This document shows positions 1 to 64,000 of a stretch of 64,000 nucleotides of DNA, piece by piece. The stretch covers positions 5,401,501 through 5,465,500 of the forward strand of contig NZ_CP150207.1 in NCBI RefSeq assembly GCF_037969765.1. Direction: 5' to 3'. The DNA comes from Paenibacillus sp. FSL W8-0186 (GTDB lineage: Bacteria > Bacillota > Bacilli > Paenibacillales > Paenibacillaceae). Positions within the stretch are counted from its first letter, which is position 1, and each line of letters starts with the position of its first letter. The notes beneath the pieces were generated by a model that worked only from the letters and a program-made list of their open reading frames with translations, did not search any database and was not told where the DNA came from. The translations under genes and the position numbers were made by a program.

Positions 1-77
1 GAAGGCGGCATTCTCTCATGCTTCTGATTGATATATCCGGCCTTTTCATCGAATTAATTAAAGGGGTGTTTCATATT

Positions 78-1775
78 ATGAAGACTAAGTTCAAGAAAAC
101 TACGATTTCTGTCTTAGCATCCGTTCTCCTGCTAGGCCAGCTTATCGGCTGCAGCGGCAGCTCAGGCGGGAAAAATGCGTCTAATGCCACAAATTCGACG
201 GGCAACAACGCATCTCCTATAACACTAACCTATTTCACACAAGATCCTAGCGCCAACTGGAATAATATGCAGGATCGAATAGGGAAAATCATTACTGAAA
301 AAACAGGCGTTGTGTTGGATGCCGAATTTGCGGTAGGCGATCCTACACAGAAGGTAGCGATTATGGCGGCAACTGGCGAAGTGCCTGATCTGATCGCGGC
401 CAAAGCGGACATCGGTAAGCTGGTTGATGTGGGGGCGATTCTCGACCTGACAGACCTGATTGAGGAGCATGCTCCGAACATTAAGAAAATGCTGGGCGAC
501 AAAATTCAACGGGCAAAATACAGCCTGGAGGATCAAGCGATCTATACGATTCCAACCTGGTCTGCCATTGACGAACGCAAGCTCAAGCCTGATTACGGCT
601 TCCAACTGCAGCACCGTGTCGTAAAAGAAGCAGGGTATCCTGAGATCCGCACCGTTCAAGATTTTGAGAAGGTAATCAAGGAATATCTGGACAAACATCC
701 TACGGATGAGAACGGCAATCCGAACATCGGACTGACGCTCAACGCTGATGACTGGCATATGTATCAGGTAACGAATATGGGCTTCTTTACGACAGGCGCA
801 CCGGATGACGGCGAGTATTATGTCGATCAGGAAACATTTGATGTGACATACCATTTCCGTCGTCCTGAGGAACGCGAATATTTCCGCTGGCTGAACCATA
901 TGAACTCCATCGGGCTGCTGGACAAGGAAAGCTTCGTACAGAAAACAGATCAATTCAAAGCTAAGGTTGCATCCGGACGGGTGCTCGGCCTGATTGACCC
1001 AGCATGGGACTATGGCGAGGCGCAGAATGCTCTAAAAGCAGAAGGAAAATTCGATCAAACCTATGGTCATTACCCGGTTACAATGTCCAAGGAGTACAAG
1101 GATACGAGCTTCTGGCCGGCAGGCTTTGACGGAGGTTATGGCATAGCCATTTCGGCAGACTGCAAGGACCCGGTAGCCGCTATTAAGTTCCTCGACTATT
1201 TGGCTTCAGAAGAAGGTCAGATTTTGATTAACTGGGGCGTTGAAGGCATAGATTATATTGTTCAGGACGGCAAGAGAGTGGTGCCCAAAGAAACCCAAGA
1301 CAAAATGGATAAGGAAGGCAATGCCTATCTGAAGGAATCGGGCCTGGGATTGTACTGGAATCTTACGGTTCATTACGGGGATGGCATCCAGGATTCAACG
1401 GGCAACTACTATACCAAGAACAACCGGGAAATGCTGATCGCTACTTTCAGCGAGCCTGAGAAAGAGGCATTGCAGGCTTACAACGTTGAGACCTGGAGGG
1501 ATCTGTTCCCGCAGGAAGAGGAGTTCCCTGAAAGAAAAGCGGGCGCAGCTTACAATATCGTTCTGCCTAGCGACAGCAAAGCTACAATCCTAATGCAAAA
1601 AATGAAAGATATTACGTGGAAGCGTATCCCTGAGGCGATTATGGCCAACCCGAACCAATTCGATAAAATCTGGGATGATTATATGGCAGAGCTGGAGAAA
1701 GCGGGCGTAAAAGAGATGGAAGAGGCTTACGGCCAATTCGTCAAGGATCGCGTTAAGCTCTGGAACGGTGAATAG
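78..1775 (+). CDS. Extracellular solute-binding lipoprotein (ABC sugar importer, family 1-like)
   Basis: A 565-residue lipoprotein. I start it at the ATG at 78, where AAAGGGG precedes at good spacing and a classic signal peptide follows: KTKFKKTT, a hydrophobic stretch, then the lipobox LIGC with the lipid-bearing Cys near residue 25. An in-frame ATG at 18 would bury the signal peptide and has no good RBS. After a Ser/Gly/Asn linker comes a periplasmic-binding-protein type body. Large binding proteins of this kind deliver oligosaccharides to ABC permeases, which would lie left of the window. The GH26 mannanase gene 72 bp downstream suggests a mannan-derived oligosaccharide as ligand; this is inference. 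No ATPase or permease gene is visible here. Confidence 0.85.
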   Translation: MKTKFKKTTISVLASVLLLGQLIGCSGSSGGKNASNATNSTGNNASPITLTYFTQDPSANWNNMQDRIGKIITEKTGVVLDAEFAVGDPTQKVAIMAATGEVPDLIAAKADIGKLVDVGAILDLTDLIEEHAPNIKKMLGDKIQRAKYSLEDQAIYTIPTWSAIDERKLKPDYGFQLQHRVVKEAGYPEIRTVQDFEKVIKEYLDKHPTDENGNPNIGLTLNADDWHMYQVTNMGFFTTGAPDDGEYYVDQETFDVTYHFRRPEEREYFRWLNHMNSIGLLDKESFVQKTDQFKAKVASGRVLGLIDPAWDYGEAQNALKAEGKFDQTYGHYPVTMSKEYKDTSFWPAGFDGGYGIAISADCKDPVAAIKFLDYLASEEGQILINWGVEGIDYIVQDGKRVVPKETQDKMDKEGNAYLKESGLGLYWNLTVHYGDGIQDSTGNYYTKNNREMLIATFSEPEKEALQAYNVETWRDLFPQEEEFPERKAGAAYNIVLPSDSKATILMQKMKDITWKRIPEAIMANPNQFDKIWDDYMAELEKAGVKEMEEAYGQFVKDRVKLWNGE

Positions 1776-1847
1776 ATCCCGAGCAGCGATTTATGGATAA
1801 TGATAGCCGCTGGGCGAAATCCGGCGGAGTAGAAAGGCAGGGATACC

Positions 1848-2819
1848 ATGCAAACGATGAATATAACACCATGCAACCCCAAAGCTTCCGATGAAGTAAG
1901 GTCGGTTCTAAACTATCTCAGCGAAATTAAAGGAAAAGGCATTATTACAGGACAGCACACGCAGACGATCGCGCAGGATGAGCTGCATTACATTCGTGAA
2001 GTAACGGGTAAACAGCCCGCACTATGCGGTTTCGAACTGCTAGGCTATTCCCCGAATATCAATTATAGTGACAGCGGCGAAGAATGCTTGCTGGAAGTCG
2101 AAGAAAACAAGGGCACGCTGCAAAAAGCCTGGGAATGGGCGGAGAAAGAGAACGGCTTGATCACCTTTACATGGCACTGGTTCTCCCCGCTTGGCGGCCG
2201 GGATAAGAGCTTTTATACAGAGCATACCGATTTTGATGCAGCGAAGGCAACTGTGGAAGGTACCGCAGAACACACGGCCTTGCTGTCCGATATGGACGAT
2301 ATGGCCGAAATTTTACGGGAATTCCGCGACCAACGGATTCCGATCTTGTGGCGGCCTTTTCATGAAGCGGAAGGAACTTGGTTCTGGTGGGGCAGCAAAG
2401 GCCCCGGAGTCGCGAAGCAATTATACCGAATCATGTACGAGAGATATACCAAGCACCACGATTTGACGAATCTGATCTGGGTGTGGAACTCACCAACCCC
2501 TGAAGGCTATGTCGGGGACGATGTTGTTGACATCATTTCAAGAGATTTATATCCGCCAGCCCACCAGCATACGGATTTGCGGCAGGAATATGAGGAGCTG
2601 ATTCGCATTACGCCTACCCCGAAGCTTGCCGCTCTCGGAGAAATTGGCCCGATTCCATGCGTCAGGAGTCTGTCCGAATCGCGAATTCCGTGGCTGTGGT
2701 TTATGACCTGGTCTAACGATTTTGGCAAAACGGATAAATTCACCGGGAAAGAGGTATTGCGCAGCGCTTATCACAGCGACTATGCTATTACCTTGGATCG
2801 GCTGCCGAAACTATATTAA
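1848..2819 (+). CDS. GH26 beta-mannanase, cytoplasmic
   Basis: A 323-residue glycoside hydrolase of family 26 (endo-1,4-beta-mannanase or a close specificity). The family motif WRPFHEAEGTWFWWG is present, with the likely acid/base Glu173 after His172, and the likely nucleophile is Glu265 in ALGEIGP. An aromatic-rich WHWFSPLGG segment fits the substrate cleft. There is no signal peptide, so it should act on imported oligosaccharides in the cytoplasm. It follows the sugar-binding lipoprotein on the same strand with a short gap and is probably its operon partner. A hairpin terminator follows directly. Exact substrate (mannan, glucomannan or mixed-link glucan) cannot be read from sequence. Confidence 0.88.
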   Translation: MQTMNITPCNPKASDEVRSVLNYLSEIKGKGIITGQHTQTIAQDELHYIREVTGKQPALCGFELLGYSPNINYSDSGEECLLEVEENKGTLQKAWEWAEKENGLITFTWHWFSPLGGRDKSFYTEHTDFDAAKATVEGTAEHTALLSDMDDMAEILREFRDQRIPILWRPFHEAEGTWFWWGSKGPGVAKQLYRIMYERYTKHHDLTNLIWVWNSPTPEGYVGDDVVDIISRDLYPPAHQHTDLRQEYEELIRITPTPKLAALGEIGPIPCVRSLSESRIPWLWFMTWSNDFGKTDKFTGKEVLRSAYHSDYAITLDRLPKLY

Positions 2820-2828
2820 GTTATCCGC

Positions 2829-2866
2829 CAAAACCAGCCCAAACATTCATTAGGGGCTGGTTTTGG
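2829..2866 (+). terminator. Terminator after the GH26 gene
   Basis: Arms CAAAACCAGCCC and GGGCTGGTTTTG form a 12-bp stem, followed by a T-rich tail. It starts 10 bases after the GH26 stop codon. Confidence 0.75.
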
Positions 2867-2883
2867 TTTGATTAGCAACAACA

Positions 2884-3042
2884 TCGCACACTAAGCTGGC
2901 GGACACTGAGCGGGAACACAAGGCGGGCACTAAGTCACACATTAAGTCACACATTAAGTCACACATTAAGGCGGACACTAAGTCGCACACTAAGTCACAC
3001 ACTAAGGCGGACACTAAGTCGCTCACTAAGTCGCACACTAAA
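2884..3042. repeat. 12-bp tandem repeat, about 13 units
   Basis: Thirteen head-to-tail copies of a 12-bp unit, consensus TCGCACACTAAG. Variants include TCACACATTAAG (three in a row), GCGGACACTAAG (twice exactly) and TCGCTCACTAAG; one unit (2896-2910) is 15 bp. The unit is a multiple of three, so the minus strand stays open as a four-residue CDLV-type repeat, but that frame has no RBS and runs into the GH26 terminator, so I treat the array as non-coding. Confidence 0.9.
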
Positions 3043-3222
3043 TGGAATTCATGTATCTAATTTTGCTCTAAACGAAGATTATAGGGAATTAGATGGATTT
3101 TATGCACCTAAATACAAGAATCCCGCCCATGATCGCCATCTCCCTTCTTTTAACGACATGAAATCCATCTAAATCTACGTAACCTTCTTTACCGCATAAA
3201 CTAACTACTATAAATCCATCTA
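3042..3222. repeat. Cluster of four short dispersed repeats, TAGATGGATTT(T/C)ATG type
   Basis: Related short sequences occur at 3042-3060, 3093-3111, 3157-3171 (inverted) and 3211-3222 (inverted, shorter). The first two align over 19 bases as ATGGA(A/T)TT(C/T)ATG(T/C)A(T/C)CTAA-like copies; the last two carry AAATCCATCTA. They sit directly beside the 12-bp array. No gene is visible here. Confidence 0.55.
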
Positions 3223-3295
3223 GATAAGTTGAACTATTAAAATGCCGCCTTTCTTCATAAACTAATCCCGTTAGGCAGCCATTATATTTATCCGG

Positions 3296-3442
3296 TCAGG
3301 TCACCACATCAAATATAATCATGAACAAGCCAGCCGTTGCGGTTGGATAACCACCGGGCTTAGCAACTTGTGCATTTTTAATGCCAAGCGGCTTCAGCTT
3401 AAAAATGACCTCCGGTAGCAAAATCCGCAACGATCCCATCAT
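3296..3442 (-). pseudogene. Possible remnant of a short-chain dehydrogenase gene
   Basis: A 48-codon open stretch ends at a TGA (3296-3298). Its middle, LKPLGIKNAQVAKPGGYPT, resembles the conserved SDR segment in which a helix is followed by PFGIKVxxVEPGGxxT. The rest of an SDR (glycine-rich NAD loop, YxxxK) is absent and a stop lies just upstream. No RBS is obvious. It may be a decayed C-terminal fragment. The remaining bases up to the response-regulator gene hold nothing else that I can name. Confidence 0.3.
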
Positions 3443-3639
3443 AGCCAGAAGTCATGCCCCCAGCGGCAGCATCCCCATGCTTTCACTCCCCTTATTTAAA
3501 AACTCAACATCTTCAATTATAGTTTGTATACTGATACATGACGACAACAAGCGATTTACAACCGCCGCGTTTCATGTGAAGATGAAGTGAAGAATAGGAA
3601 ATATTCAGTGGTTATAGATTATCTGATGGTGGTGACGCC

Positions 3640-4335
3640 ATGTTCAAAATTATGCTGATCGAAGATGATGCCAGCCTGTTCAGCGAAATCCGGGAACGGC
3701 TGCAGCAGTGGAGCTATGACGTATATGGAATCGAGGATTTCAGCAGCGTAATGCAGGAGTTCGCCGCGGTAAAGCCCGATCTCGTCCTTATTGATATTCA
3801 GCTGCCGAAGTTCGATGGCTTTCACTGGTGCCGGATGATTCGCGCCCATTCCCATGTGCCGATTATCTTCCTGTCTTCTCGCGACCATCCTACGGATATG
3901 GTCATGTCCATGCAGCTGGGGGCAGATGATTTCATTCAGAAGCCCTTCCATTTCGAGGTGCTTGTGGCGAAGATCCAGGCCACGCTGCGCCGCGTCTACG
4001 ATTACAACACCGAAGCAGTCTCGCTGCGCACCTGGTGCGGAGCGACCGTCGATTATGAGCAAAACACGGTGACGAATGGCGCTGGCACAGTCGAGTTAAC
4101 CAAAAATGAAATTTACATCTTAAAGCTGCTCATCGAGCAGAAAAACAAGATCGTCACCCGGGAAGAGCTGATTAAGAGCCTTTGGGACGACGAGCGATTC
4201 ATCAGCGACAATACGCTGACGGTGAACGTGAACCGGCTGCGCAAGAAGCTGGAGGAGCTGGATTTAGGCCGCATGATCGAAACGAAGGTCGGGCAAGGCT
4301 ACATCGCAATCCAGGAAGGTGAAGGCCGTGATTAG
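3640..4335 (+). CDS. OmpR-family response regulator, BceR-like
   Basis: A 231-residue two-component response regulator. The receiver domain (about 1-115) has the acidic pair EDD, the phospho-acceptor Asp in LVLIDIQLP near residue 52, and Lys in FIQKPF. A winged-helix DNA-binding domain (about 125-225) ends with NVNRLRKKL and VGQGY. It overlaps the kinase gene by 8 bases and is followed by Bce-type ABC genes, so it should activate them when a cell-envelope antibiotic is sensed. The palindrome at 5337-5362 fits its expected DNA site. Which paralogue class (Bce, Psd or Yxd) cannot be decided. Confidence 0.9.
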   Translation: MFKIMLIEDDASLFSEIRERLQQWSYDVYGIEDFSSVMQEFAAVKPDLVLIDIQLPKFDGFHWCRMIRAHSHVPIIFLSSRDHPTDMVMSMQLGADDFIQKPFHFEVLVAKIQATLRRVYDYNTEAVSLRTWCGATVDYEQNTVTNGAGTVELTKNEIYILKLLIEQKNKIVTREELIKSLWDDERFISDNTLTVNVNRLRKKLEELDLGRMIETKVGQGYIAIQEGEGRD

Positions 4336-5332
4336 AAAATTCCTGATCGAACGCCGCAGCTGGATTCTGCTCGTCATCATCCTACAGCTGCTTACCTTAT
4401 CCGTTGCCTACCTGGATGCGGAGATCCCAATGAGTTCGCTGCTCTACATCGTTTTTCTGTCGACGATGATCTTCGTTATTTTCCTGGTCGTTCGTTATCA
4501 CCAAGAGACCCGCTTCTATAAAAACCTGGAGCAATGGGAGCCGCACCTCGATGTAACGGGCTTAGCGGAAGGGCGCCGCCCTTTCGAGACGGCCACCCGC
4601 ACCCTGCTCCTGCAGCAGACGGAACGGCTCAGGCAGGAGGCCGCCTATAACCGCACGGCGCTCGAAGAGGAGAAGGATTATCTCTTGTCATGGATACATG
4701 AAGTGAAGACACCGCTGAGCGCCATGCACCTCATGCTCGAGCGGCTGGAGGAAGAGCCCCTGAAGACGCAGCTGACCTATGAATGGCTGCGCATCCATCT
4801 TCTGCTCGACCAGCAGCTGCACCAGAAGCGGATGCCGTCCATGGAAAATGATCTGTATGTCGAGAGAATCGACTTGAAAACCCTGCTCTATGCAGAAATT
4901 CGCACACTGCGATCATGGTGCATGCAGAAGGGCATCGGCTTTGACGTGGATTTAGAGGCGACCCGGATCCTTAGCGATGCCAAATGGCTCGCCTTCATTC
5001 TCCGCCAGCTGCTGACTAATGCTGTGAAGTACAGTGAAGCCGGGGACATTTCGGTGAAAAGCCGGACTCTCGGCGACAACACCGTACTGGAAGTACAGGA
5101 TCAAGGGCGCGGGATTAATTCGCGCGATCTTCCGCGGATTTTCGATAAGGGCTTCACCTCCACGACCAAGCATCATGAGGATAAAGCGACGGGGATGGGA
5201 CTATACTTAGCCAATAAGGCTGCCCAAGCGCTCCATATTCGCATCGAGCCCGAGTCCAGGCCGGGAGTTGGCACAACGATGAGGCTTATTTTTCCGCAGC
5301 GGAATGCGTTCGTGCAAATTCAGGGCGAATAG
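4328..5332 (+). CDS. Intramembrane-sensing histidine kinase, BceS-like
   Basis: About 334 residues. The GTG at 4328 is preferred over a GTG at 4319 because AGGAAGG lies at proper distance; the start overlaps the regulator stop as GTGATTAG. Two N-terminal membrane helices (about residues 8-28 and 34-54) are separated by only a few residues, so there is no extracellular sensor domain. The phospho-acceptor His is in SWIHEVKTPLSAM, and the ATP-binding domain carries TNAVKYS, DQGRGI and TGMGLYLANK. In this family the kinase senses antibiotic through flux in the partner ABC permease encoded downstream. Confidence 0.9.
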   Translation: MIRKFLIERRSWILLVIILQLLTLSVAYLDAEIPMSSLLYIVFLSTMIFVIFLVVRYHQETRFYKNLEQWEPHLDVTGLAEGRRPFETATRTLLLQQTERLRQEAAYNRTALEEEKDYLLSWIHEVKTPLSAMHLMLERLEEEPLKTQLTYEWLRIHLLLDQQLHQKRMPSMENDLYVERIDLKTLLYAEIRTLRSWCMQKGIGFDVDLEATRILSDAKWLAFILRQLLTNAVKYSEAGDISVKSRTLGDNTVLEVQDQGRGINSRDLPRIFDKGFTSTTKHHEDKATGMGLYLANKAAQALHIRIEPESRPGVGTTMRLIFPQRNAFVQIQGE

Positions 5333-5336
5333 CACA

Positions 5337-5362
5337 GGCATGTGACAGCATTGTCACATGCC
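5337..5362. promoter_or_regulatory. Bce-type operator: perfect inverted repeat
   Basis: GGCATGTGACA-GCAT-TGTCACATGCC, arms of 11 bp. The core TGACA-N4-TGTCA agrees with the TnACA-N4-TGTnA pattern known for BceR-type response regulators. It lies about 50 bases upstream of the -10 box of the ABC genes, an activator position. It could also act as a terminator for the kinase gene. Confidence 0.72.
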
Positions 5363-5387
5363 TTGTTCATTTGTTCGGTGAAACGAA

Positions 5388-5416
5388 GGAACAAAGCTGG
5401 CGATCCCTTTTATAAT
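5388..5416 (+). promoter_or_regulatory. Activator-dependent promoter of the Bce-like ABC genes
   Basis: A perfect -10 box TATAAT (5411-5416) with only GGAACA at the -35 position (5388-5393, 17-bp spacer). A weak -35 beside a Bce-type operator fits a promoter that needs the response regulator. Confidence 0.55.
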
Positions 5417-5445
5417 GGAGCTAGAGAACAAAGGAGTGTGGAGAA

Positions 5446-6207
5446 ATGGCGATACTGGAAGCTACAAAAATCCATAAAAGCTACGGCAATAAATACAATA
5501 AGCAAGAAGTCTTAAAAGGGATCGATCTAAGCATCGAGCAAGGAGAATTCGTAAGCATCATGGGAGCGTCCGGCTCCGGAAAAACAACGCTGCTGAACGT
5601 CCTCTCTTCCATCGATCAGGTAAGCGGCGGCATCGTGCTCATCGAAGGCCAGGAAATGACGGGCATGAAGGAGAAAGAGCTGGCAGAATTCCGCAAGCGG
5701 CATTTGGGGTTTATTTTTCAGGAATATAACCTGCTGGACTCGCTCACGGTGAAGGAGAACATCCTGCTCCCGCTGTCGATTTCCAAAGTATCCAAGAAAG
5801 AAGCAGACCGTAAATTTCAGGCCGTCGCAACCGAGCTGGGCATTTATGAGCTGAAGGATAAATATCCTAACGAAATTTCCGGCGGGCAGAAGCAGCGCAC
5901 CTCGGCCGCCCGGGCGTTCATTCACGAGCCGAGTATTATTTTTGCGGATGAGCCGACAGGAGCGCTGGATTCCAAGTCAGCCTCGGATTTGCTGAACAAG
6001 CTGAGCGAGCTGAACGAGAAACGGCAAGCAACAATCGTCATGGTGACGCATGATCCGGTTGCCGCGAGCTACTGCGGCCGGGTGATTTTCATCAAGGATG
6101 GGCAGGTATATACACAGTTAAATAAAGGGGAAGAGACAAGGCAGACCTTCTTCAAAGACATTATGAAGACGCAGGGGTTGTTAGGAGGGGTGCAGGTTGA
6201 GCATTAA
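5446..6207 (+). CDS. ABC transporter ATPase, BceA-like
   Basis: A 253-residue ATPase of the MacB/LolD/BceA type. Walker A is GASGSGKTT, the signature is ISGGQKQR (an LSGGQ variant), Walker B is IIFADEP, and the H-loop is MVTHD. AAGGAG precedes the ATG. The stop overlaps the TTG start of the permease by 11 bases. With that permease it should remove peptide antibiotics from their lipid targets and signal to the kinase. The signature carries Thr-Ser-Ala-Ala in place of the usual VAIA segment (QRTSAARAF), a small oddity also seen in this family. Confidence 0.93.
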
Positions 6208-8137
6208 TTACATCATTCTCCGCAACCTGAAGAAGAACGCCAAGAACTATTACCTGTACGTTTTCGCCCTCATCTTCAGCGTTGCGCTCTATTTTGCCTT
6301 CGTTACGCTGCAGTACGACCCTGCCATGGACGAGATCAAAGGAAGCATCAAGGGCGGTGCAGCGATGAGGGCTGGATCCGTCCTCCTGGTCGTCATCGTG
6401 TCGGTGTTCCTGCTGTACGCCAATAATCTGTTCATCAAGCGGCGCAGTAAAGAGATCGGTCTATTCCAATTGATCGGATTGACCAAGAACCGGATCTTCC
6501 GCATCCTGACGGCAGAGAACTTCATTCTGTATTTCGGATCGATGCTGGTCGGGATGTTCGTGGGGTTTTCTTTTTCCAAGCTGATTATTATGATTTTGTT
6601 CAAAATTACCGGTGTGGAGTCCGGGGCAGCGCTAAGGTTCTCTACTCAGGCCTTTATTCAGACCGTTATCATATTTCTAGCGATTTATGTGCTCATCATG
6701 CTGATGAATTACGCGTTCATGAAGCGGCAGAGCATTCTGTCCCTCTTCCGGGTGCTGTCTTCGACTGAGGAGAAGGTGAAGAAGGTATCCGTGTGGGAGA
6801 TGATTCTAGGCGTCTTCGGCTTAGCGTTGATCGCGCTTGGTTATTACATTTCAACACGGCTGTTCAGCGGGGACTTTATTGAAATGACGCAGCTGTTTCT
6901 GGCGATGGTTGGCATCCTCGGCTCGGTCATTTTGGGTACGTACCTGTTCTATAAGGGGTCGGTACGGTTTATCTTCTATCTGATTCGCAGGCAAAAAGAT
7001 GGATACCTGAACATCAACGAGGTTCTGTCACTCTCTTCCATCATGTTCCGCATGAAATCCAACGCGCTGCTGCTGACCATTATTACGACGGTATCCGCAC
7101 TGGCCATCGGCCTGTTGTCGCTCAGCTACATTGCCTACTACTCCGCCGAACGGTCAGGGAAGAATGACGTGCCGAACGACTTCGCCTTTACGCTTCAGGC
7201 CGATGCGGACAAGTTCAAAGCGGCTTTAACCTCCGGCGGCATCCCCTACCAAGAAACGTTCATTGACGTGATTCAGGTAAGAGCGGACTTCAACCAGGTG
7301 ATGGATAACCGCTTTGACAATGATGCGCCAGATGCAAAGGTGATGATCATCGGGGTCATTAGCGATACCTCCGTCAATAAGCTCGATCTGCCCGAAGGGG
7401 AGACGCTTCTGACGGGATATAGCGACTTGATGCAAACCTTTTTTGCAATTCATAATAGCGGAGAGATTCAATTCCTGGGGCAGCAGGAAGTGATACCGCA
7501 ACAGATTCGTTTAGAGCGCGAGCATTTTGTGTCCTGGTATTTCAAAGGCGGCTTTCCGATCGCTGTTGTAGATCAAACCGTATTCGAGCGATTGAAGCTG
7601 GATGCCGACCCTGAGATTCAGAAGAAATACTCCACGTATATCGGAGTCGATATTACCGATGCTGCCAAGCTGAACGAGGCTAACGCGATATTTGAAAAAT
7701 TAGAATTAGGCCCGGACAGCATCCATGAATCGCAGCTGGCCCTTATACGCAGCCAGAAACAGACGATGGGACTGATCATGTTCGTGGTCGGCTTCCTGGG
7801 CCTCACCTTCCTAATGACCTCCGGCTGCATACTGTACTTCAAGCAAATGGACGAAAGCGAGGAAGAGAAGCCGAACTACACGATATTAAGAAAGCTCGGC
7901 TTCACCCAAGGAGATTTGTTAAAAGGGATTCAAGCCAAACAATTGTTCAACTTCGGCATTCCGCTGCTGGTGGGACTGCTGCACAGCTACTTCGCCGTCA
8001 AATCGGGCTGGTTCCTGTTCGGCACCGAGCTGTGGACGCCGATGATTCTGGTCATGCTGCTGTATACGGCGCTCTATTCCATCTTCGCGATTCTGTCGGT
8101 GCTGTATTACAAACGCGTGATTCGGGAGTCCTTATAG
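6197..8137 (+). CDS. ABC transporter permease, BceB-like (FtsX fold)
   Basis: A 646-residue membrane protein starting at TTG behind AGGAGGGG. It has the BceB plan: about ten membrane helices with one long extracellular domain (about residues 315-515) between helices 7 and 8, the presumed antibiotic-sensing part. The FtsX-like segment [23 protein letters not shown] (first 20 residues [20 protein letters not shown]) follows helix 2. It is the last confident gene of the four-gene set. Substrate is unknown; bacitracin-like or lantibiotic-like peptides are typical for the family. Confidence 0.92.
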
Positions 8138-8149
8138 GAGGGGCACCCC

Positions 8150-8251
8150 ATAAACCATGACCTGGTAGAAATTAAAAATGGAGAGCAGGTGTTATATCTG
8201 GTCTGCTCGGTCAGAATGTTGAGACATTGTGGAGACCTTAATAAATGCTAG
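8150..8251 (+). pseudogene. Small frame with ATA in place of a start codon
   Basis: Right after the permease stop, AGGAGGGG is followed at ideal spacing by ATA, then 32 open codons (INHDLVEIKNGEQ...) to a TAG. A small third gene of the ABC operon may have lost its ATG, or ATA may be used weakly. I recognise no family. Confidence 0.2.
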
Positions 8252-8650
8252 GCTTTAGTCTGTAGAACAGTATTAGCAATATCGGAAGTAAAGACAGTAG
8301 TCGTCTATTAGTCAGCTCATTCTAGTCGAATATTCATATATAAACCCGCTCAGGAGGAGAAAATCTGTAAATGTATATGAAAATTTATATATATTTGGTC
8401 GTTTAGCCGTAATGCCGCTTGTTATATTCGAATTATCGAATACATTCTCAGGAGAGCAACGAGATAACGCTTGAATCAGAAGTATTCAATCTTTATTATA
8501 ACTGGAGAAATTCGTGAATTGCAGCAAGACTTTATTATATCGGGACAATATTGATTCAGCTTCAAAACAGTGAACCATATTATAAGTGACTGCGAAATGG
8601 ATAAGATATTTAACAGAAGTACACCCACTCGGGTACACTCAAATTGTCGA

Positions 8651-8680
8651 GAAACCCACGTCATTATGACGTTGGGTTTC
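8651..8680. terminator. Hairpin, likely terminator of the BceAB-like operon
   Basis: Arms GAAACCCA-CGTCAT and ATGACG-TTGGGTTTC with one bulged base, followed on the plus strand by a pyrimidine-rich tail (CTTTCTTTC). Confidence 0.65.
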
Positions 8681-8696
8681 CTTTCTTTCATTAAGA

Positions 8697-8723
8697 AGGC
8701 TGTCGAGACTTTCTCGACAGCCT
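8697..8723. terminator. Perfect 12-bp hairpin
   Basis: AGGCTGTCGAGA-CTT-TCTCGACAGCCT. A stable stem between convergent genes, second of three in a row; either strand could use it. Confidence 0.6.
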
Positions 8724-8725
8724 GG

Positions 8726-8751
8726 CCGAGCAGATATAACATTCTGCTCGG
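8726..8751. terminator. Perfect 9-bp hairpin near the AAA+ gene end
   Basis: CCGAGCAGA-TATAACAT-TCTGCTCGG, followed by TTCTTTG on the plus strand. Third of three stacked hairpins; it starts 20 bases past the stop of the AAA+ gene on the minus strand. Confidence 0.5.
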
Positions 8752-8771
8752 TTCTTTGTATATAGGAGCGC

Positions 8772-10466
8772 CTAGAAATCGATGGTTCTTCCGCCCCGTT
8801 TATAACGCACGTCATCGTCCCCTTGATCCGGACTGCCCGGAGCCGAATTGCCGCCGTCCAGAACAGCCTCTTCCTTCACATAGTCCTCCAAGTCTTCCTT
8901 CGGCGTTGCGGTCACTGCGCGCACATTGGCCCATTCGCGGATCGCCCGGATTTGCTCGGCTTGGGTAATCGACAGCGGCACCGTGTTTATGATGGCCCGC
9001 TCGAAATCCTCCAATCGAATCGAACGGTCCACCGCATAAGCTTCAAACAAAGCATCAATGACCAATTGTTCGATCTCCGCTCCGACGAAGCCTTCGCATT
9101 TTTCCGCCAAATCGTCCAGCACCTCGTCCGTTAACTGGAAATCCCCAATGACCTCAGGGTGCGTCAGGCGTCTGCCCATATGAACCTTTAGAATTTCTTT
9201 CCGCTCCCGCTTGGTCGGCAGGTCAACAAAGAAAATTTCATCAAAACGGCCTTTCCGCATAAGCTCCGGAGGCAATCCGGCAATGTTATTGGCCGTGGCT
9301 ACCACGAACACCTGGCTTGTCTTCTCCTGCATCCAGGTCAGGAACTGGGCAAACACACGGGCGGATGTCCCGCCGTCGCCGCCGCTGGAAGTCGCACTGA
9401 AGCCTTTTTCGATCTCGTCGATCCACAAAATGCAAGGCGAAATCGCTTCGGCGGTCTTGATCGCTTTGCGCATATTCTCTTCGCTGCTGCCTACGAGGCC
9501 GCTAAAAATTTTTCCAATATCGAGCCGCAGCAGAGGCAGCTGCCACATGGAGCTGATGGATTTACTGATCAGGCTTTTTCCGCAGCCCGGTACGCCTGTG
9601 ATCAGCACCCCTTTAGGAGAAGGCAGGCCATATTTGCTGGCCGAATCCAGCCAGGATTTATTCCGTCTCGTCAGCCAGCGCTTCAGGTTTTCTAAGCCGC
9701 CGACATCCTCCATCCTCAGTTCGCTGCGGATAAACTCCAAAATGCCCGTCTTCTTGATAATTTGCTCCTTCTCTTCGAGTATAACCTCGACATCCCGGAT
9801 ATCCAGCTGGCCGTCTTCCACCATCGCACGGGCAAATGCATTCTCGGCCTCGGATAACGTCAAGCCAAGCGCCGCTTTGGCGATGCGCTCCCGCTCCTCG
9901 GCCGTAACTTCGATTTGAATGCGTCCTCTATTCTCGTTAACGGCAATCATTTCATCCAGCACGGTTTTGATTTCGTTAAAGGACGGCAGTTCAAAATCAA
10001 CGATCGTGATATCCTTCTGCAGTTCCTCCGGCAGGACTGGAAACGGCGATGTAAAAATGACATTGATCGGGTTCGGGTTCTGCTTAATGCGGATCAATAT
10101 GTCACGCAGCTTCCGGATAACCTGGTAATCCGCCGCTCTCCCTTGACCTCCAAAATAAATATGGAAATCCTGCAGCACGACAATACAGGGACTATCGTAT
10201 TTCTCAATGAACTCCAGCGCCTTCAAAGGCTGCTTGGTGTCATCGCGGGAATGGCCGCTCACATCCACGATCCCCGTCGTCATCCTCCAAACCAGCACTT
10301 CCCTTGGCGTCTTGATCAGCGGAATATCCTGCGCAATGGAGCGAATGACTGACATGGCGCGGTCTTCCTCCCAGGTCTGGATATATAGGTAAGGGAACCT
10401 TGCCTTTAGCAGATTGGCCAGCAAGGTTCTGATTTTCGATGGCGTTCCTGATACGGGTACAGTCAT
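8772..10466 (-). CDS. AAA+ ATPase, Ycf46-like
   Basis: A 564-residue AAA+ protein. The N-terminal region (PYLYIQTWEEDRA; then VVLQDFHIYF) matches the degenerate first ATPase-like region of the Ycf46 family. The C-terminal AAA+ domain has Walker A GVPGCGKS, Walker B ILWIDEIEKG, sensor 1 ATANN and arginine finger RKGRFD. The ATG at 10466 has GGAGGCAGG upstream; a TTG at 10484 would overlap that RBS. It lies 24 bases after the HhH membrane protein gene, so the two form an operon. Both proteins end in G-R-(T/I)-I-D-(F/Y), here GGRTIDF after an acidic Pro/Gly/Asp linker. The substrate it remodels is unknown. Confidence 0.85.
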   Translation of the reverse strand: MTVPVSGTPSKIRTLLANLLKARFPYLYIQTWEEDRAMSVIRSIAQDIPLIKTPREVLVWRMTTGIVDVSGHSRDDTKQPLKALEFIEKYDSPCIVVLQDFHIYFGGQGRAADYQVIRKLRDILIRIKQNPNPINVIFTSPFPVLPEELQKDITIVDFELPSFNEIKTVLDEMIAVNENRGRIQIEVTAEERERIAKAALGLTLSEAENAFARAMVEDGQLDIRDVEVILEEKEQIIKKTGILEFIRSELRMEDVGGLENLKRWLTRRNKSWLDSASKYGLPSPKGVLITGVPGCGKSLISKSISSMWQLPLLRLDIGKIFSGLVGSSEENMRKAIKTAEAISPCILWIDEIEKGFSATSSGGDGGTSARVFAQFLTWMQEKTSQVFVVATANNIAGLPPELMRKGRFDEIFFVDLPTKRERKEILKVHMGRRLTHPEVIGDFQLTDEVLDDLAEKCEGFVGAEIEQLVIDALFEAYAVDRSIRLEDFERAIINTVPLSITQAEQIRAIREWANVRAVTATPKEDLEDYVKEEAVLDGGNSAPGSPDQGDDDVRYKRGGRTIDF

Positions 10467-10490
10467 TGGCGTTCCTGCCTCCAAATCAAA

Positions 10491-11483
10491 TTAATAGTCG
10501 ATGATCCTGCCTGACGCAGGTGAATTTATCGGAGCATTACTCTTATGCGAGAAAACAACAAGGGGCGCGATCCGATCAAGGGTATACTTTTTCAGCCCCA
10601 TGACATCCGAGAAATGCTCTAAGGAATTGAACCCTCCCAGCTCCTCACGCTTCATCATGACACGTTTGGCGAGGATCGCTCCGATTCCCGGAAGCGAGGC
10701 AATTTGAGCCTCAGATGCCGTATTGATATCCATGCTGCCCCCCTCCAGCAAGGGCCTCTTCGTCAGCGGCGGCATACTGCCGGATGAAGGAGGTTCGTTA
10801 TCCATTGACGAGGACATACCTCCAAATGGAGGCGGTACGGCGCCCTGGGGCGGAGGCATCCAGCCTGATGGAGGTGGTACATTACCCAGCGGCGGAGGCA
10901 TGCTGCCTAATGGAGGCGGCATGTGACCCACCGGAGGCACGCTTCCAAATGGAGGCGGCACGGTGCCCTGTGGTGAGCTCATACCTTCTGGTGCCGGCAT
11001 ATTGTATGGCGGCAGCTCTGCCGTCCTTGGCACTGGCGGCATATTATGCGGCAGCGTGCGGCCATAAGGCGCTGCATTGAAGTCGCTCTGACTCTCCTGC
11101 CACATTTGCTGCGATCTCTGCTGTTCCAATTCTTTAATTGCAGCAAGCTGAACCAAATAATCCTGGCGAATAGTGAAGGCATGGATAATAGATACAATCC
11201 ACATCGTAAATACAATGCTCGCGCCAACCCCAGAGCCTGACATCATAAACGCCCCTATAAGCAGCCCAAGATACATAAACCCGAAATTGCGCCAGACGTG
11301 ATTCTTCACTCTGATCCCGGCATATAAAAAGGCCACAAAACTAGTAAGCCCCAGAGGCACAAAGGTAGCCGCAATCCACCAGCTTGCCGTGATTCCTGGA
11401 GATTGGCCTTGGTTCGTATATTTCTGACTCACACTACCCCCCCTTACTGCAGTTCCTCGATTATGTAGTACTTTATAGCTCAT
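10491..11483 (-). CDS. Membrane protein with proline-rich repeats and a ComEA-type helix-hairpin-helix domain
   Basis: A 330-residue protein of unknown role. Residues about 33-110 form three or four membrane helices. Then comes a coiled, Gln-rich segment, about 110 residues of MPPPxGxVPPP-type repeats, and a ComEA-like HhH domain (MDINTASEAQIASLPGIGAILAKR starts it; key residues N-x-A, LPGIG and the second G-F-x-S turn). HhH domains of this sort bind DNA or proteins. The C-terminus is SGRIIDY, nearly the same as the AAA+ protein encoded next. GGGTGAT precedes the ATG. The order HhH then AAA+ in one transcription unit suggests that the ATPase works on or with this membrane protein. Confidence 0.8.
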   Translation of the reverse strand: MSYKVLHNRGTAVRGGSVSQKYTNQGQSPGITASWWIAATFVPLGLTSFVAFLYAGIRVKNHVWRNFGFMYLGLLIGAFMMSGSGVGASIVFTMWIVSIIHAFTIRQDYLVQLAAIKELEQQRSQQMWQESQSDFNAAPYGRTLPHNMPPVPRTAELPPYNMPAPEGMSSPQGTVPPPFGSVPPVGHMPPPLGSMPPPLGNVPPPSGWMPPPQGAVPPPFGGMSSSMDNEPPSSGSMPPLTKRPLLEGGSMDINTASEAQIASLPGIGAILAKRVMMKREELGGFNSLEHFSDVMGLKKYTLDRIAPLVVFSHKSNAPINSPASGRIIDY

Positions 11484-11576
11484 CGATCACCCGGTCTAAA
11501 TGCATTTTTAATAGATATATACGAGTTCCATCCAAAAAGGAAGCACTTTCTATTCGGACGCTAGCATAATTTACAA

Positions 11577-11645
11577 TAAAAAAAACACCCTCTAGAACTT
11601 TATCGGAAGAATCAAGGAGATTCTCCAATAAACCTTTCAAGGGTG
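11577..11645 (-). terminator. Terminator of the receptor/peptide unit
   Basis: On the minus strand CACCCT...TTTAT pairs with ATAAA...AGGGTG, enclosing an inner GGAGAATCTCC hairpin, and is followed by eight T. It lies 31 bases beyond the peptide stop codon. Confidence 0.7.
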
Positions 11646-11675
11646 CGTATCACGATAATTCAATTGCCCTACAGC

Positions 11676-11816
11676 CTATCCTCCCAGGCCGTGAATCAGC
11701 GGTTTGATTCCAAGTTCGTTATACATGACGCCCGCCAGACCTCCAACCCCATCAGAAACAGCCAAAATTAATACAAGACTGCATACAATCAACAGCACGG
11801 ATTTACCTTTTCTCAT
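11676..11816 (-). CDS. 46-residue secreted signal-peptide precursor (AloP/Phr-like)
   Basis: A small gene overlapping the 3' end of the HTH-TPR receptor gene by 14 bases. The product has a basic start (MRKGKS), a hydrophobic core (VLLIVCSLVLILAV) and a short tail ending GIKPLIHGLGG. That is the plan of Phr, NprX and AloP precursors: export signal first, mature signalling peptide at the C-terminus. AGGTGCAAGGAAA lies upstream of the ATG, and a T-tailed hairpin follows the stop. Size, position, overlap and layout all argue that it encodes the cognate peptide of the receptor. Which C-terminal residues form the mature signal is a guess; PLIHGLGG or shorter is plausible. Confidence 0.75.
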   Translation of the reverse strand: MRKGKSVLLIVCSLVLILAVSDGVGGLAGVMYNELGIKPLIHGLGG

Positions 11817-13191
11817 GGTTTCCTTGCACCTCGCTTATTAATTTTGCATACCTGTTCTTCATTTCCGGCGTTGCCCAAGCCCGATACTTCTCAAATAACC
11901 CCACGCACCGAATAACGACCGATTCGTTATAGAAATCAACACAGCAGTCCAAGCAGGCCAGTATATAATTCATTCCTGTCTCAGCACGTTCTGTAGACAA
12001 ATAGTAGGCAGCCAGCTCCGCCAACAATCGCGCATGCTGATCGGCTGCAATCTGCGCATGATAACTCCCGAAGGCATGCCCGCGTCCCTCGAACTTCAAA
12101 TGCGGGCCCAAACGCTCCAGAATATCATCCACCTGAAAATGATGGCGGTTCGCCGCCTCCGTTATTTTCAGAAGGGCTGACACCCGCTCGCTATCATGAG
12201 CAGCCGCATACTTTACGTAATCCGGCAATATTTCCAGCTGCCCGGCCATCAGTCGATATAGGCAGGCATTGGCCCGGCCCCATTCCTTAAACTGATTCAT
12301 GATGATGCGCTCTGTCTCACTGCAGCTCTGCACCCAGCTTGGCTCCGTATATAACGAAACGAAGTCAAGGGCCTGCTCGTAATCTTCTCTTGCCTCACAA
12401 ACGTTAGCCTGCAGCAAATAGGCATAGAGAATGTAGAAAAGCAAGGGCCTTCGCGCCTCTTGTTGAATGGACGCAGATGGAAGCTCGCTTCGCGAATTCG
12501 CACTGGGACTCATTGCATACTGAATCCTCGCTTTACGCCCCAGTTCCTCCGCGAGTTCCCCAACTTTAGCCCAACGCTGATTGGCAGCATAGATATCCGC
12601 CAGGCTTTTAAGGGCATCTAATTGATCCCGTTCTTCCAAGCGCTCTACGTAAGGCTCAAAAGAAGCCGCCAAATTCATATTGGCCTCCCGGTCATCCCCC
12701 AGATGAATCGTAAATAGACGATACTGACAGAGAGCCAATCGTTCGGAATGCTGGTATTTCTCACTCTCGGCGACACATTGGTATAACAACGATGCCGCAT
12801 CCTTCCTTCCTGCCTGATACCACTGCTCCGCCAGCTCAAACAAATATGGGGCGTAGGCTAAATTGTCCATGATTGCATGAATGATTCGCTGGATGCAGCC
12901 TAGCTTGTCCAATTCAGCACAGCGCCGAAGCAGTGCCCCTAGCCTGCGCCAATTCGGCGACGACTGTATCAGGCACTCCTCAACATATAACTCGTATAAG
13001 CTGCCCTCCGCCAACCCCATACCCGCACTAATCCGATCGACCTGAAGCATCGACATCGGCTTGCGGTGATTAATCAGGCTGCTAAGCGTCCCCGCATTCA
13101 CACCTGAAAAATTCGCAAATTGATGAAGCGTCAGGCCTTTCCCTTGAATATAATTCTCCAAAAGCTGTCGGATCGTGGTGGCTGGTTGCAT
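11803..13191 (-). CDS. HTH-TPR peptide receptor/regulator (RRNPP type, AloR-like)
   Basis: A 462-residue regulator. The N-terminus (about 5-60) is an XRE-type helix-turn-helix: LTLHQFANFSGVNAGTLSSL, then INHRKPMS. The rest is an all-helical repeat region with TPR character (for example LALCQYRLFTIHLGD, LDALKSLADIYAANQRWAKV), the length and plan of NprR, PlcR, AimR and the AloR receptors described in Paenibacillus. GGAGGTTCTATCC precedes the ATG. The overlapping downstream peptide gene strongly supports peptide control. In this family a re-imported short peptide binds the TPR groove and changes DNA binding. Its site may be the long-spacer inverted repeat 125 bases upstream, in front of the divergent XRE gene. 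Confidence 0.85.
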   Translation of the reverse strand: MQPATTIRQLLENYIQGKGLTLHQFANFSGVNAGTLSSLINHRKPMSMLQVDRISAGMGLAEGSLYELYVEECLIQSSPNWRRLGALLRRCAELDKLGCIQRIIHAIMDNLAYAPYLFELAEQWYQAGRKDAASLLYQCVAESEKYQHSERLALCQYRLFTIHLGDDREANMNLAASFEPYVERLEERDQLDALKSLADIYAANQRWAKVGELAEELGRKARIQYAMSPSANSRSELPSASIQQEARRPLLFYILYAYLLQANVCEAREDYEQALDFVSLYTEPSWVQSCSETERIIMNQFKEWGRANACLYRLMAGQLEILPDYVKYAAAHDSERVSALLKITEAANRHHFQVDDILERLGPHLKFEGRGHAFGSYHAQIAADQHARLLAELAAYYLSTERAETGMNYILACLDCCVDFYNESVVIRCVGLFEKYRAWATPEMKNRYAKLISEVQGNHEKR

Positions 13192-13272
13192 GGATAGAAC
13201 CTCCTTTCGAGAAGATGGGAATTTAGTTATGATAAAAACTCAACGTAGAAAAACAGATAAGAAAAGATTGTG

Positions 13273-13292
13273 GGTATATGGAAAATTATACC
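13273..13292. promoter_or_regulatory. Small palindrome upstream of the receptor gene
   Basis: GGTATA-TGGAAAAT-TATACC, between the divergent receptor and XRE genes. Possible operator; no promoter box can be assigned with certainty. Confidence 0.35.
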
Positions 13293-13315
13293 TTAAAATT
13301 CAGGTAATTGCAATA

Positions 13316-13352
13316 TTAATACGACTTTTAATGTAACTGACAGTCGTATTAA
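13316..13352. promoter_or_regulatory. Long-spacer inverted repeat between divergent regulators
   Basis: TTAATACGACT-N15-AGTCGTATTAA, perfect 11-bp arms. RRNPP receptors such as AimR bind two half-sites with a long spacer, so this is a good candidate operator for the HTH-TPR receptor. It ends 51 bases before the XRE start. Confidence 0.6.
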
Positions 13353-13403
13353 CGGACTCCAACCCTCTCTTTCCTTCGTCTACACTTTTGATATAGAGAG
13401 GTT

Positions 13404-13760
13404 GTGGAAAATACTATGGAATTCTCCGTATCTATTACACAGCGAATCGGTGCAAAAATCCGGCTACATCGCGTGGCAAAAAACTGGACACAAGAGGAAT
13501 TAGCCGAAATGATTGGCTCTACGGCATCCTATATTGGTCAAATTGAACGCGGCGAAAAAAACATTCGCCTTGATACAGTTGAAAAAATAATTACTGCTTT
13601 AGATTTATCTATTGAGCAGTTATTTGATAATGAACATGAAGCCTTTTTGCAATCTAAGAAATGGGTTTGGGATAGTATTAATCTGATGCTTCAGCAGGAT
13701 GAACGGACTCAACGTAAAGTTTATCGTGTGATTCGGGAGATGTTGTCGGAAGAGGATTGA
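13404..13760 (+). CDS. XRE-family transcriptional regulator
   Basis: A 118-residue protein with one helix-turn-helix at residues about 15-70: WTQEELAEMIGSTASYIGQI, followed by ERGEKNIRLDTVEKI. The C-terminal 45 residues are helical without a known domain. GTG at 13404 lies very near AGAGAGG; ATG at 13416 is the alternative. It is divergent from the HTH-TPR receptor and may be its target or a partner. The gene looks more A+T-rich than its neighbours, which hints at separate acquisition. Confidence 0.85.
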   Translation: MENTMEFSVSITQRIGAKIRLHRVAKNWTQEELAEMIGSTASYIGQIERGEKNIRLDTVEKIITALDLSIEQLFDNEHEAFLQSKKWVWDSINLMLQQDERTQRKVYRVIREMLSEED

Positions 13761-13797
13761 GCGATTAAATGACGGAGTTATTTGTTTTAAATATGAG

Positions 13798-13834
13798 AAA
13801 GGACCAGCTAGAGCTTAACAGGTTTGTCCTTTCT
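13798..13834 (+). terminator. Terminator after the XRE gene
   Basis: GAAAGGAC and GTCCTTTC pair across 21 bases and are followed by TTTATT. It lies inside an 82-codon frame at 13769-14017, which argues against that frame being a gene. Confidence 0.55.
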
Positions 13835-13948
13835 TTATTAGCATTGAACTTACTTCTTTCGACTGTTGCAATTTTTATGAGCAAGGTAAATAGGTTCAGT
13901 TTTTACAAATCCTCAGAAGACCCATTCAAGTGGGTTAAAAATAAAAAA

Positions 13949-13966
13949 CCCTCTTCATTTAGAGGG
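13949..13966 (-). terminator. Terminator on the minus strand after the antitoxin-like gene
   Basis: CCCTCT-TCATTT-AGAGGG; read on the minus strand the stem is followed by TTTTTTATTTTT. Confidence 0.65.
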
Positions 13967-14105
13967 CTTCTAGCGCAAACCAATGATCAACCTGTGCCTT
14001 CACAAGCTTTAAGATAGGCCTGTCGTTGGATAATGCAAGGACAAATCTCCTTTTCTGAGATGTTAAATCACTAAACCGAATCGGTACCATTTACGATATC
14101 TCCTA

Positions 14106-14303
14106 CTAAACATCATTCCATACCTCGTCATCAATATCGTTGTTCCAGAACTCCAAACTGCTCTCAGAAGCCTGGCTTAACTCCCTTAACATTCCGTTTT
14201 CCCGTTTCATTTTCAAATATCCTATAAAGTCTGCAACTTCTTCTAAATCCTTCTCCGGTATATCGGCAATAAGTTTATACAATGTTTCTTTAGTAATTCT
14301 CAT
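14106..14303 (-). CDS. Small antitoxin-like protein (DUF2281-like)
   Basis: About 65 residues, starting at ATG 14303 with GGAGT upstream; a GTG at 14312 would sit on the RBS. The core IPEKDLEEVADFIGYLKMKR resembles small Firmicute proteins annotated as antitoxins or DUF2281. The tail is acidic and aromatic (SLEFWNNDIDDEVWNDV). No toxin gene (PIN, RelE) lies next to it, so it is an orphan or has another job. It ends 18 bases... before the quinone reductase gene on the same strand lies upstream; the two could be co-transcribed. Confidence 0.6.
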   Translation of the reverse strand: MRITKETLYKLIADIPEKDLEEVADFIGYLKMKRENGMLRELSQASESSLEFWNNDIDDEVWNDV

Positions 14304-14321
14304 GGCAACCACACTCCAAAC

Positions 14322-14909
14322 TTAACTCCCCATCCCCCTAAAATACCGATACACCCTCTCCAGCTTCTCCTTTTGCTTCCCTCGGGGACTCTCCATGCTG
14401 CCGAACTCAAAGAACTTCACCTTCTTGATGCCAACATAATTAAATAGCGCCTTGCGCATTAATGTTTTGTGGGCGTTATTGAGCCAGAACAGCGGATAAT
14501 GGGTCGGTCCCTTCATCGTGGAAATGCAAACGACGGATTTCCCTTTCAGCAATCCCTCTGGAAAGATTCCACCTTTATCTCTATAGGCGAACCCAGAAGC
14601 AAACATCTGGTCGATGTAACCGAGCAGCATGGCTGGAGGCCGCCCCCACCAAATCGGATAAATAAACACGATCTTATCCGCCCAAATAATTTGATCTCTG
14701 TATGGGGCTAAATCAGGATCAGTGTGCATATCCCTTCTGCGCTTATTTTCATGGAATACCAGGACAGGGTTGAAGCCTTCCTTGTATAAATCGAGCACCT
14801 TGACCTCCCCAATCGCCGCATTCTCCTCACTGCCCCGGATGACCTCCTGCAAAAACGCATAATTCAAGCTCTGATGATTCGGATGTGTATAGATAACTAA
14901 TAAATTCAT
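14322..14909 (-). CDS. NAD(P)H dehydrogenase (quinone), flavodoxin fold
   Basis: About 195 residues, starting at ATG 14909 behind AAGGGGGG. It begins MNLLVIYTHPNHQSLNYAF, the FMN/FAD phosphate-binding start of the NQO/MdaB/KefG family, and has YPIWWGRPPAML, the flavin-contact motif. Such enzymes reduce quinones by two electrons and protect against electrophiles. It is divergent from a MarR regulator and the region between is full of repeated ATGATAAT boxes, so MarR control is likely. Confidence 0.88.
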   Translation of the reverse strand: MNLLVIYTHPNHQSLNYAFLQEVIRGSEENAAIGEVKVLDLYKEGFNPVLVFHENKRRRDMHTDPDLAPYRDQIIWADKIVFIYPIWWGRPPAMLLGYIDQMFASGFAYRDKGGIFPEGLLKGKSVVCISTMKGPTHYPLFWLNNAHKTLMRKALFNYVGIKKVKFFEFGSMESPRGKQKEKLERVYRYFRGMGS

Positions 14910-14926
14910 CGCCAACCCCCCTTTAC

Positions 14927-15010
14927 TTATCATTTGATAAGCAAAGGGTAGCACATCCCGTATTTTATTGTCAAATGATAATTATTATATGATAATTGTT
15001 TTATGATAAT
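14927..15010. promoter_or_regulatory. MarR operator cluster between divergent genes
   Basis: A palindrome TTATCA-TT-TGATAA (14927-14940) lies just upstream of the quinone reductase RBS. Three direct copies of ATGATAAT stand at 14975, 14989 and 15003, exactly 14 bp apart. The regulator encoded 33 bases further on is the likely ligand. Confidence 0.7.
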
Positions 15011-15042
15011 CACTTTGTTATCGTTCTTGTAGAGGTGATCTT

Positions 15043-15471
15043 ATGGACAAGAAAGCACTGTTCCAAAAATTTGTGGCCTTTACAGCAGCCATGCATGATA
15101 TAACGAGTAATATGACAAGAGATGCTAAATCTGAAGACATTACGCCTCTTCAATATAAAATGCTCGAATACATTACCATTAACCAGCCGGTAACGCTGAG
15201 TGAAATCAGCGAATGCATGCATATTTCCATGCCAAATACGAGCCGGGAGCTCCGAAAATTAAGTGAGAAGCAGCTGTGCGATAGGGTAACGGATAAAGTT
15301 GACCGGCGCAAGCAGTATATTCGACTGTCCCCACAAGGGGAGAAGATGATGACTGAGGCCTTCCGGCATGTAGAGTCCCGCTTTGCGGAACGAATCGCTC
15401 ATGTTTCCGAGGAGGAATTGCAAGAGATCGAGAGAGCGCTCGATCTGCTGCATCGAAAGGTATTTTACTGA
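15043..15471 (+). CDS. MarR-family regulator
   Basis: A 142-residue winged-helix regulator. ITPLQYKMLEYI, then the recognition region TLSEISECMHISMPNTSREL, and the wing RVTDKVDRRKQYIRLSPQG match the family. AGAGGTGAT precedes the ATG. It lies opposite the quinone reductase gene with shared operators, the usual layout for a repressor that responds to quinones, phenolics or oxidants. It has no Cys in the N-terminal helix, and a single Cys at ISECMH plus one near QLCDRV could be redox-active; that is inference. Confidence 0.9.
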   Translation: MDKKALFQKFVAFTAAMHDITSNMTRDAKSEDITPLQYKMLEYITINQPVTLSEISECMHISMPNTSRELRKLSEKQLCDRVTDKVDRRKQYIRLSPQGEKMMTEAFRHVESRFAERIAHVSEEELQEIERALDLLHRKVFY

Positions 15472-15483
15472 GCAAAAACGACT

Positions 15484-15510
15484 GAGCCCAGCGGGAATGC
15501 CGCTAGGCTC
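15484..15510 (+). terminator. Terminator after the MarR gene
   Basis: GAGCC-C-AGCGG-GAATG-CCGCT-A-GGCTC followed by TTCTC. Confidence 0.65.
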
Positions 15511-15574
15511 TTCTCATTCAGGCCATATCAATGACTGGTTACAGCGCTGTCTTTAATCCCCTGACTGCATGCTC

Positions 15575-15904
15575 CTAAGCAATGGGTGTACCATTTTTAA
15601 CAGGCTGATCCGGCTTTAACAGTACGACGTCGCCTTCCTCGGGAACGCCTCCGATGACCAGCACTTCCGATTCAAAACCGGCAATCCGCCTTACTGGAAA
15701 ATTGACTACGGCTGCCACCTGCTGGCCTATCAGCTGTTCCGGTTCATATCTTCTCGTAATTTGAGCAGAAGAACGCTTAATGCCAAGCTCGCCGAAGTCA
15801 ATCTCTAGCTTTATCGCAGGTTTCCGCGCTTCCGGGAAAGGTTCTGCTTTGATTACAGTCCCTATACGAATATCCAACTTCAAAAAATCCTCTATCGTTG
15901 CCAC
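15575..15904 (-). CDS. csaA: CsaA, tRNA-binding-fold chaperone
   Basis: A 109-residue single OB-fold protein of the tRNA-binding domain family. It begins with [20 protein letters not shown] and ends with [14 protein letters not shown], both typical of CsaA, which acts as a secretion-related chaperone and can bind tRNA. The start is GTG with GGAGTGAGGAC upstream. It stands alone on the minus strand, preceded by a strong 14-bp hairpin at 15991-16021. Confidence 0.9.
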
Positions 15905-15990
15905 TTTAAGTCCTCACTCCAATTTTGTACAGATGGGGCACATGAATGCCTTGTAGTTTCTTACTTCGACACTGTGTTTCCATAATCCTT

Positions 15991-16021
15991 GACTGACCTT
16001 AAAGTTACTTTAAGGTCAGTC
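15991..16021. promoter_or_regulatory. Perfect 14-bp hairpin upstream of csaA
   Basis: GACTGACCTTAAAG-TTA-CTTTAAGGTCAGTC. There is no T-run on the minus strand, so it is not a standard terminator for terC. It could be an operator or an mRNA structure in the csaA leader. Confidence 0.5.
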
Positions 16022-16036
16022 CCTAAATTTACCAAA

Positions 16037-16080
16037 CAGGGGCTGCGCCCAAAACATTCGAGCCACGGCTCAGCCCCTTA
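16037..16080 (-). terminator. Hairpin after the TerC-family gene
   Basis: AGGGGCTG and CAGCCCCT pair around a second small stem; it begins about 5 bases past the terC stop codon on the minus strand. The T-run is weak. Confidence 0.5.
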
Positions 16081-16084
16081 TGTG

Positions 16085-16852
16085 TTATGACCCGGCCACG
16101 GACGGCTTCTTCTCTTTGGAGAGGAACCAGCCCGACGCACCGATGACGATAAGAACAAAATAAAAGATCAGCTTCCAAAGCGTCGAGTGCGCAAACTCGG
16201 ACGAGATGATGCCTACATCCTCATGTCCCAGCGTTAACACGGCGAGCTTGACGCCCACCCAACCGACGATGGCAAAGGCGGCAATTTCCAAGCCTGGTCT
16301 GGAGTGCAGCAATTTCACGAACAGGTTGGCGGCAAACCGCATAATGATCAGACCGATCAGTCCCCCCGCGAACACGACGATAAACTTCCCGCCGTCCATG
16401 CCGCCAATCGCCGGAAGCGGCGTATCCGGAAGCGTCATCGCCATCGCGACGGCTGCCAAAATTGAATCTACCGCAAAAGCAATATCCGCTAATTCGACCT
16501 TGATAACCGTCGCCCAGAAACCGGATTGCTTCTTCTCTTTTTCCACCTTGGGCCCTTGCTTCTTAATGAATACCTTTCTGACAATGTGATTGATTGCGAT
16601 AAATAACAGATACAACGCGCCGATGGCTTGAATCTGCCAGACATCAACCAGGTAAGAGATGATAAACAACGAAGCAAGACGGAAAACGAAAGCGCCCGCG
16701 AGCCCGTAGAACAAAGCTCTTTTTCTATCCGATTCAGGCAGATGCTTTACCATAATCGCCAGCACCAGCGCATTATCCGCAGCCAGAAGACCCTCCAGAG
16801 CAACCAATAATACTAAAACCCAACCGTATTCCAACAACATTGAGAAATCCAT
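16085..16852 (-). CDS. TerC-family integral membrane protein (metal export, riboswitch-controlled)
   Basis: A 255-residue protein with about seven membrane helices. EGLLAADNALVLAIMVKHLP and the later VELADIAFAVDSILAAVAMA carry the paired acidic residues that define the TerC family. GAGAGGGG precedes the ATG. A yybP-ykoY type riboswitch with a terminator lies upstream, as in Bacillus ykoY/yceF relatives. Established work ties these TerC members to manganese efflux or metalation of secreted enzymes. The riboswitch makes a Mn2+ role here likely. Confidence 0.9.
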   Translation of the reverse strand: MDFSMLLEYGWVLVLLVALEGLLAADNALVLAIMVKHLPESDRKRALFYGLAGAFVFRLASLFIISYLVDVWQIQAIGALYLLFIAINHIVRKVFIKKQGPKVEKEKKQSGFWATVIKVELADIAFAVDSILAAVAMAMTLPDTPLPAIGGMDGGKFIVVFAGGLIGLIIMRFAANLFVKLLHSRPGLEIAAFAIVGWVGVKLAVLTLGHEDVGIISSEFAHSTLWKLIFYFVLIVIGASGWFLSKEKKPSVAGS

Positions 16853-16972
16853 TTTCTATCCCCTCTCCTGACTCGTTTTACTTTTACTATTGTTGGCTGT
16901 TTACCTTGTAAATCATCCATGCCCGATGAATTCGGACGCCTGATCCCCCCTTAAGAGCCCATAAAACAACTA

Positions 16973-16999
16973 AAACCTTTGCCGCGCCGGCAAAGGTTT
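16973..16999 (-). terminator. Second hairpin downstream of the riboswitch terminator
   Basis: AAACCTTTGCC-GCGCC-GGCAAAGGTTT. The arm CCTTTGCC repeats the arm of the riboswitch terminator 30 bases upstream on the minus strand, so one may be a partial copy of the other. A short TTT plus TTTTA follow on the minus strand. Confidence 0.5.
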
Positions 17000-17003
17000 C
17001 CAT

Positions 17004-17127
17004 CAAAAAAGACCCTTGCCGAAAAAACATTGGCAAAGGTCTTGCTAACAACGAATTCGTTGCCAACAAAGCCGGAAGACGGAGTCTTCGAAATGACGAC
17101 TTTGCTGTATTAGCTACTCCCCTTTTG
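17004..17127 (-). ncRNA. yybP-ykoY (manganese) riboswitch
   Basis: The minus strand reads AAAGGGGAGTAGCT, the hallmark 5' segment of the yybP-ykoY aptamer, then paired arms and a terminator with stem GACCTTTGCC/GGCAAGGGTC and six T. It lies upstream of a TerC-family gene, the best-known context of this riboswitch. Mn2+ binding should favour the antiterminated state and raise expression. Confidence 0.88.
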
Positions 17128-17147
17128 GAAGAATATCAATTTGTTTA

Positions 17148-17177
17148 AATATAACGGCTTCACTAGGGTTTTGTCAA
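17148..17177 (-). promoter_or_regulatory. Sigma-A promoter for the riboswitch and terC
   Basis: On the minus strand TTGACA (17172-17177) and TATATT (17148-17153) with an 18-base spacer. The start would fall just before the aptamer. Confidence 0.65.
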
Positions 17178-17200
17178 TGGACATGTTCGTGCCAAGCTTA

Positions 17201-18262
17201 TTAAATGTTCCCCTCGTTCTCCGCTTCCCAGCGGGCAACTTCTTCACGCACCCGCGGGGCAACCTCGGTACCTAGCAGCTCGATGGCGCGCATAACATCC
17301 TCATGCGGCATCGTACCTAGCGGGACGTGCAGGAAGAACCGGGTGATCCCGACATGCTTGCGCAGGTTGATAATCTTCCGGGCCACCGTCTCCGGGTCGC
17401 CAACGTACAGCGCCCCATCCGGGCTCCTCGCGGCGTCGAAGCTTGAACGATCATAATGGCCCCAGCCCCGTTCGCGGCCGATCACGTTCATGACCGCCTG
17501 CGTGGAAGGGAAGAATTTGTCTGCGGCTGCCTCCGTATCCTCCCCGACGAAGCCATGCGAGTGCGACGCAATTGGCAGCTTGGATACATCATGCCCGGCT
17601 TTAGCTGCTGCCCGCTTATACAGCTGCACGAGCGGAGCGAATTGGATCGGGCGCCCGCCGATAATCGCGAGCACAAGCGGCAGCCCGAGCAGCCCGGCAC
17701 GGATGACCGATTCCTGGTTCCCCCCGCTGCCAATCCATACCGGCAGCGGACTCTGAACCGGACGCGGATAGACGCCCAGATTATGAATCGCCGGTCGATG
17801 CTTGCCGCTCCACGTCACCTTCTCGGATTCACATAATTTGAGCAGCAGCTCCAGCTTCTCGTCAAATAACTCATCATAGTCCTGCAGATCATAACCGAAC
17901 AGCGGGAAGGACTCGATGAAGGACCCCCGGCCCGCCATGATCTCCGCGCGCCCGTTCGAAATTCCGTCAAGCGTGGCGAAGTCCTGGAACACCCGCACCG
18001 GATCGTCCGAGGACAGCACCGTTACCGCGCTCGTCAGCCGAATCCGCTTCGTCTGGGCTGCCGCCGCAGCCAGTACGACGGCCGGGGAAGATGCAGCATA
18101 ATCCTTGCGGTGATGCTCGCCAACCCCGTAGACGTCGAGGCCTACCTTATCGGCCAGTACAATCTCCTCCACGACCTCGCGCAGCCGCTGGGCATGGCTC
18201 ATCACCTCACCGGTATGCACATCTGGCGACGTCTCTACAAAAGTGCTTATGCCAATTTCCAT
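17201..18262 (-). CDS. LLM-class flavin-dependent monooxygenase (luciferase-like)
   Basis: About 353 residues, starting at ATG 18262 behind GGAGGGG. It begins MEIGISTFVETSPD and has the bacterial luciferase-like pattern GVGEHHRKDYAASSPAVVLA, RLTSAVTVLSSDDPVRV and ISNGRAEIMAGRGSFIESFP. Such proteins oxidise small organic substrates using FMNH2 from a separate reductase. No reductase or sulfur/alkane cluster lies next to it, so the substrate is unknown. Confidence 0.9.
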   Translation of the reverse strand: MEIGISTFVETSPDVHTGEVMSHAQRLREVVEEIVLADKVGLDVYGVGEHHRKDYAASSPAVVLAAAAAQTKRIRLTSAVTVLSSDDPVRVFQDFATLDGISNGRAEIMAGRGSFIESFPLFGYDLQDYDELFDEKLELLLKLCESEKVTWSGKHRPAIHNLGVYPRPVQSPLPVWIGSGGNQESVIRAGLLGLPLVLAIIGGRPIQFAPLVQLYKRAAAKAGHDVSKLPIASHSHGFVGEDTEAAADKFFPSTQAVMNVIGRERGWGHYDRSSFDAARSPDGALYVGDPETVARKIINLRKHVGITRFFLHVPLGTMPHEDVMRAIELLGTEVAPRVREEVARWEAENEGNI

Positions 18263-18442
18263 TGTCAAACCCCTCCTGTATCCATCCATTTCACTTCATT
18301 TACGGCTTTCTAATTAACTTTCTAATTGTAAGAACCATTCAAACAGTAAGTTGTTATTTCTCTCATTGTATCCCATTTTTAGCGGAATGGCTATCCTGAT
18401 CAAAAACTGGTATAGCTGGATTTCAGGCAGGGTTATCCATTG

Positions 18443-19369
18443 CTAGGCAGGCAACAGCCAGTGAGCCGGGTACTCCAGAGCCGGCGGCAGCTTGGTGCCG
18501 CCATCCCCCTTGGCGGAGTTGATTTGGGCCTGAGTGAGAAAGATACTATCCGTAAGATCAGCCCCCCGAAGATCTGCATCCCGCAAATCCGCGCCGATGA
18601 GATCTGCCCCTCTTAAATCTGCGCCCCGCAGGTCGGCGGCAATCAGGTATGCCCCTCTTAAATTAGCTGCTCGAAGGTCAGCGCCTCTAAGCTTAGCCCC
18701 GATCAAATCCGCGCCCCGGTTAAAGGATTTTGGACGAGCAGCCGAGCCCTTCAGTGATTGCAATACTGCCGATCTTACAAGCTCGCTGGCTCGAAGGAGC
18801 AGCTTATTCATTTCAGCCCGGTGTGCAGCGACATCCAGTTTCAAGAGAATGTCAGCGTCAAGAAATGTCAATTGCTCCGTCTCTTCTAACGCTATCCGAA
18901 CGTCCTCATGAATGGAGCGTGCAGATGGAATGGTCAGCACTTCGGCCAAATACCATAAAAGCTCATGAAGCTGCCACATTACCGGAAATACCTCGAACAT
19001 TGTCTGCGCCGTACCTGGATCCTGCCGCCAGTCGTGCCCCCCGAAGGTTCCTTGCGAGACCTGTTGGCCCGCACCGAAGCAGTCGTATACTGTACAGCCG
19101 CGAAAGCCGTGCTGTCTGAGATTCTGGTGAATTCCGCAGCGGAAATCCGACTGTAGATTCGGGCAAGGCTGCCCGGCATTTTTATCGACCGCAAAATCAA
19201 CCGAAGCCGCATACGGAAGCGCGACACAGCATAGCCCGAAGCAGCTCTCGCAGTCGGCCCGCAACTTCGATTCCCGTCCTAAGCCAGTGGGAGATGAAGC
19301 CGCTGTATTGTTAGGATGCCCATAAGTTGTAAAATTTCTTTGTCCACGATTGCTATCAGACATGCTCAT
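18443..19369 (-). CDS. Pentapeptide-repeat protein with an N-terminal cysteine cluster
   Basis: A 308-residue protein. The first 110 residues are Cys-rich (CESCFGLCC, then PCPNL, RCGIH, GCTVYDCFG), resembling YkgJ-type metal-binding clusters. A helical middle follows. Residues about 218-280 are about a dozen A(D/N)LxG repeats, predicted to fold into a short right-handed four-sided beta-helix. Homologous architectures are widespread in Bacillales and their role is unknown. AGGAAGGAGA precedes ATG 19369. The repeat array is short compared with Qnr-type DNA mimics, so gyrase protection is not implied. Confidence 0.85.
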   Translation of the reverse strand: MSMSDSNRGQRNFTTYGHPNNTAASSPTGLGRESKLRADCESCFGLCCVALPYAASVDFAVDKNAGQPCPNLQSDFRCGIHQNLRQHGFRGCTVYDCFGAGQQVSQGTFGGHDWRQDPGTAQTMFEVFPVMWQLHELLWYLAEVLTIPSARSIHEDVRIALEETEQLTFLDADILLKLDVAAHRAEMNKLLLRASELVRSAVLQSLKGSAARPKSFNRGADLIGAKLRGADLRAANLRGAYLIAADLRGADLRGADLIGADLRDADLRGADLTDSIFLTQAQINSAKGDGGTKLPPALEYPAHWLLPA

Positions 19370-19459
19370 TCTCCTTCCTGTAAACGTTATTATTCTATTA
19401 CAATTGAGGAGCTTATTGCACCAAAATTCCTTATAACACAGCTTCTCAACACAAAGAAA

Positions 19460-19494
19460 GACAAGATCCCTCCAGATGAAGGAGGTCTCTTGTC
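19460..19494 (-). terminator. Terminator after the chemoreceptor gene
   Basis: GACAAGA-N21-TCTTGTC with an inner CCTCC/GGAGG stem. On the minus strand it is followed by TTTCTTTG. Confidence 0.6.
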
Positions 19495-19513
19495 CTCTCT
19501 AATATTTACCGTA

Positions 19514-21625
19514 TCAAGCTTTCAGCTTAAATTTGCTCAAGTCCTCTTGAAGCTGCTGCGACATGTCGCGCAGCTCCTCCGATGAAGCCTGAATTTCTTC
19601 CATCGAGGCCAGCTGCTGCTGAGCAGCTGCAGCCATGGTTCCCGCTTCGCCGGATGTTTTCTCCGATATCAGGGCTACCTCAGCAATGGATGCCGTCACC
19701 TCTTCCATTTCAGCAGACAGCTCCTCGGAAGAGGCAGACACCTCCTGAATTTGCTCGCTCACGACCTGAATATTCTCCAGAATGCGGTCGATCATCCGCT
19801 TGGATTTATCAATCGTATCCATGCCTTGATCCGTCTCCTGCTGCATCTTCAGCATAGCTGCAACCGCCTCTTCCACCAGGCCCCGGATATCATTCAGCAG
19901 ACCCGATATCACCTGGCCGGATTGCGCCGTTTCTTCCGCCAGTTTGCCGATCTCCTTCGCAACGACACTAAAGCCCCTTCCAGCCTCCCCCGCCCGGGAT
20001 GCCTCAATATTCGCATTCAAGGACAGCAGCTTGGTCTGCTGGGCGATAGCCATAACGGCTTGAATGATTTTGCCGATTTCCGCTGAATGATCATCCAACT
20101 TGGCAATGACCTGAGCGGATTGCTCCTGGGTCTGCTTGATGCTCTTCATTTGCTGGACCGTCTCGGCAAGCTGCTCATCGCCTTGCGCGGCGCTTTCGCT
20201 AGCCTGGATAGCCACATCGGACACCTCGGAGGCCGCCTCAGCAATACGGGAGACCCCAAGCGACATCTCGTTCATCGCCGTAGAAACCTCACCGATTGTC
20301 CGCTGCTGCAGATCTGTACCCTCGGATACATCCTGCACCGATGCGGCAATTTGCTGCATGGCCTGAGTCGATTCCTGGGAAATCGCCATCAATTCCTCCG
20401 ACGAAGCGGCCGTCCGGTCCGAAATCTGCTGATTCTGTCCAAAGATGCGGTTCATATCCTGCTGCATCAAAATCATCGCCTGGCTCACATCACTCAGCTC
20501 GTCCTTCGTGTTCACCCGAATATCCTTGGAGAAATCGCCGGAGGCCATTTCTTCAGCTCTTATTTTTAACGTTCTTACCGTATCAATCACATTGCTATAA
20601 AATGCGGTATAAAACAAAATCACTACGATCAGGACAGCAATCGTCATGATCATCATGTAGGAGATGTAGGTCTGGAGCGTGCTTCTCTGATGATCCAGCA
20701 GACGGTTCAGCTCATTGTACGATAAACCGTACAGCTCATTTGCCACCTGGATGGTTGCACTGCCGAAATCAAAAAACTCCTCCGGCCTCACCGTAAAAGA
20801 TTCCACATCCAAAATCTCAAGATCTAAAAGACTCAGGTAGCTTTTAGTGGACTTTACAGCTGCCTCCGCCTTGAGGGCCAGTCCCTCATCTAGAGAATCC
20901 GTCTCGCGGATTACGTTAGCTAACGATTTCTCCAGGCTTTCCAGCGCCGTATACGTCTGGGCCTCGGCCAGCAACAGCTCGATTCTTGTATCATCGGCCA
21001 GTTGACCCGAGGAAAGTGCGCCGTTCCCCAGACCACGGATGACCGCTGAATTTTCAATAAGCTGAGGAAGCTCCTTGACTAGCATGTTCATCAAATAGTA
21101 ATTACTGATATCACTGGATAAAGAAAGCCCGGTCTCATCGGAAATACTCATCATCAGCTGCCTGATATTCTCTATAAGCAGGCTATGCTGCTTGAAGTTC
21201 TCATCGGGCCTCATCGCCCCGCTGGATGATCGCAGTGCTTCCCACGTTTCCTGGACTTCCTCCCATTTTTCCAAGCTGACCGGCGTCTTAGAAGCCTCCA
21301 GTTGCTGGTTCAACTGGGATATTGTATCCGCAATTTCAGCCTGGCTCGCCTCGAGGGTTGATTGAGCGGACTTATTTCCATTCAGATAACCGTTCATTAA
21401 CCCTCGATGCTGCTGCACCTGCAGCATCAGCGGCATGACCTCGGCAACCCGTTCAATGCCGTAATGCTCATCCACGTTCTCCCTTAATTCGGCCATATTC
21501 GCTGAAATAAACGTATACAGCAAAATGGCTATGGGAATCAGGAACAACAAACTGACTACGGCGAATTTCATGCTGTACTTCATTTTTGAAACAAGGACTA
21601 CAAACGGCTTCAACAACTTCTTCAC
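19514..21625 (-). CDS. Methyl-accepting chemotaxis protein with NIT-like sensor
   Basis: A 703-residue chemoreceptor. Membrane helix 1 is near residues 18-40 and helix 2 near 325-350. Between them lies an about 280-residue helical sensor with [14 protein letters not shown], typical of nitrate/nitrite-sensing (NIT) domains. A HAMP follows ([15 protein letters not shown]), then a long signalling hairpin with the tip [20 protein letters not shown] and [20 protein letters not shown] (both split here). GTG start with GAGGGGG upstream. It has no chemotaxis neighbours; it should act with a CheA/CheW array encoded elsewhere. Confidence 0.92.
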
Positions 21626-21762
21626 TGGGAATGCCCCCTCTTAAGTAACTATCTACGCTGCTAACTCTATTATCGGCAGTTTATTTTCTCTAATTTAAAA
21701 TTTAAAAGGGTGTTCACGAAATCGCCCTGATTTGATTTACCTGCTCTTCTTTGATAACAAAA

Positions 21763-21799
21763 GACAGCCCCTCACACGATAAGTGTGCAGGAGCTGCCG
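21763..21799 (-). terminator. Terminator after phnA
   Basis: AGC-CCT-CACAC and GTGTG-AGG-GCT form an imperfect stem around GATAA; it is followed by TTTTGTT on the minus strand. Confidence 0.55.
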
Positions 21800-21807
21800 A
21801 TTAGCCA

Positions 21808-22146
21808 TTATATTTTCTTCACGAATTCCGATTTCAGCTTCATCGCTCCAAAACCGTCGATTTTGCAATCGATATCGTGATCCCCGTCGATGAGACGGAT
21901 GTTCTTCACCTTCGTCCCGATTTTGATGACCGAAGAGCTTCCCTTCACCTTCAAATCTTTGATAACGGTAATGGAATCGCCGTCGTTTAGAATATTGCCA
22001 TTGGCATCCTTGACGACTCGAGCCCCTTCACCCTCCGCGCTTTCGCCATTTGCCGGCCATTCATGGCCGCACTCCGGGCATACTAGCAAGTCTCTATCTT
22101 CATATGTATATTCAGAACTACATTTTGGGCAATTCGGCAGCGGCAT
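21808..22146 (-). CDS. yjdM: PhnA/YjdM family zinc-ribbon protein
   Basis: About 112 residues. It matches the family from [17 protein letters not shown] through [13 protein letters not shown] zinc ribbon (two CxxC pairs) to the end [10 protein letters not shown]. The family start is at MPLPNC (22146); an upstream ATG at 22164 would place GGAGG inside the gene. Originally called phnA because of linkage to phosphonate genes in E. coli, but no phosphonate genes are here and the family is not established in phosphonate metabolism. Confidence 0.9.
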
Positions 22147-22445
22147 AACTTCCATGTCCTCCATTCATTATGTTCAGTATTTGCGCGCCCGCATAGCAAG
22201 CATACATGAGCGCTCATATGCCTTATATAGTGTCATAATCCGCCTATATTGGCAAACATCGCTTGAATTATAAGATTTTATCCCTCTTTTATGAATATTT
22301 CCCCCTTCCCAATTTACGGGTCAGATTCCATGATTAAGGTGTTAACACTTTATGAACATCTATAAGGAAAGGACTGAGAATTTAAAAGGGATTCCGTCAA
22401 ATTGGCAACTGAAGGGAGGCTGATACGAAACACCGCAGCAATTCT

Positions 22446-22459
22446 AGTAAACGCTTTCA
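22446..22459 (+). promoter_or_regulatory. cre box (CcpA site) before the chitinase gene
   Basis: AGTAAACGCTTTCA matches 13 of 14 positions of the TGWAARCGYTWNCW consensus. It lies 30 bases upstream of the ATG at 22489, a position where CcpA would block the start of transcription. This supports carbon catabolite repression of the chitinase. Confidence 0.65.
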
Positions 22460-22488
22460 AGAAAGTCGATAACCTGATAGGGGTGAAA

Positions 22489-25400
22489 ATGGTGAACTCT
22501 ATGATACCCAGGAAACGCGCAAAATGGATGGTATGGTTTCTGATTTTTGCACTAGCTTTTACACCGCTGCTTAGCTCAATAACTGCCCATGCTGCAGATG
22601 GCTCAGCTCCTCAGTCTACAGACTCCTCCGCAAATGCCCCTGCGACAGTGACCAGTTCCACATACGCACCTCAAGACCCGTTAGCACCGCAAAATTTAAG
22701 GGTAATTCCCTCTTCAATTACTTCTACAGAAGCTGCCATAGAATGGGATTATGATCCCAATGATCCGAATCACAAAGCCGATATCGATGTCTGGCACGCC
22801 GATACCGACGAGTATTTCACCTGGGGAAGCGGCGACAGCCGCACGATTGACAGCTTAAAGCCAAATACGACTTACAGGCTCTATGCAACCTGGTACGAAA
22901 GACCGGCCCCCGGCGCAGCACTGCGGCATAAAAGCAATGTCGTGGAATTTACGACTCTCGACGGTCCCGGAAAACCCGAGAAGACTGCCGGGCCGGCGAA
23001 TCTGCGGCTGGTTGAGGTAACCCATAACCAGGCAACCTTTGAATGGGATTATCTCCCGAATGACCCAAATGATATTGACGTCTGGAATGCCGATACCGAC
23101 GGGTATATCACTTGGGGAAATCTGACTACGCATGCGGTCTCAGGGCTGGAACCGGAAACGACTTATCGGATCTATATCACCTGGTATGACCACAGGCCTT
23201 CTAAAGCATTCAAGAGCAATATTCTCGAATTTACGACTACGGCCGATAACACCGTATATGAGGAGGCACCTTTAGCGCCTCCAAGCCATCTGAAGGTGAC
23301 CGATGTCTCCGCAGATAAGGTAACGCTAAGCTGGGGTTCGAGCCCGCGAGCGGCCGGCTACCATATCTATGTAAACGGTACTTTGGAGGGCACAACCTCA
23401 GGCCATAACAACACGACAATAACCTACGGCCCTCTTAAAACGGGTGAAACCTATACTTTCGCGGTGAGCGCGGTAAATGACGACGAGCCTCCTTCCGAGA
23501 ACAGCAACCTGGTTCACATGAATTGGGGCGAGCTTGCGCAGCCAAAAGGCCTGCAAATCGCCACGTCAACAAGATCCTTAGCAGCCTTAGGATGGGCGCC
23601 TGTACCCGGAGCCACAAGCTATGACATCTATCAAAATGGAATGAAGGTCGGCTCCAGCAGCGAGAACCGTTACTTAGCCAAGGGGCTTGAGGAAGGCAGC
23701 ACCTATCGGTATAAGATCGTTGCCGCCAACCGCTTGTGGTCTTCTGCTGAGAGTGAGGAAATCACCGTAGTACCAGGCAGCAATTATAATAATATCACTT
23801 ATTACTCCTCCTGGTCTGCTAGTCCGACCGGGCGCAATTTCCATCCGAAGGATATAGATGTGTCGCAAATCACGCATATTAATTATGCCTTTGCCGATCT
23901 ATGCTGGAAGAAGTTCGGAAGCGCTGCAAGAGCCTGCGAGGACCCTAATATACCGGCCCAAAATCGTTACGTCTATAATGGCGAAATGATCATAGGAGAT
24001 CCGGAGTTCGATTTCGTGAATTTCAAATCCTTGGCGGAGGTCAGAGACCAGAACCCTCATTTGAAGCTGCTGATTTCCGTCGGGGGCTGGTCCTGGTCCA
24101 ACCATTTCTCCAATATGGCAAGAACGGAGGAAACCCGTCGTTCCTTTGCAGACTCCGCCGTCAAGTTCCTCCGGGAATACAAACTGGATGGATTAGACAT
24201 AGACTGGGAGTATCCTGTAGAGGGCGGCGAAGACGACAATTCCAGAAGCCCGGAGGATCCGGTCAACTTCACGCTGCTCATGAAGACTGTCCGGGAAGCG
24301 CTGGATGCAGCCGGCTCTGAGGACAACAAATACTATTTACTGACGATCGCCTCCGGTCAGGGCGACAATTTCGTCAGAAACGCCGATCTCGCCAACTCTG
24401 TTCAGTATCTCGATTTCATTAACATTATGACTTACGATTTCAGCGGAAGCTGGGAGACGCTTGCGCACCATAATTCGCCCCTGCTCTATGACAAGGAGCA
24501 CCCGTTGGCAACGAGTACAGCCCCGAGAAATCATGTGCTTGGCGGCCTGCTGGGCCATTTGATCGGCGGGGTGCCACAGCATAAACTAATGGCGGGTGTG
24601 CCTTATTACGGCAAAGCATGGGCGGATTGCCCTGCTAACGGCCAATATCAGACCTGTGGAAGTATTCTGCCGGGAACATGGGAAGCAGGCATACTGGACT
24701 TCACAGACATTGAAGAGAACTTCTTGAACAAGAACGGCTATGTCCGTTATTGGAACGAAGCTGCCAAGGTCCCTTACCTCTACAGCGAGGATACCAAAGG
24801 CTTTGTAACCTATAACGACCAAGTGACCATGATGTATACGGCTTCGATCGTCAAATCTCTGGATATCGCAGGCGTGATGAGCTGGGATGTCAGCGGGGAT
24901 CGCAACCGGACACTGACTACACAGCTGGTACATGACCTGCCGATCGACGGCAGAGTGAATTCTTCCGCCTTAGCAGCCCCTGGCCAGCTAGCATTGGCTT
25001 CCAAATCGGCGAACTCGCTTCAAATCCAATGGGGAGCGGTCACAGAAGCAACCGAGTATGAAGTCTATGTGAATAATGCGATGGTCGGAACAACAACAGC
25101 CAGCCAATACACCATCAATTCTCTTAGTCCAAATACCGCTTACCAAATCCACGTGCTGGCAATTGCAAAGTCGGATGAGCAGATTGAGAAGGTATCTGCA
25201 GCTTCTAACGTGCTGACTGCGCAAACTTCAATCGGTGCTGGATCAGGCGGCTCAGGTGGAAGCGGTTCTTCTGGAACAAGCAGTTCTGGTTCGGGTTCGA
25301 CTCCACCAGCCCCACAGAAGCCCAAACCGGAAGGACAGCTCGACGCCAAAGTCGTTCTTGATGGAAGTAAGGCCTTGGTAACCTTGCCGGCCGATACAGC

Positions 25401-26499
25401 AGTTGAAGCAATTCACAACTCCAACTCCTTGAACTTCCAAATCGCTGCTGGAGATCAGGCGAAGCAAGCGGAGCTCGAAATTCCCGCAGAAGTAATTGCC
25501 GCCCTGGCCGCCAAAGGACCGCAGAGCAGCCTGTCGCTGCTTCTGGACGGAAGGGAGCACCGGATTCCTGCAGCTCTGATTGCCGGAGAAGGAAACGCGA
25601 GCATTTCTATCGTGTCTCCGGCTCCAGCTGAAACAGCCGCCCTGAAGGAGCTGCTGCCGGGCAAGAAGATGCTGACTGAGCCTACCGTACTCCGAATCGA
25701 AAAACGGAACGCGGATAACACGACAATAGGGCTCAAGCATTTCGGCAAGTCCATGGTGAGCGAATTTATTACACTGGATGCAGGCGGCATCGACGTCAAA
25801 AGCCTCATCGGTATCGTCTATATTCCAGACAGCAATGAAATCCGTTCTGTGCCTACCGTCGTTAAAGTCAATTCCGATGGTACCATCACTGTGGAAATCA
25901 AGAAAACGGGCAACGGTATTTATGCATTGGCCCAATCCAGCCTCCCTAACCTTCTTGATGTCTCGCCTTGGGCCACAAAGGATGTGGCTGAGGCTATAGC
26001 CAAGTTAATCGCAGCAAGCGAGAATGCCCAGCATTTTGGAGGCAAGCAGGAAACGACCCGCGCTGAAATCATATCGATGATTGTAAGAGGCCTGGGGATT
26101 ATTCCTGAAACGAGCGAATCGGTGTTTGCCGATGTAGATCCGCAATCAAAGTATGCAAATGATATTGCCGCTGCTTATGCCGCAGGGCTGATCAAGGGCA
26201 GAACAGGCACTGCCTTCGATCCAAATGGCCTGGTTACCCGACAGGAGCTGGCGATCATGCTCGCCAATGCGATGAGCTATGCAGGCAAAGAGAATGCTGC
26301 AGGAGCGGGAGCATTGGACAGATTTAAAGATCAGCAGGCCATTGCTTCCTATGCCCGGGAGGCTATGGCGTCCATGGTAGAGCACAACATTATTCATGGA
26401 ATGTCAGCTGACGAACTGGCTCCTGGGGCGTATGTGACCCGTGAGCAGAACATAGCTGCCGTCATGAGAATGCTGCGGGCACTGCAATTATCGAATTAA
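22489..26499 (+). CDS. Multidomain chitinase: FN3 repeats, GH18, FN3, SLH anchor
   Basis: About 1336 residues, exported. ATG 22489 has AGGGGTG upstream and is followed by a signal peptide (basic KRAKWMVW, hydrophobic core, AHA-AD cleavage). In order: two unusual FN3-like modules with a conserved IDVW(H/N)ADTD motif (about 65-255), two regular FN3 modules (about 255-435), a GH18 catalytic domain (about 440-810) with DGLDIDWEYP and catalytic Glu574, one more FN3, a Gly/Ser-Pro linker, a beta-rich domain, and three SLH motifs (about 1160-1336) for the S-layer/secondary wall polymer. It should stay on the cell surface and cut chitin. A TTG at 22402 extends the frame but would cover the cre box. 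Confidence 0.93.
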   Translation: MVNSMIPRKRAKWMVWFLIFALAFTPLLSSITAHAADGSAPQSTDSSANAPATVTSSTYAPQDPLAPQNLRVIPSSITSTEAAIEWDYDPNDPNHKADIDVWHADTDEYFTWGSGDSRTIDSLKPNTTYRLYATWYERPAPGAALRHKSNVVEFTTLDGPGKPEKTAGPANLRLVEVTHNQATFEWDYLPNDPNDIDVWNADTDGYITWGNLTTHAVSGLEPETTYRIYITWYDHRPSKAFKSNILEFTTTADNTVYEEAPLAPPSHLKVTDVSADKVTLSWGSSPRAAGYHIYVNGTLEGTTSGHNNTTITYGPLKTGETYTFAVSAVNDDEPPSENSNLVHMNWGELAQPKGLQIATSTRSLAALGWAPVPGATSYDIYQNGMKVGSSSENRYLAKGLEEGSTYRYKIVAANRLWSSAESEEITVVPGSNYNNITYYSSWSASPTGRNFHPKDIDVSQITHINYAFADLCWKKFGSAARACEDPNIPAQNRYVYNGEMIIGDPEFDFVNFKSLAEVRDQNPHLKLLISVGGWSWSNHFSNMARTEETRRSFADSAVKFLREYKLDGLDIDWEYPVEGGEDDNSRSPEDPVNFTLLMKTVREALDAAGSEDNKYYLLTIASGQGDNFVRNADLANSVQYLDFINIMTYDFSGSWETLAHHNSPLLYDKEHPLATSTAPRNHVLGGLLGHLIGGVPQHKLMAGVPYYGKAWADCPANGQYQTCGSILPGTWEAGILDFTDIEENFLNKNGYVRYWNEAAKVPYLYSEDTKGFVTYNDQVTMMYTASIVKSLDIAGVMSWDVSGDRNRTLTTQLVHDLPIDGRVNSSALAAPGQLALASKSANSLQIQWGAVTEATEYEVYVNNAMVGTTTASQYTINSLSPNTAYQIHVLAIAKSDEQIEKVSAASNVLTAQTSIGAGSGGSGGSGSSGTSSSGSGSTPPAPQKPKPEGQLDAKVVLDGSKALVTLPADTAVEAIHNSNSLNFQIAAGDQAKQAELEIPAEVIAALAAKGPQSSLSLLLDGREHRIPAALIAGEGNASISIVSPAPAETAALKELLPGKKMLTEPTVLRIEKRNADNTTIGLKHFGKSMVSEFITLDAGGIDVKSLIGIVYIPDSNEIRSVPTVVKVNSDGTITVEIKKTGNGIYALAQSSLPNLLDVSPWATKDVAEAIAKLIAASENAQHFGGKQETTRAEIISMIVRGLGIIPETSESVFADVDPQSKYANDIAAAYAAGLIKGRTGTAFDPNGLVTRQELAIMLANAMSYAGKENAAGAGALDRFKDQQAIASYAREAMASMVEHNIIHGMSADELAPGAYVTREQNIAAVMRMLRALQLSN

Positions 26500-26530
26500 T
26501 GGCTCTACGCCAATGATCTGCACAACCCAA

Positions 26531-26570
26531 AAAGCAGCAAGCCCCCTCTATAAGGGAGGCTTGCTGCTTT
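26531..26570. terminator. Bidirectional terminator between chitinase and hexosaminidase genes
   Basis: AAAGCAGCAAGCC and GGCTTGCTGCTTT form a 13-bp stem around CCCTCTATAAGGGA, flanked by A-rich and T-rich ends, between convergent genes. Confidence 0.85.
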
Positions 26571-26611
26571 ACTTCTTCACGGCACAACAGCCGACCGTTG
26601 GGCCTATAAAT

Positions 26612-28522
26612 TTAAAATGGATTGATGACATGGAAAAAGACGTTTGGCGAGGCCATGCGGTAATAATAACTGCACCAGCCCGCCCCCTTCTGATTGAAGC
26701 GGTTGACCGAGCTGTATACCAGCCGATCCTGCTCCAGCTCTTCAATGGCCGGAATTCGGCCGTCTACGTAGTCAAGCAGCCTTACTGCAGCCGTGTCCAG
26801 CCGACTCAAGACTCCGCCATAACGGATATCGATAACCTCCCAGCCGAACGGCTTGAACATCCGCAGCCATTGAGAGCGATGCGCGGCTCTCAGCTCCTTG
26901 ACCGCGGCCGCAATGGACGGCAGCACCGCCTCCGCAATACGCCGCAGCTCGGCTTGATCGCCGGAGTCATAGGCCCGCTTCAGTTCAAGGCCAATTTCGC
27001 TTTTTTGCTTCAACACCGCGCACAGCTTCTCCGGCACGTCGAACAAATAATCCAGTTCGGCATCCTTTACGCGCACCCGGCGAATTTCCTCCTCAAGCTG
27101 CGCATAATGATCCGCCATGGCCAGCCCCTCAATCTGCTTATCAAACAGCCCCAGCAGCACATCCTGATACAGCAGAAATTTGGATGGGTTGCTCTGCTTG
27201 CTGTTATTGGGCTCCGAGCCGGGCGTCTCATCCAGATCCTTGAATTTCAGGAATGCCTCAGCCTCGATGCCTGTACAGAACTTCACCCGTTCCGCCACCT
27301 GGCTCCAGGCCAATTCTCCTTCCGTGTAGGCATGCTCCGCGTAAAACTGCAAGCCGAGCAGTGCCGCATACGGATTCCCCTCCATGCCGTCGTCGCCCCA
27401 CATCGTGGCGTAGACTTCACGAATGCCCTCCTGCTTACATACCTGAAGCGCCGAATCCGTAGCGTTCAGGGACAGCCCATAGTTCACGCCAAAGGTGTTG
27501 AACACCCAAATTCCCCCGGCAAATGCCAGATTGCAGCCCAGCGGCCGATGCTTCGCAATCAGCTTTACATAATCCTCTTTGTCGATGTGCGCGTAATCCC
27601 AGTACACCATATCCACATCCTTTGGAATTCTTCGCGCCATTTCCTCAGGGATCTGTGTCTCGGTATCATAATGCTCCGCCCCGTCCTTCGAGGCGAATTT
27701 CAAGAACATGTCGCTCCACATCATCGGCTTCAGTCCCCGGCGGCGCACCATCTCGAGCACCTTCTCCAAATGGCCGGTCATGATTTCAAATCTATCTACA
27801 TATCCGTTCCGATCCAGATATTTGCCCCGGCCCAGTTCTTCCGCTTCATCCATGCCAATATGGATCTTCCGGCTGCGGAACGGGGCGCTGACCGCTTCGA
27901 TCATCCGGTCGACCAGCTCCTCAGTTCTCTCGTCTCCAACCAGGAGCGCTCCCTTCGTGTCTTTATAGAAGGACACCGGTTCCCATTTTAGGAATTCCTC
28001 CAGGTGCGCAAGGGTCTGGATGCTTGGGAATGCCTCAATTCCAAATTGATCCGCATAATCATCGATTTCCCGGAGCTCATCCTGCGTATAACGTCCCCGC
28101 ATATAACCGAAGTAAGGCTCGCCGCTAATTTCATAGGTATCCTCGAGATACAGCATCACCGTGTTTAGACCCATCAACGCCATTTTTCGCAGCAAAAACC
28201 TGAAGCTGTCCAACGTTAGGACGCCATTGCGGGACAAGTCGAACATCGGGCCGATCGTGTCAAACTGCTCCGTTTCCCGAATTGTAAAAGGCCTGCCGTT
28301 TCGGCCATACTGCACAAGCAGCCCCAATCCCCGAAAGAATTGGTGCTTCCTGGCGAAGCGGATGTATGCCCCGCCTTCGTTCAATCCGATTTCAAGATCG
28401 CCGGCAGAGTATTCTACCTGAACGGGAAGACCGGCCTCATCTTCCGTAAAGGCAATTTCCTGGGACAAGGCCTGAATTCCAGGCCGCAGAGACGTCACTT
28501 CTCCTTCAAAGCGCAGCTTCAT
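26612..28522 (-). CDS. GH20 beta-N-acetylhexosaminidase, cytoplasmic
   Basis: A 636-residue enzyme without a signal peptide. The catalytic Asp225-Glu226 pair lies in KIHIGMDEAEELG, and the (beta/alpha)8 barrel starts around GPMFDLSRNGVLTLDSFRF. The family uses Asp-Glu with substrate-assisted catalysis to remove terminal GlcNAc or GalNAc. It converges on the surface chitinase gene; together they fit chitin breakdown with intracellular finishing of chitooligosaccharides. It resembles the Paenibacillus Hex1 type more than the secreted GH20 type. GGAGGGG precedes the ATG. The palindrome AAAGCGCTTT (28569-28578) lies 47 bases upstream and is a weak cre-like site. Confidence 0.9.
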   Translation of the reverse strand: MKLRFEGEVTSLRPGIQALSQEIAFTEDEAGLPVQVEYSAGDLEIGLNEGGAYIRFARKHQFFRGLGLLVQYGRNGRPFTIRETEQFDTIGPMFDLSRNGVLTLDSFRFLLRKMALMGLNTVMLYLEDTYEISGEPYFGYMRGRYTQDELREIDDYADQFGIEAFPSIQTLAHLEEFLKWEPVSFYKDTKGALLVGDERTEELVDRMIEAVSAPFRSRKIHIGMDEAEELGRGKYLDRNGYVDRFEIMTGHLEKVLEMVRRRGLKPMMWSDMFLKFASKDGAEHYDTETQIPEEMARRIPKDVDMVYWDYAHIDKEDYVKLIAKHRPLGCNLAFAGGIWVFNTFGVNYGLSLNATDSALQVCKQEGIREVYATMWGDDGMEGNPYAALLGLQFYAEHAYTEGELAWSQVAERVKFCTGIEAEAFLKFKDLDETPGSEPNNSKQSNPSKFLLYQDVLLGLFDKQIEGLAMADHYAQLEEEIRRVRVKDAELDYLFDVPEKLCAVLKQKSEIGLELKRAYDSGDQAELRRIAEAVLPSIAAAVKELRAAHRSQWLRMFKPFGWEVIDIRYGGVLSRLDTAAVRLLDYVDGRIPAIEELEQDRLVYSSVNRFNQKGAGWCSYYYRMASPNVFFHVINPF

Positions 28523-28568
28523 TTTTCCCCTCCTAATATACAGGCTTTTTCCACGCTATCCAGAATAT

Positions 28569-28578
28569 AAAGCGCTTT
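28569..28578. promoter_or_regulatory. Palindrome AAAGCGCTTT upstream of the GH20 gene
   Basis: A perfect 10-bp palindrome with the cre core, but only about 10 of 14 consensus positions match. It could be a second, weaker CcpA site in the same chitin pathway. Confidence 0.35.
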
Positions 28579-28691
28579 ACTACCTACTATACTAGAAAAA
28601 ATATAGCCTAAAGGGGGAAATTCCTCTGATCATTTTCATGGATCAACTACTAAATAAAATAAGATAAACGTAGTAGGCCATTGGCATTATA

Positions 28692-28719
28692 TTGACATTA
28701 TTCCACATAATTATACAAT
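28692..28719 (+). promoter_or_regulatory. Promoter of the coiled-coil/deacetylase pair
   Basis: TTGACA (28692-28697), 16 bases, TACAAT (28714-28719), about 120 bases upstream of the first gene. TGACATT and AATGTCA (28693-28699 and 28717-28723) form an inverted repeat over both boxes, which may be an operator. Nothing else coding is seen in 28523-28839. Confidence 0.6.
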
Positions 28720-28839
28720 GTCATTAGATAGATTTATTTTTGATACGTCGTATTTCATACATAACTACTACTTTAGTAATGTTTTTCACATTTTTTAGGT
28801 CAGAACTGTCTAAACTATTTTATTTTAGGAGACGAAGCT

Positions 28840-29574
28840 ATGGCTAGGGATACTAAAAATAAGTCAATGGGTTGGTTGAAAGGCGTTCTTTCTAATTCAA
28901 ATGAACCTGTTCCAACTGCCACAGAAGGGGTAGAAGAACCTCTAGAGCTAGTCGAAGATACGGTTAGCCACAAGGAAGTACCCAGTCCATCGGAAAGCTC
29001 TAGCAAGAAATACATGCTTTCTAAAGAGAATCTTGATAAAGTATCTCTGGATTTAGTCGTTTCTCTTGAGAACATGCTGAATGAGCGGCAATTGATTTTG
29101 TACAAAAACGAAGATTATGAGCAGCAGCTACAGACGGCAAATGAAGCGATCAGCCGTTTAAAGTATGATCTGGTCAAGAAGGAACAGATTATTCAAGATA
29201 AAAGCAAGGAAATCCGCACGCTGGAAACTAGCCTGACCAACAAGCAAATGGCTTATGACCAGCTTCTCGAAGACTATAAAGAGTATCAAAGTACGGCAAA
29301 CCACGACTTCGAGAAGGTGTCCAGCCAGCTGGAGAAAGAAATCAACAAGTATAACCTGCTCAAAGAAGAGTCGGCGAATATCCAGTATCAAAATATGCTA
29401 ACGATGAGAGAACTGGAAGAGAGAATCCGAGAGTTGGAAGCTGAGAACACGAAGTTCGAGGCACAATACGCAAAAATTTTGGCGGAAAAAGCCGAGTTAA
29501 TGCAGACGATCAACGATTTTACAGAGCGGATGTCGTTCTCCTTCTCATCAAAATCCACTTCCACTTCCGAATAA
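28840..29574 (+). CDS. Coiled-coil protein of unknown function
   Basis: A 244-residue acidic protein. After a short N-terminus (MGWLKGVLSN) and a Pro/Ser/Glu-rich stretch, residues about 60-225 form one long coiled coil rich in Glu, Lys, Gln and Leu heptads, and the end is Ser/Thr-rich (SFSFSSKSTSTSE). No signal peptide or membrane helix. TTAGGAGACG precedes the ATG. It is 43 bases upstream of a membrane-bound deacetylase on the same strand, so it may help position that enzyme at the envelope; this is inference. I do not recognise a family. Confidence 0.75.
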   Translation: MARDTKNKSMGWLKGVLSNSNEPVPTATEGVEEPLELVEDTVSHKEVPSPSESSSKKYMLSKENLDKVSLDLVVSLENMLNERQLILYKNEDYEQQLQTANEAISRLKYDLVKKEQIIQDKSKEIRTLETSLTNKQMAYDQLLEDYKEYQSTANHDFEKVSSQLEKEINKYNLLKEESANIQYQNMLTMRELEERIRELEAENTKFEAQYAKILAEKAELMQTINDFTERMSFSFSSKSTSTSE

Positions 29575-29617
29575 TGACTACCTGCTCTCTAGTCACTGCT
29601 AGAGAAAGGAGATATCT

Positions 29618-30883
29618 ATGTCCGTGCAAGTCTATCAGGTGAAGCTGCTAGAGCTTCATTCCGTCCATAAAGAGCTAGATCAATCCTATTTGCGAGTCAA
29701 GTTGACCTCTGATCAAGAATTAGAGCTGCTGTGGCATATCGACGAGGAAACAGCAGAAAGCCTGCTGGCCGTCCTGGAACCGGAAGGGGTCTACAAATAT
29801 AGATTATCCTTCCATAGCTCTTGGAATTCCGTCAAAAACCAATACGAAAGCTTCCTGACCAAAACCTACCGCGATCAAAGCGAGAGAGTCTATTTCTCCT
29901 GCTCGGAAGCCTATGTAAGCGGATTAAACGCGATCAAGAACAATGAGCCCGTCAGCGAAATCCAAACCCGGTCAGTTGGATCCGAGGCGCCGCCTCCACA
30001 GGAGTCCCAAGCAGCGAAGGAGACCCGTCAGCCTAAGCTCCAGCGCAGGCTAACCTGGTCGGCAGTGGCGTTATTGAGCCTGGTTTTCACGGTTCTGCTG
30101 GGATCTTCTATGCCAACTTTTATCTATAAGGCAGCCAGCGGTGAAGTGGCGAACGCAAGTTTCGGCGAGAGCGAAGTCAACAGAAATTTCGCCGGATACG
30201 TGGCTGGCCATAGAGCTGTTACCGTTAGCGCACAATTTAAAGCCAGCTCCAACAGCGAACCGAGACAACCTCTGCAGGAGTCCGTTCAATCAGCTTTACC
30301 GGCCGTAGCTCTGGAGGAGACCGTTACCTTCAACCTTCCTAAAGGCAAGGTGGCGCTGACCTTTGACGACGGCCCCTCGAAGTATACTAAGGCGATTACG
30401 GATATCCTGACGGAGCATGAAGTTGGGGGCAGCTTCTTTTTTATCGGGAAAAACGTTAAGAAATACCCTGAATCGGTGCAATACGCAAAATCAAGCGGGT
30501 ACACAGTTGGCAGCCACAGCATGAATCATTTGGAATTGCCCAAGCTGTCTAGCGATAAACAAAAGTATGAAATTACGCATCCCAATGAGCTGATTCAGAA
30601 AATCACCAACGAGCCTGTCGTGCTGTTCCGGCCTCCTTACGGAGCCCACAATGATTCGATCACCGACATCGTCCGTGGAATCGATAACAAGATGGTGCTA
30701 TGGAACGTCGATACCAAGGATTGGGAGAGCCGGGATGCCGAGAAAATTTACAATTCCGTAGCAAAGGCCAAAGTTGACGGATCGATTATTCTTCTCCATG
30801 AGTCCCAGGCCACGGTTGACGCTTTGCCGCGAATCATTCAGTTCCTGAAGGAACAGAACCTGGAGCTTGTAAATTTGCAATAA
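29618..30883 (+). CDS. Membrane-anchored polysaccharide deacetylase with a novel cytoplasmic N-domain
   Basis: A 421-residue protein. Residues 1-125 form a soluble domain I do not recognise (VYQVKLLELHSVHKELDQ... and LRVKLTSDQELELLWHID). One membrane helix follows (about 145-165), then a 70-residue linker and a NodB homology domain (about 240-420) with TFDDGP, HSMNH, RPPYG, DTKDWE and LLHE, so the metal-binding Asp-His-His site is complete. It should deacetylate peptidoglycan or another GlcNAc polymer outside the membrane. The cytoplasmic N-domain next to a coiled-coil partner gene suggests regulation from inside. AAGGAGATATCT precedes the ATG. Confidence 0.87.
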   Translation: MSVQVYQVKLLELHSVHKELDQSYLRVKLTSDQELELLWHIDEETAESLLAVLEPEGVYKYRLSFHSSWNSVKNQYESFLTKTYRDQSERVYFSCSEAYVSGLNAIKNNEPVSEIQTRSVGSEAPPPQESQAAKETRQPKLQRRLTWSAVALLSLVFTVLLGSSMPTFIYKAASGEVANASFGESEVNRNFAGYVAGHRAVTVSAQFKASSNSEPRQPLQESVQSALPAVALEETVTFNLPKGKVALTFDDGPSKYTKAITDILTEHEVGGSFFFIGKNVKKYPESVQYAKSSGYTVGSHSMNHLELPKLSSDKQKYEITHPNELIQKITNEPVVLFRPPYGAHNDSITDIVRGIDNKMVLWNVDTKDWESRDAEKIYNSVAKAKVDGSIILLHESQATVDALPRIIQFLKEQNLELVNLQ

Positions 30884-30890
30884 CCCTAAA

Positions 30891-30916
30891 GACCACCCCT
30901 TCGGGTGGTCCTTTTT
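30891..30916 (+). terminator. Terminator after the deacetylase gene
   Basis: GACCACCC-CTTC-GGGTGGTC followed by CTTTTT; an ideal intrinsic terminator with a UUCG-like loop. Confidence 0.9.
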
Positions 30917-30979
30917 AGAGAGAGTTCCCGGCAGACGTGTTCTGCTCCGCAATATTTTCCTTACCTTCCAATTGCCCGC

Positions 30980-31954
30980 CTATTGTGTGTACTCCCCGCC
31001 GTGCAAATAACGAACCGTACCCGCATCGAGCTGAAGATCGCCTGCGCTTGCGCTTTCCTCCAGCTGCTGCCTGGTGCGGCAGCCGACAATCGGAAACGTG
31101 GCAAACGGCTGCGACGTCAAATACGCAAGCGCTATTTCGGTCCCAGAGCGGCCAAGCTGCCCCGCAAGCTCCTGAACCCTGTTCAGCCGCGCAAAGTTGG
31201 CCTCATTGTAGAACATATCAGCGACACTGGGCTTGGAACGATCTTCAGGACGGAATTTTCCGCTGAAAAATCCCTGTGCCTGAGACGTATACGGGATAGC
31301 CGCAAGCCCTGTCTTGATATGATAATCCAGCATCTGCCCGTCCATCTGGACAGTGGTTGGATCCGCCAGGCTCCCCGGGTTCACCTCAGCCAAGCTCCAC
31401 TGCATCTGATTGGCTACAAAGGGCTGTTTTCCCGTAGAGACAGCATACTGCCTAGCCGCCTCGATGCGCTCGGTCGTCCAATTGGAGCAAGCATAGTAAC
31501 GAATGCGCCCCGCCTGAACGTGCGCATGCAGGGAATCGATAATTTCCTCAACCGGGCGGGAGGGATCATCGCGATGCAGCCAATATAAATCGATCACATC
31601 GGTTCCCAAATGGGTCAAGCTCTTCTCCAAATCCAACGAAATATCTTCTGGCGAGAGCCTGCTTGCCAGGAGATTGTCAAAAGGCGGATGCCCTCCCTTG
31701 GTGGCAAGGATAATCTTGTCCCGGTTTCTCCTGCTCTGCAGCCATTTTCCAATCGTCTTCTCGCTCACGCTCTTTACTTCGCTTTCCCAATCGGAGTACA
31801 CGCTCGCCGTGTCAATGAAATTACCCCCGAGGCCGCAATAAGCGTCCATCAGAGCAAAAGAATCGGCCTCGCCAATCGCACCGCCGATCGTTGCCGTTCC
31901 GAAGCATATCCGGGAAGCATGCAGCTCGGTATGCGGTATTGTTGCATATTTCAT
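30980..31954 (-). CDS. Aldo/keto reductase
   Basis: About 324 residues, starting at ATG 31954 behind GAGGAGGG. The AKR barrel shows GGNFIDTASVYSDW with the catalytic Asp and Tyr, Lys in ILATKGG, and His in YWLHRDDPSR, plus the NADP end IPIVG-like FPIVGCRT. It is the last gene of a co-oriented series that starts with GH9 and a LacI regulator, so sugar or sugar-ketone reduction is a fair guess; the exact substrate is unknown. Confidence 0.9.
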   Translation of the reverse strand: MKYATIPHTELHASRICFGTATIGGAIGEADSFALMDAYCGLGGNFIDTASVYSDWESEVKSVSEKTIGKWLQSRRNRDKIILATKGGHPPFDNLLASRLSPEDISLDLEKSLTHLGTDVIDLYWLHRDDPSRPVEEIIDSLHAHVQAGRIRYYACSNWTTERIEAARQYAVSTGKQPFVANQMQWSLAEVNPGSLADPTTVQMDGQMLDYHIKTGLAAIPYTSQAQGFFSGKFRPEDRSKPSVADMFYNEANFARLNRVQELAGQLGRSGTEIALAYLTSQPFATFPIVGCRTRQQLEESASAGDLQLDAGTVRYLHGGEYTQ

Positions 31955-32026
31955 AGGAACCCTCCTCACTGAATAAAACGATGCTCATTCTCTAAAGTAT
32001 CGCACTTCAGCAGTACATAAAGCAAA

Positions 32027-32058
32027 GGGGAACACCACCCTTTACGGGCGGTATTCCC
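32027..32058 (-). terminator. Hairpin after the ThuA-like gene
   Basis: GGGAACACC and GGTATTCCC pair imperfectly; the stem lies directly downstream of the ThuA-like gene on the minus strand and is followed by a T/G-rich stretch. Confidence 0.5.
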
Positions 32059-32065
32059 TCTCCAA

Positions 32066-32716
32066 TCAGAGCTTGGCGCACCAGGCAACCAGGCTTCTCA
32101 TCACCTTAATAAACCACGGCATCAGCAGGCCATCGGATAAATGAGCCGGCGTGATGCAGCCGACACGGCCAGACCCGTAGCTGTGATACCAGCCGGCCAC
32201 GGCTTCTCCGTCCTTGGAGGACGAGCGCATAAATATATTCGTCTCTTCCTCCTTACATTCGACAAAATAATGCTCGTCCAGGAAGCTGAAAGCCTCTCCT
32301 AAGTCGCCCAGCTCCGTTCCGGCCACCGGCGTATAAGTCACAACACTGGGCTCTGGATGCATAAGGAAGCGGCCGCGAAGCATTCTCACATATTCCCCGT
32401 CTTCCGGATAAGATGCCAGTCCCGAATGCCATGCCAGCCATGCTCCCCCGCCGGCCACATATTTCTCGATCTGCCCGGCCGCCTGTTCTGTCATCCAGTA
32501 CCTCACCTGCTCCGCTTCCGGATCGATGTAATTCCCGGCAAACAAAACAACTAAATCGGGCGATTTGACCAATTCTTGCTCTAACTGCCCGACAACCGCA
32601 TATGTGACCTGAGCTTGAGCCTTGCTCGTAAAAGGCTCGATAACCCGCTCCCAAGATTGCCTGGCCAGTTCTCCATCATGATAATAATCGCCAACGACTA
32701 CGAGTATACGCTTCAT
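32066..32716 (-). CDS. ThuA-like protein (class I glutamine amidotransferase fold)
   Basis: A 216-residue protein of the ThuA family: KRILVVVGDYYHDGE at the start, LVVLFAGNYI, GGGAWLAWHSG at the nucleophile-elbow position (no Cys, as in ThuA), and HEPSVVTYTP-like and GWYHSYGSGRVG segments. ThuA in rhizobia works with ThuB in oxidative trehalose/disaccharide use. Here it follows SDR, VOC and LacI genes downstream of a GH9 enzyme, which fits keto-sugar handling; this is inference. It is 26 bases from the SDR gene. Confidence 0.85.
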   Translation of the reverse strand: MKRILVVVGDYYHDGELARQSWERVIEPFTSKAQAQVTYAVVGQLEQELVKSPDLVVLFAGNYIDPEAEQVRYWMTEQAAGQIEKYVAGGGAWLAWHSGLASYPEDGEYVRMLRGRFLMHPEPSVVTYTPVAGTELGDLGEAFSFLDEHYFVECKEEETNIFMRSSSKDGEAVAGWYHSYGSGRVGCITPAHLSDGLLMPWFIKVMRSLVAWCAKL

Positions 32717-32742
32717 CCATCATCATCTCCGTTCCGCCCTGC

Positions 32743-33444
32743 TTAATACGGCATAGGCTCTCCTTTATGAGTAATCATCCAGCTCTCTTGCGCAGGCACA
32801 ACCTTCCTCTCGGCCAGATTCAGCAGGCCAATGGCCGTATCCCCAGGGTCTCCTGGCGCTTGCTCTCCCCCCATCGGCGTTCGAATCCACCCCGGGTGGA
32901 CGTTATACACGGCGAAGCCTTGAGGTGCGAGCTCCTTGCGCAGCTGCGCCGAGAAGAACGACAGCGCGCTCTTGGACAGTGCATACGGATAATCCCGTCC
33001 ATACGCCGCCGTAAAGCAACCCGCCTCCGAGCTGATATTGATAATGCAAGGCCTCGCACTTCGGCGAAGCAGCGGCAGGAAGTGCTTGACCATTTTCATC
33101 GGCCCGTAAAGATTGGTCATCATTGAGCGCTCCACCTCTGCCATATCGAGCTGCTCCAGCTTCTTATCGCGGGCAATAAGAATTCCCGCATTGTTAATCA
33201 GCACATCCACCGTGCCCCATCGTCGTTCAACGGCGTTCTTCGCTGCAATAATTTCGCTTTCTACATTCACGTCCAGCTGAATCAGCTCCAGCTGTCCAGG
33301 ATGCTCCTGCCGCGTGGCCTCGAACTGCTCATGGCTCTGCTGCAAATTGCGAACACCCGCAATGACATGATGCCCGCCTTTAAGCGCTTCGCTGACCGTA
33401 GAGAAACCCAGCCCTTTGCTCGCGCCCGTAATTAGAATATTCAT
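32743..33444 (-). CDS. Short-chain dehydrogenase/reductase
   Basis: About 233 residues from ATG 33444. It has the NAD(P) loop TGASKGLG, NNAG at the strand-4 position, the catalytic Ser (NISSEAG) and YxxxK as YALSK. The C-terminal HPGWIRTPMGG is typical of the YciK/sniffer-like group. It lies 33 bases after the VOC gene and 26 before the ThuA-like gene on the same strand. Substrate not known. Confidence 0.9.
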   Translation of the reverse strand: MNILITGASKGLGFSTVSEALKGGHHVIAGVRNLQQSHEQFEATRQEHPGQLELIQLDVNVESEIIAAKNAVERRWGTVDVLINNAGILIARDKKLEQLDMAEVERSMMTNLYGPMKMVKHFLPLLRRSARPCIINISSEAGCFTAAYGRDYPYALSKSALSFFSAQLRKELAPQGFAVYNVHPGWIRTPMGGEQAPGDPGDTAIGLLNLAERKVVPAQESWMITHKGEPMPY

Positions 33445-33477
33445 CCCCACTCGCCACCTTCTTCAGCAATCTGTCTG

Positions 33478-33933
33478 TTAGTTATCGTTCTCAAGCAGTT
33501 CCACCATCACCTTCAACTCCTTGAACGTATCCATATACGCATAACGGCCCCCCGTGTACTCGCCTCTCTGAATCAGCGGCATCTGATTCGCCTCCAAGAC
33601 TGCGATCTTCTCCTTCATCCCTTTGATGACAAAAGCGATATGGTGCACCCCTTCGCCCTGCTCGTCCAGGAACTCCCGCCACGTTGAAGGATGCTCGTCC
33701 GGTTCAATCAGCTCCACCTGCAGCTGCCCGCAATCGAGGAAAGCGAGCTTGGCGCGGGCCTCCGAAGACGCTCCCTTAAATTCGGTTCGAGCGACATCTA
33801 CAGTGTCCGTCCAGAACCACTTCGGCTTCTCTATTCCGAAAAAATCCGCATAACTCTGGGATACTTTGTCGATGTCGCGTACAATAATGCCGATCTGCGT
33901 AATGACATTTGTTCCTAAAAATCCTTTATCCAT
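33478..33933 (-). CDS. VOC-superfamily protein (glyoxalase/dioxygenase fold)
   Basis: A 151-residue protein with two beta-alpha-beta-beta-beta units: TQIGIIVRDIDKVSQSYADF at the start and GEGVHHIAFVIKGM in the second half; metal ligands are His and Glu (VELIEP). It resembles methylmalonyl-CoA epimerase-like VOC members. It follows the LacI gene by 54 bases in the GH9/LacI series. Reaction unknown. Confidence 0.85.
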   Translation of the reverse strand: MDKGFLGTNVITQIGIIVRDIDKVSQSYADFFGIEKPKWFWTDTVDVARTEFKGASSEARAKLAFLDCGQLQVELIEPDEHPSTWREFLDEQGEGVHHIAFVIKGMKEKIAVLEANQMPLIQRGEYTGGRYAYMDTFKELKVMVELLENDN

Positions 33934-33987
33934 GGGATCATGCTCCTTTTCGATGGGTCTATATTGGGGTTAGTATGTGTTGCCGCC

Positions 33988-35028
33988 TTAGATCGCCCTA
34001 CAGGATTCCCTAATGACCAGCTCCGTCGTGCCCACATATTTCTTGAATTCCTTATCCGGCTCTTCGATCGTCTTGATGAGCCTGCTGGCCAGCGTATCCA
34101 CCATTTCGGCAAAATCAACATGGATCGACGTGAGTGCCGGCTGAATCCGCGAGCTGAGCAGGTGATCATCAAAGCCCATTAGGGATATATCCCCCGGTAC
34201 GCAAAGACCAGCCTCCTGCAAGGCCGCCAAAGCGCCAAAGGCGACACTGTCGTTGCAGGCAAATATCGCTGTAGGCAGCTCTTTCACATGGCTTAACCAT
34301 TGCTTCACGGAGTTGTATCCGCTTTTCTCACTAAAATCAGCCGGTATGATCCATTCTGGGTTCACCGCAAGCCCATGAGAACGCATAGCAGCCTTGAATC
34401 CCTCCAGCTTCTCGGGCCCCGAGCAGCGCAGCGGGTCTCCGGCAATGAACCCGATCCTGCGGTGGTTCAGGCTTGCAAGATAATCGACGCCTTGCTTCAT
34501 GCCCTGATCATTGCCAAAATTGCATATCACCCGATTGGGCTCATTCCGCCCTTCGATATGCTGGTCAATGATGCCGACCACATAACCCTCGGCAATAAGC
34601 TCTTCAATCAACGGTTCATGATTCGCAGCCCCGATGAAGACCCCGCCGTCGATCCGCTGCTGGTAGAAGGTTTCCTTGACTTTGCGCAGCACCTCGCTGT
34701 CCCTCGTGTTTCTTATAATATGGGTTAGCACATAATAACCCTGGTTGGATGCGCTTTCAATGAAGCCGGTTATTAATGAGTTCGTGAGCGAATCATGAAA
34801 TACTTCTTCCGGCGAAATCAGAAACAGACCGATGGTGCGAGTCTTCATCCCGGACATAATCCGCGCCGAAAAATTTGGGGAATATTTGTACTGCTCGATG
34901 ACCTGCATCACCTTATCGCGCGTTGCCTGCGGCACATTCGGGTAATTGTTGATAACCCTGCTTACCGTACTTCGGGACACGCCTGCAATCCGGGCGATTT
35001 CAATACTATTGATTTCATTCTTCTTCAT
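33988..35028 (-). CDS. LacI-family repressor
   Basis: About 346 residues from ATG 35028. The HTH is IEIARIAGVSRSTVSRVIN and the hinge helix NYPNVPQATRDKV; the sugar-binding core has IGLFLISPEE, GVFIGAANHEP, GIIDQHIEG and GFDDHLLS. One AACACGTGTT operator lies 50 bases upstream (self control) and two more precede the GH9 gene, so it probably controls both units. The inducer is likely a beta-glucan or other plant sugar fragment. Confidence 0.92.
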   Translation of the reverse strand: MKKNEINSIEIARIAGVSRSTVSRVINNYPNVPQATRDKVMQVIEQYKYSPNFSARIMSGMKTRTIGLFLISPEEVFHDSLTNSLITGFIESASNQGYYVLTHIIRNTRDSEVLRKVKETFYQQRIDGGVFIGAANHEPLIEELIAEGYVVGIIDQHIEGRNEPNRVICNFGNDQGMKQGVDYLASLNHRRIGFIAGDPLRCSGPEKLEGFKAAMRSHGLAVNPEWIIPADFSEKSGYNSVKQWLSHVKELPTAIFACNDSVAFGALAALQEAGLCVPGDISLMGFDDHLLSSRIQPALTSIHVDFAEMVDTLASRLIKTIEEPDKEFKKYVGTTELVIRESCRAI

Positions 35029-35074
35029 ATGTCCCTCCACTTAACACATGCCCGCAGATATCCAGTACTACATT

Positions 35075-35090
35075 GTGAACACGTGTTTAC
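35075..35090. promoter_or_regulatory. LacI-type operator before the lacI-like gene
   Basis: GTGAACACGTGTTTAC, a near-perfect palindrome around AACACGTGTT, matching the two sites before the GH9 gene. Confidence 0.75.
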
Positions 35091-35158
35091 AAGCACAATT
35101 TACCTCAGTCATCATGCCATGTCAATAACATTTGCATGTACGATAGAGGTGGTGGCAT

Positions 35159-35186
35159 AAAAGCCCCACTATCGGCAGGGCTCTTT
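35159..35186 (-). terminator. Terminator after the GH9 gene
   Basis: AAAGCCC-N13-GGGCTCTTT; on the minus strand the stem ends in GGGGCTTTT. It separates the GH9 gene from the LacI promoter. Confidence 0.55.
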
Positions 35187-35201
35187 CGCTTGCTTTACCT
35201 T

Positions 35202-36824
35202 TTATACAAAATGGGACAATACGAATACTGCAGGAGAATTCCAATAGATCGTAACCTCATTGGTAGCGTAGCTCTCCATAACGTCGGCAAAAGAGGCAGC
35301 CGGCGCTTTGTCCGCCAAATGCTCGCGTGCATACTCATCCTGCTTGCCATAGTTTGGGCCGCCCGACACTAACCCGGGAACAGGCGCTTCGACGCCGTCT
35401 CCTTCGGAAGGACGATGATGCGGATGCAGGATCGGCCGGCTGCCAAGCCCGGTAACATAGCTCATGCCCACCACATTAGCTCCAAACAAGTAATGAACGT
35501 GCTCGAGCGCGCAGCGCTCATATGTTTGAGAGCCTAACAAGCGGTCCGCGATCAGCAGCAGCATGGCATGATTCATTACCAGCATGTTGCTGCCCCAAAT
35601 ATACTGCTCCGGTCTAAGCGAAATACCGAACCCGTCTTCGCGGCTTACCGCCGCAAGCTCATCGGCCCGCTGCTGCAAACCAGCCAATAGACGAGCCGCT
35701 AATTGGGGCTCATTCTCCCGCTCCGACAACAGATAGGAAATCGTGCCGTATCCGCCCATGTCTGCCCAGCCCAGCTCGTATTTATCAAACGCATTCTGTC
35801 CGGCAAAGCCCCGGAAGGCTTCATGATAACGCGCCTCTCCAGTAGTGCGGTACAATTCAGCCGCTGCCCAGTAGCGTTCATCCAGATCCTGTTCGTCGCC
35901 ATACTCTCCGGTGAAGACCTCGGCCGGATTGCGGAACCCTGGATATTCGGGATGGCGCTCCAGCCATGCCCAGGCCTGCTCTGCGGCCTTGAGGCAGGAT
36001 GCGGCGAAGGCGGCGTCATGGGGAGTATAAACCCGCGCCGCCATGGCCATAACGCCGGCCAAGCATCCAGTCGCCGTGGCGGATATCGGCGAGATGTACA
36101 GCTCCGCCGTATCTGCCTCCGGCATGACATCCGGGCCCGGAAACTGCAAGGTCGTGAGTTTATGATAGGCGCCGCCGCTCTCGCCGTCCTGCATGCGAAG
36201 CAGCCATTCCAGCTCATACCGGCATTCGTGCAATACATCCGGCATAACGCCATCGCTCTCCGGCAGCGGCAAGGCCCCTTCAAAGGCCTGGGGATAGCAT
36301 TCATAAGCTAGCAGCAGATCCGCTACCGCTTTAGCCCCAGGCACCACGTATTTGCCGTAATCCCCGGCATCATGCCACCCTCCCCAGGCGTCAATTCTCC
36401 GTGGCTCCTCCCCATAAACAAGGGCAGGCGTGAGGTGACATGCCGCATGCTTCCACGGGCCTGCATATTTCTCTTCCAGCTCCATGCCGCAGCGAAAGAA
36501 ATAGAACGCTTTCAAAAGTGCCCGATGAGCTTCCTCATAAACGGCGTCCGAGATTACAAACGGATACGAGCTGTGTCCTTCTCCTGACTCAATCCGATAC
36601 GTACCCGGCTGACTCCAGACGGAGAAATCACCCCGGCTCACCTTAATTCCGCTAGCCTGATCGTCGACCGCAGGTATCGTATCCCCCTGCCAAACCACTG
36701 CGCCGCTGGCATGATCTACAAGCCGAAAGCGGCCTCCTTCTCCAGTGATCATAGCAATCTTTGCGTCTGTGCTGCGGTAGCCTAGCTGATTCACAGCTAT
36801 GCTGCCTTGCTCCTCCATGTGCAT
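35202..36824 (-). CDS. GH9 glycosidase with N-terminal Ig-like domain, cytoplasmic
   Basis: About 540 residues from ATG 36824, which has AAGGAGG upstream. The N-terminal Ig-like domain (VNQLGYRSTDAKIA to about 100) is that of CelD-type GH9 enzymes. The catalytic barrel has GGWHDAGDYGKYV with the paired Asp, and the C-terminal acid Glu in SYATNEVTIYWN; the GH9 HRPSEGD-like segment appears as ILHPHHRPSEGDG. No signal peptide is present, which points to oligosaccharide cleavage inside the cell, as in GH9 exo-glucosaminidase or beta-glucosidase types, rather than cellulose digestion. Two LacI operators precede it. Confidence 0.88.
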   Translation of the reverse strand: MHMEEQGSIAVNQLGYRSTDAKIAMITGEGGRFRLVDHASGAVVWQGDTIPAVDDQASGIKVSRGDFSVWSQPGTYRIESGEGHSSYPFVISDAVYEEAHRALLKAFYFFRCGMELEEKYAGPWKHAACHLTPALVYGEEPRRIDAWGGWHDAGDYGKYVVPGAKAVADLLLAYECYPQAFEGALPLPESDGVMPDVLHECRYELEWLLRMQDGESGGAYHKLTTLQFPGPDVMPEADTAELYISPISATATGCLAGVMAMAARVYTPHDAAFAASCLKAAEQAWAWLERHPEYPGFRNPAEVFTGEYGDEQDLDERYWAAAELYRTTGEARYHEAFRGFAGQNAFDKYELGWADMGGYGTISYLLSERENEPQLAARLLAGLQQRADELAAVSREDGFGISLRPEQYIWGSNMLVMNHAMLLLIADRLLGSQTYERCALEHVHYLFGANVVGMSYVTGLGSRPILHPHHRPSEGDGVEAPVPGLVSGGPNYGKQDEYAREHLADKAPAASFADVMESYATNEVTIYWNSPAVFVLSHFV

Positions 36825-36894
36825 ACGTCGTTGTCCTCCTTCTACCTCTAATTTCAATACTAATGATAATCTGTCTTTCTCCATATATTCCTTC

Positions 36895-36910
36895 GTTAAC
36901 ACGTGTTTAA
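36895..36910. promoter_or_regulatory. LacI-type operator, proximal, before the GH9 gene
   Basis: GTTAACACGTGTTTAA with the 10-bp palindrome AACACGTGTT (36898-36907), 70 bases upstream of the GH9 start. Confidence 0.75.
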
Positions 36911-36992
36911 AGAAAATAGTGCTTAATGAAGTGAACATCGGGCAATTAGCTGCTATTCCAGCCAAACGTCATATGTTGAAGGCGCTTAATCT

Positions 36993-37008
36993 GTGAACAC
37001 GTGTTTAT
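36993..37008. promoter_or_regulatory. LacI-type operator, distal, before the GH9 gene
   Basis: GTGAACACGTGTTTAT. Its centre lies 98 bp from the proximal operator, a distance suited to DNA looping. The stretch 36825-37145 holds these sites and the permease terminator, and no gene. Confidence 0.75.
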
Positions 37009-37070
37009 GGGTCAAATCTACATCAGCTTCCTTTCCTTGTCAATACTAGAACAGGACATTCTGGGAAACA

Positions 37071-37119
37071 AAAAAAATGACCGTCCTCCGAGTTATCGAA
37101 AAACGGCCATCATTTTTCA
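37071..37119 (-). terminator. Terminator after the amino acid permease gene
   Basis: AATG-CCGT and ACGG-CAT-CATT pair across about 22 bases; on the minus strand they are followed by TTTTTTT. Confidence 0.6.
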
Positions 37120-37145
37120 CGCTACTTTTCCCACTCCACCGTCAC

Positions 37146-38519
37146 CTATCGCCGCGCCTTCTTGAACTTGACCAGCGACCAAAGATACAGAAATAGCAGG
37201 AACGCCAGGCAAACCCCGATACTAAGCATATTTTGACGATCAAAAAGAAACAGTACGGCAATCACCGTCAGGCTCACTACAGCCAGGATCGTAATATAAG
37301 GAAACCCCCACACGCGAAAGCTCGGTTGCACGGGATAGCCGCCGCGCAGCTTCAGCTGGGACAAGCAAATGCTGATCCACACCAGCAGTACGACAAACCC
37401 CGGCACCGCCATAAGGAACCGGAATAACCCGTCTTGAAAGAGATAGGCCAGAATAGCGCCCCCGATTAATACCGCCGCACACAGCTTCAGGCTGTTCATC
37501 GGCACTCCCCGTTTCGTCGTGCGGGCCAAGTAAGGCGACGCTTCACCGCTGGCCGCCATCGAATGGAGCATCCGGGTTGCACCGTAAATCCCCGAGTTGG
37601 CTGCAGACAATACCGCCGTAACGAGAATAAAATTCATCACGTGCGCTGATCCCTGCATTCCCGTGCTGGCCAGCACCTGTACAAAGGGGCTGCTCTCGCT
37701 GTTCAGCTGATTCCAGGGAATCAGGCTGCAAATCACGAGAATCGGCAGTGTGTAGAAAAGAATGACCCGCAGAATAAAACTTTTCACTACCTTGGGCAGT
37801 ACTTTGTCCACGTCTTGTGTTTCGGTCAAGGTCAGCCCGATCAGCTCCGAGCCGCCATAGGAGAACATCACTACCAGCAGGGCAGCAATAATCGCCGTCC
37901 AGCCGTTTGGCAGAAATCCGCCGTAATCCACCAGATTGTGCAATCCCCCCGCGCCTTCCACAGACCATACGCCGGACAAAATCAATACGCCCAACACAAT
38001 AAATACGATGATCATGCCAATCTTAATGCCTGCCAGCCAAAACTCTGCTTCCCCAAAACCGCTCACGCTCAGCATATTTATCCCCAGAACCAGCGCCGCG
38101 CAACCTAAGGTTAACAGCCATAACGGGGCATCCGGAAGCCAGTATTGCAAGAAGCTGCCCGCGGCAAGCACCTCTATCACACACACCGTCAGCCACATGA
38201 AGCAGTAGAGCCAGCCAATAATAAATGACAGCCGCTCACCGAACGCCTCCCGAATAAAGTCCTTCATATTGCGGTTTGGATATACCATCGCCATTTCAGC
38301 AATAGCTCCCATCACGATAAGCAGCAGCAATCCTGCCAAAATATATGAAATGACGATGCCCGGACCCGCTATACTGATCGTCTCGTAGCTTCCCTTGAAT
38401 ATTCCCGTGCCGATAACCCCGCCCATAGCCATAAAGGTAATATGACGAGGCCGCAGTTTTTTGTGCAGTGCCCCCTGTTCCAGTTCATGCTCGTTAGCTT
38501 GTACCCTCTCCTGCGACAT
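37146..38519 (-). CDS. Amino acid permease (APC superfamily)
   Basis: About 457 residues, ATG 38519 with GGAAGGAGT upstream. Twelve membrane helices are expected. The N-terminal RHITFMAMGGVIGTGIFKGS is the amino acid/proton symporter signature of the LysP/GabP/RocE group, and helix 3-4 carries YPNRNMKDFIREAFGERLSF. Amino acid specificity cannot be read. It stands alone, with a terminator on each side, between the GH9 and urease units. Confidence 0.92.
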   Translation of the reverse strand: MSQERVQANEHELEQGALHKKLRPRHITFMAMGGVIGTGIFKGSYETISIAGPGIVISYILAGLLLLIVMGAIAEMAMVYPNRNMKDFIREAFGERLSFIIGWLYCFMWLTVCVIEVLAAGSFLQYWLPDAPLWLLTLGCAALVLGINMLSVSGFGEAEFWLAGIKIGMIIVFIVLGVLILSGVWSVEGAGGLHNLVDYGGFLPNGWTAIIAALLVVMFSYGGSELIGLTLTETQDVDKVLPKVVKSFILRVILFYTLPILVICSLIPWNQLNSESSPFVQVLASTGMQGSAHVMNFILVTAVLSAANSGIYGATRMLHSMAASGEASPYLARTTKRGVPMNSLKLCAAVLIGGAILAYLFQDGLFRFLMAVPGFVVLLVWISICLSQLKLRGGYPVQPSFRVWGFPYITILAVVSLTVIAVLFLFDRQNMLSIGVCLAFLLFLYLWSLVKFKKARR

Positions 38520-38653
38520 TTTCTGACTCCTTCCAATGCTCAAGCTCTTTTGTTACACCCAAAATTACAGTTTACTCTTATTCCTCAAAACATGCACGCT
38601 CAAATCATACATCACCAAATAACCCCAACGAATACCCGTCTATAGAACGAAAA

Positions 38654-38679
38654 ATAAGCCGCTGCAATCAGCGGCTTAT
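38654..38679 (-). terminator. Terminator of the urease operon
   Basis: ATAAGCCGCT-GCAATC-AGCGGCTTAT, followed on the minus strand by TTTTTCG. It lies about 40 bases beyond ureH. Confidence 0.85.
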
Positions 38680-38719
38680 CCGATCAAATCCACCCAATCA
38701 ATGATATTCCGGCCTGATT

Positions 38720-39421
38720 CTACCCCAGCCACATCCGGAATAGGCCGTCGGTAACCCCAAGGCTGTACATATAATACAAGCCGAATAACATGCTGACCGC
38801 CCCGGTAATTCGCGTTAAAGTCATTTTCAGGCTCCGGTTGTTCGCGCTTAATACAAAAGGGATCCCTAAGATGGTCGTAAAAATCAACATTCCAGCGATC
38901 GTCCCGAGACCGAAAAGTAAAATATACAGCGTTCCATTCCACACCGTATGTACAGTCGTCATCGTGAGTAAGACCATAGCCGCGCTTCCCGCCAGTCCAT
39001 GAACAAGGCCAATGATCATAGACTTCAAATAAGAAGTCTGATGATGGGCAGGATCACCTTTGCGAAGAAAGTGTTTATGCCGCTCGCCGCCATGCTGATG
39101 CTCTACTAATTCGGCTTTGTTCTTCCCGGCGGAAATCCAATTGACAACCCCGAGATACACGAGCATCCCGCCAACGATAAACTCTAGCAAACCCGCCCAC
39201 TTATCGGGAAGCGTGCTCTTCGTCAGAATGAGAATGAGGCCAACTGCCAGCAGCGTAGCGGTGTGGCCGATTCCCCAGAATATGCCGACCAGCGATGTCC
39301 GCCATAATTTTTTCGTATGGCTTGCAATCGTGGAGACGGCAATGATGTGGTCAGGCTCTATGGCATGCTTGATTCCGAGAACGAAGCCAATGCCAAGGAT
39401 AGATAGCAAACCGATTTCCAT
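38720..39421 (-). CDS. ureH: UreH, nickel transporter-like membrane protein
   Basis: A 233-residue membrane protein with about six helices. GIKHAIEPDHIIAVSTIASH carries the Hx4DH-type nickel motif of the NiCoT/UreH family, and a His-rich cytoplasmic loop (EHQHGGERHKH) follows. In Bacillus relatives ureH is part of the urease operon and supplies nickel. It is the last gene of the cluster here, 82 bases after ureD. Confidence 0.9.
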   Translation of the reverse strand: MEIGLLSILGIGFVLGIKHAIEPDHIIAVSTIASHTKKLWRTSLVGIFWGIGHTATLLAVGLILILTKSTLPDKWAGLLEFIVGGMLVYLGVVNWISAGKNKAELVEHQHGGERHKHFLRKGDPAHHQTSYLKSMIIGLVHGLAGSAAMVLLTMTTVHTVWNGTLYILLFGLGTIAGMLIFTTILGIPFVLSANNRSLKMTLTRITGAVSMLFGLYYMYSLGVTDGLFRMWLG

Positions 39422-39503
39422 GAGAAAACCACCCCTTCTTCGTAAGGACTAATTTATCCTTATGCAGGGTTGCCCATGATAATAACTACGGCCCGTCACC
39501 CGG

Positions 39504-40328
39504 TTAATACTTCCGGAACGAAACGGTCCTGCCACCTAAGATATGCTTCCGGACCACCCGCCGGCATTGCTCGAACACATTTTCAATTTGCAGCGTGGAC
39601 ATGGCCAGTACCCGCAAAGAGAAGCCGGATACGGCTAATGCAGATATTCCAATTCTGCACCTGTTATCAGCGGCCCCAAACCCTTCGCTCAACGTGTCCG
39701 CCATGTCACGAGGCACTTCATCCCCTATGACGAGCAGAGATCCCAAATGGGTATAGCCTTCAAGAAGTCCCAGCCCATCCATCGATCGGGCCTTCGGGGT
39801 TAACGGGAGATTATCGAACACCACTAGCTCGTCCTCCATGTATACGGCCGTTCGCAGCTGCAGCCTGTTGTACTGGAACAAAGCTCCTTCCGGGGACCAG
39901 CCCGGGGTGATGATCTCCCCGTAAACCAAGGTCGCCCCCCGAGCCATGTGCACGGCGGTCTCCTGCTTGTATCTTGCATCCCGGTATGCAATCAGAGGAT
40001 CCGATATAAACTCCAGGTAACTGCCCTGTTCCAAACGAATGTCCATTTCGTGAATTACAGGGACCTTTGGCGTCTTGTACACTTTGGTCGAGGACTGCGT
40101 AGTCAGCAGCATATGAGCATGAGCGCGAAGATGGATATCCGTTTTGTACCTGTCTCCGTCAACATAGCCTCCGCCTAAATTCAACAGATAAAAGCACGGC
40201 AGACCACTGTTATCGAGATATATAGGGGGAGTTACTTTGGAGGCTCCCTGGTTATATATTTCAGCCAGTACCGTCCGTTCCTGTTTCCGCTGAACCGCAA
40301 GCCGAAGCACTCCCGTCCATTGCTCCAT
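39504..40328 (-). CDS. ureD: Urease accessory protein UreD
   Basis: A 274-residue metallochaperone scaffold. Family features: LNLGGGYVDGDRYKTDIHL and the following TTQSSTKVYKTP, then FISDPLIAYRDARYKQET. UreD binds apo-urease with UreF and UreG and channels nickel. It directly abuts ureG (ureG stop at 40329), so translation is coupled. Confidence 0.93.
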   Translation of the reverse strand: MEQWTGVLRLAVQRKQERTVLAEIYNQGASKVTPPIYLDNSGLPCFYLLNLGGGYVDGDRYKTDIHLRAHAHMLLTTQSSTKVYKTPKVPVIHEMDIRLEQGSYLEFISDPLIAYRDARYKQETAVHMARGATLVYGEIITPGWSPEGALFQYNRLQLRTAVYMEDELVVFDNLPLTPKARSMDGLGLLEGYTHLGSLLVIGDEVPRDMADTLSEGFGAADNRCRIGISALAVSGFSLRVLAMSTLQIENVFEQCRRVVRKHILGGRTVSFRKY

Positions 40329-40940
40329 CTATCTTAGCCCCTCTAGCAAAGCGTTGGCCTCAATCCATTCCACTACGTTGCCCAGGCCGACATCTTCCTT
40401 GAGATTCGTGAACACGAACGGCTTGTCTCCGCGAAAAGCCTTCGTATCGCTCTCCATCACATCCAGGCTTGCACCAACATACGGAGCAAGATCGATCTTA
40501 TTGATGATAAACAAATCGGACTTGATCATGCCCTGGCCGCCCTTGCGCGGGATCTTCTCTCCTTGGGCGACATCAATGATGTAAATGGAGAAATCAACGA
40601 GCTCGGGGCTGAACGTCGCCGCTAAATTATCTCCGCCGCTTTCCACGAAAATAATCTCAACATCAGGATGGCGGCCCTTCAATTCCTCAATCGCTGCAAA
40701 GTTCATGGAGGCGTCCTCCCGGATCGCCGTATGCGGACAGCCGCCGGTCTCTACGCCAATGATGCGGTCCGCGGGAAGAATTCCATTTTTAATCAGAAAA
40801 TTAGCATCCTCCTTCGTATAAATGTCATTGGTAATTACCGCCATACTGCGATCCTTATGCATGCGCCGCGTGAGTTTCTCCAGAAGCAGCGTCTTTCCAG
40901 CCCCTACGGGTCCTCCGACCCCGATTCGAATCGGCTCCAT
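40329..40940 (-). CDS. ureG: Urease accessory GTPase UreG
   Basis: A 203-residue SIMIBI GTPase: P-loop GPVGAGKT, the nickel-binding CPH motif in [12 protein letters not shown], and NKIDLAP for guanine. It gives the GTP-driven nickel insertion step. Same strand and tight spacing with ureF (38 bases) and ureD. Confidence 0.96.
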
Positions 40941-40978
40941 CGTTCATCGTCCTTTCTCTTTTGTGACAATATCCTGCT

Positions 40979-41662
40979 CTACGACATGAACAGCCGGATA
41001 TGCAGCTGCTCATGCCTCATTTGCGACAGCTCCAGTCCGGGAGACGTAGCCCCGAACTCATCCTCATCCAGCGCTTCAATCTTCTTGACGGCCTGCCGAA
41101 GCTGGGCGTGCATGTCTTGAATTAACCGCTGTCCGTCCGTCTGGCCAAGCGGAATTCCGCGCACGCCGTTCTGAATCAAGCTGGCCGTACATGAATGCAA
41201 ATAAGCCAGCAAAGCGACGGGCAGCGGAACATGGAGATATTGGGCGATAATCGCAAAGGCGATCGCCGGGTGGCCGAAGCTTTGCTGCGCCTTCAGCCGC
41301 TTCTGATATGCAGCCAGAACCGGCGAATCATACAGCTCAAGACCAAGCTGAACGAGCCGCTGTCCCATTCTTGCGCTCCCGTCCCGCGTCTCCTGCGGGA
41401 AGCTCTGGACCGTAATCATGCGGTCCCATGCCCATACATGCTCCTGCTCCGCCCGATCCAGCGCTTCATAAACCAAGCGGAACGCAAGCCCATCCGTATA
41501 CACCAGCTGCTCGGCAATATATGCGCTGATCCATTCCGCAAATGTCGGCTTATCCACCACCTTCCCTTCTTGCACATACGTTTCCAGTCCGAAGGAATGG
41601 CTAAAAGCGCCATTTGGAAAATTGGAGTCGCATATCTGCAATAGCGGCAGTATATCAGCCAT
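40979..41662 (-). CDS. ureF: Urease accessory protein UreF
   Basis: A 227-residue helical protein: [20 protein letters not shown] at the start and the later SRYYQ-like region [13 protein letters not shown] are typical. UreF links UreD-urease to UreG. It overlaps ureE by 8 bases. Confidence 0.93.
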
Positions 41663-42110
41663 GGCTATGCCCGATCGGCCGGAAAGGCTGCTTCACTTTT
41701 ATTTTCTCACGGGTGTAAGGAACGTCCGATTGCTTCAGCAGATCCTCGACCAAATAATCGTATTGAACCAGCATCCGGTCTTCTTCAAACTGCGCCGGCA
41801 AATGGCGATTGCCCAGCTTATGAGCGATATCCCCCATTTCCTGCAGGCTGCGCGGGCGAATCGCCAGCACCTCTTCCGGAACAACCTCGACGACGATCAG
41901 ACTGCTGTCGTCCATATATAAAACATCGCCATGATTAAGGGAAGCGCTCTGAATCAAAGAGATGCCCAACTCCCTGCCATGATCCGTTACGACCCGCTGG
42001 ATGCGCTTCAGCAGATCATCGCTATGCAAATACACTTTCTCCAGATGGCGCTGGATGCGGTTCTCCGGACTAATGTCATCGAGACAGGTTACAATCTGTT
42101 CTATAATCAC
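41655..42110 (-). CDS. ureE: Urease nickel chaperone UreE
   Basis: A 151-residue chaperone with the [14 protein letters not shown] peptide-binding domain and the metal-binding core that includes GNRHLPAQ. The C-terminal His tail is very short (HSHG), unlike the His-rich tail of Klebsiella UreE, so nickel storage capacity should be low. Confidence 0.92.
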
Positions 42111-42124
42111 GTGTATCCACCTCT

Positions 42125-43837
42125 TTAGAATAAATAGTAGCGCTGTGCCATCGGCACAACGTCAACCGGTTCACAGGTCAGCAGTTCTCCATTGACGGTT
42201 ACTTCAAACGTCTGCGGGTCGACCTTGATTTCCGGGGTTTCTCCGTTATGCTTCATGGATTGCTTGGTCAGGTTGCGGATACCGCCAACCGGCAGCACTT
42301 TTTTTTGCAGTCCGAGCTCCCTATGCAGCCCCTCATCGTAAGCCGCCCGGGATACAAAAGTAATACTGCTGCTGTGCATCGCTTTGCCATAAGAAGCATA
42401 CATCGGGCGCAAGAGCACCGGCTGAGGTGTAGGTATGGCAGCGTTGGCATCACCCATACAGGCATGAACCACCATTCCGCTCATAACCACCATCTCAGGC
42501 TTTACTCCGAAAAACGCAGGGTGCCACAGCACTAAATCAGCAACCTTCCCGGCCTCGATGGACCCGACATAAGAAGAAATGCCGTGGGCAATCGCCGGGT
42601 TAATCGTATACTTGGCAATGTACCGCTTTACCCGATTATTGTCAGCGACCCCCTCGTCACCCTGGAGCTTCCCTCTTTGTTTCTTCATTTTGTCGGCGGT
42701 CTGCCAGGTGCGGCTTATGACCTCGCCGATCCGGCCCATCGCCTGCGAATCCGAGCTCATGATGCTTAGAACTCCAAGATCTTGCAGAATATCCTCTGCA
42801 GCAATCGTCTCGCGGCGAATCCGGGAATCGGCGAACGCGACATCCTCGGGAACCTTGATGCTCAAGTGGTGACAGACCATCAGCATATCGATATGCTCAT
42901 CGAGCGTATTGACCGTAAACGGCTTCGTCGGATTCGTAGAAGCAGGAAGCACGTTGGGCAGGCTCGCCATTTTAATAATATCTGGAGCATGGCCTCCCCC
43001 AGCCCCTTCCGTATGATAGGTGTGGATGACTCTGCCATTAATCGCAGCGATCGTATCTTCGACAAATCCGAATTCGTTCAATGTATCCGTGTGGATCGCT
43101 ACTTGAACGTCGTATTTATCCGCCACGCGCAAGGAATGGTCGATGGCGGAGGCGGTAGCTCCCCAGTCCTCGTGTACCTTCAATCCGATGGCACCGGCAT
43201 GTATCTGCTCTGCAAGAGCCTCCTCGGACGAACCGTTGCCCTTACCCAAAAATCCCAAATTGATCGGCAGACCCTCTGCTGCCTCCAACATTCGGTGCAT
43301 ATTCCATATGCCCGGCGTACAGGTCGTCGCCTTCGATCCCTCCGTCGGCCCCGTTCCGCCCCCGATCAGCGTAGTCAGACCGGACGACAGAGCCACTTCA
43401 ACCTGGAACGGATTGATCATATGAACATGGGTATCAATTCCTCCCGCCGTTACAATTAACCCTTCCGCGGATATGATTTCAGTGCCAACCCCAATAATGA
43501 GGTCGACGCCATCCATCACCAAAGGGTTGCCGCTCTTGCCGATGCCTGCGATTTTACCGTCCAGAATGCCGATGTCTGCCTTGTAAATTCCGGTATAATC
43601 GACAATAACAGCATTGGTTATCACGACATCAAGCGCTCCTTGAGCACGGGTTGCCAGCGGATGCTGCCCCATTCCGTCCCGAATGGACTTGCCTCCTCCG
43701 AATTTGCATTCATCGCCGTATATCGTGAAATCCTTCTCAATTTCAATGAACAAGTCGGTATCGGCCAAGCGGATGCAGTCACCCGTCGTCGGGCCGAACA
43801 AGTCGGCGTATTGCTTTCTCGTCAAACGCAGGCTCAT
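42125..43837 (-). CDS. ureC: Urease alpha subunit (catalytic)
   Basis: A 570-residue amidohydrolase. The nickel ligands are in [10 protein letters not shown] and [16 protein letters not shown]; the carbamylated Lys is in [14 protein letters not shown]; the active-site flap has MVCHHLS with the conserved Cys-His. Residue order and length agree with active bacterial urease. It overlaps ureB by 4 bases (ATGA-type) and is followed by ureE 14 bases later. Confidence 0.98.
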
Positions 43838-44163
43838 TTTGCTTCCTCCTTGTCCTTGTCCAACGGCCCATCTGTGCGATTATTTAAGCCATATACAATC
43901 CGCTCTCCCCCAAAGGGTACCAGTTCGACCTCCTTGGCATCGCCAGGTTCGAACCTGACAGCAGCACCTGATGGAACGTTCAGATGCAGCCCGAAGCTTA
44001 GCTCCCGATCGAATTGAAGGGCTGAATTCACCTCGTAGAAGTGATAGTGAGAGCCGACCTGGATCGGGCGGTCGCCGGTATTCAGTACTTTTAACGTGCT
44101 TACGGGCTTGCCCTCATTGCAGATAATATCGTCTTCGCGCAGCACATACTCCCCTGGTATCAT
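43834..44163 (-). CDS. ureB: Urease beta subunit
   Basis: A 109-residue subunit with [20 protein letters not shown] and the SHYHFYEVN core. It should form the (alpha-beta-gamma)3 enzyme with UreA and UreC. Separate ureA and ureB genes fit the Bacillus/enterobacterial layout, not the fused Helicobacter one. Confidence 0.96.
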
Positions 44164-44192
44164 CGTACCTTCTCCTTTTTGCGTTTGATTTA

Positions 44193-44495
44193 TTAGCTAA
44201 TCGGACTATGGACCGTGACCAGCTTCGTTCCGTCTGGAAATGTCGCCTCTACTTGAATATCGTGAATCATTTCCGGAACGCCCTCCATCACATCGTCCGC
44301 GGTCAATATTTCCCGGCCCTTCTTCATGAGCTCAGCAACGGTTTTGCCGTCCCGGGCACCTTCCATAATTTCATAGGTAACCAGTGCTACCGCTTCCGGA
44401 TAGTTCAGTTTTAAGCCTCTGTTCTTTCGTCTCACTGCCAGGTCAGCGGCAACCACGATCATTAACTTCTCTTGTTCCCGATCGGATAGCTTCAT
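44193..44495 (-). CDS. ureA: Urease gamma subunit
   Basis: A 100-residue subunit: [38 protein letters not shown] and [18 protein letters not shown]. First enzyme subunit gene of the operon, 63 bases after the urea transporter gene. Confidence 0.97.
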
Positions 44496-44558
44496 TTCGA
44501 TCCTCCTTCAAACCGTAAATTCAACAAACCTCATTATTTCCTGGATCTGGGTCAATAT

Positions 44559-45503
44559 TCAGGGCTTGTTCAACAGCTGCCTTCCGGCGATCATAACCCA
44601 AGTGACGAGCACAAAAGGCATCGTCAACGCCGGAAGCCCGTAGGGGTTAAGCCATGTTTCGATGCCTGCCGCAACCGGAACCGTAAGTATGGCGGCAAGC
44701 AGGCCTGCCGGGAAATTGTTCCCTCCCGCATGGCGGTAAGCAAATGACACCGCGAGCACTGCCAATACAGCATTAAAACCATAGAGCCCGGAATTCAGCA
44801 TCGTTATTTCTGCGCCTAGACCGTAGGCCGTTATTCCGCCAATTACCGTTCCGGCAATTGCATAAAGCCCCAGCCTCCAGCCAGCCACAAAAATGGCCAG
44901 AAGAATCAATATTCCGGACACCAGGCCCTCGACGAAATAAACTTGCCCAACGCCATTAATTAAGCCAGTGAGCCATTCGATCGTTCCTGCTTTAAGGTCT
45001 GGCTGCAGGCTAACGATATCCTGGGGTTGTATCTTCGCATTAAGATGGACCACGTTTAGATGAAAAGCAGCGAGCAGCCACATCCAGGTGAGGACAATAT
45101 AGGGAAAAGTAAGCACGGGCAGCCCAAAATGCCTCATCACATGCATAGCTGCGGCTGTGGCAAGCGCCGCCACGGCTGCCCCCGCAAGCGCGAACGCCCA
45201 TTTTGCGCTGCCATCCAGATATAGTGAGAACGCCAGCCCGGCTAACACTGAATTGTATCCAAACAATCCTTGAGCGGCCGTTGCCCTGTTCTTCCCTCCG
45301 CTGTACCCGATCCAAGTCCCTATCACCGAACAAGCCAGCGCGATCAGTCCCAACGGATAACTGGAAATGACAATAGCTGCTAGAACGATCAGTCCGGTAG
45401 CCGCGTTCTCGATTAACAAGACTTGAGATATTCCCCTGAAAACCGCCAGGACAAATAACTTGAAGTGACCATCTGGCTGGGCCTTTCGCTCAGTATTTTG
45501 CAT
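44559..45503 (-). CDS. Urea transporter (UT family)
   Basis: A 314-residue membrane protein built as an internal repeat: each half has an NA-rich helix pair (LLIENAATGLIVLAA in the first; YFVEGLVSGILILLA in the second) and a GYNSVLAGLA/GFNAVLAVLA motif. This is the bacterial UT-A/UT-B fold, a urea channel. It is the first gene of the urease operon, so the cell should take up and cut urea as a nitrogen source. GAGGGGACAGC precedes the ATG. Confidence 0.92.
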   Translation of the reverse strand: MQNTERKAQPDGHFKLFVLAVFRGISQVLLIENAATGLIVLAAIVISSYPLGLIALACSVIGTWIGYSGGKNRATAAQGLFGYNSVLAGLAFSLYLDGSAKWAFALAGAAVAALATAAAMHVMRHFGLPVLTFPYIVLTWMWLLAAFHLNVVHLNAKIQPQDIVSLQPDLKAGTIEWLTGLINGVGQVYFVEGLVSGILILLAIFVAGWRLGLYAIAGTVIGGITAYGLGAEITMLNSGLYGFNAVLAVLAVSFAYRHAGGNNFPAGLLAAILTVPVAAGIETWLNPYGLPALTMPFVLVTWVMIAGRQLLNKP

Positions 45504-45536
45504 GCTGTCCCCTCTATTTCAGTATTAATAGGACTA

Positions 45537-45564
45537 GTATGTACTTTGTCATATTTTTACATAC
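45537..45564. promoter_or_regulatory. Inverted repeat upstream of the urease operon
   Basis: GTATGTA-N14-TACATAC. Within it TGTCA-N5-TTACA resembles a GlnR/TnrA site, but the spacer is two bases shorter than the TGTNA-N7-TNACA consensus. Candidate nitrogen-control site only. Confidence 0.4.
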
Positions 45565-45610
45565 TCACTTTGCTCCTTGCTTGATTTGAGGCTTATCTTG
45601 CTCAAAATAA

Positions 45611-45636
45611 AAAAGACACCCTTTAGGGTGTCTTTT
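45611..45636 (-). terminator. Terminator after the papain-like hydrolase gene
   Basis: AAAAGACACCCT-TT-AGGGTGTCTTTT, a perfect 12-bp stem with A and T runs on both sides. Confidence 0.85.
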
Positions 45637-45684
45637 TCTATATTGCCTATTTACTTGAGGAAGCCCTGTAAATTTTCTTGGTGA

Positions 45685-46236
45685 TTAATCCTCACGGCAT
45701 TCCGGATCATAATCGCTTAGCTTTCCTTCGTAGATCAGCTGCAATCGGTCGCTCTGCCGAAAATCGTCCGGTGTTACGAGCGCCGGCAGCTTGTTCCACA
45801 GCTTAATGCCGGATCTGTCTAGAATTTCCGCAACAAATTGCGAGCAGAAATAAGAGTTGCTGAATTCTACAGGCTCCTTTAGCGCGATGCCGACCACGCC
45901 CAGAATGTTATATAAATACTTATTGCGGCTGCGGATGAAAATATGCAGGACCCGCTTCATTTTCTCGACTTCACGCTCGGATACCTTGAGCTCATAAAGA
46001 ACGCACGTCGTATTTGGATACTTGCTGAACGTGCCCGTCTTGATATCCTCCTTCACGAATCCCCCGTTGAGCGGATTATTCGGGCTCTTCCGCCCAAAGC
46101 TGTACAGCTCGGACAGCTCCCGGTTGAAGGATATAGATGCATGATTGTATGGGGCTCTCGTATACCCCTTGATCATCCTCGTAAAAAGCGTCCCGGTATT
46201 CGTAAGCAAAATAAAAACCGAACGATCATCTGCCAT
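45685..46236 (-). CDS. Permuted NlpC/P60 (YiiX/YycO-like) papain-fold hydrolase
   Basis: A 183-residue protein. His in APYNHASISF comes first and Cys in YFCSQFVAEIL later, the permuted order of the YaeF/YiiX C92 group. No signal peptide is visible, so it acts inside the cell. Family members attack peptide, amide or thioester bonds; lipid-related substrates have been proposed for the group. Divergent from a CdsA-like gene. Confidence 0.8.
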   Translation of the reverse strand: MADDRSVFILLTNTGTLFTRMIKGYTRAPYNHASISFNRELSELYSFGRKSPNNPLNGGFVKEDIKTGTFSKYPNTTCVLYELKVSEREVEKMKRVLHIFIRSRNKYLYNILGVVGIALKEPVEFSNSYFCSQFVAEILDRSGIKLWNKLPALVTPDDFRQSDRLQLIYEGKLSDYDPECRED

Positions 46237-46337
46237 TTACGAAATTCCCCTTATCAAAAATGAGTTGTTCCTTCATAATAACATATGATCGCCCCCTGGT
46301 GGGTCTTACGTCATGACAAGATGGATGGTGAAGGGCA

Positions 46338-47252
46338 ATGAACAGCTCGCTCATAACTTTAACCCTGATTTTTACTGCATTATTAGTCATTCAGGTTATC
46401 TATTATATCCTGAACAAAATACAGCCGGACAAAGATTACGGCGCCATCGGCTCCAAAATCAAAACCTGGTGGGGCATGTTCGTTATTTTTTGTCTGGCCA
46501 CTCTATTTAATCCGGTCGTTTCGCTGCTGTCCCTCATGGTGCTTACCTTCTTCGCGCTGAAGGAGTATTTCTCCATGATCCGCTCCAGAAAAGCCGACCG
46601 CCGATTGTATCTTTGGGCTTACTTGTCCATCCCGGTACAGTTTTACTGGATCTACATCGAGTGGTATGGGATGTTCATTATCTTTATCCCGATCTATGTG
46701 TTCCTATTCCTGCCGCTCCCGCGGCTGATCAACAAAGGAACAGTCGGCTTCCTGCGCAGCGTCAGCTCCACCCAATGGGGTCTCATGCTGATGGTATTCG
46801 GGCTTAGCCACCTGGCCTATTTCCAGTTTGCCACGCCGGAGTATGGCGCAGGGCTTGTGTTGTTCCTGGTCGTGCTGACCCAGTTGAATGACGTGGCCCA
46901 TCATGTGGCATCGCTGTATTTCGGCAAACGCAAAGTCGTTCCGACGGCCAATCCCTACCTGACCTGGGAAGGGTTTGCCTTCGCATTTCTGGTGACGACC
47001 GCAGCAGCCTATTTGATCCACCCCTACCTGACGCCGCTCGGCCCTGTGTTCGGAGTGTTCTCCGGCATGCTGATCAGCTTGAGCGGGTTCTTCGGCAGCT
47101 TAACGGTTTCGGTGCTGAAGCGGGATTTGCTCATCGGCGACGACAACAAGTTCGATGCGCTTAAAGAAAGCTACCTCAGCCGGGTTGATAGTCTAGCTTA
47201 TACTTCACCGGTGATTTTCCACGTGATTCGTTACTTTTTTGATTTCATGTAG
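46338..47252 (+). CDS. CdsA-like phosphatidate cytidylyltransferase, divergent
   Basis: A 304-residue protein with about eight membrane helices. The C-terminal part GSLTVSVLKRDLLIGDDNKF and the following SRVDSLAY align with the CdsA signature (S-x-x-K-R-x4-K-D-x...H-G-G-x-x-D-R), but the K-D and H-G-G pairs are replaced (GDDNKF, LKESYLS). So it may make CDP-diacylglycerol or use another alcohol acceptor. It is single here; the housekeeping cdsA next to uppS and dxr would be elsewhere. Confidence 0.75.
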   Translation: MNSSLITLTLIFTALLVIQVIYYILNKIQPDKDYGAIGSKIKTWWGMFVIFCLATLFNPVVSLLSLMVLTFFALKEYFSMIRSRKADRRLYLWAYLSIPVQFYWIYIEWYGMFIIFIPIYVFLFLPLPRLINKGTVGFLRSVSSTQWGLMLMVFGLSHLAYFQFATPEYGAGLVLFLVVLTQLNDVAHHVASLYFGKRKVVPTANPYLTWEGFAFAFLVTTAAAYLIHPYLTPLGPVFGVFSGMLISLSGFFGSLTVSVLKRDLLIGDDNKFDALKESYLSRVDSLAYTSPVIFHVIRYFFDFM

Positions 47253-47299
47253 CCTGTTAAATATTCAATCTTACTTTGAATGCCGAGGAGTTGTTTGCT

Positions 47300-48172
47300 G
47301 TGGAATTCTATATCGTTGATGTATTTGCAGAACAAAAATATCAAGGCAACCCGCTCGCCGTACTGCTGCCGGACCGGGAACTGACCACGGAGGAGATGCA
47401 GCAGATCGCCAAAGAGATCAACTTCTCGGAAACGACCTTCATTATGTCAGGCAAACAGAGGGACGGGGGATACCCTGTGCGCATTTTTACCCCGGATGTG
47501 GAAATACCCTTTGCGGGACATCCTTCGCTTGGAACGGCCTTTGTCATTCATCACCGCCTTGATCCGGATAAGAGCAGGCATATTCTCCTGAATCTTGGCG
47601 TGGGCCAAATTCCCGTCTCCTTTGCCGAAGGATCAGACAACGAGTTATGGATGAAGCAGCAGCAGCCTATATTCGGGGAGGCTATCGCTCCTTCCGTGAT
47701 CGCAGAGATACTCCAAATTTCTGTCGAGGACATCCAGACCGCCTACCCCATCCACGTATCCTCAACAGGGCTTCCATCCGTCATTGTCCCTTTAAAGACC
47801 CTGGATGCTGTGCGAAAATGCGAGGTTGACCCTAGGAAATATAAGGCCTTCCTCGAAAATATAGCGGATGCGAATCTGCTCGTGTTCTCCGAGGAGACCC
47901 TTCATGAGCAAAATGATTTGCATGTGCGGGTATTCGTCAATGACACGGGGTATTATGAAGATCCCGCTACCGGCAGTGCCAATGGGAATCTGGCAGGTTA
48001 CCTGTTAAAGCACGAATGTTTGCAAAAGAGCGTAATTCAGCTTCGTATCGAGCAGGGGTACGCCGCGGGGCGTCCTTCCCTTCTGCACATAGATGCCTCT
48101 AAGAATGGTGATGCTTACGACATCAATATCGGCGGGCGGGTATTCTTTGTCGCCAAAGGCGAATGGCTGTAG
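47300..48172 (+). CDS. PhzF-family isomerase
   Basis: About 290 residues from GTG 47300 (GAGGAG upstream). It has the two-fold DAP epimerase-like fold: VDVFAEQKYQGNPLAVLLPD, the catalytic Glu in INFSETTFI, FAGHPSLGTAFV, and DPATGSANGNLAGYL. PhzF itself isomerises a phenazine precursor, but most Firmicute members have other unknown substrates and no phenazine genes are near. It precedes the sigma-VOC gene on the same strand by 70 bases. Confidence 0.9.
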   Translation: MEFYIVDVFAEQKYQGNPLAVLLPDRELTTEEMQQIAKEINFSETTFIMSGKQRDGGYPVRIFTPDVEIPFAGHPSLGTAFVIHHRLDPDKSRHILLNLGVGQIPVSFAEGSDNELWMKQQQPIFGEAIAPSVIAEILQISVEDIQTAYPIHVSSTGLPSVIVPLKTLDAVRKCEVDPRKYKAFLENIADANLLVFSEETLHEQNDLHVRVFVNDTGYYEDPATGSANGNLAGYLLKHECLQKSVIQLRIEQGYAAGRPSLLHIDASKNGDAYDINIGGRVFFVAKGEWL

Positions 48173-48242
48173 CACCTCCGCCGCGAAGTGCGGCTATAGC
48201 AGGAAATGGAGGAGCCATGATCAAGCAAAGGAGGGTGATCTC

Positions 48243-49175
48243 GTGACCGAAGAAATTTATCCATCCGATAAGCAGCTGGCAGCAAGCGCAGCTGAAGGTG
48301 ATTTTGAAGCATTCCGGGCGATTGTGGGCCGCTATTCCAAAGCCCTTCTATCTGTGGCCTACAGCATATTGGGAGATTACCACGAAGCCCAGGATGCCGT
48401 TCAAGAAACCTTTGTGAAATGCTATCAAAACTTACATAATTTAAAAGACCCCTCCAGGCTAGGCAGCTGGCTGTACTCCATCGCTTACCGAACAAGTCTT
48501 GATTTTACTAGAAAGAAACACAAACTCCTTCCTTTTGACGAGGCCACCGCCCCAAAATTGGACAACGTTCATTCCTGGCTGGACCAACACGCCGTTCAAG
48601 AATCGGTCTGGGCTGCCTTGCAAACATTAGAGGAAAAAAGCAAATCCGCTATCGTTCTTTATTACTTAAACCAATGGCCGATGAAAGACATCGCCCCATT
48701 TCTCGATTTATCCATAGCTGCTGTGGAAAGCCGTATTCGCCGGGCCCGGGAGGTGCTTAAACTCCATCTTGCCACTGATTTCGAGTCTTATTTCCGTCCA
48801 TATCAGCGGGATCACCGTTTCGAACAAATGGTTTGCGAACAAGCTTTGAAACGGACAGGCCATTTCTATATTCCGGTCTCAAATAAAAAGCAAACAGCAA
48901 ACTGGTTCTTCCACCACTTCCATCTAGAACGCAGCAGCCACGGAAATTTGCTGCTCGAATCCGGTCATGAACTATATTTATTGGAATCGGAGAGCCACTC
49001 GCCCAGAGAGATTCCCTTGCTAACCTTCTCCGTATCTGACGCTAAAGCATTATGGCTTAAACTCACAAGCAGCGGTGTGCAGACGGAGCCCATTGCGGCA
49101 GACGATCTATTCGGAAAGTCGTTTGTCTTCCATGACCCGGACGGGAACAAATTCAACGCTGTAGAAATTGTGTAA
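48243..49175 (+). CDS. ECF sigma factor fused to a C-terminal VOC domain
   Basis: 310 residues from GTG 48243 (GGAGGGTGATC upstream). Sigma region 2 (about 20-90: AYSILGDYHEAQDAVQETFV, then WLYSIAYRTSLDFTRKK) and region 4 (about 115-170: MKDIAPFLDLSIAAVESRI) are complete. Residues about 200-310 form a VOC (glyoxalase-like) domain ending FHDPDGNKFNAVEIV. No anti-sigma gene is adjacent; the VOC domain may sense a small molecule or inhibit the sigma part directly. A separate VOC gene with the same DPDGNKFN motif follows 80 bases later. The fusion is in one uninterrupted frame. Confidence 0.85.
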   Translation: MTEEIYPSDKQLAASAAEGDFEAFRAIVGRYSKALLSVAYSILGDYHEAQDAVQETFVKCYQNLHNLKDPSRLGSWLYSIAYRTSLDFTRKKHKLLPFDEATAPKLDNVHSWLDQHAVQESVWAALQTLEEKSKSAIVLYYLNQWPMKDIAPFLDLSIAAVESRIRRAREVLKLHLATDFESYFRPYQRDHRFEQMVCEQALKRTGHFYIPVSNKKQTANWFFHHFHLERSSHGNLLLESGHELYLLESESHSPREIPLLTFSVSDAKALWLKLTSSGVQTEPIAADDLFGKSFVFHDPDGNKFNAVEIV

Positions 49176-49255
49176 GATTGTATTTCTCTTGTGACGGATT
49201 TCATCTATATGCATCGTCTATTTACTGAAACTACAAAACAAGAGGTGAATAACGG

Positions 49256-49705
49256 ATGGAACAACAGAAAATGCGGAAGCTAGAAAGCCGTAAGGCCGAG
49301 CAGAAGCCGATGCTCAAGAGGGTGCTCTGCAACTATTTGCCCGTATCCGATTTGGAGCTTGCAGCAAAATGGTATACGGAGATTTTCGGATTAGAGCTGA
49401 AGAGGCGCGACCCTGGCGGTGCGATTCTCGTCTTAGGAGATGGCCAGTGGCTGTTTTTGCTGGAGACGACAGAGAAAAGAACCGCTAATTTTGTCACCAG
49501 TCAATGGGACGGAAATGAAAAAACATATGAAATGTTCTCCTTAACCTTTGAAGTCGAGAACATTGTCGAACTCCACAAGAAGCTTCGGGACAACGGTGTC
49601 GAGGTTGAGCCCCTGATGGACCTTGACAGCTGCGGTCTGCAGTTTAAATTTAAAGACCCTGACGGCAACAAATTTAACGTATGGCAAGACCCCGCAACCG
49701 CATAA
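49256..49705 (+). CDS. VOC-superfamily protein next to the sigma-VOC gene
   Basis: A 149-residue VOC protein: NYLPVSDLELAAKWYTEIFG in the first half and FEVENIVELHKKLRDNGVEV plus FKDPDGNKFNVWQDP in the second. It shares its end motif with the VOC domain of the sigma factor, so the two may share a ligand or a common origin by duplication. AGAGGTGAATAACGG precedes the ATG. Function unknown. Confidence 0.85.
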   Translation: MEQQKMRKLESRKAEQKPMLKRVLCNYLPVSDLELAAKWYTEIFGLELKRRDPGGAILVLGDGQWLFLLETTEKRTANFVTSQWDGNEKTYEMFSLTFEVENIVELHKKLRDNGVEVEPLMDLDSCGLQFKFKDPDGNKFNVWQDPATA

Positions 49706-49744
49706 TGAAATGAGCTGCTAGCAAAATGTTTGACCTCCAAACAG

Positions 49745-49784
49745 AAAGACAGTCCTCTACCTGATCGTGTAAGGGACTGTCTTT
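49745..49784. terminator. Bidirectional terminator between VOC and hxlB genes
   Basis: AAAGACAGTCC-N18-GGACTGTCTTT, perfect 11-bp arms, A/T-rich on both sides. Confidence 0.8.
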
Positions 49785-49797
49785 ATTCTGTTTGTGA

Positions 49798-50394
49798 CTA
49801 TTCCAAATTAGCATGATTCCCGTACATCTTGTGGCCGCTAAGCTCCTGCTTGTCCATCAGCGCCAAAATAACGGCATCGCATGCCAGCAGCAGCAGCTGT
49901 TCAAATAATGAACCCATCGGCTGAACCGTTACTGTTGCTGGTCCATTGGTTTCTGCCTTGTCGGCTTGATCCTTCGGCGCCCCAGGCAGCTTCACCATGA
50001 AATCTGCCAGTCGGCCAAGGGTTGAATCTGGAGAGAGCGTCAGCACTCCTACCGCAGCTTCTAGGCTCCGCGCCTTTTCTGCCATAGGCACGAGCGATCG
50101 CGTCTCACCCGAGCCTGAACCGATCAAGAGCAGATCGTCTTTACCCAAGCTCCGGGTAACCGTCTCTCCCACGACATACACCTCTAATCCAAGGTGCATC
50201 AGCCGCATGGCGAAGGCCCGCATCATCAGCCCAGAACGGCCTGCCCCGGCTACAAAAATGCGTCCCGCCGATAGAATAGTTGCGGCCAACTGATCCAGCT
50301 GCTCTGCAGCGATTTCATTCGCAGCTTGGTCCAATTCGGACATGATCGCGGCCAGATTACGATGACTACTAGCATTGCTGACCATATTCACCAC
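49798..50394 (-). CDS. hxlB: 6-phospho-3-hexuloisomerase (HxlB)
   Basis: A 198-residue SIS-domain enzyme: FVAGAGRSGLMMRAFAMRLMH, LLIGSGSGETRSLV and QPMGSLFEQLLLL. It turns 3-hexulose-6-phosphate into fructose-6-phosphate in the ribulose monophosphate pathway. The GTG at 50394 shares one base with the hxlA stop (TAGTG); an ATG at 50385 is another possible start. Ends with HANLE like the Bacillus enzyme. Confidence 0.95.
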   Translation of the reverse strand: MVNMVSNASSHRNLAAIMSELDQAANEIAAEQLDQLAATILSAGRIFVAGAGRSGLMMRAFAMRLMHLGLEVYVVGETVTRSLGKDDLLLIGSGSGETRSLVPMAEKARSLEAAVGVLTLSPDSTLGRLADFMVKLPGAPKDQADKAETNGPATVTVQPMGSLFEQLLLLACDAVILALMDKQELSGHKMYGNHANLE

Positions 50395-51026
50395 TACCCC
50401 TGCTTAATCAATTTCTGCATCTCAGCGGCTGCGGCGGCCAAGTCGGCTTGTCCGGTAATTCCTCCGCCTACAATGACCAAGTCAGGTTTAACGGCGATGA
50501 CTTCTGGCAATGTGGCCAGCTTAATGCCGCCAGCAACGGCGACCTTGGCGTTCTTCACGACGGACTTGATCGTGCGAAGATCCTCGAAGGAGTTCTGTCC
50601 TTCCGCTTGAAGGTCATACCCCGTGTGGACGCAAATATAATCTACACCAAAGGCATCAATTTGCGCAGTCCGCTCCGCCAGATTCTTCACAGCGATCATG
50701 TCGACCAGGATTTGCTTGCCCTGCTTTTTCGCTTCCGCAACCGCTCCCTGGATACTCGCATCCTCGGCAACGCCCAGAATCGTTACGATATCTGCTCCCG
50801 CCTCAGCCGCCTTCATCACTTCATAACCTGCCGCATCCATGATCTTCAAATCCGCAAGCACAGTAACGTTAGGAAAGGCCTCTTTCAACGCCTTTACCGC
50901 ATGCAGGCCTTCATTGATAATGATCGGGGTTCCGATCTCCACTATATCCACATACTGCTCCACTTGCTTGACGACTTCGATGGCCCCTGGAATACCGACC
51001 AGGTCCAAGGCTAGTTGTAATTTCAT
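50394..51026 (-). CDS. hxlA: 3-hexulose-6-phosphate synthase (HxlA)
   Basis: A 210-residue OMP decarboxylase-fold barrel: MKLQLALDLVGIPGAIEVVK, DLKIMDAAGYEV and AVAGGIKLATLPEV. It joins formaldehyde to ribulose-5-phosphate, mainly for detoxification in Bacilli. Operon with hxlB. Its upstream region carries two GTTAC motifs on the minus strand that may be HxlR sites. Confidence 0.95.
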   Translation of the reverse strand: MKLQLALDLVGIPGAIEVVKQVEQYVDIVEIGTPIIINEGLHAVKALKEAFPNVTVLADLKIMDAAGYEVMKAAEAGADIVTILGVAEDASIQGAVAEAKKQGKQILVDMIAVKNLAERTAQIDAFGVDYICVHTGYDLQAEGQNSFEDLRTIKSVVKNAKVAVAGGIKLATLPEVIAVKPDLVIVGGGITGQADLAAAAAEMQKLIKQG

Positions 51027-51149
51027 TTATGATTGCTCCTTTAAGGGTAAGTTTTAATACGACACCCCTTATTCTAAGCATTTCACCCATAAATAAAAGT
51101 ACGCACTTTCATGTAACTAGTACCCATTTGGTAACCATGCCAAGCCCGT

Positions 51150-51488
51150 TTAGTCTGATTTTCGCAGTTCTTTTTCCTTCTCTAAATGCTTCTCTCCCCA
51201 ACGAGACATCACATTCAGCAGTTCCTTCACGGTTAACCCGTATTCGGTCAAAGAATACTCGACCTTGGGCGGAACCTGGTCATACACTTTCCGATTGATG
51301 ATGGCGTCTTCCTCTAATTCACGCAGCTGCTGCGTCAACATTTTTTGTGTAATTTGCGGCATTTCTCGTCTCAATTCTCCAAAGCGGTGCGTGCCTTCCG
51401 TCAGGTGGCATAGAATCACGGGCTTCCATTTCCCGCCGATTACCTTCAAGGTCAGCTCCACCGTTTCTTTAAAATGCTGGTCACCCAA
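51150..51488 (-). CDS. hxlR: HxlR-family regulator
   Basis: A 112-residue winged-helix protein: VIGGKWKPVILCHLTEGTHR, FGELRREMPQITQKMLTQQL and VYDQVPPKVEYSLTEYG. TTG start with AAAGGAG upstream. It should activate hxlAB when formaldehyde is present. Unlike B. subtilis, where hxlR is divergent, it lies upstream on the same strand. The Cys in CHLTEG is the conserved residue known to react with formaldehyde. Confidence 0.92.
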   Translation of the reverse strand: MGDQHFKETVELTLKVIGGKWKPVILCHLTEGTHRFGELRREMPQITQKMLTQQLRELEEDAIINRKVYDQVPPKVEYSLTEYGLTVKELLNVMSRWGEKHLEKEKELRKSD

Positions 51489-51707
51489 AGCGAGTAACTC
51501 CTTTCCTGATGGATCTTAAAAGAGGATACCGCATTGTCATTTAGGAAGTAAAGCCGCCCCTCCTGCGGCGTTTGACGATTAACTCAGATACTCCCCTATT
51601 TTTAATAGGATATCCGCTCCTTGGTGGATATGCCGTTACTCTTCTAATTCGTGTACATAATGTAGAGTAAGTTGCTATTCATCAACACGGATAGGAGGAG
51701 CGATGTA

Positions 51708-52445
51708 ATGGGATCTGAACAGAAGAACAAGGCAAAGCAGCAGGGGGTTTCCATCATTACCTGCACAAAGCGCCACAATTCTATAAACAACCTGTTTCAA
51801 AATTACATTCGGCAGCGCCATCCGAAAAAGGAACTTATCATTATTGTAAACAACGATAGCATACCGCTTGAGCCATATCAGCGTTTAGCCAAGAAAAACC
51901 CGAGCATCCGCGTCTACCGTATGGCTGGCCGCGAATCTCTCGGTGCTTGCCTAAATTATGCATTCAGTAAAACAAAGTACAGCTACATCGCCAAGTTCGA
52001 TGATGACGACTATTACGCACCTTACTATTTAAAAGACAGCCTGCAGGCATTACAAAAAGCGAATGCGGATGTTGTAGGCAAGCGTGCCCACTATATGTAC
52101 TTAAACGGTGCTAAAACTTTGATTCTGCGTTTTGACCAGGATGAGAATAGACCGGTCGCTAAACTTCCCGGCGCTACGCTGTTCATGAAAAGGAACGTGT
52201 TGAACAAAGTGCGGTTTCCCCATCAGAACGTAGGGGAGGACGATCTTTTTTGCCTCAGGAGCAAAAAGCAGGGGTACAAGGTCTACTCCGCAGGAAAATA
52301 TAATTTTGTCGCCATCCGCCAAAAAAACTCAGCCAGCCATACCTGGATCATCAGCGATAAAAAGCTTCTCTCTCACCATAAAAGAATCCCCAATGTCCAA
52401 AATTACAAGAAGTTCGTGCAGCGTACGCCAAAGGATGCTCCATAA
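51708..52445 (+). CDS. Family 2 glycosyltransferase, first of a tandem pair
   Basis: About 245 residues from ATG 51708 with TAGGAGGAG upstream. GT-A fold: GVSIITCTKRHNSINNLFQN, KKELIIIVNN, and the metal-binding AKFDDDDYYAPYYL. The end has GEDDLFCL in the acceptor/base position. It overlaps the next gene in TAATG. Donor and acceptor unknown; such pairs occur in surface or spore polysaccharide synthesis. Confidence 0.85.
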   Translation: MGSEQKNKAKQQGVSIITCTKRHNSINNLFQNYIRQRHPKKELIIIVNNDSIPLEPYQRLAKKNPSIRVYRMAGRESLGACLNYAFSKTKYSYIAKFDDDDYYAPYYLKDSLQALQKANADVVGKRAHYMYLNGAKTLILRFDQDENRPVAKLPGATLFMKRNVLNKVRFPHQNVGEDDLFCLRSKKQGYKVYSAGKYNFVAIRQKNSASHTWIISDKKLLSHHKRIPNVQNYKKFVQRTPKDAP

Positions 52446-53161
52446 TGGCCAAACTGGATATCTCCAGCCAGCCAAGCGCCGTTTCCATCATTACCTGTAC
52501 CAAGCGGCAGTACTGCATGGACACGCTTCTGCGTAACTACAGCAGACAAAATTATCAGAATAAAGAGCTCATCATCATACTCAATCATAAAGATCTGAAA
52601 ATGAACGAATATATTAAAGCAGCAAAGCCATATAAGAACGTAAGAATATACAGCCTGCCCAATCATTCGCTAGGCAGCTGCCTTAACTACGGAGTAAAGG
52701 TAGCCAGGTACGATCACATTGCTAAATTCGATGATGATGATTATTATGCTCCCGGCTATCTCAAAGACAGTATGCAAATTTTGCGCAAAACCAACGCCGA
52801 TATTGTAGGCAAACGGGCCCATTACATGTACCTGAGCAGCAAAAAGGTGCTCCTTCATCGTTACTACAATATGGCCGAGAAATACGTTCCCCTTGTTCAG
52901 GGCGCAACCCTTGTCGTGAAACGACACGTGTTCAGCAAGGTCTCCTTCCCCAATCGAAACCGGGGGGAAAGTGTAAAGTTCTGTTCCAATAGCCAGGCTA
53001 AAGGCTTCAAAATTTATGCCGGCAATCCCTACAACTTTGTTGCGTATCGCAGGAAGAATTCGAAAGACCATACTTGGATCGTAAGCGACAGCAATCTTCT
53101 GGCCAGCAAAGTAAAGGTACTGAAAGTCAGGGACCCCGAAAAATTCGTGAGCCGAAGATAA
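52445..53161 (+). CDS. Family 2 glycosyltransferase, second of a tandem pair
   Basis: A 238-residue paralogue of the preceding gene: AVSIITCTKRQYCMDTLL, NKELIIILNH, AKFDDDDYYAPGYL and VGKRAHYMYL are nearly shared. A clear difference is the region around GESVKFCSNS where the first copy has GEDDLFCL, so the catalytic Asp-Asp seen in copy one is missing. That suggests changed or lost activity. Translation is coupled by the overlap. Confidence 0.83.
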   Translation: MAKLDISSQPSAVSIITCTKRQYCMDTLLRNYSRQNYQNKELIIILNHKDLKMNEYIKAAKPYKNVRIYSLPNHSLGSCLNYGVKVARYDHIAKFDDDDYYAPGYLKDSMQILRKTNADIVGKRAHYMYLSSKKVLLHRYYNMAEKYVPLVQGATLVVKRHVFSKVSFPNRNRGESVKFCSNSQAKGFKIYAGNPYNFVAYRRKNSKDHTWIVSDSNLLASKVKVLKVRDPEKFVSRR

Positions 53162-53183
53162 ACTCCTACCTCCTTCTACGCTA

Positions 53184-53223
53184 AAGAACGACCACCCCTG
53201 CTTCTAAGGGATGGTCGTTTCTT
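53184..53223 (+). terminator. Terminator after the glycosyltransferase pair
   Basis: AAGAACGACCA and TGGTCGTTTCTT pair with an inner CCC/GGG step and a short loop. Confidence 0.7.
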
Positions 53224-53273
53224 AAGTGAAAGAGACTCTCGGATCATCATCGCCCAAGATACCATGTAGGTGA

Positions 53274-54716
53274 TCAAACCTGAAGGTAAGGCTCCCATAT
53301 CTTCCTCAGTTGGGCCGCCCCTTCCTCTATTCGCTGCCCTGCAATTCCTCCGAAGCCGATCAGAAAACATTTCCTCTTCTCACGTTCACAGGCAGCCTGA
53401 TCCGAATAGAAAGCGGATGCCGATGCCACACGGATACCGCCGGATTTCGCCGCTTGAATCATTTCCTGCTCAGAAGCTTTGGCGTCGAGCGCCAAAATCA
53501 GATGAAATCCCGCATGTGGATTAAGGACCTCCCCGCAATCGTGAAACTGGTTCTGAAGGGCCTCGGCGAGCTCCAGGTTCTTTTTACGGTAAAGACTTCT
53601 CATTTTACGAACATGCCTCTCGAAATACCCCTGCTTCATAAGCTTCTCCAGCGTGCGCTGATACACCCGGGAAGAGGATTGCTCGAACAGCAGTCCTCTT
53701 CTCAATTGCATGTAGGGAGCCAGTAACGATTCAGGAAGCACCATGTAATGGATACACATATCAGGGGCAAGTATTTGGGAGAACCCCCCTACATAGATTA
53801 CATTCGCATCAGGCGCCAAGCCTTGGAGCGCAGGTACCGGCTGCCCTATATAGCGAAGCTCTCCGCCGTAATCGTCCTCTATAATATAGCCCTCCTGCTC
53901 CTTGGCCCACTTCAGCAGTTCCATTCTTTCGTTAACCGGCATTACCCTGCCCCCGGGAAACTGATGGGAAGGAGCGACGGCCACGATCCGAGCGGATGCC
54001 TGCAGCAATCGGGAAATATCTATCCCCTTGTCTGCTTCAGTTGCGGTCAAGACAGCAAAACCCTCAGCCTGGAACGTAAGGGCGATCAGCGGATAGCACG
54101 GGTCTTCTACAGCTACAGCTGGGGAGATTCCCTTAAGCAGGATGGCCAGATAATGGAGAAGCAGATGCTGCTCCGCGCCAATGACAATCTGCTCCTTGCG
54201 GCACACGACACCGCGAATCCGGAACAGGTAAGCGGCAAGCTCCTCGCGCAATCCAGCCTCGCCTTGCGGATCTCCGTAGAAGAGCAGCTCCTCGTATTCC
54301 TCTCGAAGCGTCTGCATCAGGAGCCTCTTCCAATGGGAAATCGGAAAGCCTGCAAAGTCGTTTTTAGCCAGATGAAAATCATAGGCATACGTCTCTCCCT
54401 TAGAGTAATCCTTCTCAGGAATTCTGGAAGCGGTATTAGGATCAGACATTGTAAACCTTCCATATGAATCGGGCAGAGCGGCAACATAGAACCCTTGTCT
54501 GGGGCGGCTCACCATGAATCCTTCCGCTATCAGCTGCTGGTAAGCAGCTTCTACGGGAGTCGTACTAATGCATAGCTGCTTCGCTTGTTCCCTGATAGAA
54601 GGCAGGCGATCGTTGGCCTGGAGCCTTCCTGCTACAATATCCTGCTTGATGGCTTCATAAACGGTCATATAAACCGGTAATTTAGAAAAAGGCGTTGAAT
54701 CTGTACGGTTCCTCAT
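53274..54716 (-). CDS. MocR/PdxR-family regulator (GntR HTH plus aminotransferase domain)
   Basis: A 480-residue fusion: winged helix (residues 15-80: YEAIKQDIVAGRLQANDRLP, STTPVEAAYQQLIAEGF) and a class I aminotransferase-fold domain. The PLP-binding region is unusual: the Lys expected in the S-x-(S/T)K-x-L-x-P-G-x-R motif appears to be replaced, reading GGFSQILAPDMCIHY. So PLP may not form an internal aldimine. It is divergent from a GNAT gene and a perfect 11-bp inverted repeat lies between them. Confidence 0.88.
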   Translation of the reverse strand: MRNRTDSTPFSKLPVYMTVYEAIKQDIVAGRLQANDRLPSIREQAKQLCISTTPVEAAYQQLIAEGFMVSRPRQGFYVAALPDSYGRFTMSDPNTASRIPEKDYSKGETYAYDFHLAKNDFAGFPISHWKRLLMQTLREEYEELLFYGDPQGEAGLREELAAYLFRIRGVVCRKEQIVIGAEQHLLLHYLAILLKGISPAVAVEDPCYPLIALTFQAEGFAVLTATEADKGIDISRLLQASARIVAVAPSHQFPGGRVMPVNERMELLKWAKEQEGYIIEDDYGGELRYIGQPVPALQGLAPDANVIYVGGFSQILAPDMCIHYMVLPESLLAPYMQLRRGLLFEQSSSRVYQRTLEKLMKQGYFERHVRKMRSLYRKKNLELAEALQNQFHDCGEVLNPHAGFHLILALDAKASEQEMIQAAKSGGIRVASASAFYSDQAACEREKRKCFLIGFGGIAGQRIEEGAAQLRKIWEPYLQV

Positions 54717-54744
54717 CTGCCTCTCCTGTCCTCTAAAAATAATA

Positions 54745-54774
54745 CAATCTGTATATTTTTAAGTATACAGATTG
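54745..54774. promoter_or_regulatory. MocR operator candidate between divergent genes
   Basis: CAATCTGTATA-TTTTTAAG-TATACAGATTG, perfect 11-bp arms. It begins 29 bases from the MocR start and ends 43 bases from the GNAT start. Confidence 0.7.
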
Positions 54775-54816
54775 GTGGTAAATTGGGGTAGAGTCAAAAC
54801 GAAGGAGATATGAACC

Positions 54817-55368
54817 ATGAAACCCGTACGCTTTCTCGAAGGAAAAAATATATATTTACGGCCGATCGAGGTATCCGATGCCAATTGGTATTTCACTACG
54901 CTGTACCATCACGAGACAAGGAAACTCACTGGGACACAGAAGCACTATACCCAGGAACAAATTGCCCGCTACATTGAAGGAAAAGCCCAGGACAGCTCGT
55001 CCGTACTGCTGGTCATTGCCGCCGTGAGTGACGATACTCCCATTGGAGATATTGCGATTCAAGATATAGATACGATCAATCGCAATGCCAACATCCGCAT
55101 CGCTATTCCTGACAGCAGTAATCAAGGAAAAGGTTACGGGACCGAAGCCATCCGTCTCATGCTGGATTACGGCTTCGGCATCCTCAACCTTCACCGGATC
55201 GAGCTGAACGTGTTCTCTTACAATGAGCGTGCCATGCAGGTCTATGAAGGAATCGGCTTCAAGAAAGAAGGGGTTCAGCGAGAAGCTTTATTCTACAACC
55301 ATCAGTATTATGACTCCATTCTCATGAGTATTCTAGAGGATGAATACCGATCCCTATACTGTAAATAA
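54817..55368 (+). CDS. GNAT N-acetyltransferase
   Basis: A 183-residue acetyltransferase of the RimJ/SpeG type: NIYLRPIEVSDANWYFTTLY, NQGKGYGTEAIRLMLDYGFG (acetyl-CoA loop) and LNVFSYNERAMQVYEGIGFK. AAGGAGATATGAACC precedes the ATG. The divergent MocR regulator and the shared operator suggest that it is the regulated target. Substrate unknown. Confidence 0.92.
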   Translation: MKPVRFLEGKNIYLRPIEVSDANWYFTTLYHHETRKLTGTQKHYTQEQIARYIEGKAQDSSSVLLVIAAVSDDTPIGDIAIQDIDTINRNANIRIAIPDSSNQGKGYGTEAIRLMLDYGFGILNLHRIELNVFSYNERAMQVYEGIGFKKEGVQREALFYNHQYYDSILMSILEDEYRSLYCK

Positions 55369-55389
55369 GGATAATTAAGGAGAGCCATT

Positions 55390-55857
55390 CTACAAGGATT
55401 GGAGCTCCTTTTTTATAGGCACACATATTTCGCAAAAATGACCATTAACCAAATCGCCAGTGTATTTTTCTAAAATCGGTTTGTTGTCTAGTTGAAGTCC
55501 CATGCGGTGTATGGCTGGAACAATTTCTGCCCATGCTCTTTGAATATCCTCTGCTGTATGTTTGATTCTAAACACCGCATAATCTCCGCCGTCAAGTTTA
55601 CTTTCACAGACGAAATCATCCATCTGGTCCTCTTCTGTAATGGTAATACATGCATCATATCTGCATTGCTCAGGAGGCGTGATTTGAGGGTTGTCTTGTG
55701 GAATTCCGAATAATACAGCTGATTCAGTGAGTAGTCCTTTCTCCCTTGCCCAACTCTTTAGCTCCTCCATGGCCTGAACGTTGGCAGGACCATAAGGGCC
55801 AATTTGCCGTACATACGCCAGGCGATAACTGGGGAGGGTCTCAACTCTAACATCCAT
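55390..55857 (-). CDS. GyrI-like small-molecule-binding protein
   Basis: A 155-residue AraC effector-binding-domain (GyrI-like) protein without a DNA-binding domain: LPSYRLAYVRQIGPYG, DACITITEEDQMDD and DYAVFRIKHTAEDIQRAW. The Glu late in the fold is present. Single-domain members bind or modify hydrophobic compounds; the ligand is unknown. It converges on the GNAT gene; a shared hairpin AAGGAG...CTCCTTTTTT lies between. Confidence 0.88.
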   Translation of the reverse strand: MDVRVETLPSYRLAYVRQIGPYGPANVQAMEELKSWAREKGLLTESAVLFGIPQDNPQITPPEQCRYDACITITEEDQMDDFVCESKLDGGDYAVFRIKHTAEDIQRAWAEIVPAIHRMGLQLDNKPILEKYTGDLVNGHFCEICVPIKKELQSL

Positions 55858-55948
55858 AGCTCGATCTTCCTTTCTTATGTGTTGTTTTCTACATTCTGGA
55901 TGCTATCATGGTATAAAATATTATTCATTAGTTTTTTTCGAAAATAGA

Positions 55949-55988
55949 TAATAAGCTGTCCGTTCCCGAAGGAATGGCCAGCTTATTT
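55949..55988 (-). terminator. Terminator overlapping the LysR stop codon
   Basis: ATAAGCTG-CC-TTCC-CGAA-GGAA-GG-CAGCTTAT. The stem includes the stop codon of the LysR gene and is followed by T-rich bases on the minus strand (TCTATTTTCG). Confidence 0.65.
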
Positions 55989-56867
55989 ATTTTCCAGAAG
56001 CTCTACGAACTTTGTTGCCGCCGGGGATAATGGCACGCTTTTTATATTGCAAACGCCGATGCTTCTCCTTGGAATTTTCTCTTGCAATTGAACCTCGGTC
56101 AGCCATCCCTTCGCTAAATATTCCTGGGAGAACTCTTGCGTCACGCACGCGATTCCAAGATTAATTCTGGCAAACTCCAGCAATAAATCATGCGAGCCCA
56201 ATTCAAACTCCGGCGCAATTTTGATCCCTTTAGAGATCATGTAATCTTCCACATATTTTCGGGAATTCGATTTCGGTTCTAGAAATATGAGCGGCAGCTT
56301 CACCAATTCATGAAGGCTGACTGGCCGTGATAAAGCTTCCGCAAATCTCTCTCCATAAACAAACGTATCCTGGATATCAATGCAATGCCGCACTTCTAAT
56401 GTGGAATCCTCGATCGGGAGGTTGCAAATGGATATATCCACTTCGCCCGATTTTAGAGTCGAACAAAGTTCTAAAGTCGTACCATTCACAATAGTAAATT
56501 TAATATTGGGATATTTATTGTGGAAAGCTTCCAAGTAGGGAAGCAAAAAATATCTGGAGATCGTATCCCCTACGCCGATTTTCAATTCCCCAGCCGTCAG
56601 GTTCTGAAATTCCAATATCTTCTCTTCACCTGTTTGCAGCAGGTTCATGGCCGAATTTACGTATTCAAACAGAAGGCTGCCCTCATTGGTCAATGATGCC
56701 CCTTTGGGCGTTCGATTAAAAAGCCGCGTGTTCAAATCCTTCTCCAATTGCATGATCGCCTGGCTAACCGCCGGCTGCGTCATATACAGTTCTTTGGCCG
56801 CTTTGGAAAAGCTATTGCATTTCGCAACCTTGCTAAAAATTTTGTAGAGATCCAGCTTGCTTATCAC
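55983..56867 (-). CDS. LysR-family regulator
   Basis: A 294-residue LysR protein: N-terminal HTH (FSKAAKELYMTQPAVSQAIM, then QLEKDLNTRLFNRT), and a type 2 periplasmic-binding effector domain with LKIGVGDTISRYFLLPYLEA. It belongs to the CysB/CbbR-like branch by the TQPAVSQ helix. Divergent from the CofE-like ligase gene; TATAC-N12-GTATA between them is a LysR-type site, so it likely controls that gene. Confidence 0.92.
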   Translation of the reverse strand: MISKLDLYKIFSKVAKCNSFSKAAKELYMTQPAVSQAIMQLEKDLNTRLFNRTPKGASLTNEGSLLFEYVNSAMNLLQTGEEKILEFQNLTAGELKIGVGDTISRYFLLPYLEAFHNKYPNIKFTIVNGTTLELCSTLKSGEVDISICNLPIEDSTLEVRHCIDIQDTFVYGERFAEALSRPVSLHELVKLPLIFLEPKSNSRKYVEDYMISKGIKIAPEFELGSHDLLLEFARINLGIACVTQEFSQEYLAKGWLTEVQLQEKIPRRSIGVCNIKSVPLSPAATKFVELLENK

Positions 56868-56910
56868 ATAAACACCTCTTATACCCTCTATTCGATATAT
56901 TAATTTAACT

Positions 56911-56932
56911 TATACCACTAGACTGATGTATA
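56911..56932. promoter_or_regulatory. LysR-type box between the LysR and CofE-like genes
   Basis: TATAC-N12-GTATA, an interrupted dyad that contains the T-N11-A pattern, in the 127-bp divergent gap. Confidence 0.55.
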
Positions 56933-56994
56933 TTACAAGTAGATGGTTAGATAATGTAAAACAGACTTTATCATCCTAAGGAGCTGAATGTAAT

Positions 56995-58185
56995 TTGGAA
57001 AGAGTCGTTGGAACTGTTGCTAGAGGCCTTCGTTGCCCGATTATCAAACGAGGGGATCACATAGAGGATATCGTGGTAGACAGCGTGTTAAAGGCTGCCG
57101 AAGTTGAAGGCTTTCAAATCCGGGATCAAGATATTGTGTCCATTACGGAGTCCATCGTCGCTCGTGCCCAGGGCAATTATGCGACAGTGGATCATATCGC
57201 CAAAGATGTCTATGCTAAGTTCGGTGACGAAACGGTTGGCGTGATCTTCCCGATTCTAAGCCGCAATCGGTTTGCCGTCTGCCTTCGCGGTATTGCCAAA
57301 GGCGTTAAAAAGATCGTATTAATGCTAAGCTATCCCTCCGATGAGGTGGGCAACCACTTGGTCGATCTCGACCTGCTCGATGAAAAGGGCGTTAATCCTT
57401 GGACGGATGTGCTGACGGAAGCCCAATTCCGCGAGCTCTTTGGCTATAAAAAGCATACGTTTACAGGCATCGATTACATTGATTACTATAAAACATTAGT
57501 GGAAGAACAGGGAACGGAATGCGAGGTTATTTTCTCCAATAACCCAAAAACGATCCTCAACTATACCAAACATGTTCTGACCTGCGATATCCATTCCCGT
57601 GTCAGAACGGCAAGAATCCTGAAGGCGGGTGGCGGAGAGAAAATCTACAGCCTGGATAACATCCTGGCGGAATCCATTGATCATAGCGGGTATAATGAAC
57701 ATTATGGTCTTCTGGGATCGAATAAGTCTACAGAGGACGAAATCAAGCTCTTCCCGCGCAACTGCCAGCAAACCGTCGATAAAATCCAGCAAATTTTCAA
57801 AGAAAAGACGGGTAAAAATGTGGAAGTCATGATTTATGGAGACGGTGCATTCAAGGACCCTGTCGGGAAAATATGGGAGCTGGCGGATCCGGTTGTGTCG
57901 CCCGCTTATACGTCTGGACTTGAAGGAACGCCCAATGAAATCAAGCTGAAATATCTTGCGGATAATAACTTTGCAGATTTAAGCGGCGCCGAGCTTACAC
58001 AAGCCATTTCCGAATACATCAGCAATAAAAATGACGATCTCGTGGGATCGATGGAAGCCCAAGGTACTACGCCTAGAAAGCTGACTGACCTTATCGGCTC
58101 TTTGTCTGATTTGACTTCGGGAAGCGGAGACAAAGGCACGCCCATCGTCTTTATCCAGGGCTATTTCGACAACTTTACGAAATAA
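56995..58185 (+). CDS. CofE-like (F420-0:gamma-glutamyl ligase family) protein
   Basis: A 396-residue protein, about one and a half times the length of archaeal CofE. The N-terminus VGTVARGLRCPIIKRGDHIE and the segment QDIVSITESIVARAQGNYAT match the CofE fold (PF01996). The rest (LFPRNCQQTVDKIQQ, MIYGDGAFKDPVGKIWELAD) is conserved in a Firmicute branch. Firmicutes of this kind mostly lack F420, so it probably adds an amino acid to another acceptor. TTG start behind AAGGAG at a rather long distance. Divergent LysR control is likely. Confidence 0.82.
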   Translation: MERVVGTVARGLRCPIIKRGDHIEDIVVDSVLKAAEVEGFQIRDQDIVSITESIVARAQGNYATVDHIAKDVYAKFGDETVGVIFPILSRNRFAVCLRGIAKGVKKIVLMLSYPSDEVGNHLVDLDLLDEKGVNPWTDVLTEAQFRELFGYKKHTFTGIDYIDYYKTLVEEQGTECEVIFSNNPKTILNYTKHVLTCDIHSRVRTARILKAGGGEKIYSLDNILAESIDHSGYNEHYGLLGSNKSTEDEIKLFPRNCQQTVDKIQQIFKEKTGKNVEVMIYGDGAFKDPVGKIWELADPVVSPAYTSGLEGTPNEIKLKYLADNNFADLSGAELTQAISEYISNKNDDLVGSMEAQGTTPRKLTDLIGSLSDLTSGSGDKGTPIVFIQGYFDNFTK

Positions 58186-58216
58186 TCATGGCCTAAATCG
58201 AAGATTCTAAACCAAA

Positions 58217-58248
58217 AGAGAGACCACCTTGGAGCTGGTGATCTCTCT
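58217..58248. terminator. Terminator between the CofE-like and mqo genes
   Basis: AGAGAGACCACC and GGTGATCTCTCT form a stem with one mismatch, followed by TTTTTTT; it serves the plus-strand gene and may serve mqo too. Confidence 0.85.
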
Positions 58249-58255
58249 TTTTTTG

Positions 58256-59764
58256 TTATGCATGCATTTCGACAGGAAGGTCTTCACTGCCAAGTCCAAG
58301 CGACCGCGCTGTTGAAGTATGAATGTCCTGAATAAGCTCCGTGTTTGCTAATAGCGATGTTCCGTAGGAAGGAATCATCTCTTTGATCTTCGGCTCCCAA
58401 GCCTCCATATATTCCGGGAAGCATTTGCTGATGACCTCAAGCATCACGGAAACCGCGGTTGAGGCACCTGGTGAAGCACCGAGTAATGCGGCAATCGAGC
58501 CATCAGCAGCGGTAATCACTTCAGTACCAAATTGCAGTGTTCCTTTGCCGGCATCCGTATCCTTGATTACTTGCACACGTTGACCAGCTATAACCAAATC
58601 CCAATCCTCGCTTTTTGCGTTCGGGATAAATTCCCGCAGTTCTTCCATGCGTTTTTCTTTGGACAACATCACTTGCTGGATCAGGTATTTCGTCAGTGGA
58701 ACGTTCTTGACCCCTGCTGCCAGCATCGTGACCAGATTATTCGGCTTTACGGACGTAATCAAATCGAACATGGAACCGGATTTTAGGAACTTCGGTGAAA
58801 AGCCCGCAAACGGTCCAAATAACAACGATTTCTTGTTGTCGATAAATCTTGTATCAAGATGCGGAACGGACATAGGAGGAGCTCCTACCTTAGCTTTGCC
58901 GTATACCTTGGCATGATGCTGTTCTACCACTTCCGGATCATTGCATACCATGAAAAGTCCGCTTACCGGGAACCCTCCGATATGTTTTCCTTCCGGAATA
59001 CCGGATTTCTGCAGCAAGTGCAGACTTCCTCCCCCTCCGCCAATAAAGACAAACTTCGCAGTATGGCGTTCGATGCTGCCGGTATCGACATTCCGTACCT
59101 TCAATTCCCACAAGCCGTCGCTAGTACGCTTAATATTGTCTACGCTATGTTTATATTTTATATCAACGCCCTGACTCTTTAAGTGCCCGAACAATATGCG
59201 CGTTAAAGCCCCAAAATTGACATCCGTCCCCGACTCGATTCTTGTCGCCGCTATAGGCTCGCTGACTGGGCGGTCCTTCATCATTAGCGGAATCCATTCC
59301 ATCAATTTCTCGGGATCATCGGAGAACTCCATTTCCCGAAACAGAGGATTGGTTGATAGCGCTTTAAAACGCTTCTTCAGAAACGAGACATCCTTCTCCC
59401 CCTGCACAAAACTCATATGAGGGATCGGGGCGATAAAGTCCCGCGGATTGCGGATTAGATTGCTGTTTACAAGGTAAGACCAAAACTGCATGGACACTTG
59501 AAACTGTTCATTAATTTTGATAGCTTTGCTAATATCTACAGATCCGTCCGATCTCTCGGTGGTGTAGTTAAGCTCGCACAGCGCCGCATGCCCTGTCCCC
59601 GCATTATTCCATTCGTTAGAGCTTTCCTCTCCTGCATTGGCAAGCTTCTCAAACACTGTAATTTCCCAGTCCGGTACTAATTCCTTCAGCAGTGTCCCTA
59701 AAGTTGCACTCATAATCCCGGCACCAATTAAGATAACATCTGTACTTGTTTGTCTGTTACTCAT
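58256..59764 (-). CDS. mqo: Malate:quinone oxidoreductase
   Basis: A 502-residue FAD enzyme bound to the inner side of the membrane. FAD motif [20 protein letters not shown], then [35 protein letters not shown] and [18 protein letters not shown] near the end. It oxidises malate to oxaloacetate and passes electrons to menaquinone, a non-reversible step beside NAD-malate dehydrogenase. Single gene; a 7-bp hairpin TTCCGCA-N6-TGCGGAA lies about 60 bases upstream. Confidence 0.96.
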
Positions 59765-59953
59765 TTTTACCGTCCTTATACCCTAAGATTTGCAGAAAGG
59801 ATGTAGGCGCTCCTGCGCAGGCGTTCCGCATGCCAGTGCGGAAACTAGTCACACACCTTTTCTGGATCGATTTTTTACAATTTCTTTACCTGATCCTAGT
59901 GTATCAATAATACTGATAGATTAAAATATTTATTTAGTATAAATATGATAATT

Positions 59954-61027
59954 TTAATCGATAGTTTGCCTTAATGTTATGGTTACCTCAGTTCCTTCTC
60001 CCGGCTTACTTTGCACCTGGATCAAGCCGTTATGCAAATCGATTATTTTTTTGACGATGGATAGACCTAGGCCGCTGCCCCCGAAATTGCGGTTCCTTGA
60101 TGGGTCTGCTTTATAGAATCTCTCAAATATGTGCATCAAAGCTTCTTTATCCATGCCAATTCCAGTATCTTGAATTTTTATAATAAGAAGGTTATCGGAC
60201 GCTTTCAGCGCTTCAACTCTGATGGTTCCATCTCTTGGTGTGAATTTAATACTATTATGGAGCAGGTTCATCCATACTTGTTCCATCAGATCCTTATTGG
60301 CAGTGACAGTTAATTCCTCAAGAACAATATCCATATGGATCTGCTTCTCAGCCCATTGCGGTTCAATGGCAAGAATGCTTCGGCGAAGCTGGCGGTCTAA
60401 TCGATAGTTTTGTTGGTCAAAAAGGAATTTGTCAGACTCTAGCGAGGTGAGCTTCAGTAAATTTTCACTCAATTTCGAAAGCCTGCTGCTTTCCATTTCT
60501 ATAATTTCTAAGTAATGCTTACGTTCATCAGGACCTAACTCTTCATTCTTTAAAGCATGGGCAAACCCGCTAATCGAAGTTAGCGGGGACTGGATTTCAT
60601 GCGAGACATTTGAAATAAATTCTTGCCGCATTTCCTCCATTGCACTGAGTTTGCCTGCCATATCCCTAATACTCTCAACAATCCTGGAATAGGGGTGGCC
60701 TCGTCCCTGGTGTTGATTTCTATAATATGAGAGATCGATATTAAAGTTTCCTTCGGCCATCATTTTCATGGCCTGAAGGATCGGATGCAAAAATTGTTCT
60801 TGCCGGCTTTTTACCCATTTGATATTCGCTACAATAGCCATGCAAAAGCCAAATAGAAAAAATCCCAATAACGAGTTGATTAGCTGTCTGACATAGTCGG
60901 CAGGAACATAATGAATCCTATCAAACAGCCAAGATGTAACCCAGTAGGCACAGGACCAAAATAACAGCAAGGTTAATATGAGTGCCAAAAAACCTGAAAT
61001 TCGCTTTATTATTTCCAGCAGCTTCAA
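59954..61027 (-). CDS. Sensor histidine kinase of an ABC-exporter-linked two-component system
   Basis: A 357-residue kinase. Two membrane helices (about 12-34 and 44-66) are joined by a short loop, then a HAMP-like linker, His in FISNVSHEIQSPLTS, and an ATPase domain with NSIKFTPRDG, DTGIGM and GGSGLGLSIVKK. The Gln after His-Glu-Ile (usual Arg or Lys) is a small oddity. It overlaps the response regulator gene by 4 bases. DrrAB-like exporter genes directly upstream suggest that the system controls them. Confidence 0.93.
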   Translation of the reverse strand: MKLLEIIKRISGFLALILTLLLFWSCAYWVTSWLFDRIHYVPADYVRQLINSLLGFFLFGFCMAIVANIKWVKSRQEQFLHPILQAMKMMAEGNFNIDLSYYRNQHQGRGHPYSRIVESIRDMAGKLSAMEEMRQEFISNVSHEIQSPLTSISGFAHALKNEELGPDERKHYLEIIEMESSRLSKLSENLLKLTSLESDKFLFDQQNYRLDRQLRRSILAIEPQWAEKQIHMDIVLEELTVTANKDLMEQVWMNLLHNSIKFTPRDGTIRVEALKASDNLLIIKIQDTGIGMDKEALMHIFERFYKADPSRNRNFGGSGLGLSIVKKIIDLHNGLIQVQSKPGEGTEVTITLRQTID

Positions 61028-61713
61028 GGGGTGACCTCCAAACGATAACCGAGTCCACGGATTGTTGTAATTTTAAAGGGGCAATCTTCGTAAGAGAAAC
61101 GTTGCCGCAATCGTTTGATGTGAACATCAACCGTTCGCTCATCCCCCTCATAGTCAAATCCCCAAATATCCTCAATCAATTGCTCCCGTGAAAAAGTTTG
61201 CTGCGGATGTGTTGCCAGCTTAAACAGCAGCTCAAATTCTTTCAGCGGCAAGGTGAACTCCTTGCTCCCCATAAAAATTCTATAGGAAGCACGGTCAATC
61301 AAGACATCCCCGATTTCAATCCGATTGGATACGGTAATTTTATGGCGCTTGAGTAATGTTTTAACCCGAGCAACGAGCTCTGCCGGAGCAAAGGGTTTAA
61401 CCATATAATCATCCGTTCCGAGATCAAATCCTTTCACTTTCTGAGCTGTCTCTCCTTTTGCCGTTAACATTAAAATGGGCAGTATACTGGAATAATAGGT
61501 TCGTATTTCACGGCAAAATGTCCAGCCGTCCATATTGGGCATCATGATATCAAGAATAATCAGATCGACTTTGTCCTTATCGAGCAAGGATAATGCTGCC
61601 TCTCCATCCGCTGCTTCCAGAGCCGATAAGCCTTCTCTGGAGAGAAGAACGCGAATCAATTCACGGATGTGAGGATCATCATCTACAATTAATATCGTTG
61701 TCACGGTATTCAT
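61024..61713 (-). CDS. OmpR-family response regulator
   Basis: A 229-residue regulator: ILIVDDDPHIRELIRVLLSR, the phospho-acceptor in VDLIILDIMMPNMDGW, Lys in YMVKPFAP, and a C-terminal winged helix with RTVDVHIKRLRQRF and RGLGYRLE. Partner of the kinase it overlaps. It lies 62 bases downstream of the permease gene on the same strand. Confidence 0.95.
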   Translation of the reverse strand: MNTVTTILIVDDDPHIRELIRVLLSREGLSALEAADGEAALSLLDKDKVDLIILDIMMPNMDGWTFCREIRTYYSSILPILMLTAKGETAQKVKGFDLGTDDYMVKPFAPAELVARVKTLLKRHKITVSNRIEIGDVLIDRASYRIFMGSKEFTLPLKEFELLFKLATHPQQTFSREQLIEDIWGFDYEGDERTVDVHIKRLRQRFSYEDCPFKITTIRGLGYRLEVTP

Positions 61714-61775
61714 TCCTCATTTATGATTTAAATAAAGAGTATCCCTAGTTGGCATTTGCTGTCAAAGCCTATCAG

Positions 61776-62591
61776 CTAAGTCTGGCGCATATAGGCACGT
61801 ACGGTGAGCGGTGCGAAGATGGCCACAATAACCGCGGCGCCTATGAGAGAGATCGTCAAATCCGAACTAACGGCTCCCGAGTTGGTAAGCTCCCGGATGG
61901 CCGTAACGAGGTGCGAGATCGGATTAATCTTTACAAACCATTGCAGCCAGCCAGGCATCGTCTCAGCCGGCACAAAAGCATTGGAGACAAAGGTGAGCGG
62001 GAACAGTACAATCATCGAAATGCCCTGAACGCTTGATGCAGTACGCGCAATCACGCCAAAGAAGGCAAAAATCCAACTGATTGCCCAAGCACACGCAATG
62101 ACGAGTAGTGCGGCAATGACGACACTTCCTAAGCCTCCCTCAGGCCGGTAGCCCATGATATAGCCCATAGTAAAGGTAAGCACAGTTGCAATGGTATAGC
62201 GGATGGTATCCGCCAAAAGAGCGCCCGCTAACGGGGCAATTCGGGCAATAGGCAGTGACTTGAATCGGTCGAATACACCTTTATCCATATCCTCACGCAA
62301 TTGAACGCCAGTGACAACGGAGGTTGTAATCACAGTCTGCACAAGGATTCCAGGAATAATAACCGGTAAATAGCTTAGTACATCTCCTGAAATAGCTCCG
62401 CCAAAAATGTAAGTGAACATCAAGGTGAAGATAATGGGTTGAATCGTAACATCAAACAATTGCTCGGGGGTGCGCCGAATTTTTAAAAGTCCCCGGTAAG
62501 CCATGATTAAGGAATTTCTTACAGCTTGGCCGAAGCTGGTTCTGTTTCGTAATTGACGTGCGGCAACTGGTGTTATTGAAGTATTTTTCAT
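61776..62591 (-). CDS. ABC-2 type permease, DrrB-like
   Basis: A 271-residue membrane protein with six helices. IMAYRGLLKIRRTPEQLFDV precedes helix 1, and VSNAFVPAETMPGWLQWFVK with INPISHLVTAIREL is the ABC-2 signature of daunorubicin-resistance permeases. It overlaps the ATPase gene by 4 bases. The pair should export hydrophobic drugs or lipids. Confidence 0.93.
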   Translation of the reverse strand: MKNTSITPVAARQLRNRTSFGQAVRNSLIMAYRGLLKIRRTPEQLFDVTIQPIIFTLMFTYIFGGAISGDVLSYLPVIIPGILVQTVITTSVVTGVQLREDMDKGVFDRFKSLPIARIAPLAGALLADTIRYTIATVLTFTMGYIMGYRPEGGLGSVVIAALLVIACAWAISWIFAFFGVIARTASSVQGISMIVLFPLTFVSNAFVPAETMPGWLQWFVKINPISHLVTAIRELTNSGAVSSDLTISLIGAAVIVAIFAPLTVRAYMRQT

Positions 62592-63619
62592 ACGCTTACC
62601 TCGCTTTCTTTTTCCGATTGATTTGCAGCCATTGCTGCATTCTCCTTATCACCCTGACCCGTAATCGTTAAAAAGACTTCATCTAGGGTAGGTTTCTGTA
62701 CGCTTAACTCCGCTAATTGGATTCCCGCTTCGCGAAGGGCGATCAGCAGATCAGTGACCCGGTCGGCATCCCCCATCGGGGCAACAATTCTTCCGCCTTC
62801 CGATGAGACCGATGACCTTACCTCTAGGATTCGGTCAATCCTTTGACGAGCCTCTGGAATGTCCTGCGGATTTATAATGCTCAAATGCAAGGATGAGGTG
62901 CCTATGGAGGCCTTTAGTTCATTTACGGTTCCCTCAGCAACAACACGGCCATGATCGATCACCGCAATCCGGTCAGCCAGTTCATCTGCTTCTTGCAGAT
63001 ATTGTGTGGTTAACAGTACAGTTGAGCCCACCTTTACCAGCCGGCGGATCGTTTCCCACATCTGATTGCGTGTGCGCGGATCCAGCCCCGTAGTCGGTTC
63101 ATCTAAAAAAATCAGCGGCGGCTGTGCAATAAGGCTTGCTGCCAAATCCAGCCTGCGGCGCATCCCGCCTGAGAAATTTTTTAAGGGACGCTTTGCGGCT
63201 TCCGTTAAACTAAATTCCTCTAGCAGCTCTGCTGCCTTTCGCTTTGCCTCAGAACGGCTCAGCCCTAACAATTGGGAGAAGATAATCAGATTCTCAGTAG
63301 CACTGAGAGACTCATCTACCGAGGCATACTGACCGGTCACTCCAACCAATTGGCGCACAATTTGCGCCTCCTTCACCACATCGTATCCGAAAATCCGTGC
63401 CGAACCTTCGTCCGGCCGCAGTAATGTTGCTAACATTCGGATTGTGGTCGTCTTCCCTGCTCCATTTGGACCAAGCACCCCATAAATGGAACCGGCAGGA
63501 ACCTTCAGATCTACCCTGTCCACCGCACGATTGCCGCCAAAGTTTTTAACCAATCCTTGCGCTTCAACGGCCCAATCGCCCTTAACTGCCAAGGATTTCT
63601 TAACTTGATGATTACTCAA
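62588..63619 (-). CDS. ABC transporter ATPase, DrrA-like
   Basis: About 343 residues from TTG 63619, which has GGGAGG at good distance; an ATG at 63658 extends the frame by 13 codons without a good RBS. Walker A GPNGAGKTT, signature FSGGMRRRLDLA, Walker B LIFLDEPTTGLD and a DrrA-type C-terminal part (LSVQKPTLDEVFLTITG). First gene of a likely four-gene unit: ATPase, permease, response regulator, kinase. Confidence 0.93.
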   Translation of the reverse strand: MSNHQVKKSLAVKGDWAVEAQGLVKNFGGNRAVDRVDLKVPAGSIYGVLGPNGAGKTTTIRMLATLLRPDEGSARIFGYDVVKEAQIVRQLVGVTGQYASVDESLSATENLIIFSQLLGLSRSEAKRKAAELLEEFSLTEAAKRPLKNFSGGMRRRLDLAASLIAQPPLIFLDEPTTGLDPRTRNQMWETIRRLVKVGSTVLLTTQYLQEADELADRIAVIDHGRVVAEGTVNELKASIGTSSLHLSIINPQDIPEARQRIDRILEVRSSVSSEGGRIVAPMGDADRVTDLLIALREAGIQLAELSVQKPTLDEVFLTITGQGDKENAAMAANQSEKESEVSV

Positions 63620-63686
63620 TGCAAATCCTCCCTTTCCTGTGTGTATTGCTGAATACATTCGGATGATAAAGAGGTTTTATGAACTG

Positions 63687-63729
63687 AATATGAACTAAGG
63701 CGACCTTCTGGGTCGCCTTAGTTCATATT
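63687..63729. terminator. Terminator with a perfect 19-bp stem
   Basis: AATATGAACTAAGGCGACC-TTCTG-GGTCGCCTTAGTTCATATT. It lies between the partial hydrolase gene and the ABC ATPase gene, both on the minus strand. The stem is unusually long and perfect. Confidence 0.7.
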
Positions 63730-63761
63730 ATTCTATTCGCCTATTTACTCATGATGTTGTT

Positions 63762-64000
63762 CTAAAGTCCTTTCAACCAGCCCATAATGGCAGCTACTGA
63801 TTCCATATATCTCTGCCCTATAAGCACGCCGGTATGCGTTGTATCCCAAAGACCCTTATACTCAGCACGGAGATGCTCCGCTGTCACCCTGCCCCGGCGG
63901 TCGTCATCATCACAGCTTACTGCCTTGATAACCAGGCATGGGCAAGAAATGGCGCTGCTGTCTATGGATATGCCCTTTGATTCGGCCGAAAAAGCAAAAG
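63762..64000 (-). CDS. C-terminal part of an alpha/beta hydrolase, cut by the window edge
   Basis: The minus strand is open from the right edge to a TAG at 63762-63764, 79 codons. The stretch ISCPCLVIKAVSCDDDRRGR corresponds to the late strand of the fold that carries the acidic catalytic residue, and WDTTHTGVLIGQRY holds the likely catalytic His. It ends ESVAAIMGWLKGL. No start is in the window. Substrate unknown. Confidence 0.6.
   Translation of the reverse strand, partial: FAFSAESKGISIDSSAISCPCLVIKAVSCDDDDRRGRVTAEHLRAEYKGLWDTTHTGVLIGQRYMESVAAIMGWLKGL

Follow-up and report, generated by a model that had tools for sequence, protein, structure and literature searches.

A probable AloR–AloP quorum-sensing pair beside a divergent Xre-type regulator gene in Paenibacillus sp. 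FSL W8-0186

Does a receptor gene which ends inside a small open reading frame (ORF) form, together with that ORF, a peptide quorum-sensing pair, and if so on what would such a pair act? The question is raised by a locus of Paenibacillus sp. FSL W8-0186 which lies in a stretch of 64,000 nucleotides, referred to below as the window. A sequence-only reading had described here two genes sharing 14 bases; this overlap, the layout and both translations were confirmed, and the two ORFs are transcribed in the same direction (Table 1). The small gene product begins with basic residues, continues with a hydrophobic core and ends in GIKPLIHGLGG. Likely counterparts of the ribosome-binding site and the T-tailed terminator ascribed to this gene were recovered as well. 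A Shine-Dalgarno-like GAGGTG lies within the 3' end of the receptor gene, 10 nt 5' of the precursor ATG, and the same element is present 5' of many homologous precursors, while the hairpin 3' of the precursor, followed by a run of 8 U, has a folding energy of -29.9 kcal/mol versus a shuffle mean of -15.3 (z -5.1). The promoter-like sequence, of a kind no more frequent than in shuffles, ends 93 nt from the receptor ATG.

Table 1. Features of the locus, numbered from the first base of the window
Feature	Position	Strand	Remark
aloR-type receptor, 462 aa	11803..13191 (coding 11806..13191, stop codon 11803-11805)	-	N-terminal HTH, C-terminal degenerate TPR-like repeats
aloP-type precursor, 46 aa	11676..11816	-	hydrophobic export-type core; predicted signal in C-terminal LIHGLGG
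overlap of receptor and precursor genes, 14 nt	11803..11816	-	
GAGGTG, probable precursor ribosome-binding site	11827..11832	-	read by eye
U-tailed hairpin, likely terminator for the pair of genes	11578..11646	-	folding versus shuffles
promoter-like TTGCAA-17-TATAAT, 10/12	13285..13313	-	5' of receptor gene
inverted repeat TTAATACGACT-N15-AGTCGTATTAA, candidate operator	13316..13352	.	shared intergenic region; shuffle test
small Xre/HTH_3 regulator, type A, divergent	13404..13760	+	candidate third module member

As described in PMC7425212, AloR receptors combine an HTH with TPRs, are followed immediately downstream by an ORF of 32–50 aa, and are nearly restricted to the Paenibacillaceae, the family from which the present locus also comes. 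The AloR13 reference was found via a primer printed in that paper, which has a site, with a single mismatch, in 8 of 394 genomes from the family; we took one of these eight loci (L096), which encodes the published 23-residue AloP13 pro-peptide alongside. The window receptor is 31.6% identical to this AloR13 orthologue (query residues 1–460 of 462, subject residues 1–454 of 467) and lies within the limits of 30% identity over 80% mutual coverage which serve to recognize known receptor clusters (PMC10075063), a rule applied here to one protein. Because of this homology over nearly the full length, the gene layout, the peptide plan and the taxon we regard the locus as very probably an AloR–AloP quorum-sensing pair, which is what the sequence-only reading had proposed. 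Homologues of the receptor occur in 25 of 39 related genomes, 24 of these from the genus itself; a single genome has as many as 17 matches.

The receptor had also been called a TPR protein, and this claim stood as regards the fold but not as regards Pfam. Searched as a single protein the receptor gave no match over the cut-off in Pfam and NCBIfam (no Pfam HTH was found, and the best Pfam TPR model was TPR_7 with E 0.59), weak matches only in PHROGs, and a best E of 0.13 in a sequence search of solved structures. PF18768 [RNPP_C], which we take to be the model of the PlcR/NprR type, matched nothing in the genome even at E values up to 10. A profile of the receptor family matches the HTH structures of R-M controller proteins and of SinR, and an AlphaFold model of the receptor (71 rows; pLDDT 88, pTM 0.83) is nearly all helical, with the HTH first (helices 7–57). 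Foldseek comparison of this model with the PDB placed TPR structures near the top, with modest E-values and low TM-scores; among the 50 matches listed PlcR with PapR7 [3u3w] ranks 33 and RapH [3q15] ranks 50, and neither AimR nor NprR is named. AimR is also unnamed among the 50 matches listed from a fold search of viral models, in which a 425-aa protein stands out [E 1.5e-11, S5MC02]; a 2025 study assigns AimR and AloR to a common structural clan (PMC12700828). Since most AloR receptors escape TPRpred (14 of 16 were missed, mostly through repeat divergence; PMC7425212) and the fold model is that of a helical-repeat protein, the failure of the Pfam TPR models, an outcome which the sequence-only reading had named as refuting, is not decisive. 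By its modeled fold, and not by a Pfam profile, the window receptor is an HTH plus TPR-like helical-repeat protein.

The same genome contains two further Alo loci, the precursors of which end in SNSALHGT and GLEHGGGY. A plasmid of P. polymyxa ATCC 842 (L091, 2501–3971) specifies an AloR of 39% identity; its precursor, 43 aa long and encoded by an overlapping gene, ends in GYIGGA and is annotated merely as a hypothetical protein. Brevibacillus phage SecTim467 (L092, 3968–5484) possesses an AloR homologue with 27% identity to the window receptor, an overlapping annotated ORF of 45 aa which has neither a hydrophobic core nor an HG tail, and a Spo0E-like gene just upstream.

Whether the small ORF is a gene was approached through 97 homologous receptors with enough downstream sequence; receptors of less than 400 aa were excluded, and the list of homologues (108 matches before) was collapsed where the last 200 residues were identical. 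A hydrophobic small ORF starting between -110 and +20 of the receptor stop is present at 75 of these loci and missing at the matching position in 22, and 59 have a small ORF with HG among its last 8 residues; on the reverse strand of the same 97 loci the hydrophobic ORF appears 17 times and the HG tail never. A more permissive definition, with [HN]G close to the end and a greater distance allowed, takes in 69 of 100 receptors at least 400 aa long. An ordinary HTH regulator followed by a chance hydrophobic frame, a kind of frame which arose in 169 of 970 dinucleotide shuffles, is made very unlikely by conservation, the HG tail having arisen in only 3 of the 970, and we give this explanation practically no weight.

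A small gene of the LIHGLGG type, located 3' of an orthologous receptor and with IHGLGG unchanged, is carried by 14 of 40 genomes of the genus, and in this the expectation of a conserved small frame in close relatives was borne out. The 40 genomes comprise 24 from a first search and 16 from a second (E up to 1e-120), with duplicates between collections removed and G053 counted together with P. woosongensis 12CR55 rather than as an extra carrier. In a tree of 94 receptors, constructed by a quick method, the 12 with a precursor ending in [LF]IHGLGG make up exactly one clade (SH-aLRT 99); carriers G022 and G042 are additional to these 12. While the identity of the carrier receptors to that of the window falls to 47%, the last six precursor residues are invariant, and the last six codons of the 12 tree carriers display 219 synonymous and 0 non-synonymous differences in 396 comparisons. 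The hydrophobic core and the linker between core and tail vary. On this comparative sequence evidence the small gene is real. An AloR locus outside the genus (L025) has a precursor in which SHGDGY occurs twice, possibly a two-signal precursor.

Invariance of the last six residues, behind a linker which varies, makes IHGLGG or LIHGLGG the most likely mature signal; a signal containing HGLGG had been suggested before, and it gains support from this invariance and from AloP13, the active signal of which is SHGRGG (PMC7425212). One might instead picture an AloR-like receptor beside a membrane microprotein or leader which acts inside the cell and gives rise to no secreted signal. A product of 46 aa with a strong hydrophobic core would suit that role, and secretion is predicted here from the sequence; the constancy of the C-terminal six residues behind a variable core and linker nevertheless argues for a processed signal, as does the mass spectrometric finding that 9 of 14 AloP peptides of P. 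polymyxa yield fragments without the N terminus in the medium (PMC7425212), and we consider an intracellular role very improbable.

For the AloR–AloP pair, then, one would assume that the precursor is exported and its tail cut to IHGLGG or LIHGLGG, that this peptide re-enters the cell via an oligopeptide permease, and that it binds in the helical groove of AloR, which would alter the action of the receptor on its target promoters. In Alo13 the free receptor activates its target and the peptide turns the target off (PMC7425212); following this precedent, the free window receptor would presumably activate its target and the peptide would shut it off.

Which genes might be controlled in this way? 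Two neighbors, specifying a helix-hairpin-helix (HHH) protein (10491–11483) and an AAA ATPase (8772–10484), are unlikely as conserved targets: they are absent beside the pair in five clade genomes (P. ihumii, G010, P. oralis, P. senegalimassiliensis and G021; the P. fonticola contig ends early). Both genes adjoin the pair in G022, and their DNA is also present in P. woosongensis 12CR55. The HHH protein is ComEA-like with a proline-rich repeat region, and is 73% identical in G022 versus 99% and 97% for its two neighbors, a value which the repeats may depress in the alignment. A Spo0E-like target was rejected as well, since none of the genome's Spo0E-like genes is within the window. We would point, with due reserve, to the intergenic region between aloR and the divergent Xre gene as the likeliest local target.

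A small divergent Xre (HTH_3) gene starts 166–244 nt upstream of aloR in all 14 carriers; that of the window specifies 118 aa counted from a GTG, and a later ATG start is possible. When the longest divergent ORF was scanned in a named collection, Pfam HTH_3 was found in the window and at 9 of 9 carrier loci, versus 2 of the other 70 AloR loci, of which 58 had a divergent ORF to scan and 12 had none. Twelve further loci gave Xre at 6 of 6 with LIHGLGG and 0 of 6 others, five of the former six being genomes already counted and G042 alone new. The association is not exclusive to the LIHGLGG clade. In the first set of relatives, which held 99 receptors with enough upstream sequence (8 in the clade and 91 outside), Xre lies within 700 nt of 8 of the 91, and of the 8 AloR13 orthologue loci at least 7 have a divergent Xre gene next to the receptor gene. 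Neither an Xre partner nor a palindrome was found for AloR in the parts consulted of PMC7425212, PMC10075063, PMC12700828 and PMC9765709, nor such an arrangement in the titles or abstract openings of the papers listed for Paenibacillus RRNPP systems and divergent Xre genes. The association of Xre with the AloR lineage of the LIHGLGG signal is new here.

The carrier Xre proteins are of four types, with 17–37% identity between types and at least 66% within them (13 sequences, namely 11 of the 14 carriers and two copies from elsewhere; the remaining three carriers were placed separately). Type A is found in the window and P. ihumii; type B in P. fonticola, G042, G021 and P. rubinfantis; type C in P. 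oralis, G010, P. senegalimassiliensis, P. sanguinis, P. brevis and P. antibioticophila; and type D in P. woosongensis 12CR55 and G022. G053, which is labeled as the same species as the window, has type D against type A in the window, and in P. fonticola the type B gene is followed by a type A remnant which contains a stop codon. The Xre regulator has thus been replaced on more than one occasion, the signal pair staying in place. Between the window and P. woosongensis 12CR55 DNA similarity ends about 33 nt before the aloR start.

In the 212-nt xre–aloR intergenic region of the window the inverted repeat has an arm of 11, a length reached in 1 of 2000 dinucleotide shuffles. As judged by eye from an alignment, 9 of the 11 pairs are kept in P. 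ihumii, one via changes on both sides, and two are broken. ATACTA-N8-TAGTAT is present at 6 of 6 type C loci and a GTAC-based palindrome at 3 of 4 type B loci, the fourth having a mismatch, and neither of these two palindromes was found at the two type D loci; these patterns were defined after viewing the same sequences, and other inverted repeats with arms of 6–7 bp are present in the regions. The palindrome tracks the Xre type and not the AloR tree. A partly independent check is offered by two near-identical type B xre genes well away from aloR: the palindrome is complete (14 bp) in one and kept as its inner 12 bp in the other. Second xre copies within the clade loci do not have the palindrome. 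Most simply, the palindrome would serve Xre as its operator, and the Xre gene would go together with receptors of the AloR type, though mere linkage could also keep palindrome and gene together. An AloR operator is not our first choice because P. fonticola belongs with the window by its AloR, whereas its Xre type and palindrome place it with P. rubinfantis.

Type B Xre genes from elsewhere in the family, outside the genus, lie divergent to AloR-like proteins without an HTH (L202–L206). The latter frames, of 223–313 aa, match the C-terminal part of the AloR profile only, and the two which were scanned gave sub-threshold TPR matches. The palindrome is present at three of these five Xre genes, the three being nearly identical to each other, and absent at two. 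At another locus (L212, in G043) a type C Xre gene and its palindrome stand beside an aloR split into several frames.

The gene order and the conserved DNA suggest that AloR–AloP and the divergent Xre gene may constitute a three-gene switch, in which Xre would repress or gate the promoter region that the divergent genes share, while AloR, together with its peptide, would act with or against Xre. Such a switch is compatible with the AloR–AloP reading, is modeled on the action of a Rap-family anti-repressor against Rco in pLS20, and has in our opinion a serious chance of being correct, if a smaller one than even. The constancy of the divergent gene at the LIHGLGG loci speaks for it, but Xre also occurs at some receptors outside the clade and yet is missing from most AloR loci. 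The retention of a partner through four dissimilar types, with a palindrome following the partner rather than the AloR tree, favors it too; against this, the palindrome adjoins the Xre gene and both were perhaps swapped as a unit, its patterns were written post hoc among other short inverted repeats, and type D has no counterpart. The type B genes facing HTH-less AloR-like proteins are a further point in favor, weakened by the two of five which do not have the pattern. It is possible, though less likely than not, that Xre and its palindromic operator are swapped as one cassette, even among strains of a single species, with the signal pair retained. If that is true, one shared peptide would be read through different local repressors and could give species- or strain-specific outputs.

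IHGLGG is a well-supported candidate signal, identical in 14 genomes of one genus, and cross-species signaling can therefore be tested with one synthetic peptide. The Xre gene with its defined palindrome is a likely place at which the LIHGLGG lineage of Alo acts or is controlled.

With NprR, PlcR, Rap and AimR the locus shares a cytoplasmic helical-repeat receptor and an adjacent exported precursor, both as predicted here; it differs in that these four are absent from its sequence matches to solved structures and in that RNPP_C has no match in the genome. Rap proteins are not known to have an HTH, whereas the window AloR has one. RapLS20–Phr/Rco of pLS20 resembles the window in that an RRNPP-type peptide system lies beside, or acts on, an Xre-type regulator, a peptide-controlled Rap-family anti-repressor there relieving the Xre repressor Rco (PMC3814332). 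It is a functional parallel only, the Xre link in the window being drawn from gene order and conserved DNA. AloR13–AloP13 of P. polymyxa shares with the window a homologous receptor, an overlapping downstream precursor and a C-terminal HGxGG. The two differ in signal (SHGRGG versus IHGLGG), in receptor sequence to the extent given above, and in that the Alo13 target is a downstream Spo0E-like gene (PMC7425212), whereas the three such genes of the present genome all lie elsewhere. The pair is a new example of the already known AloR–AloP communication system.
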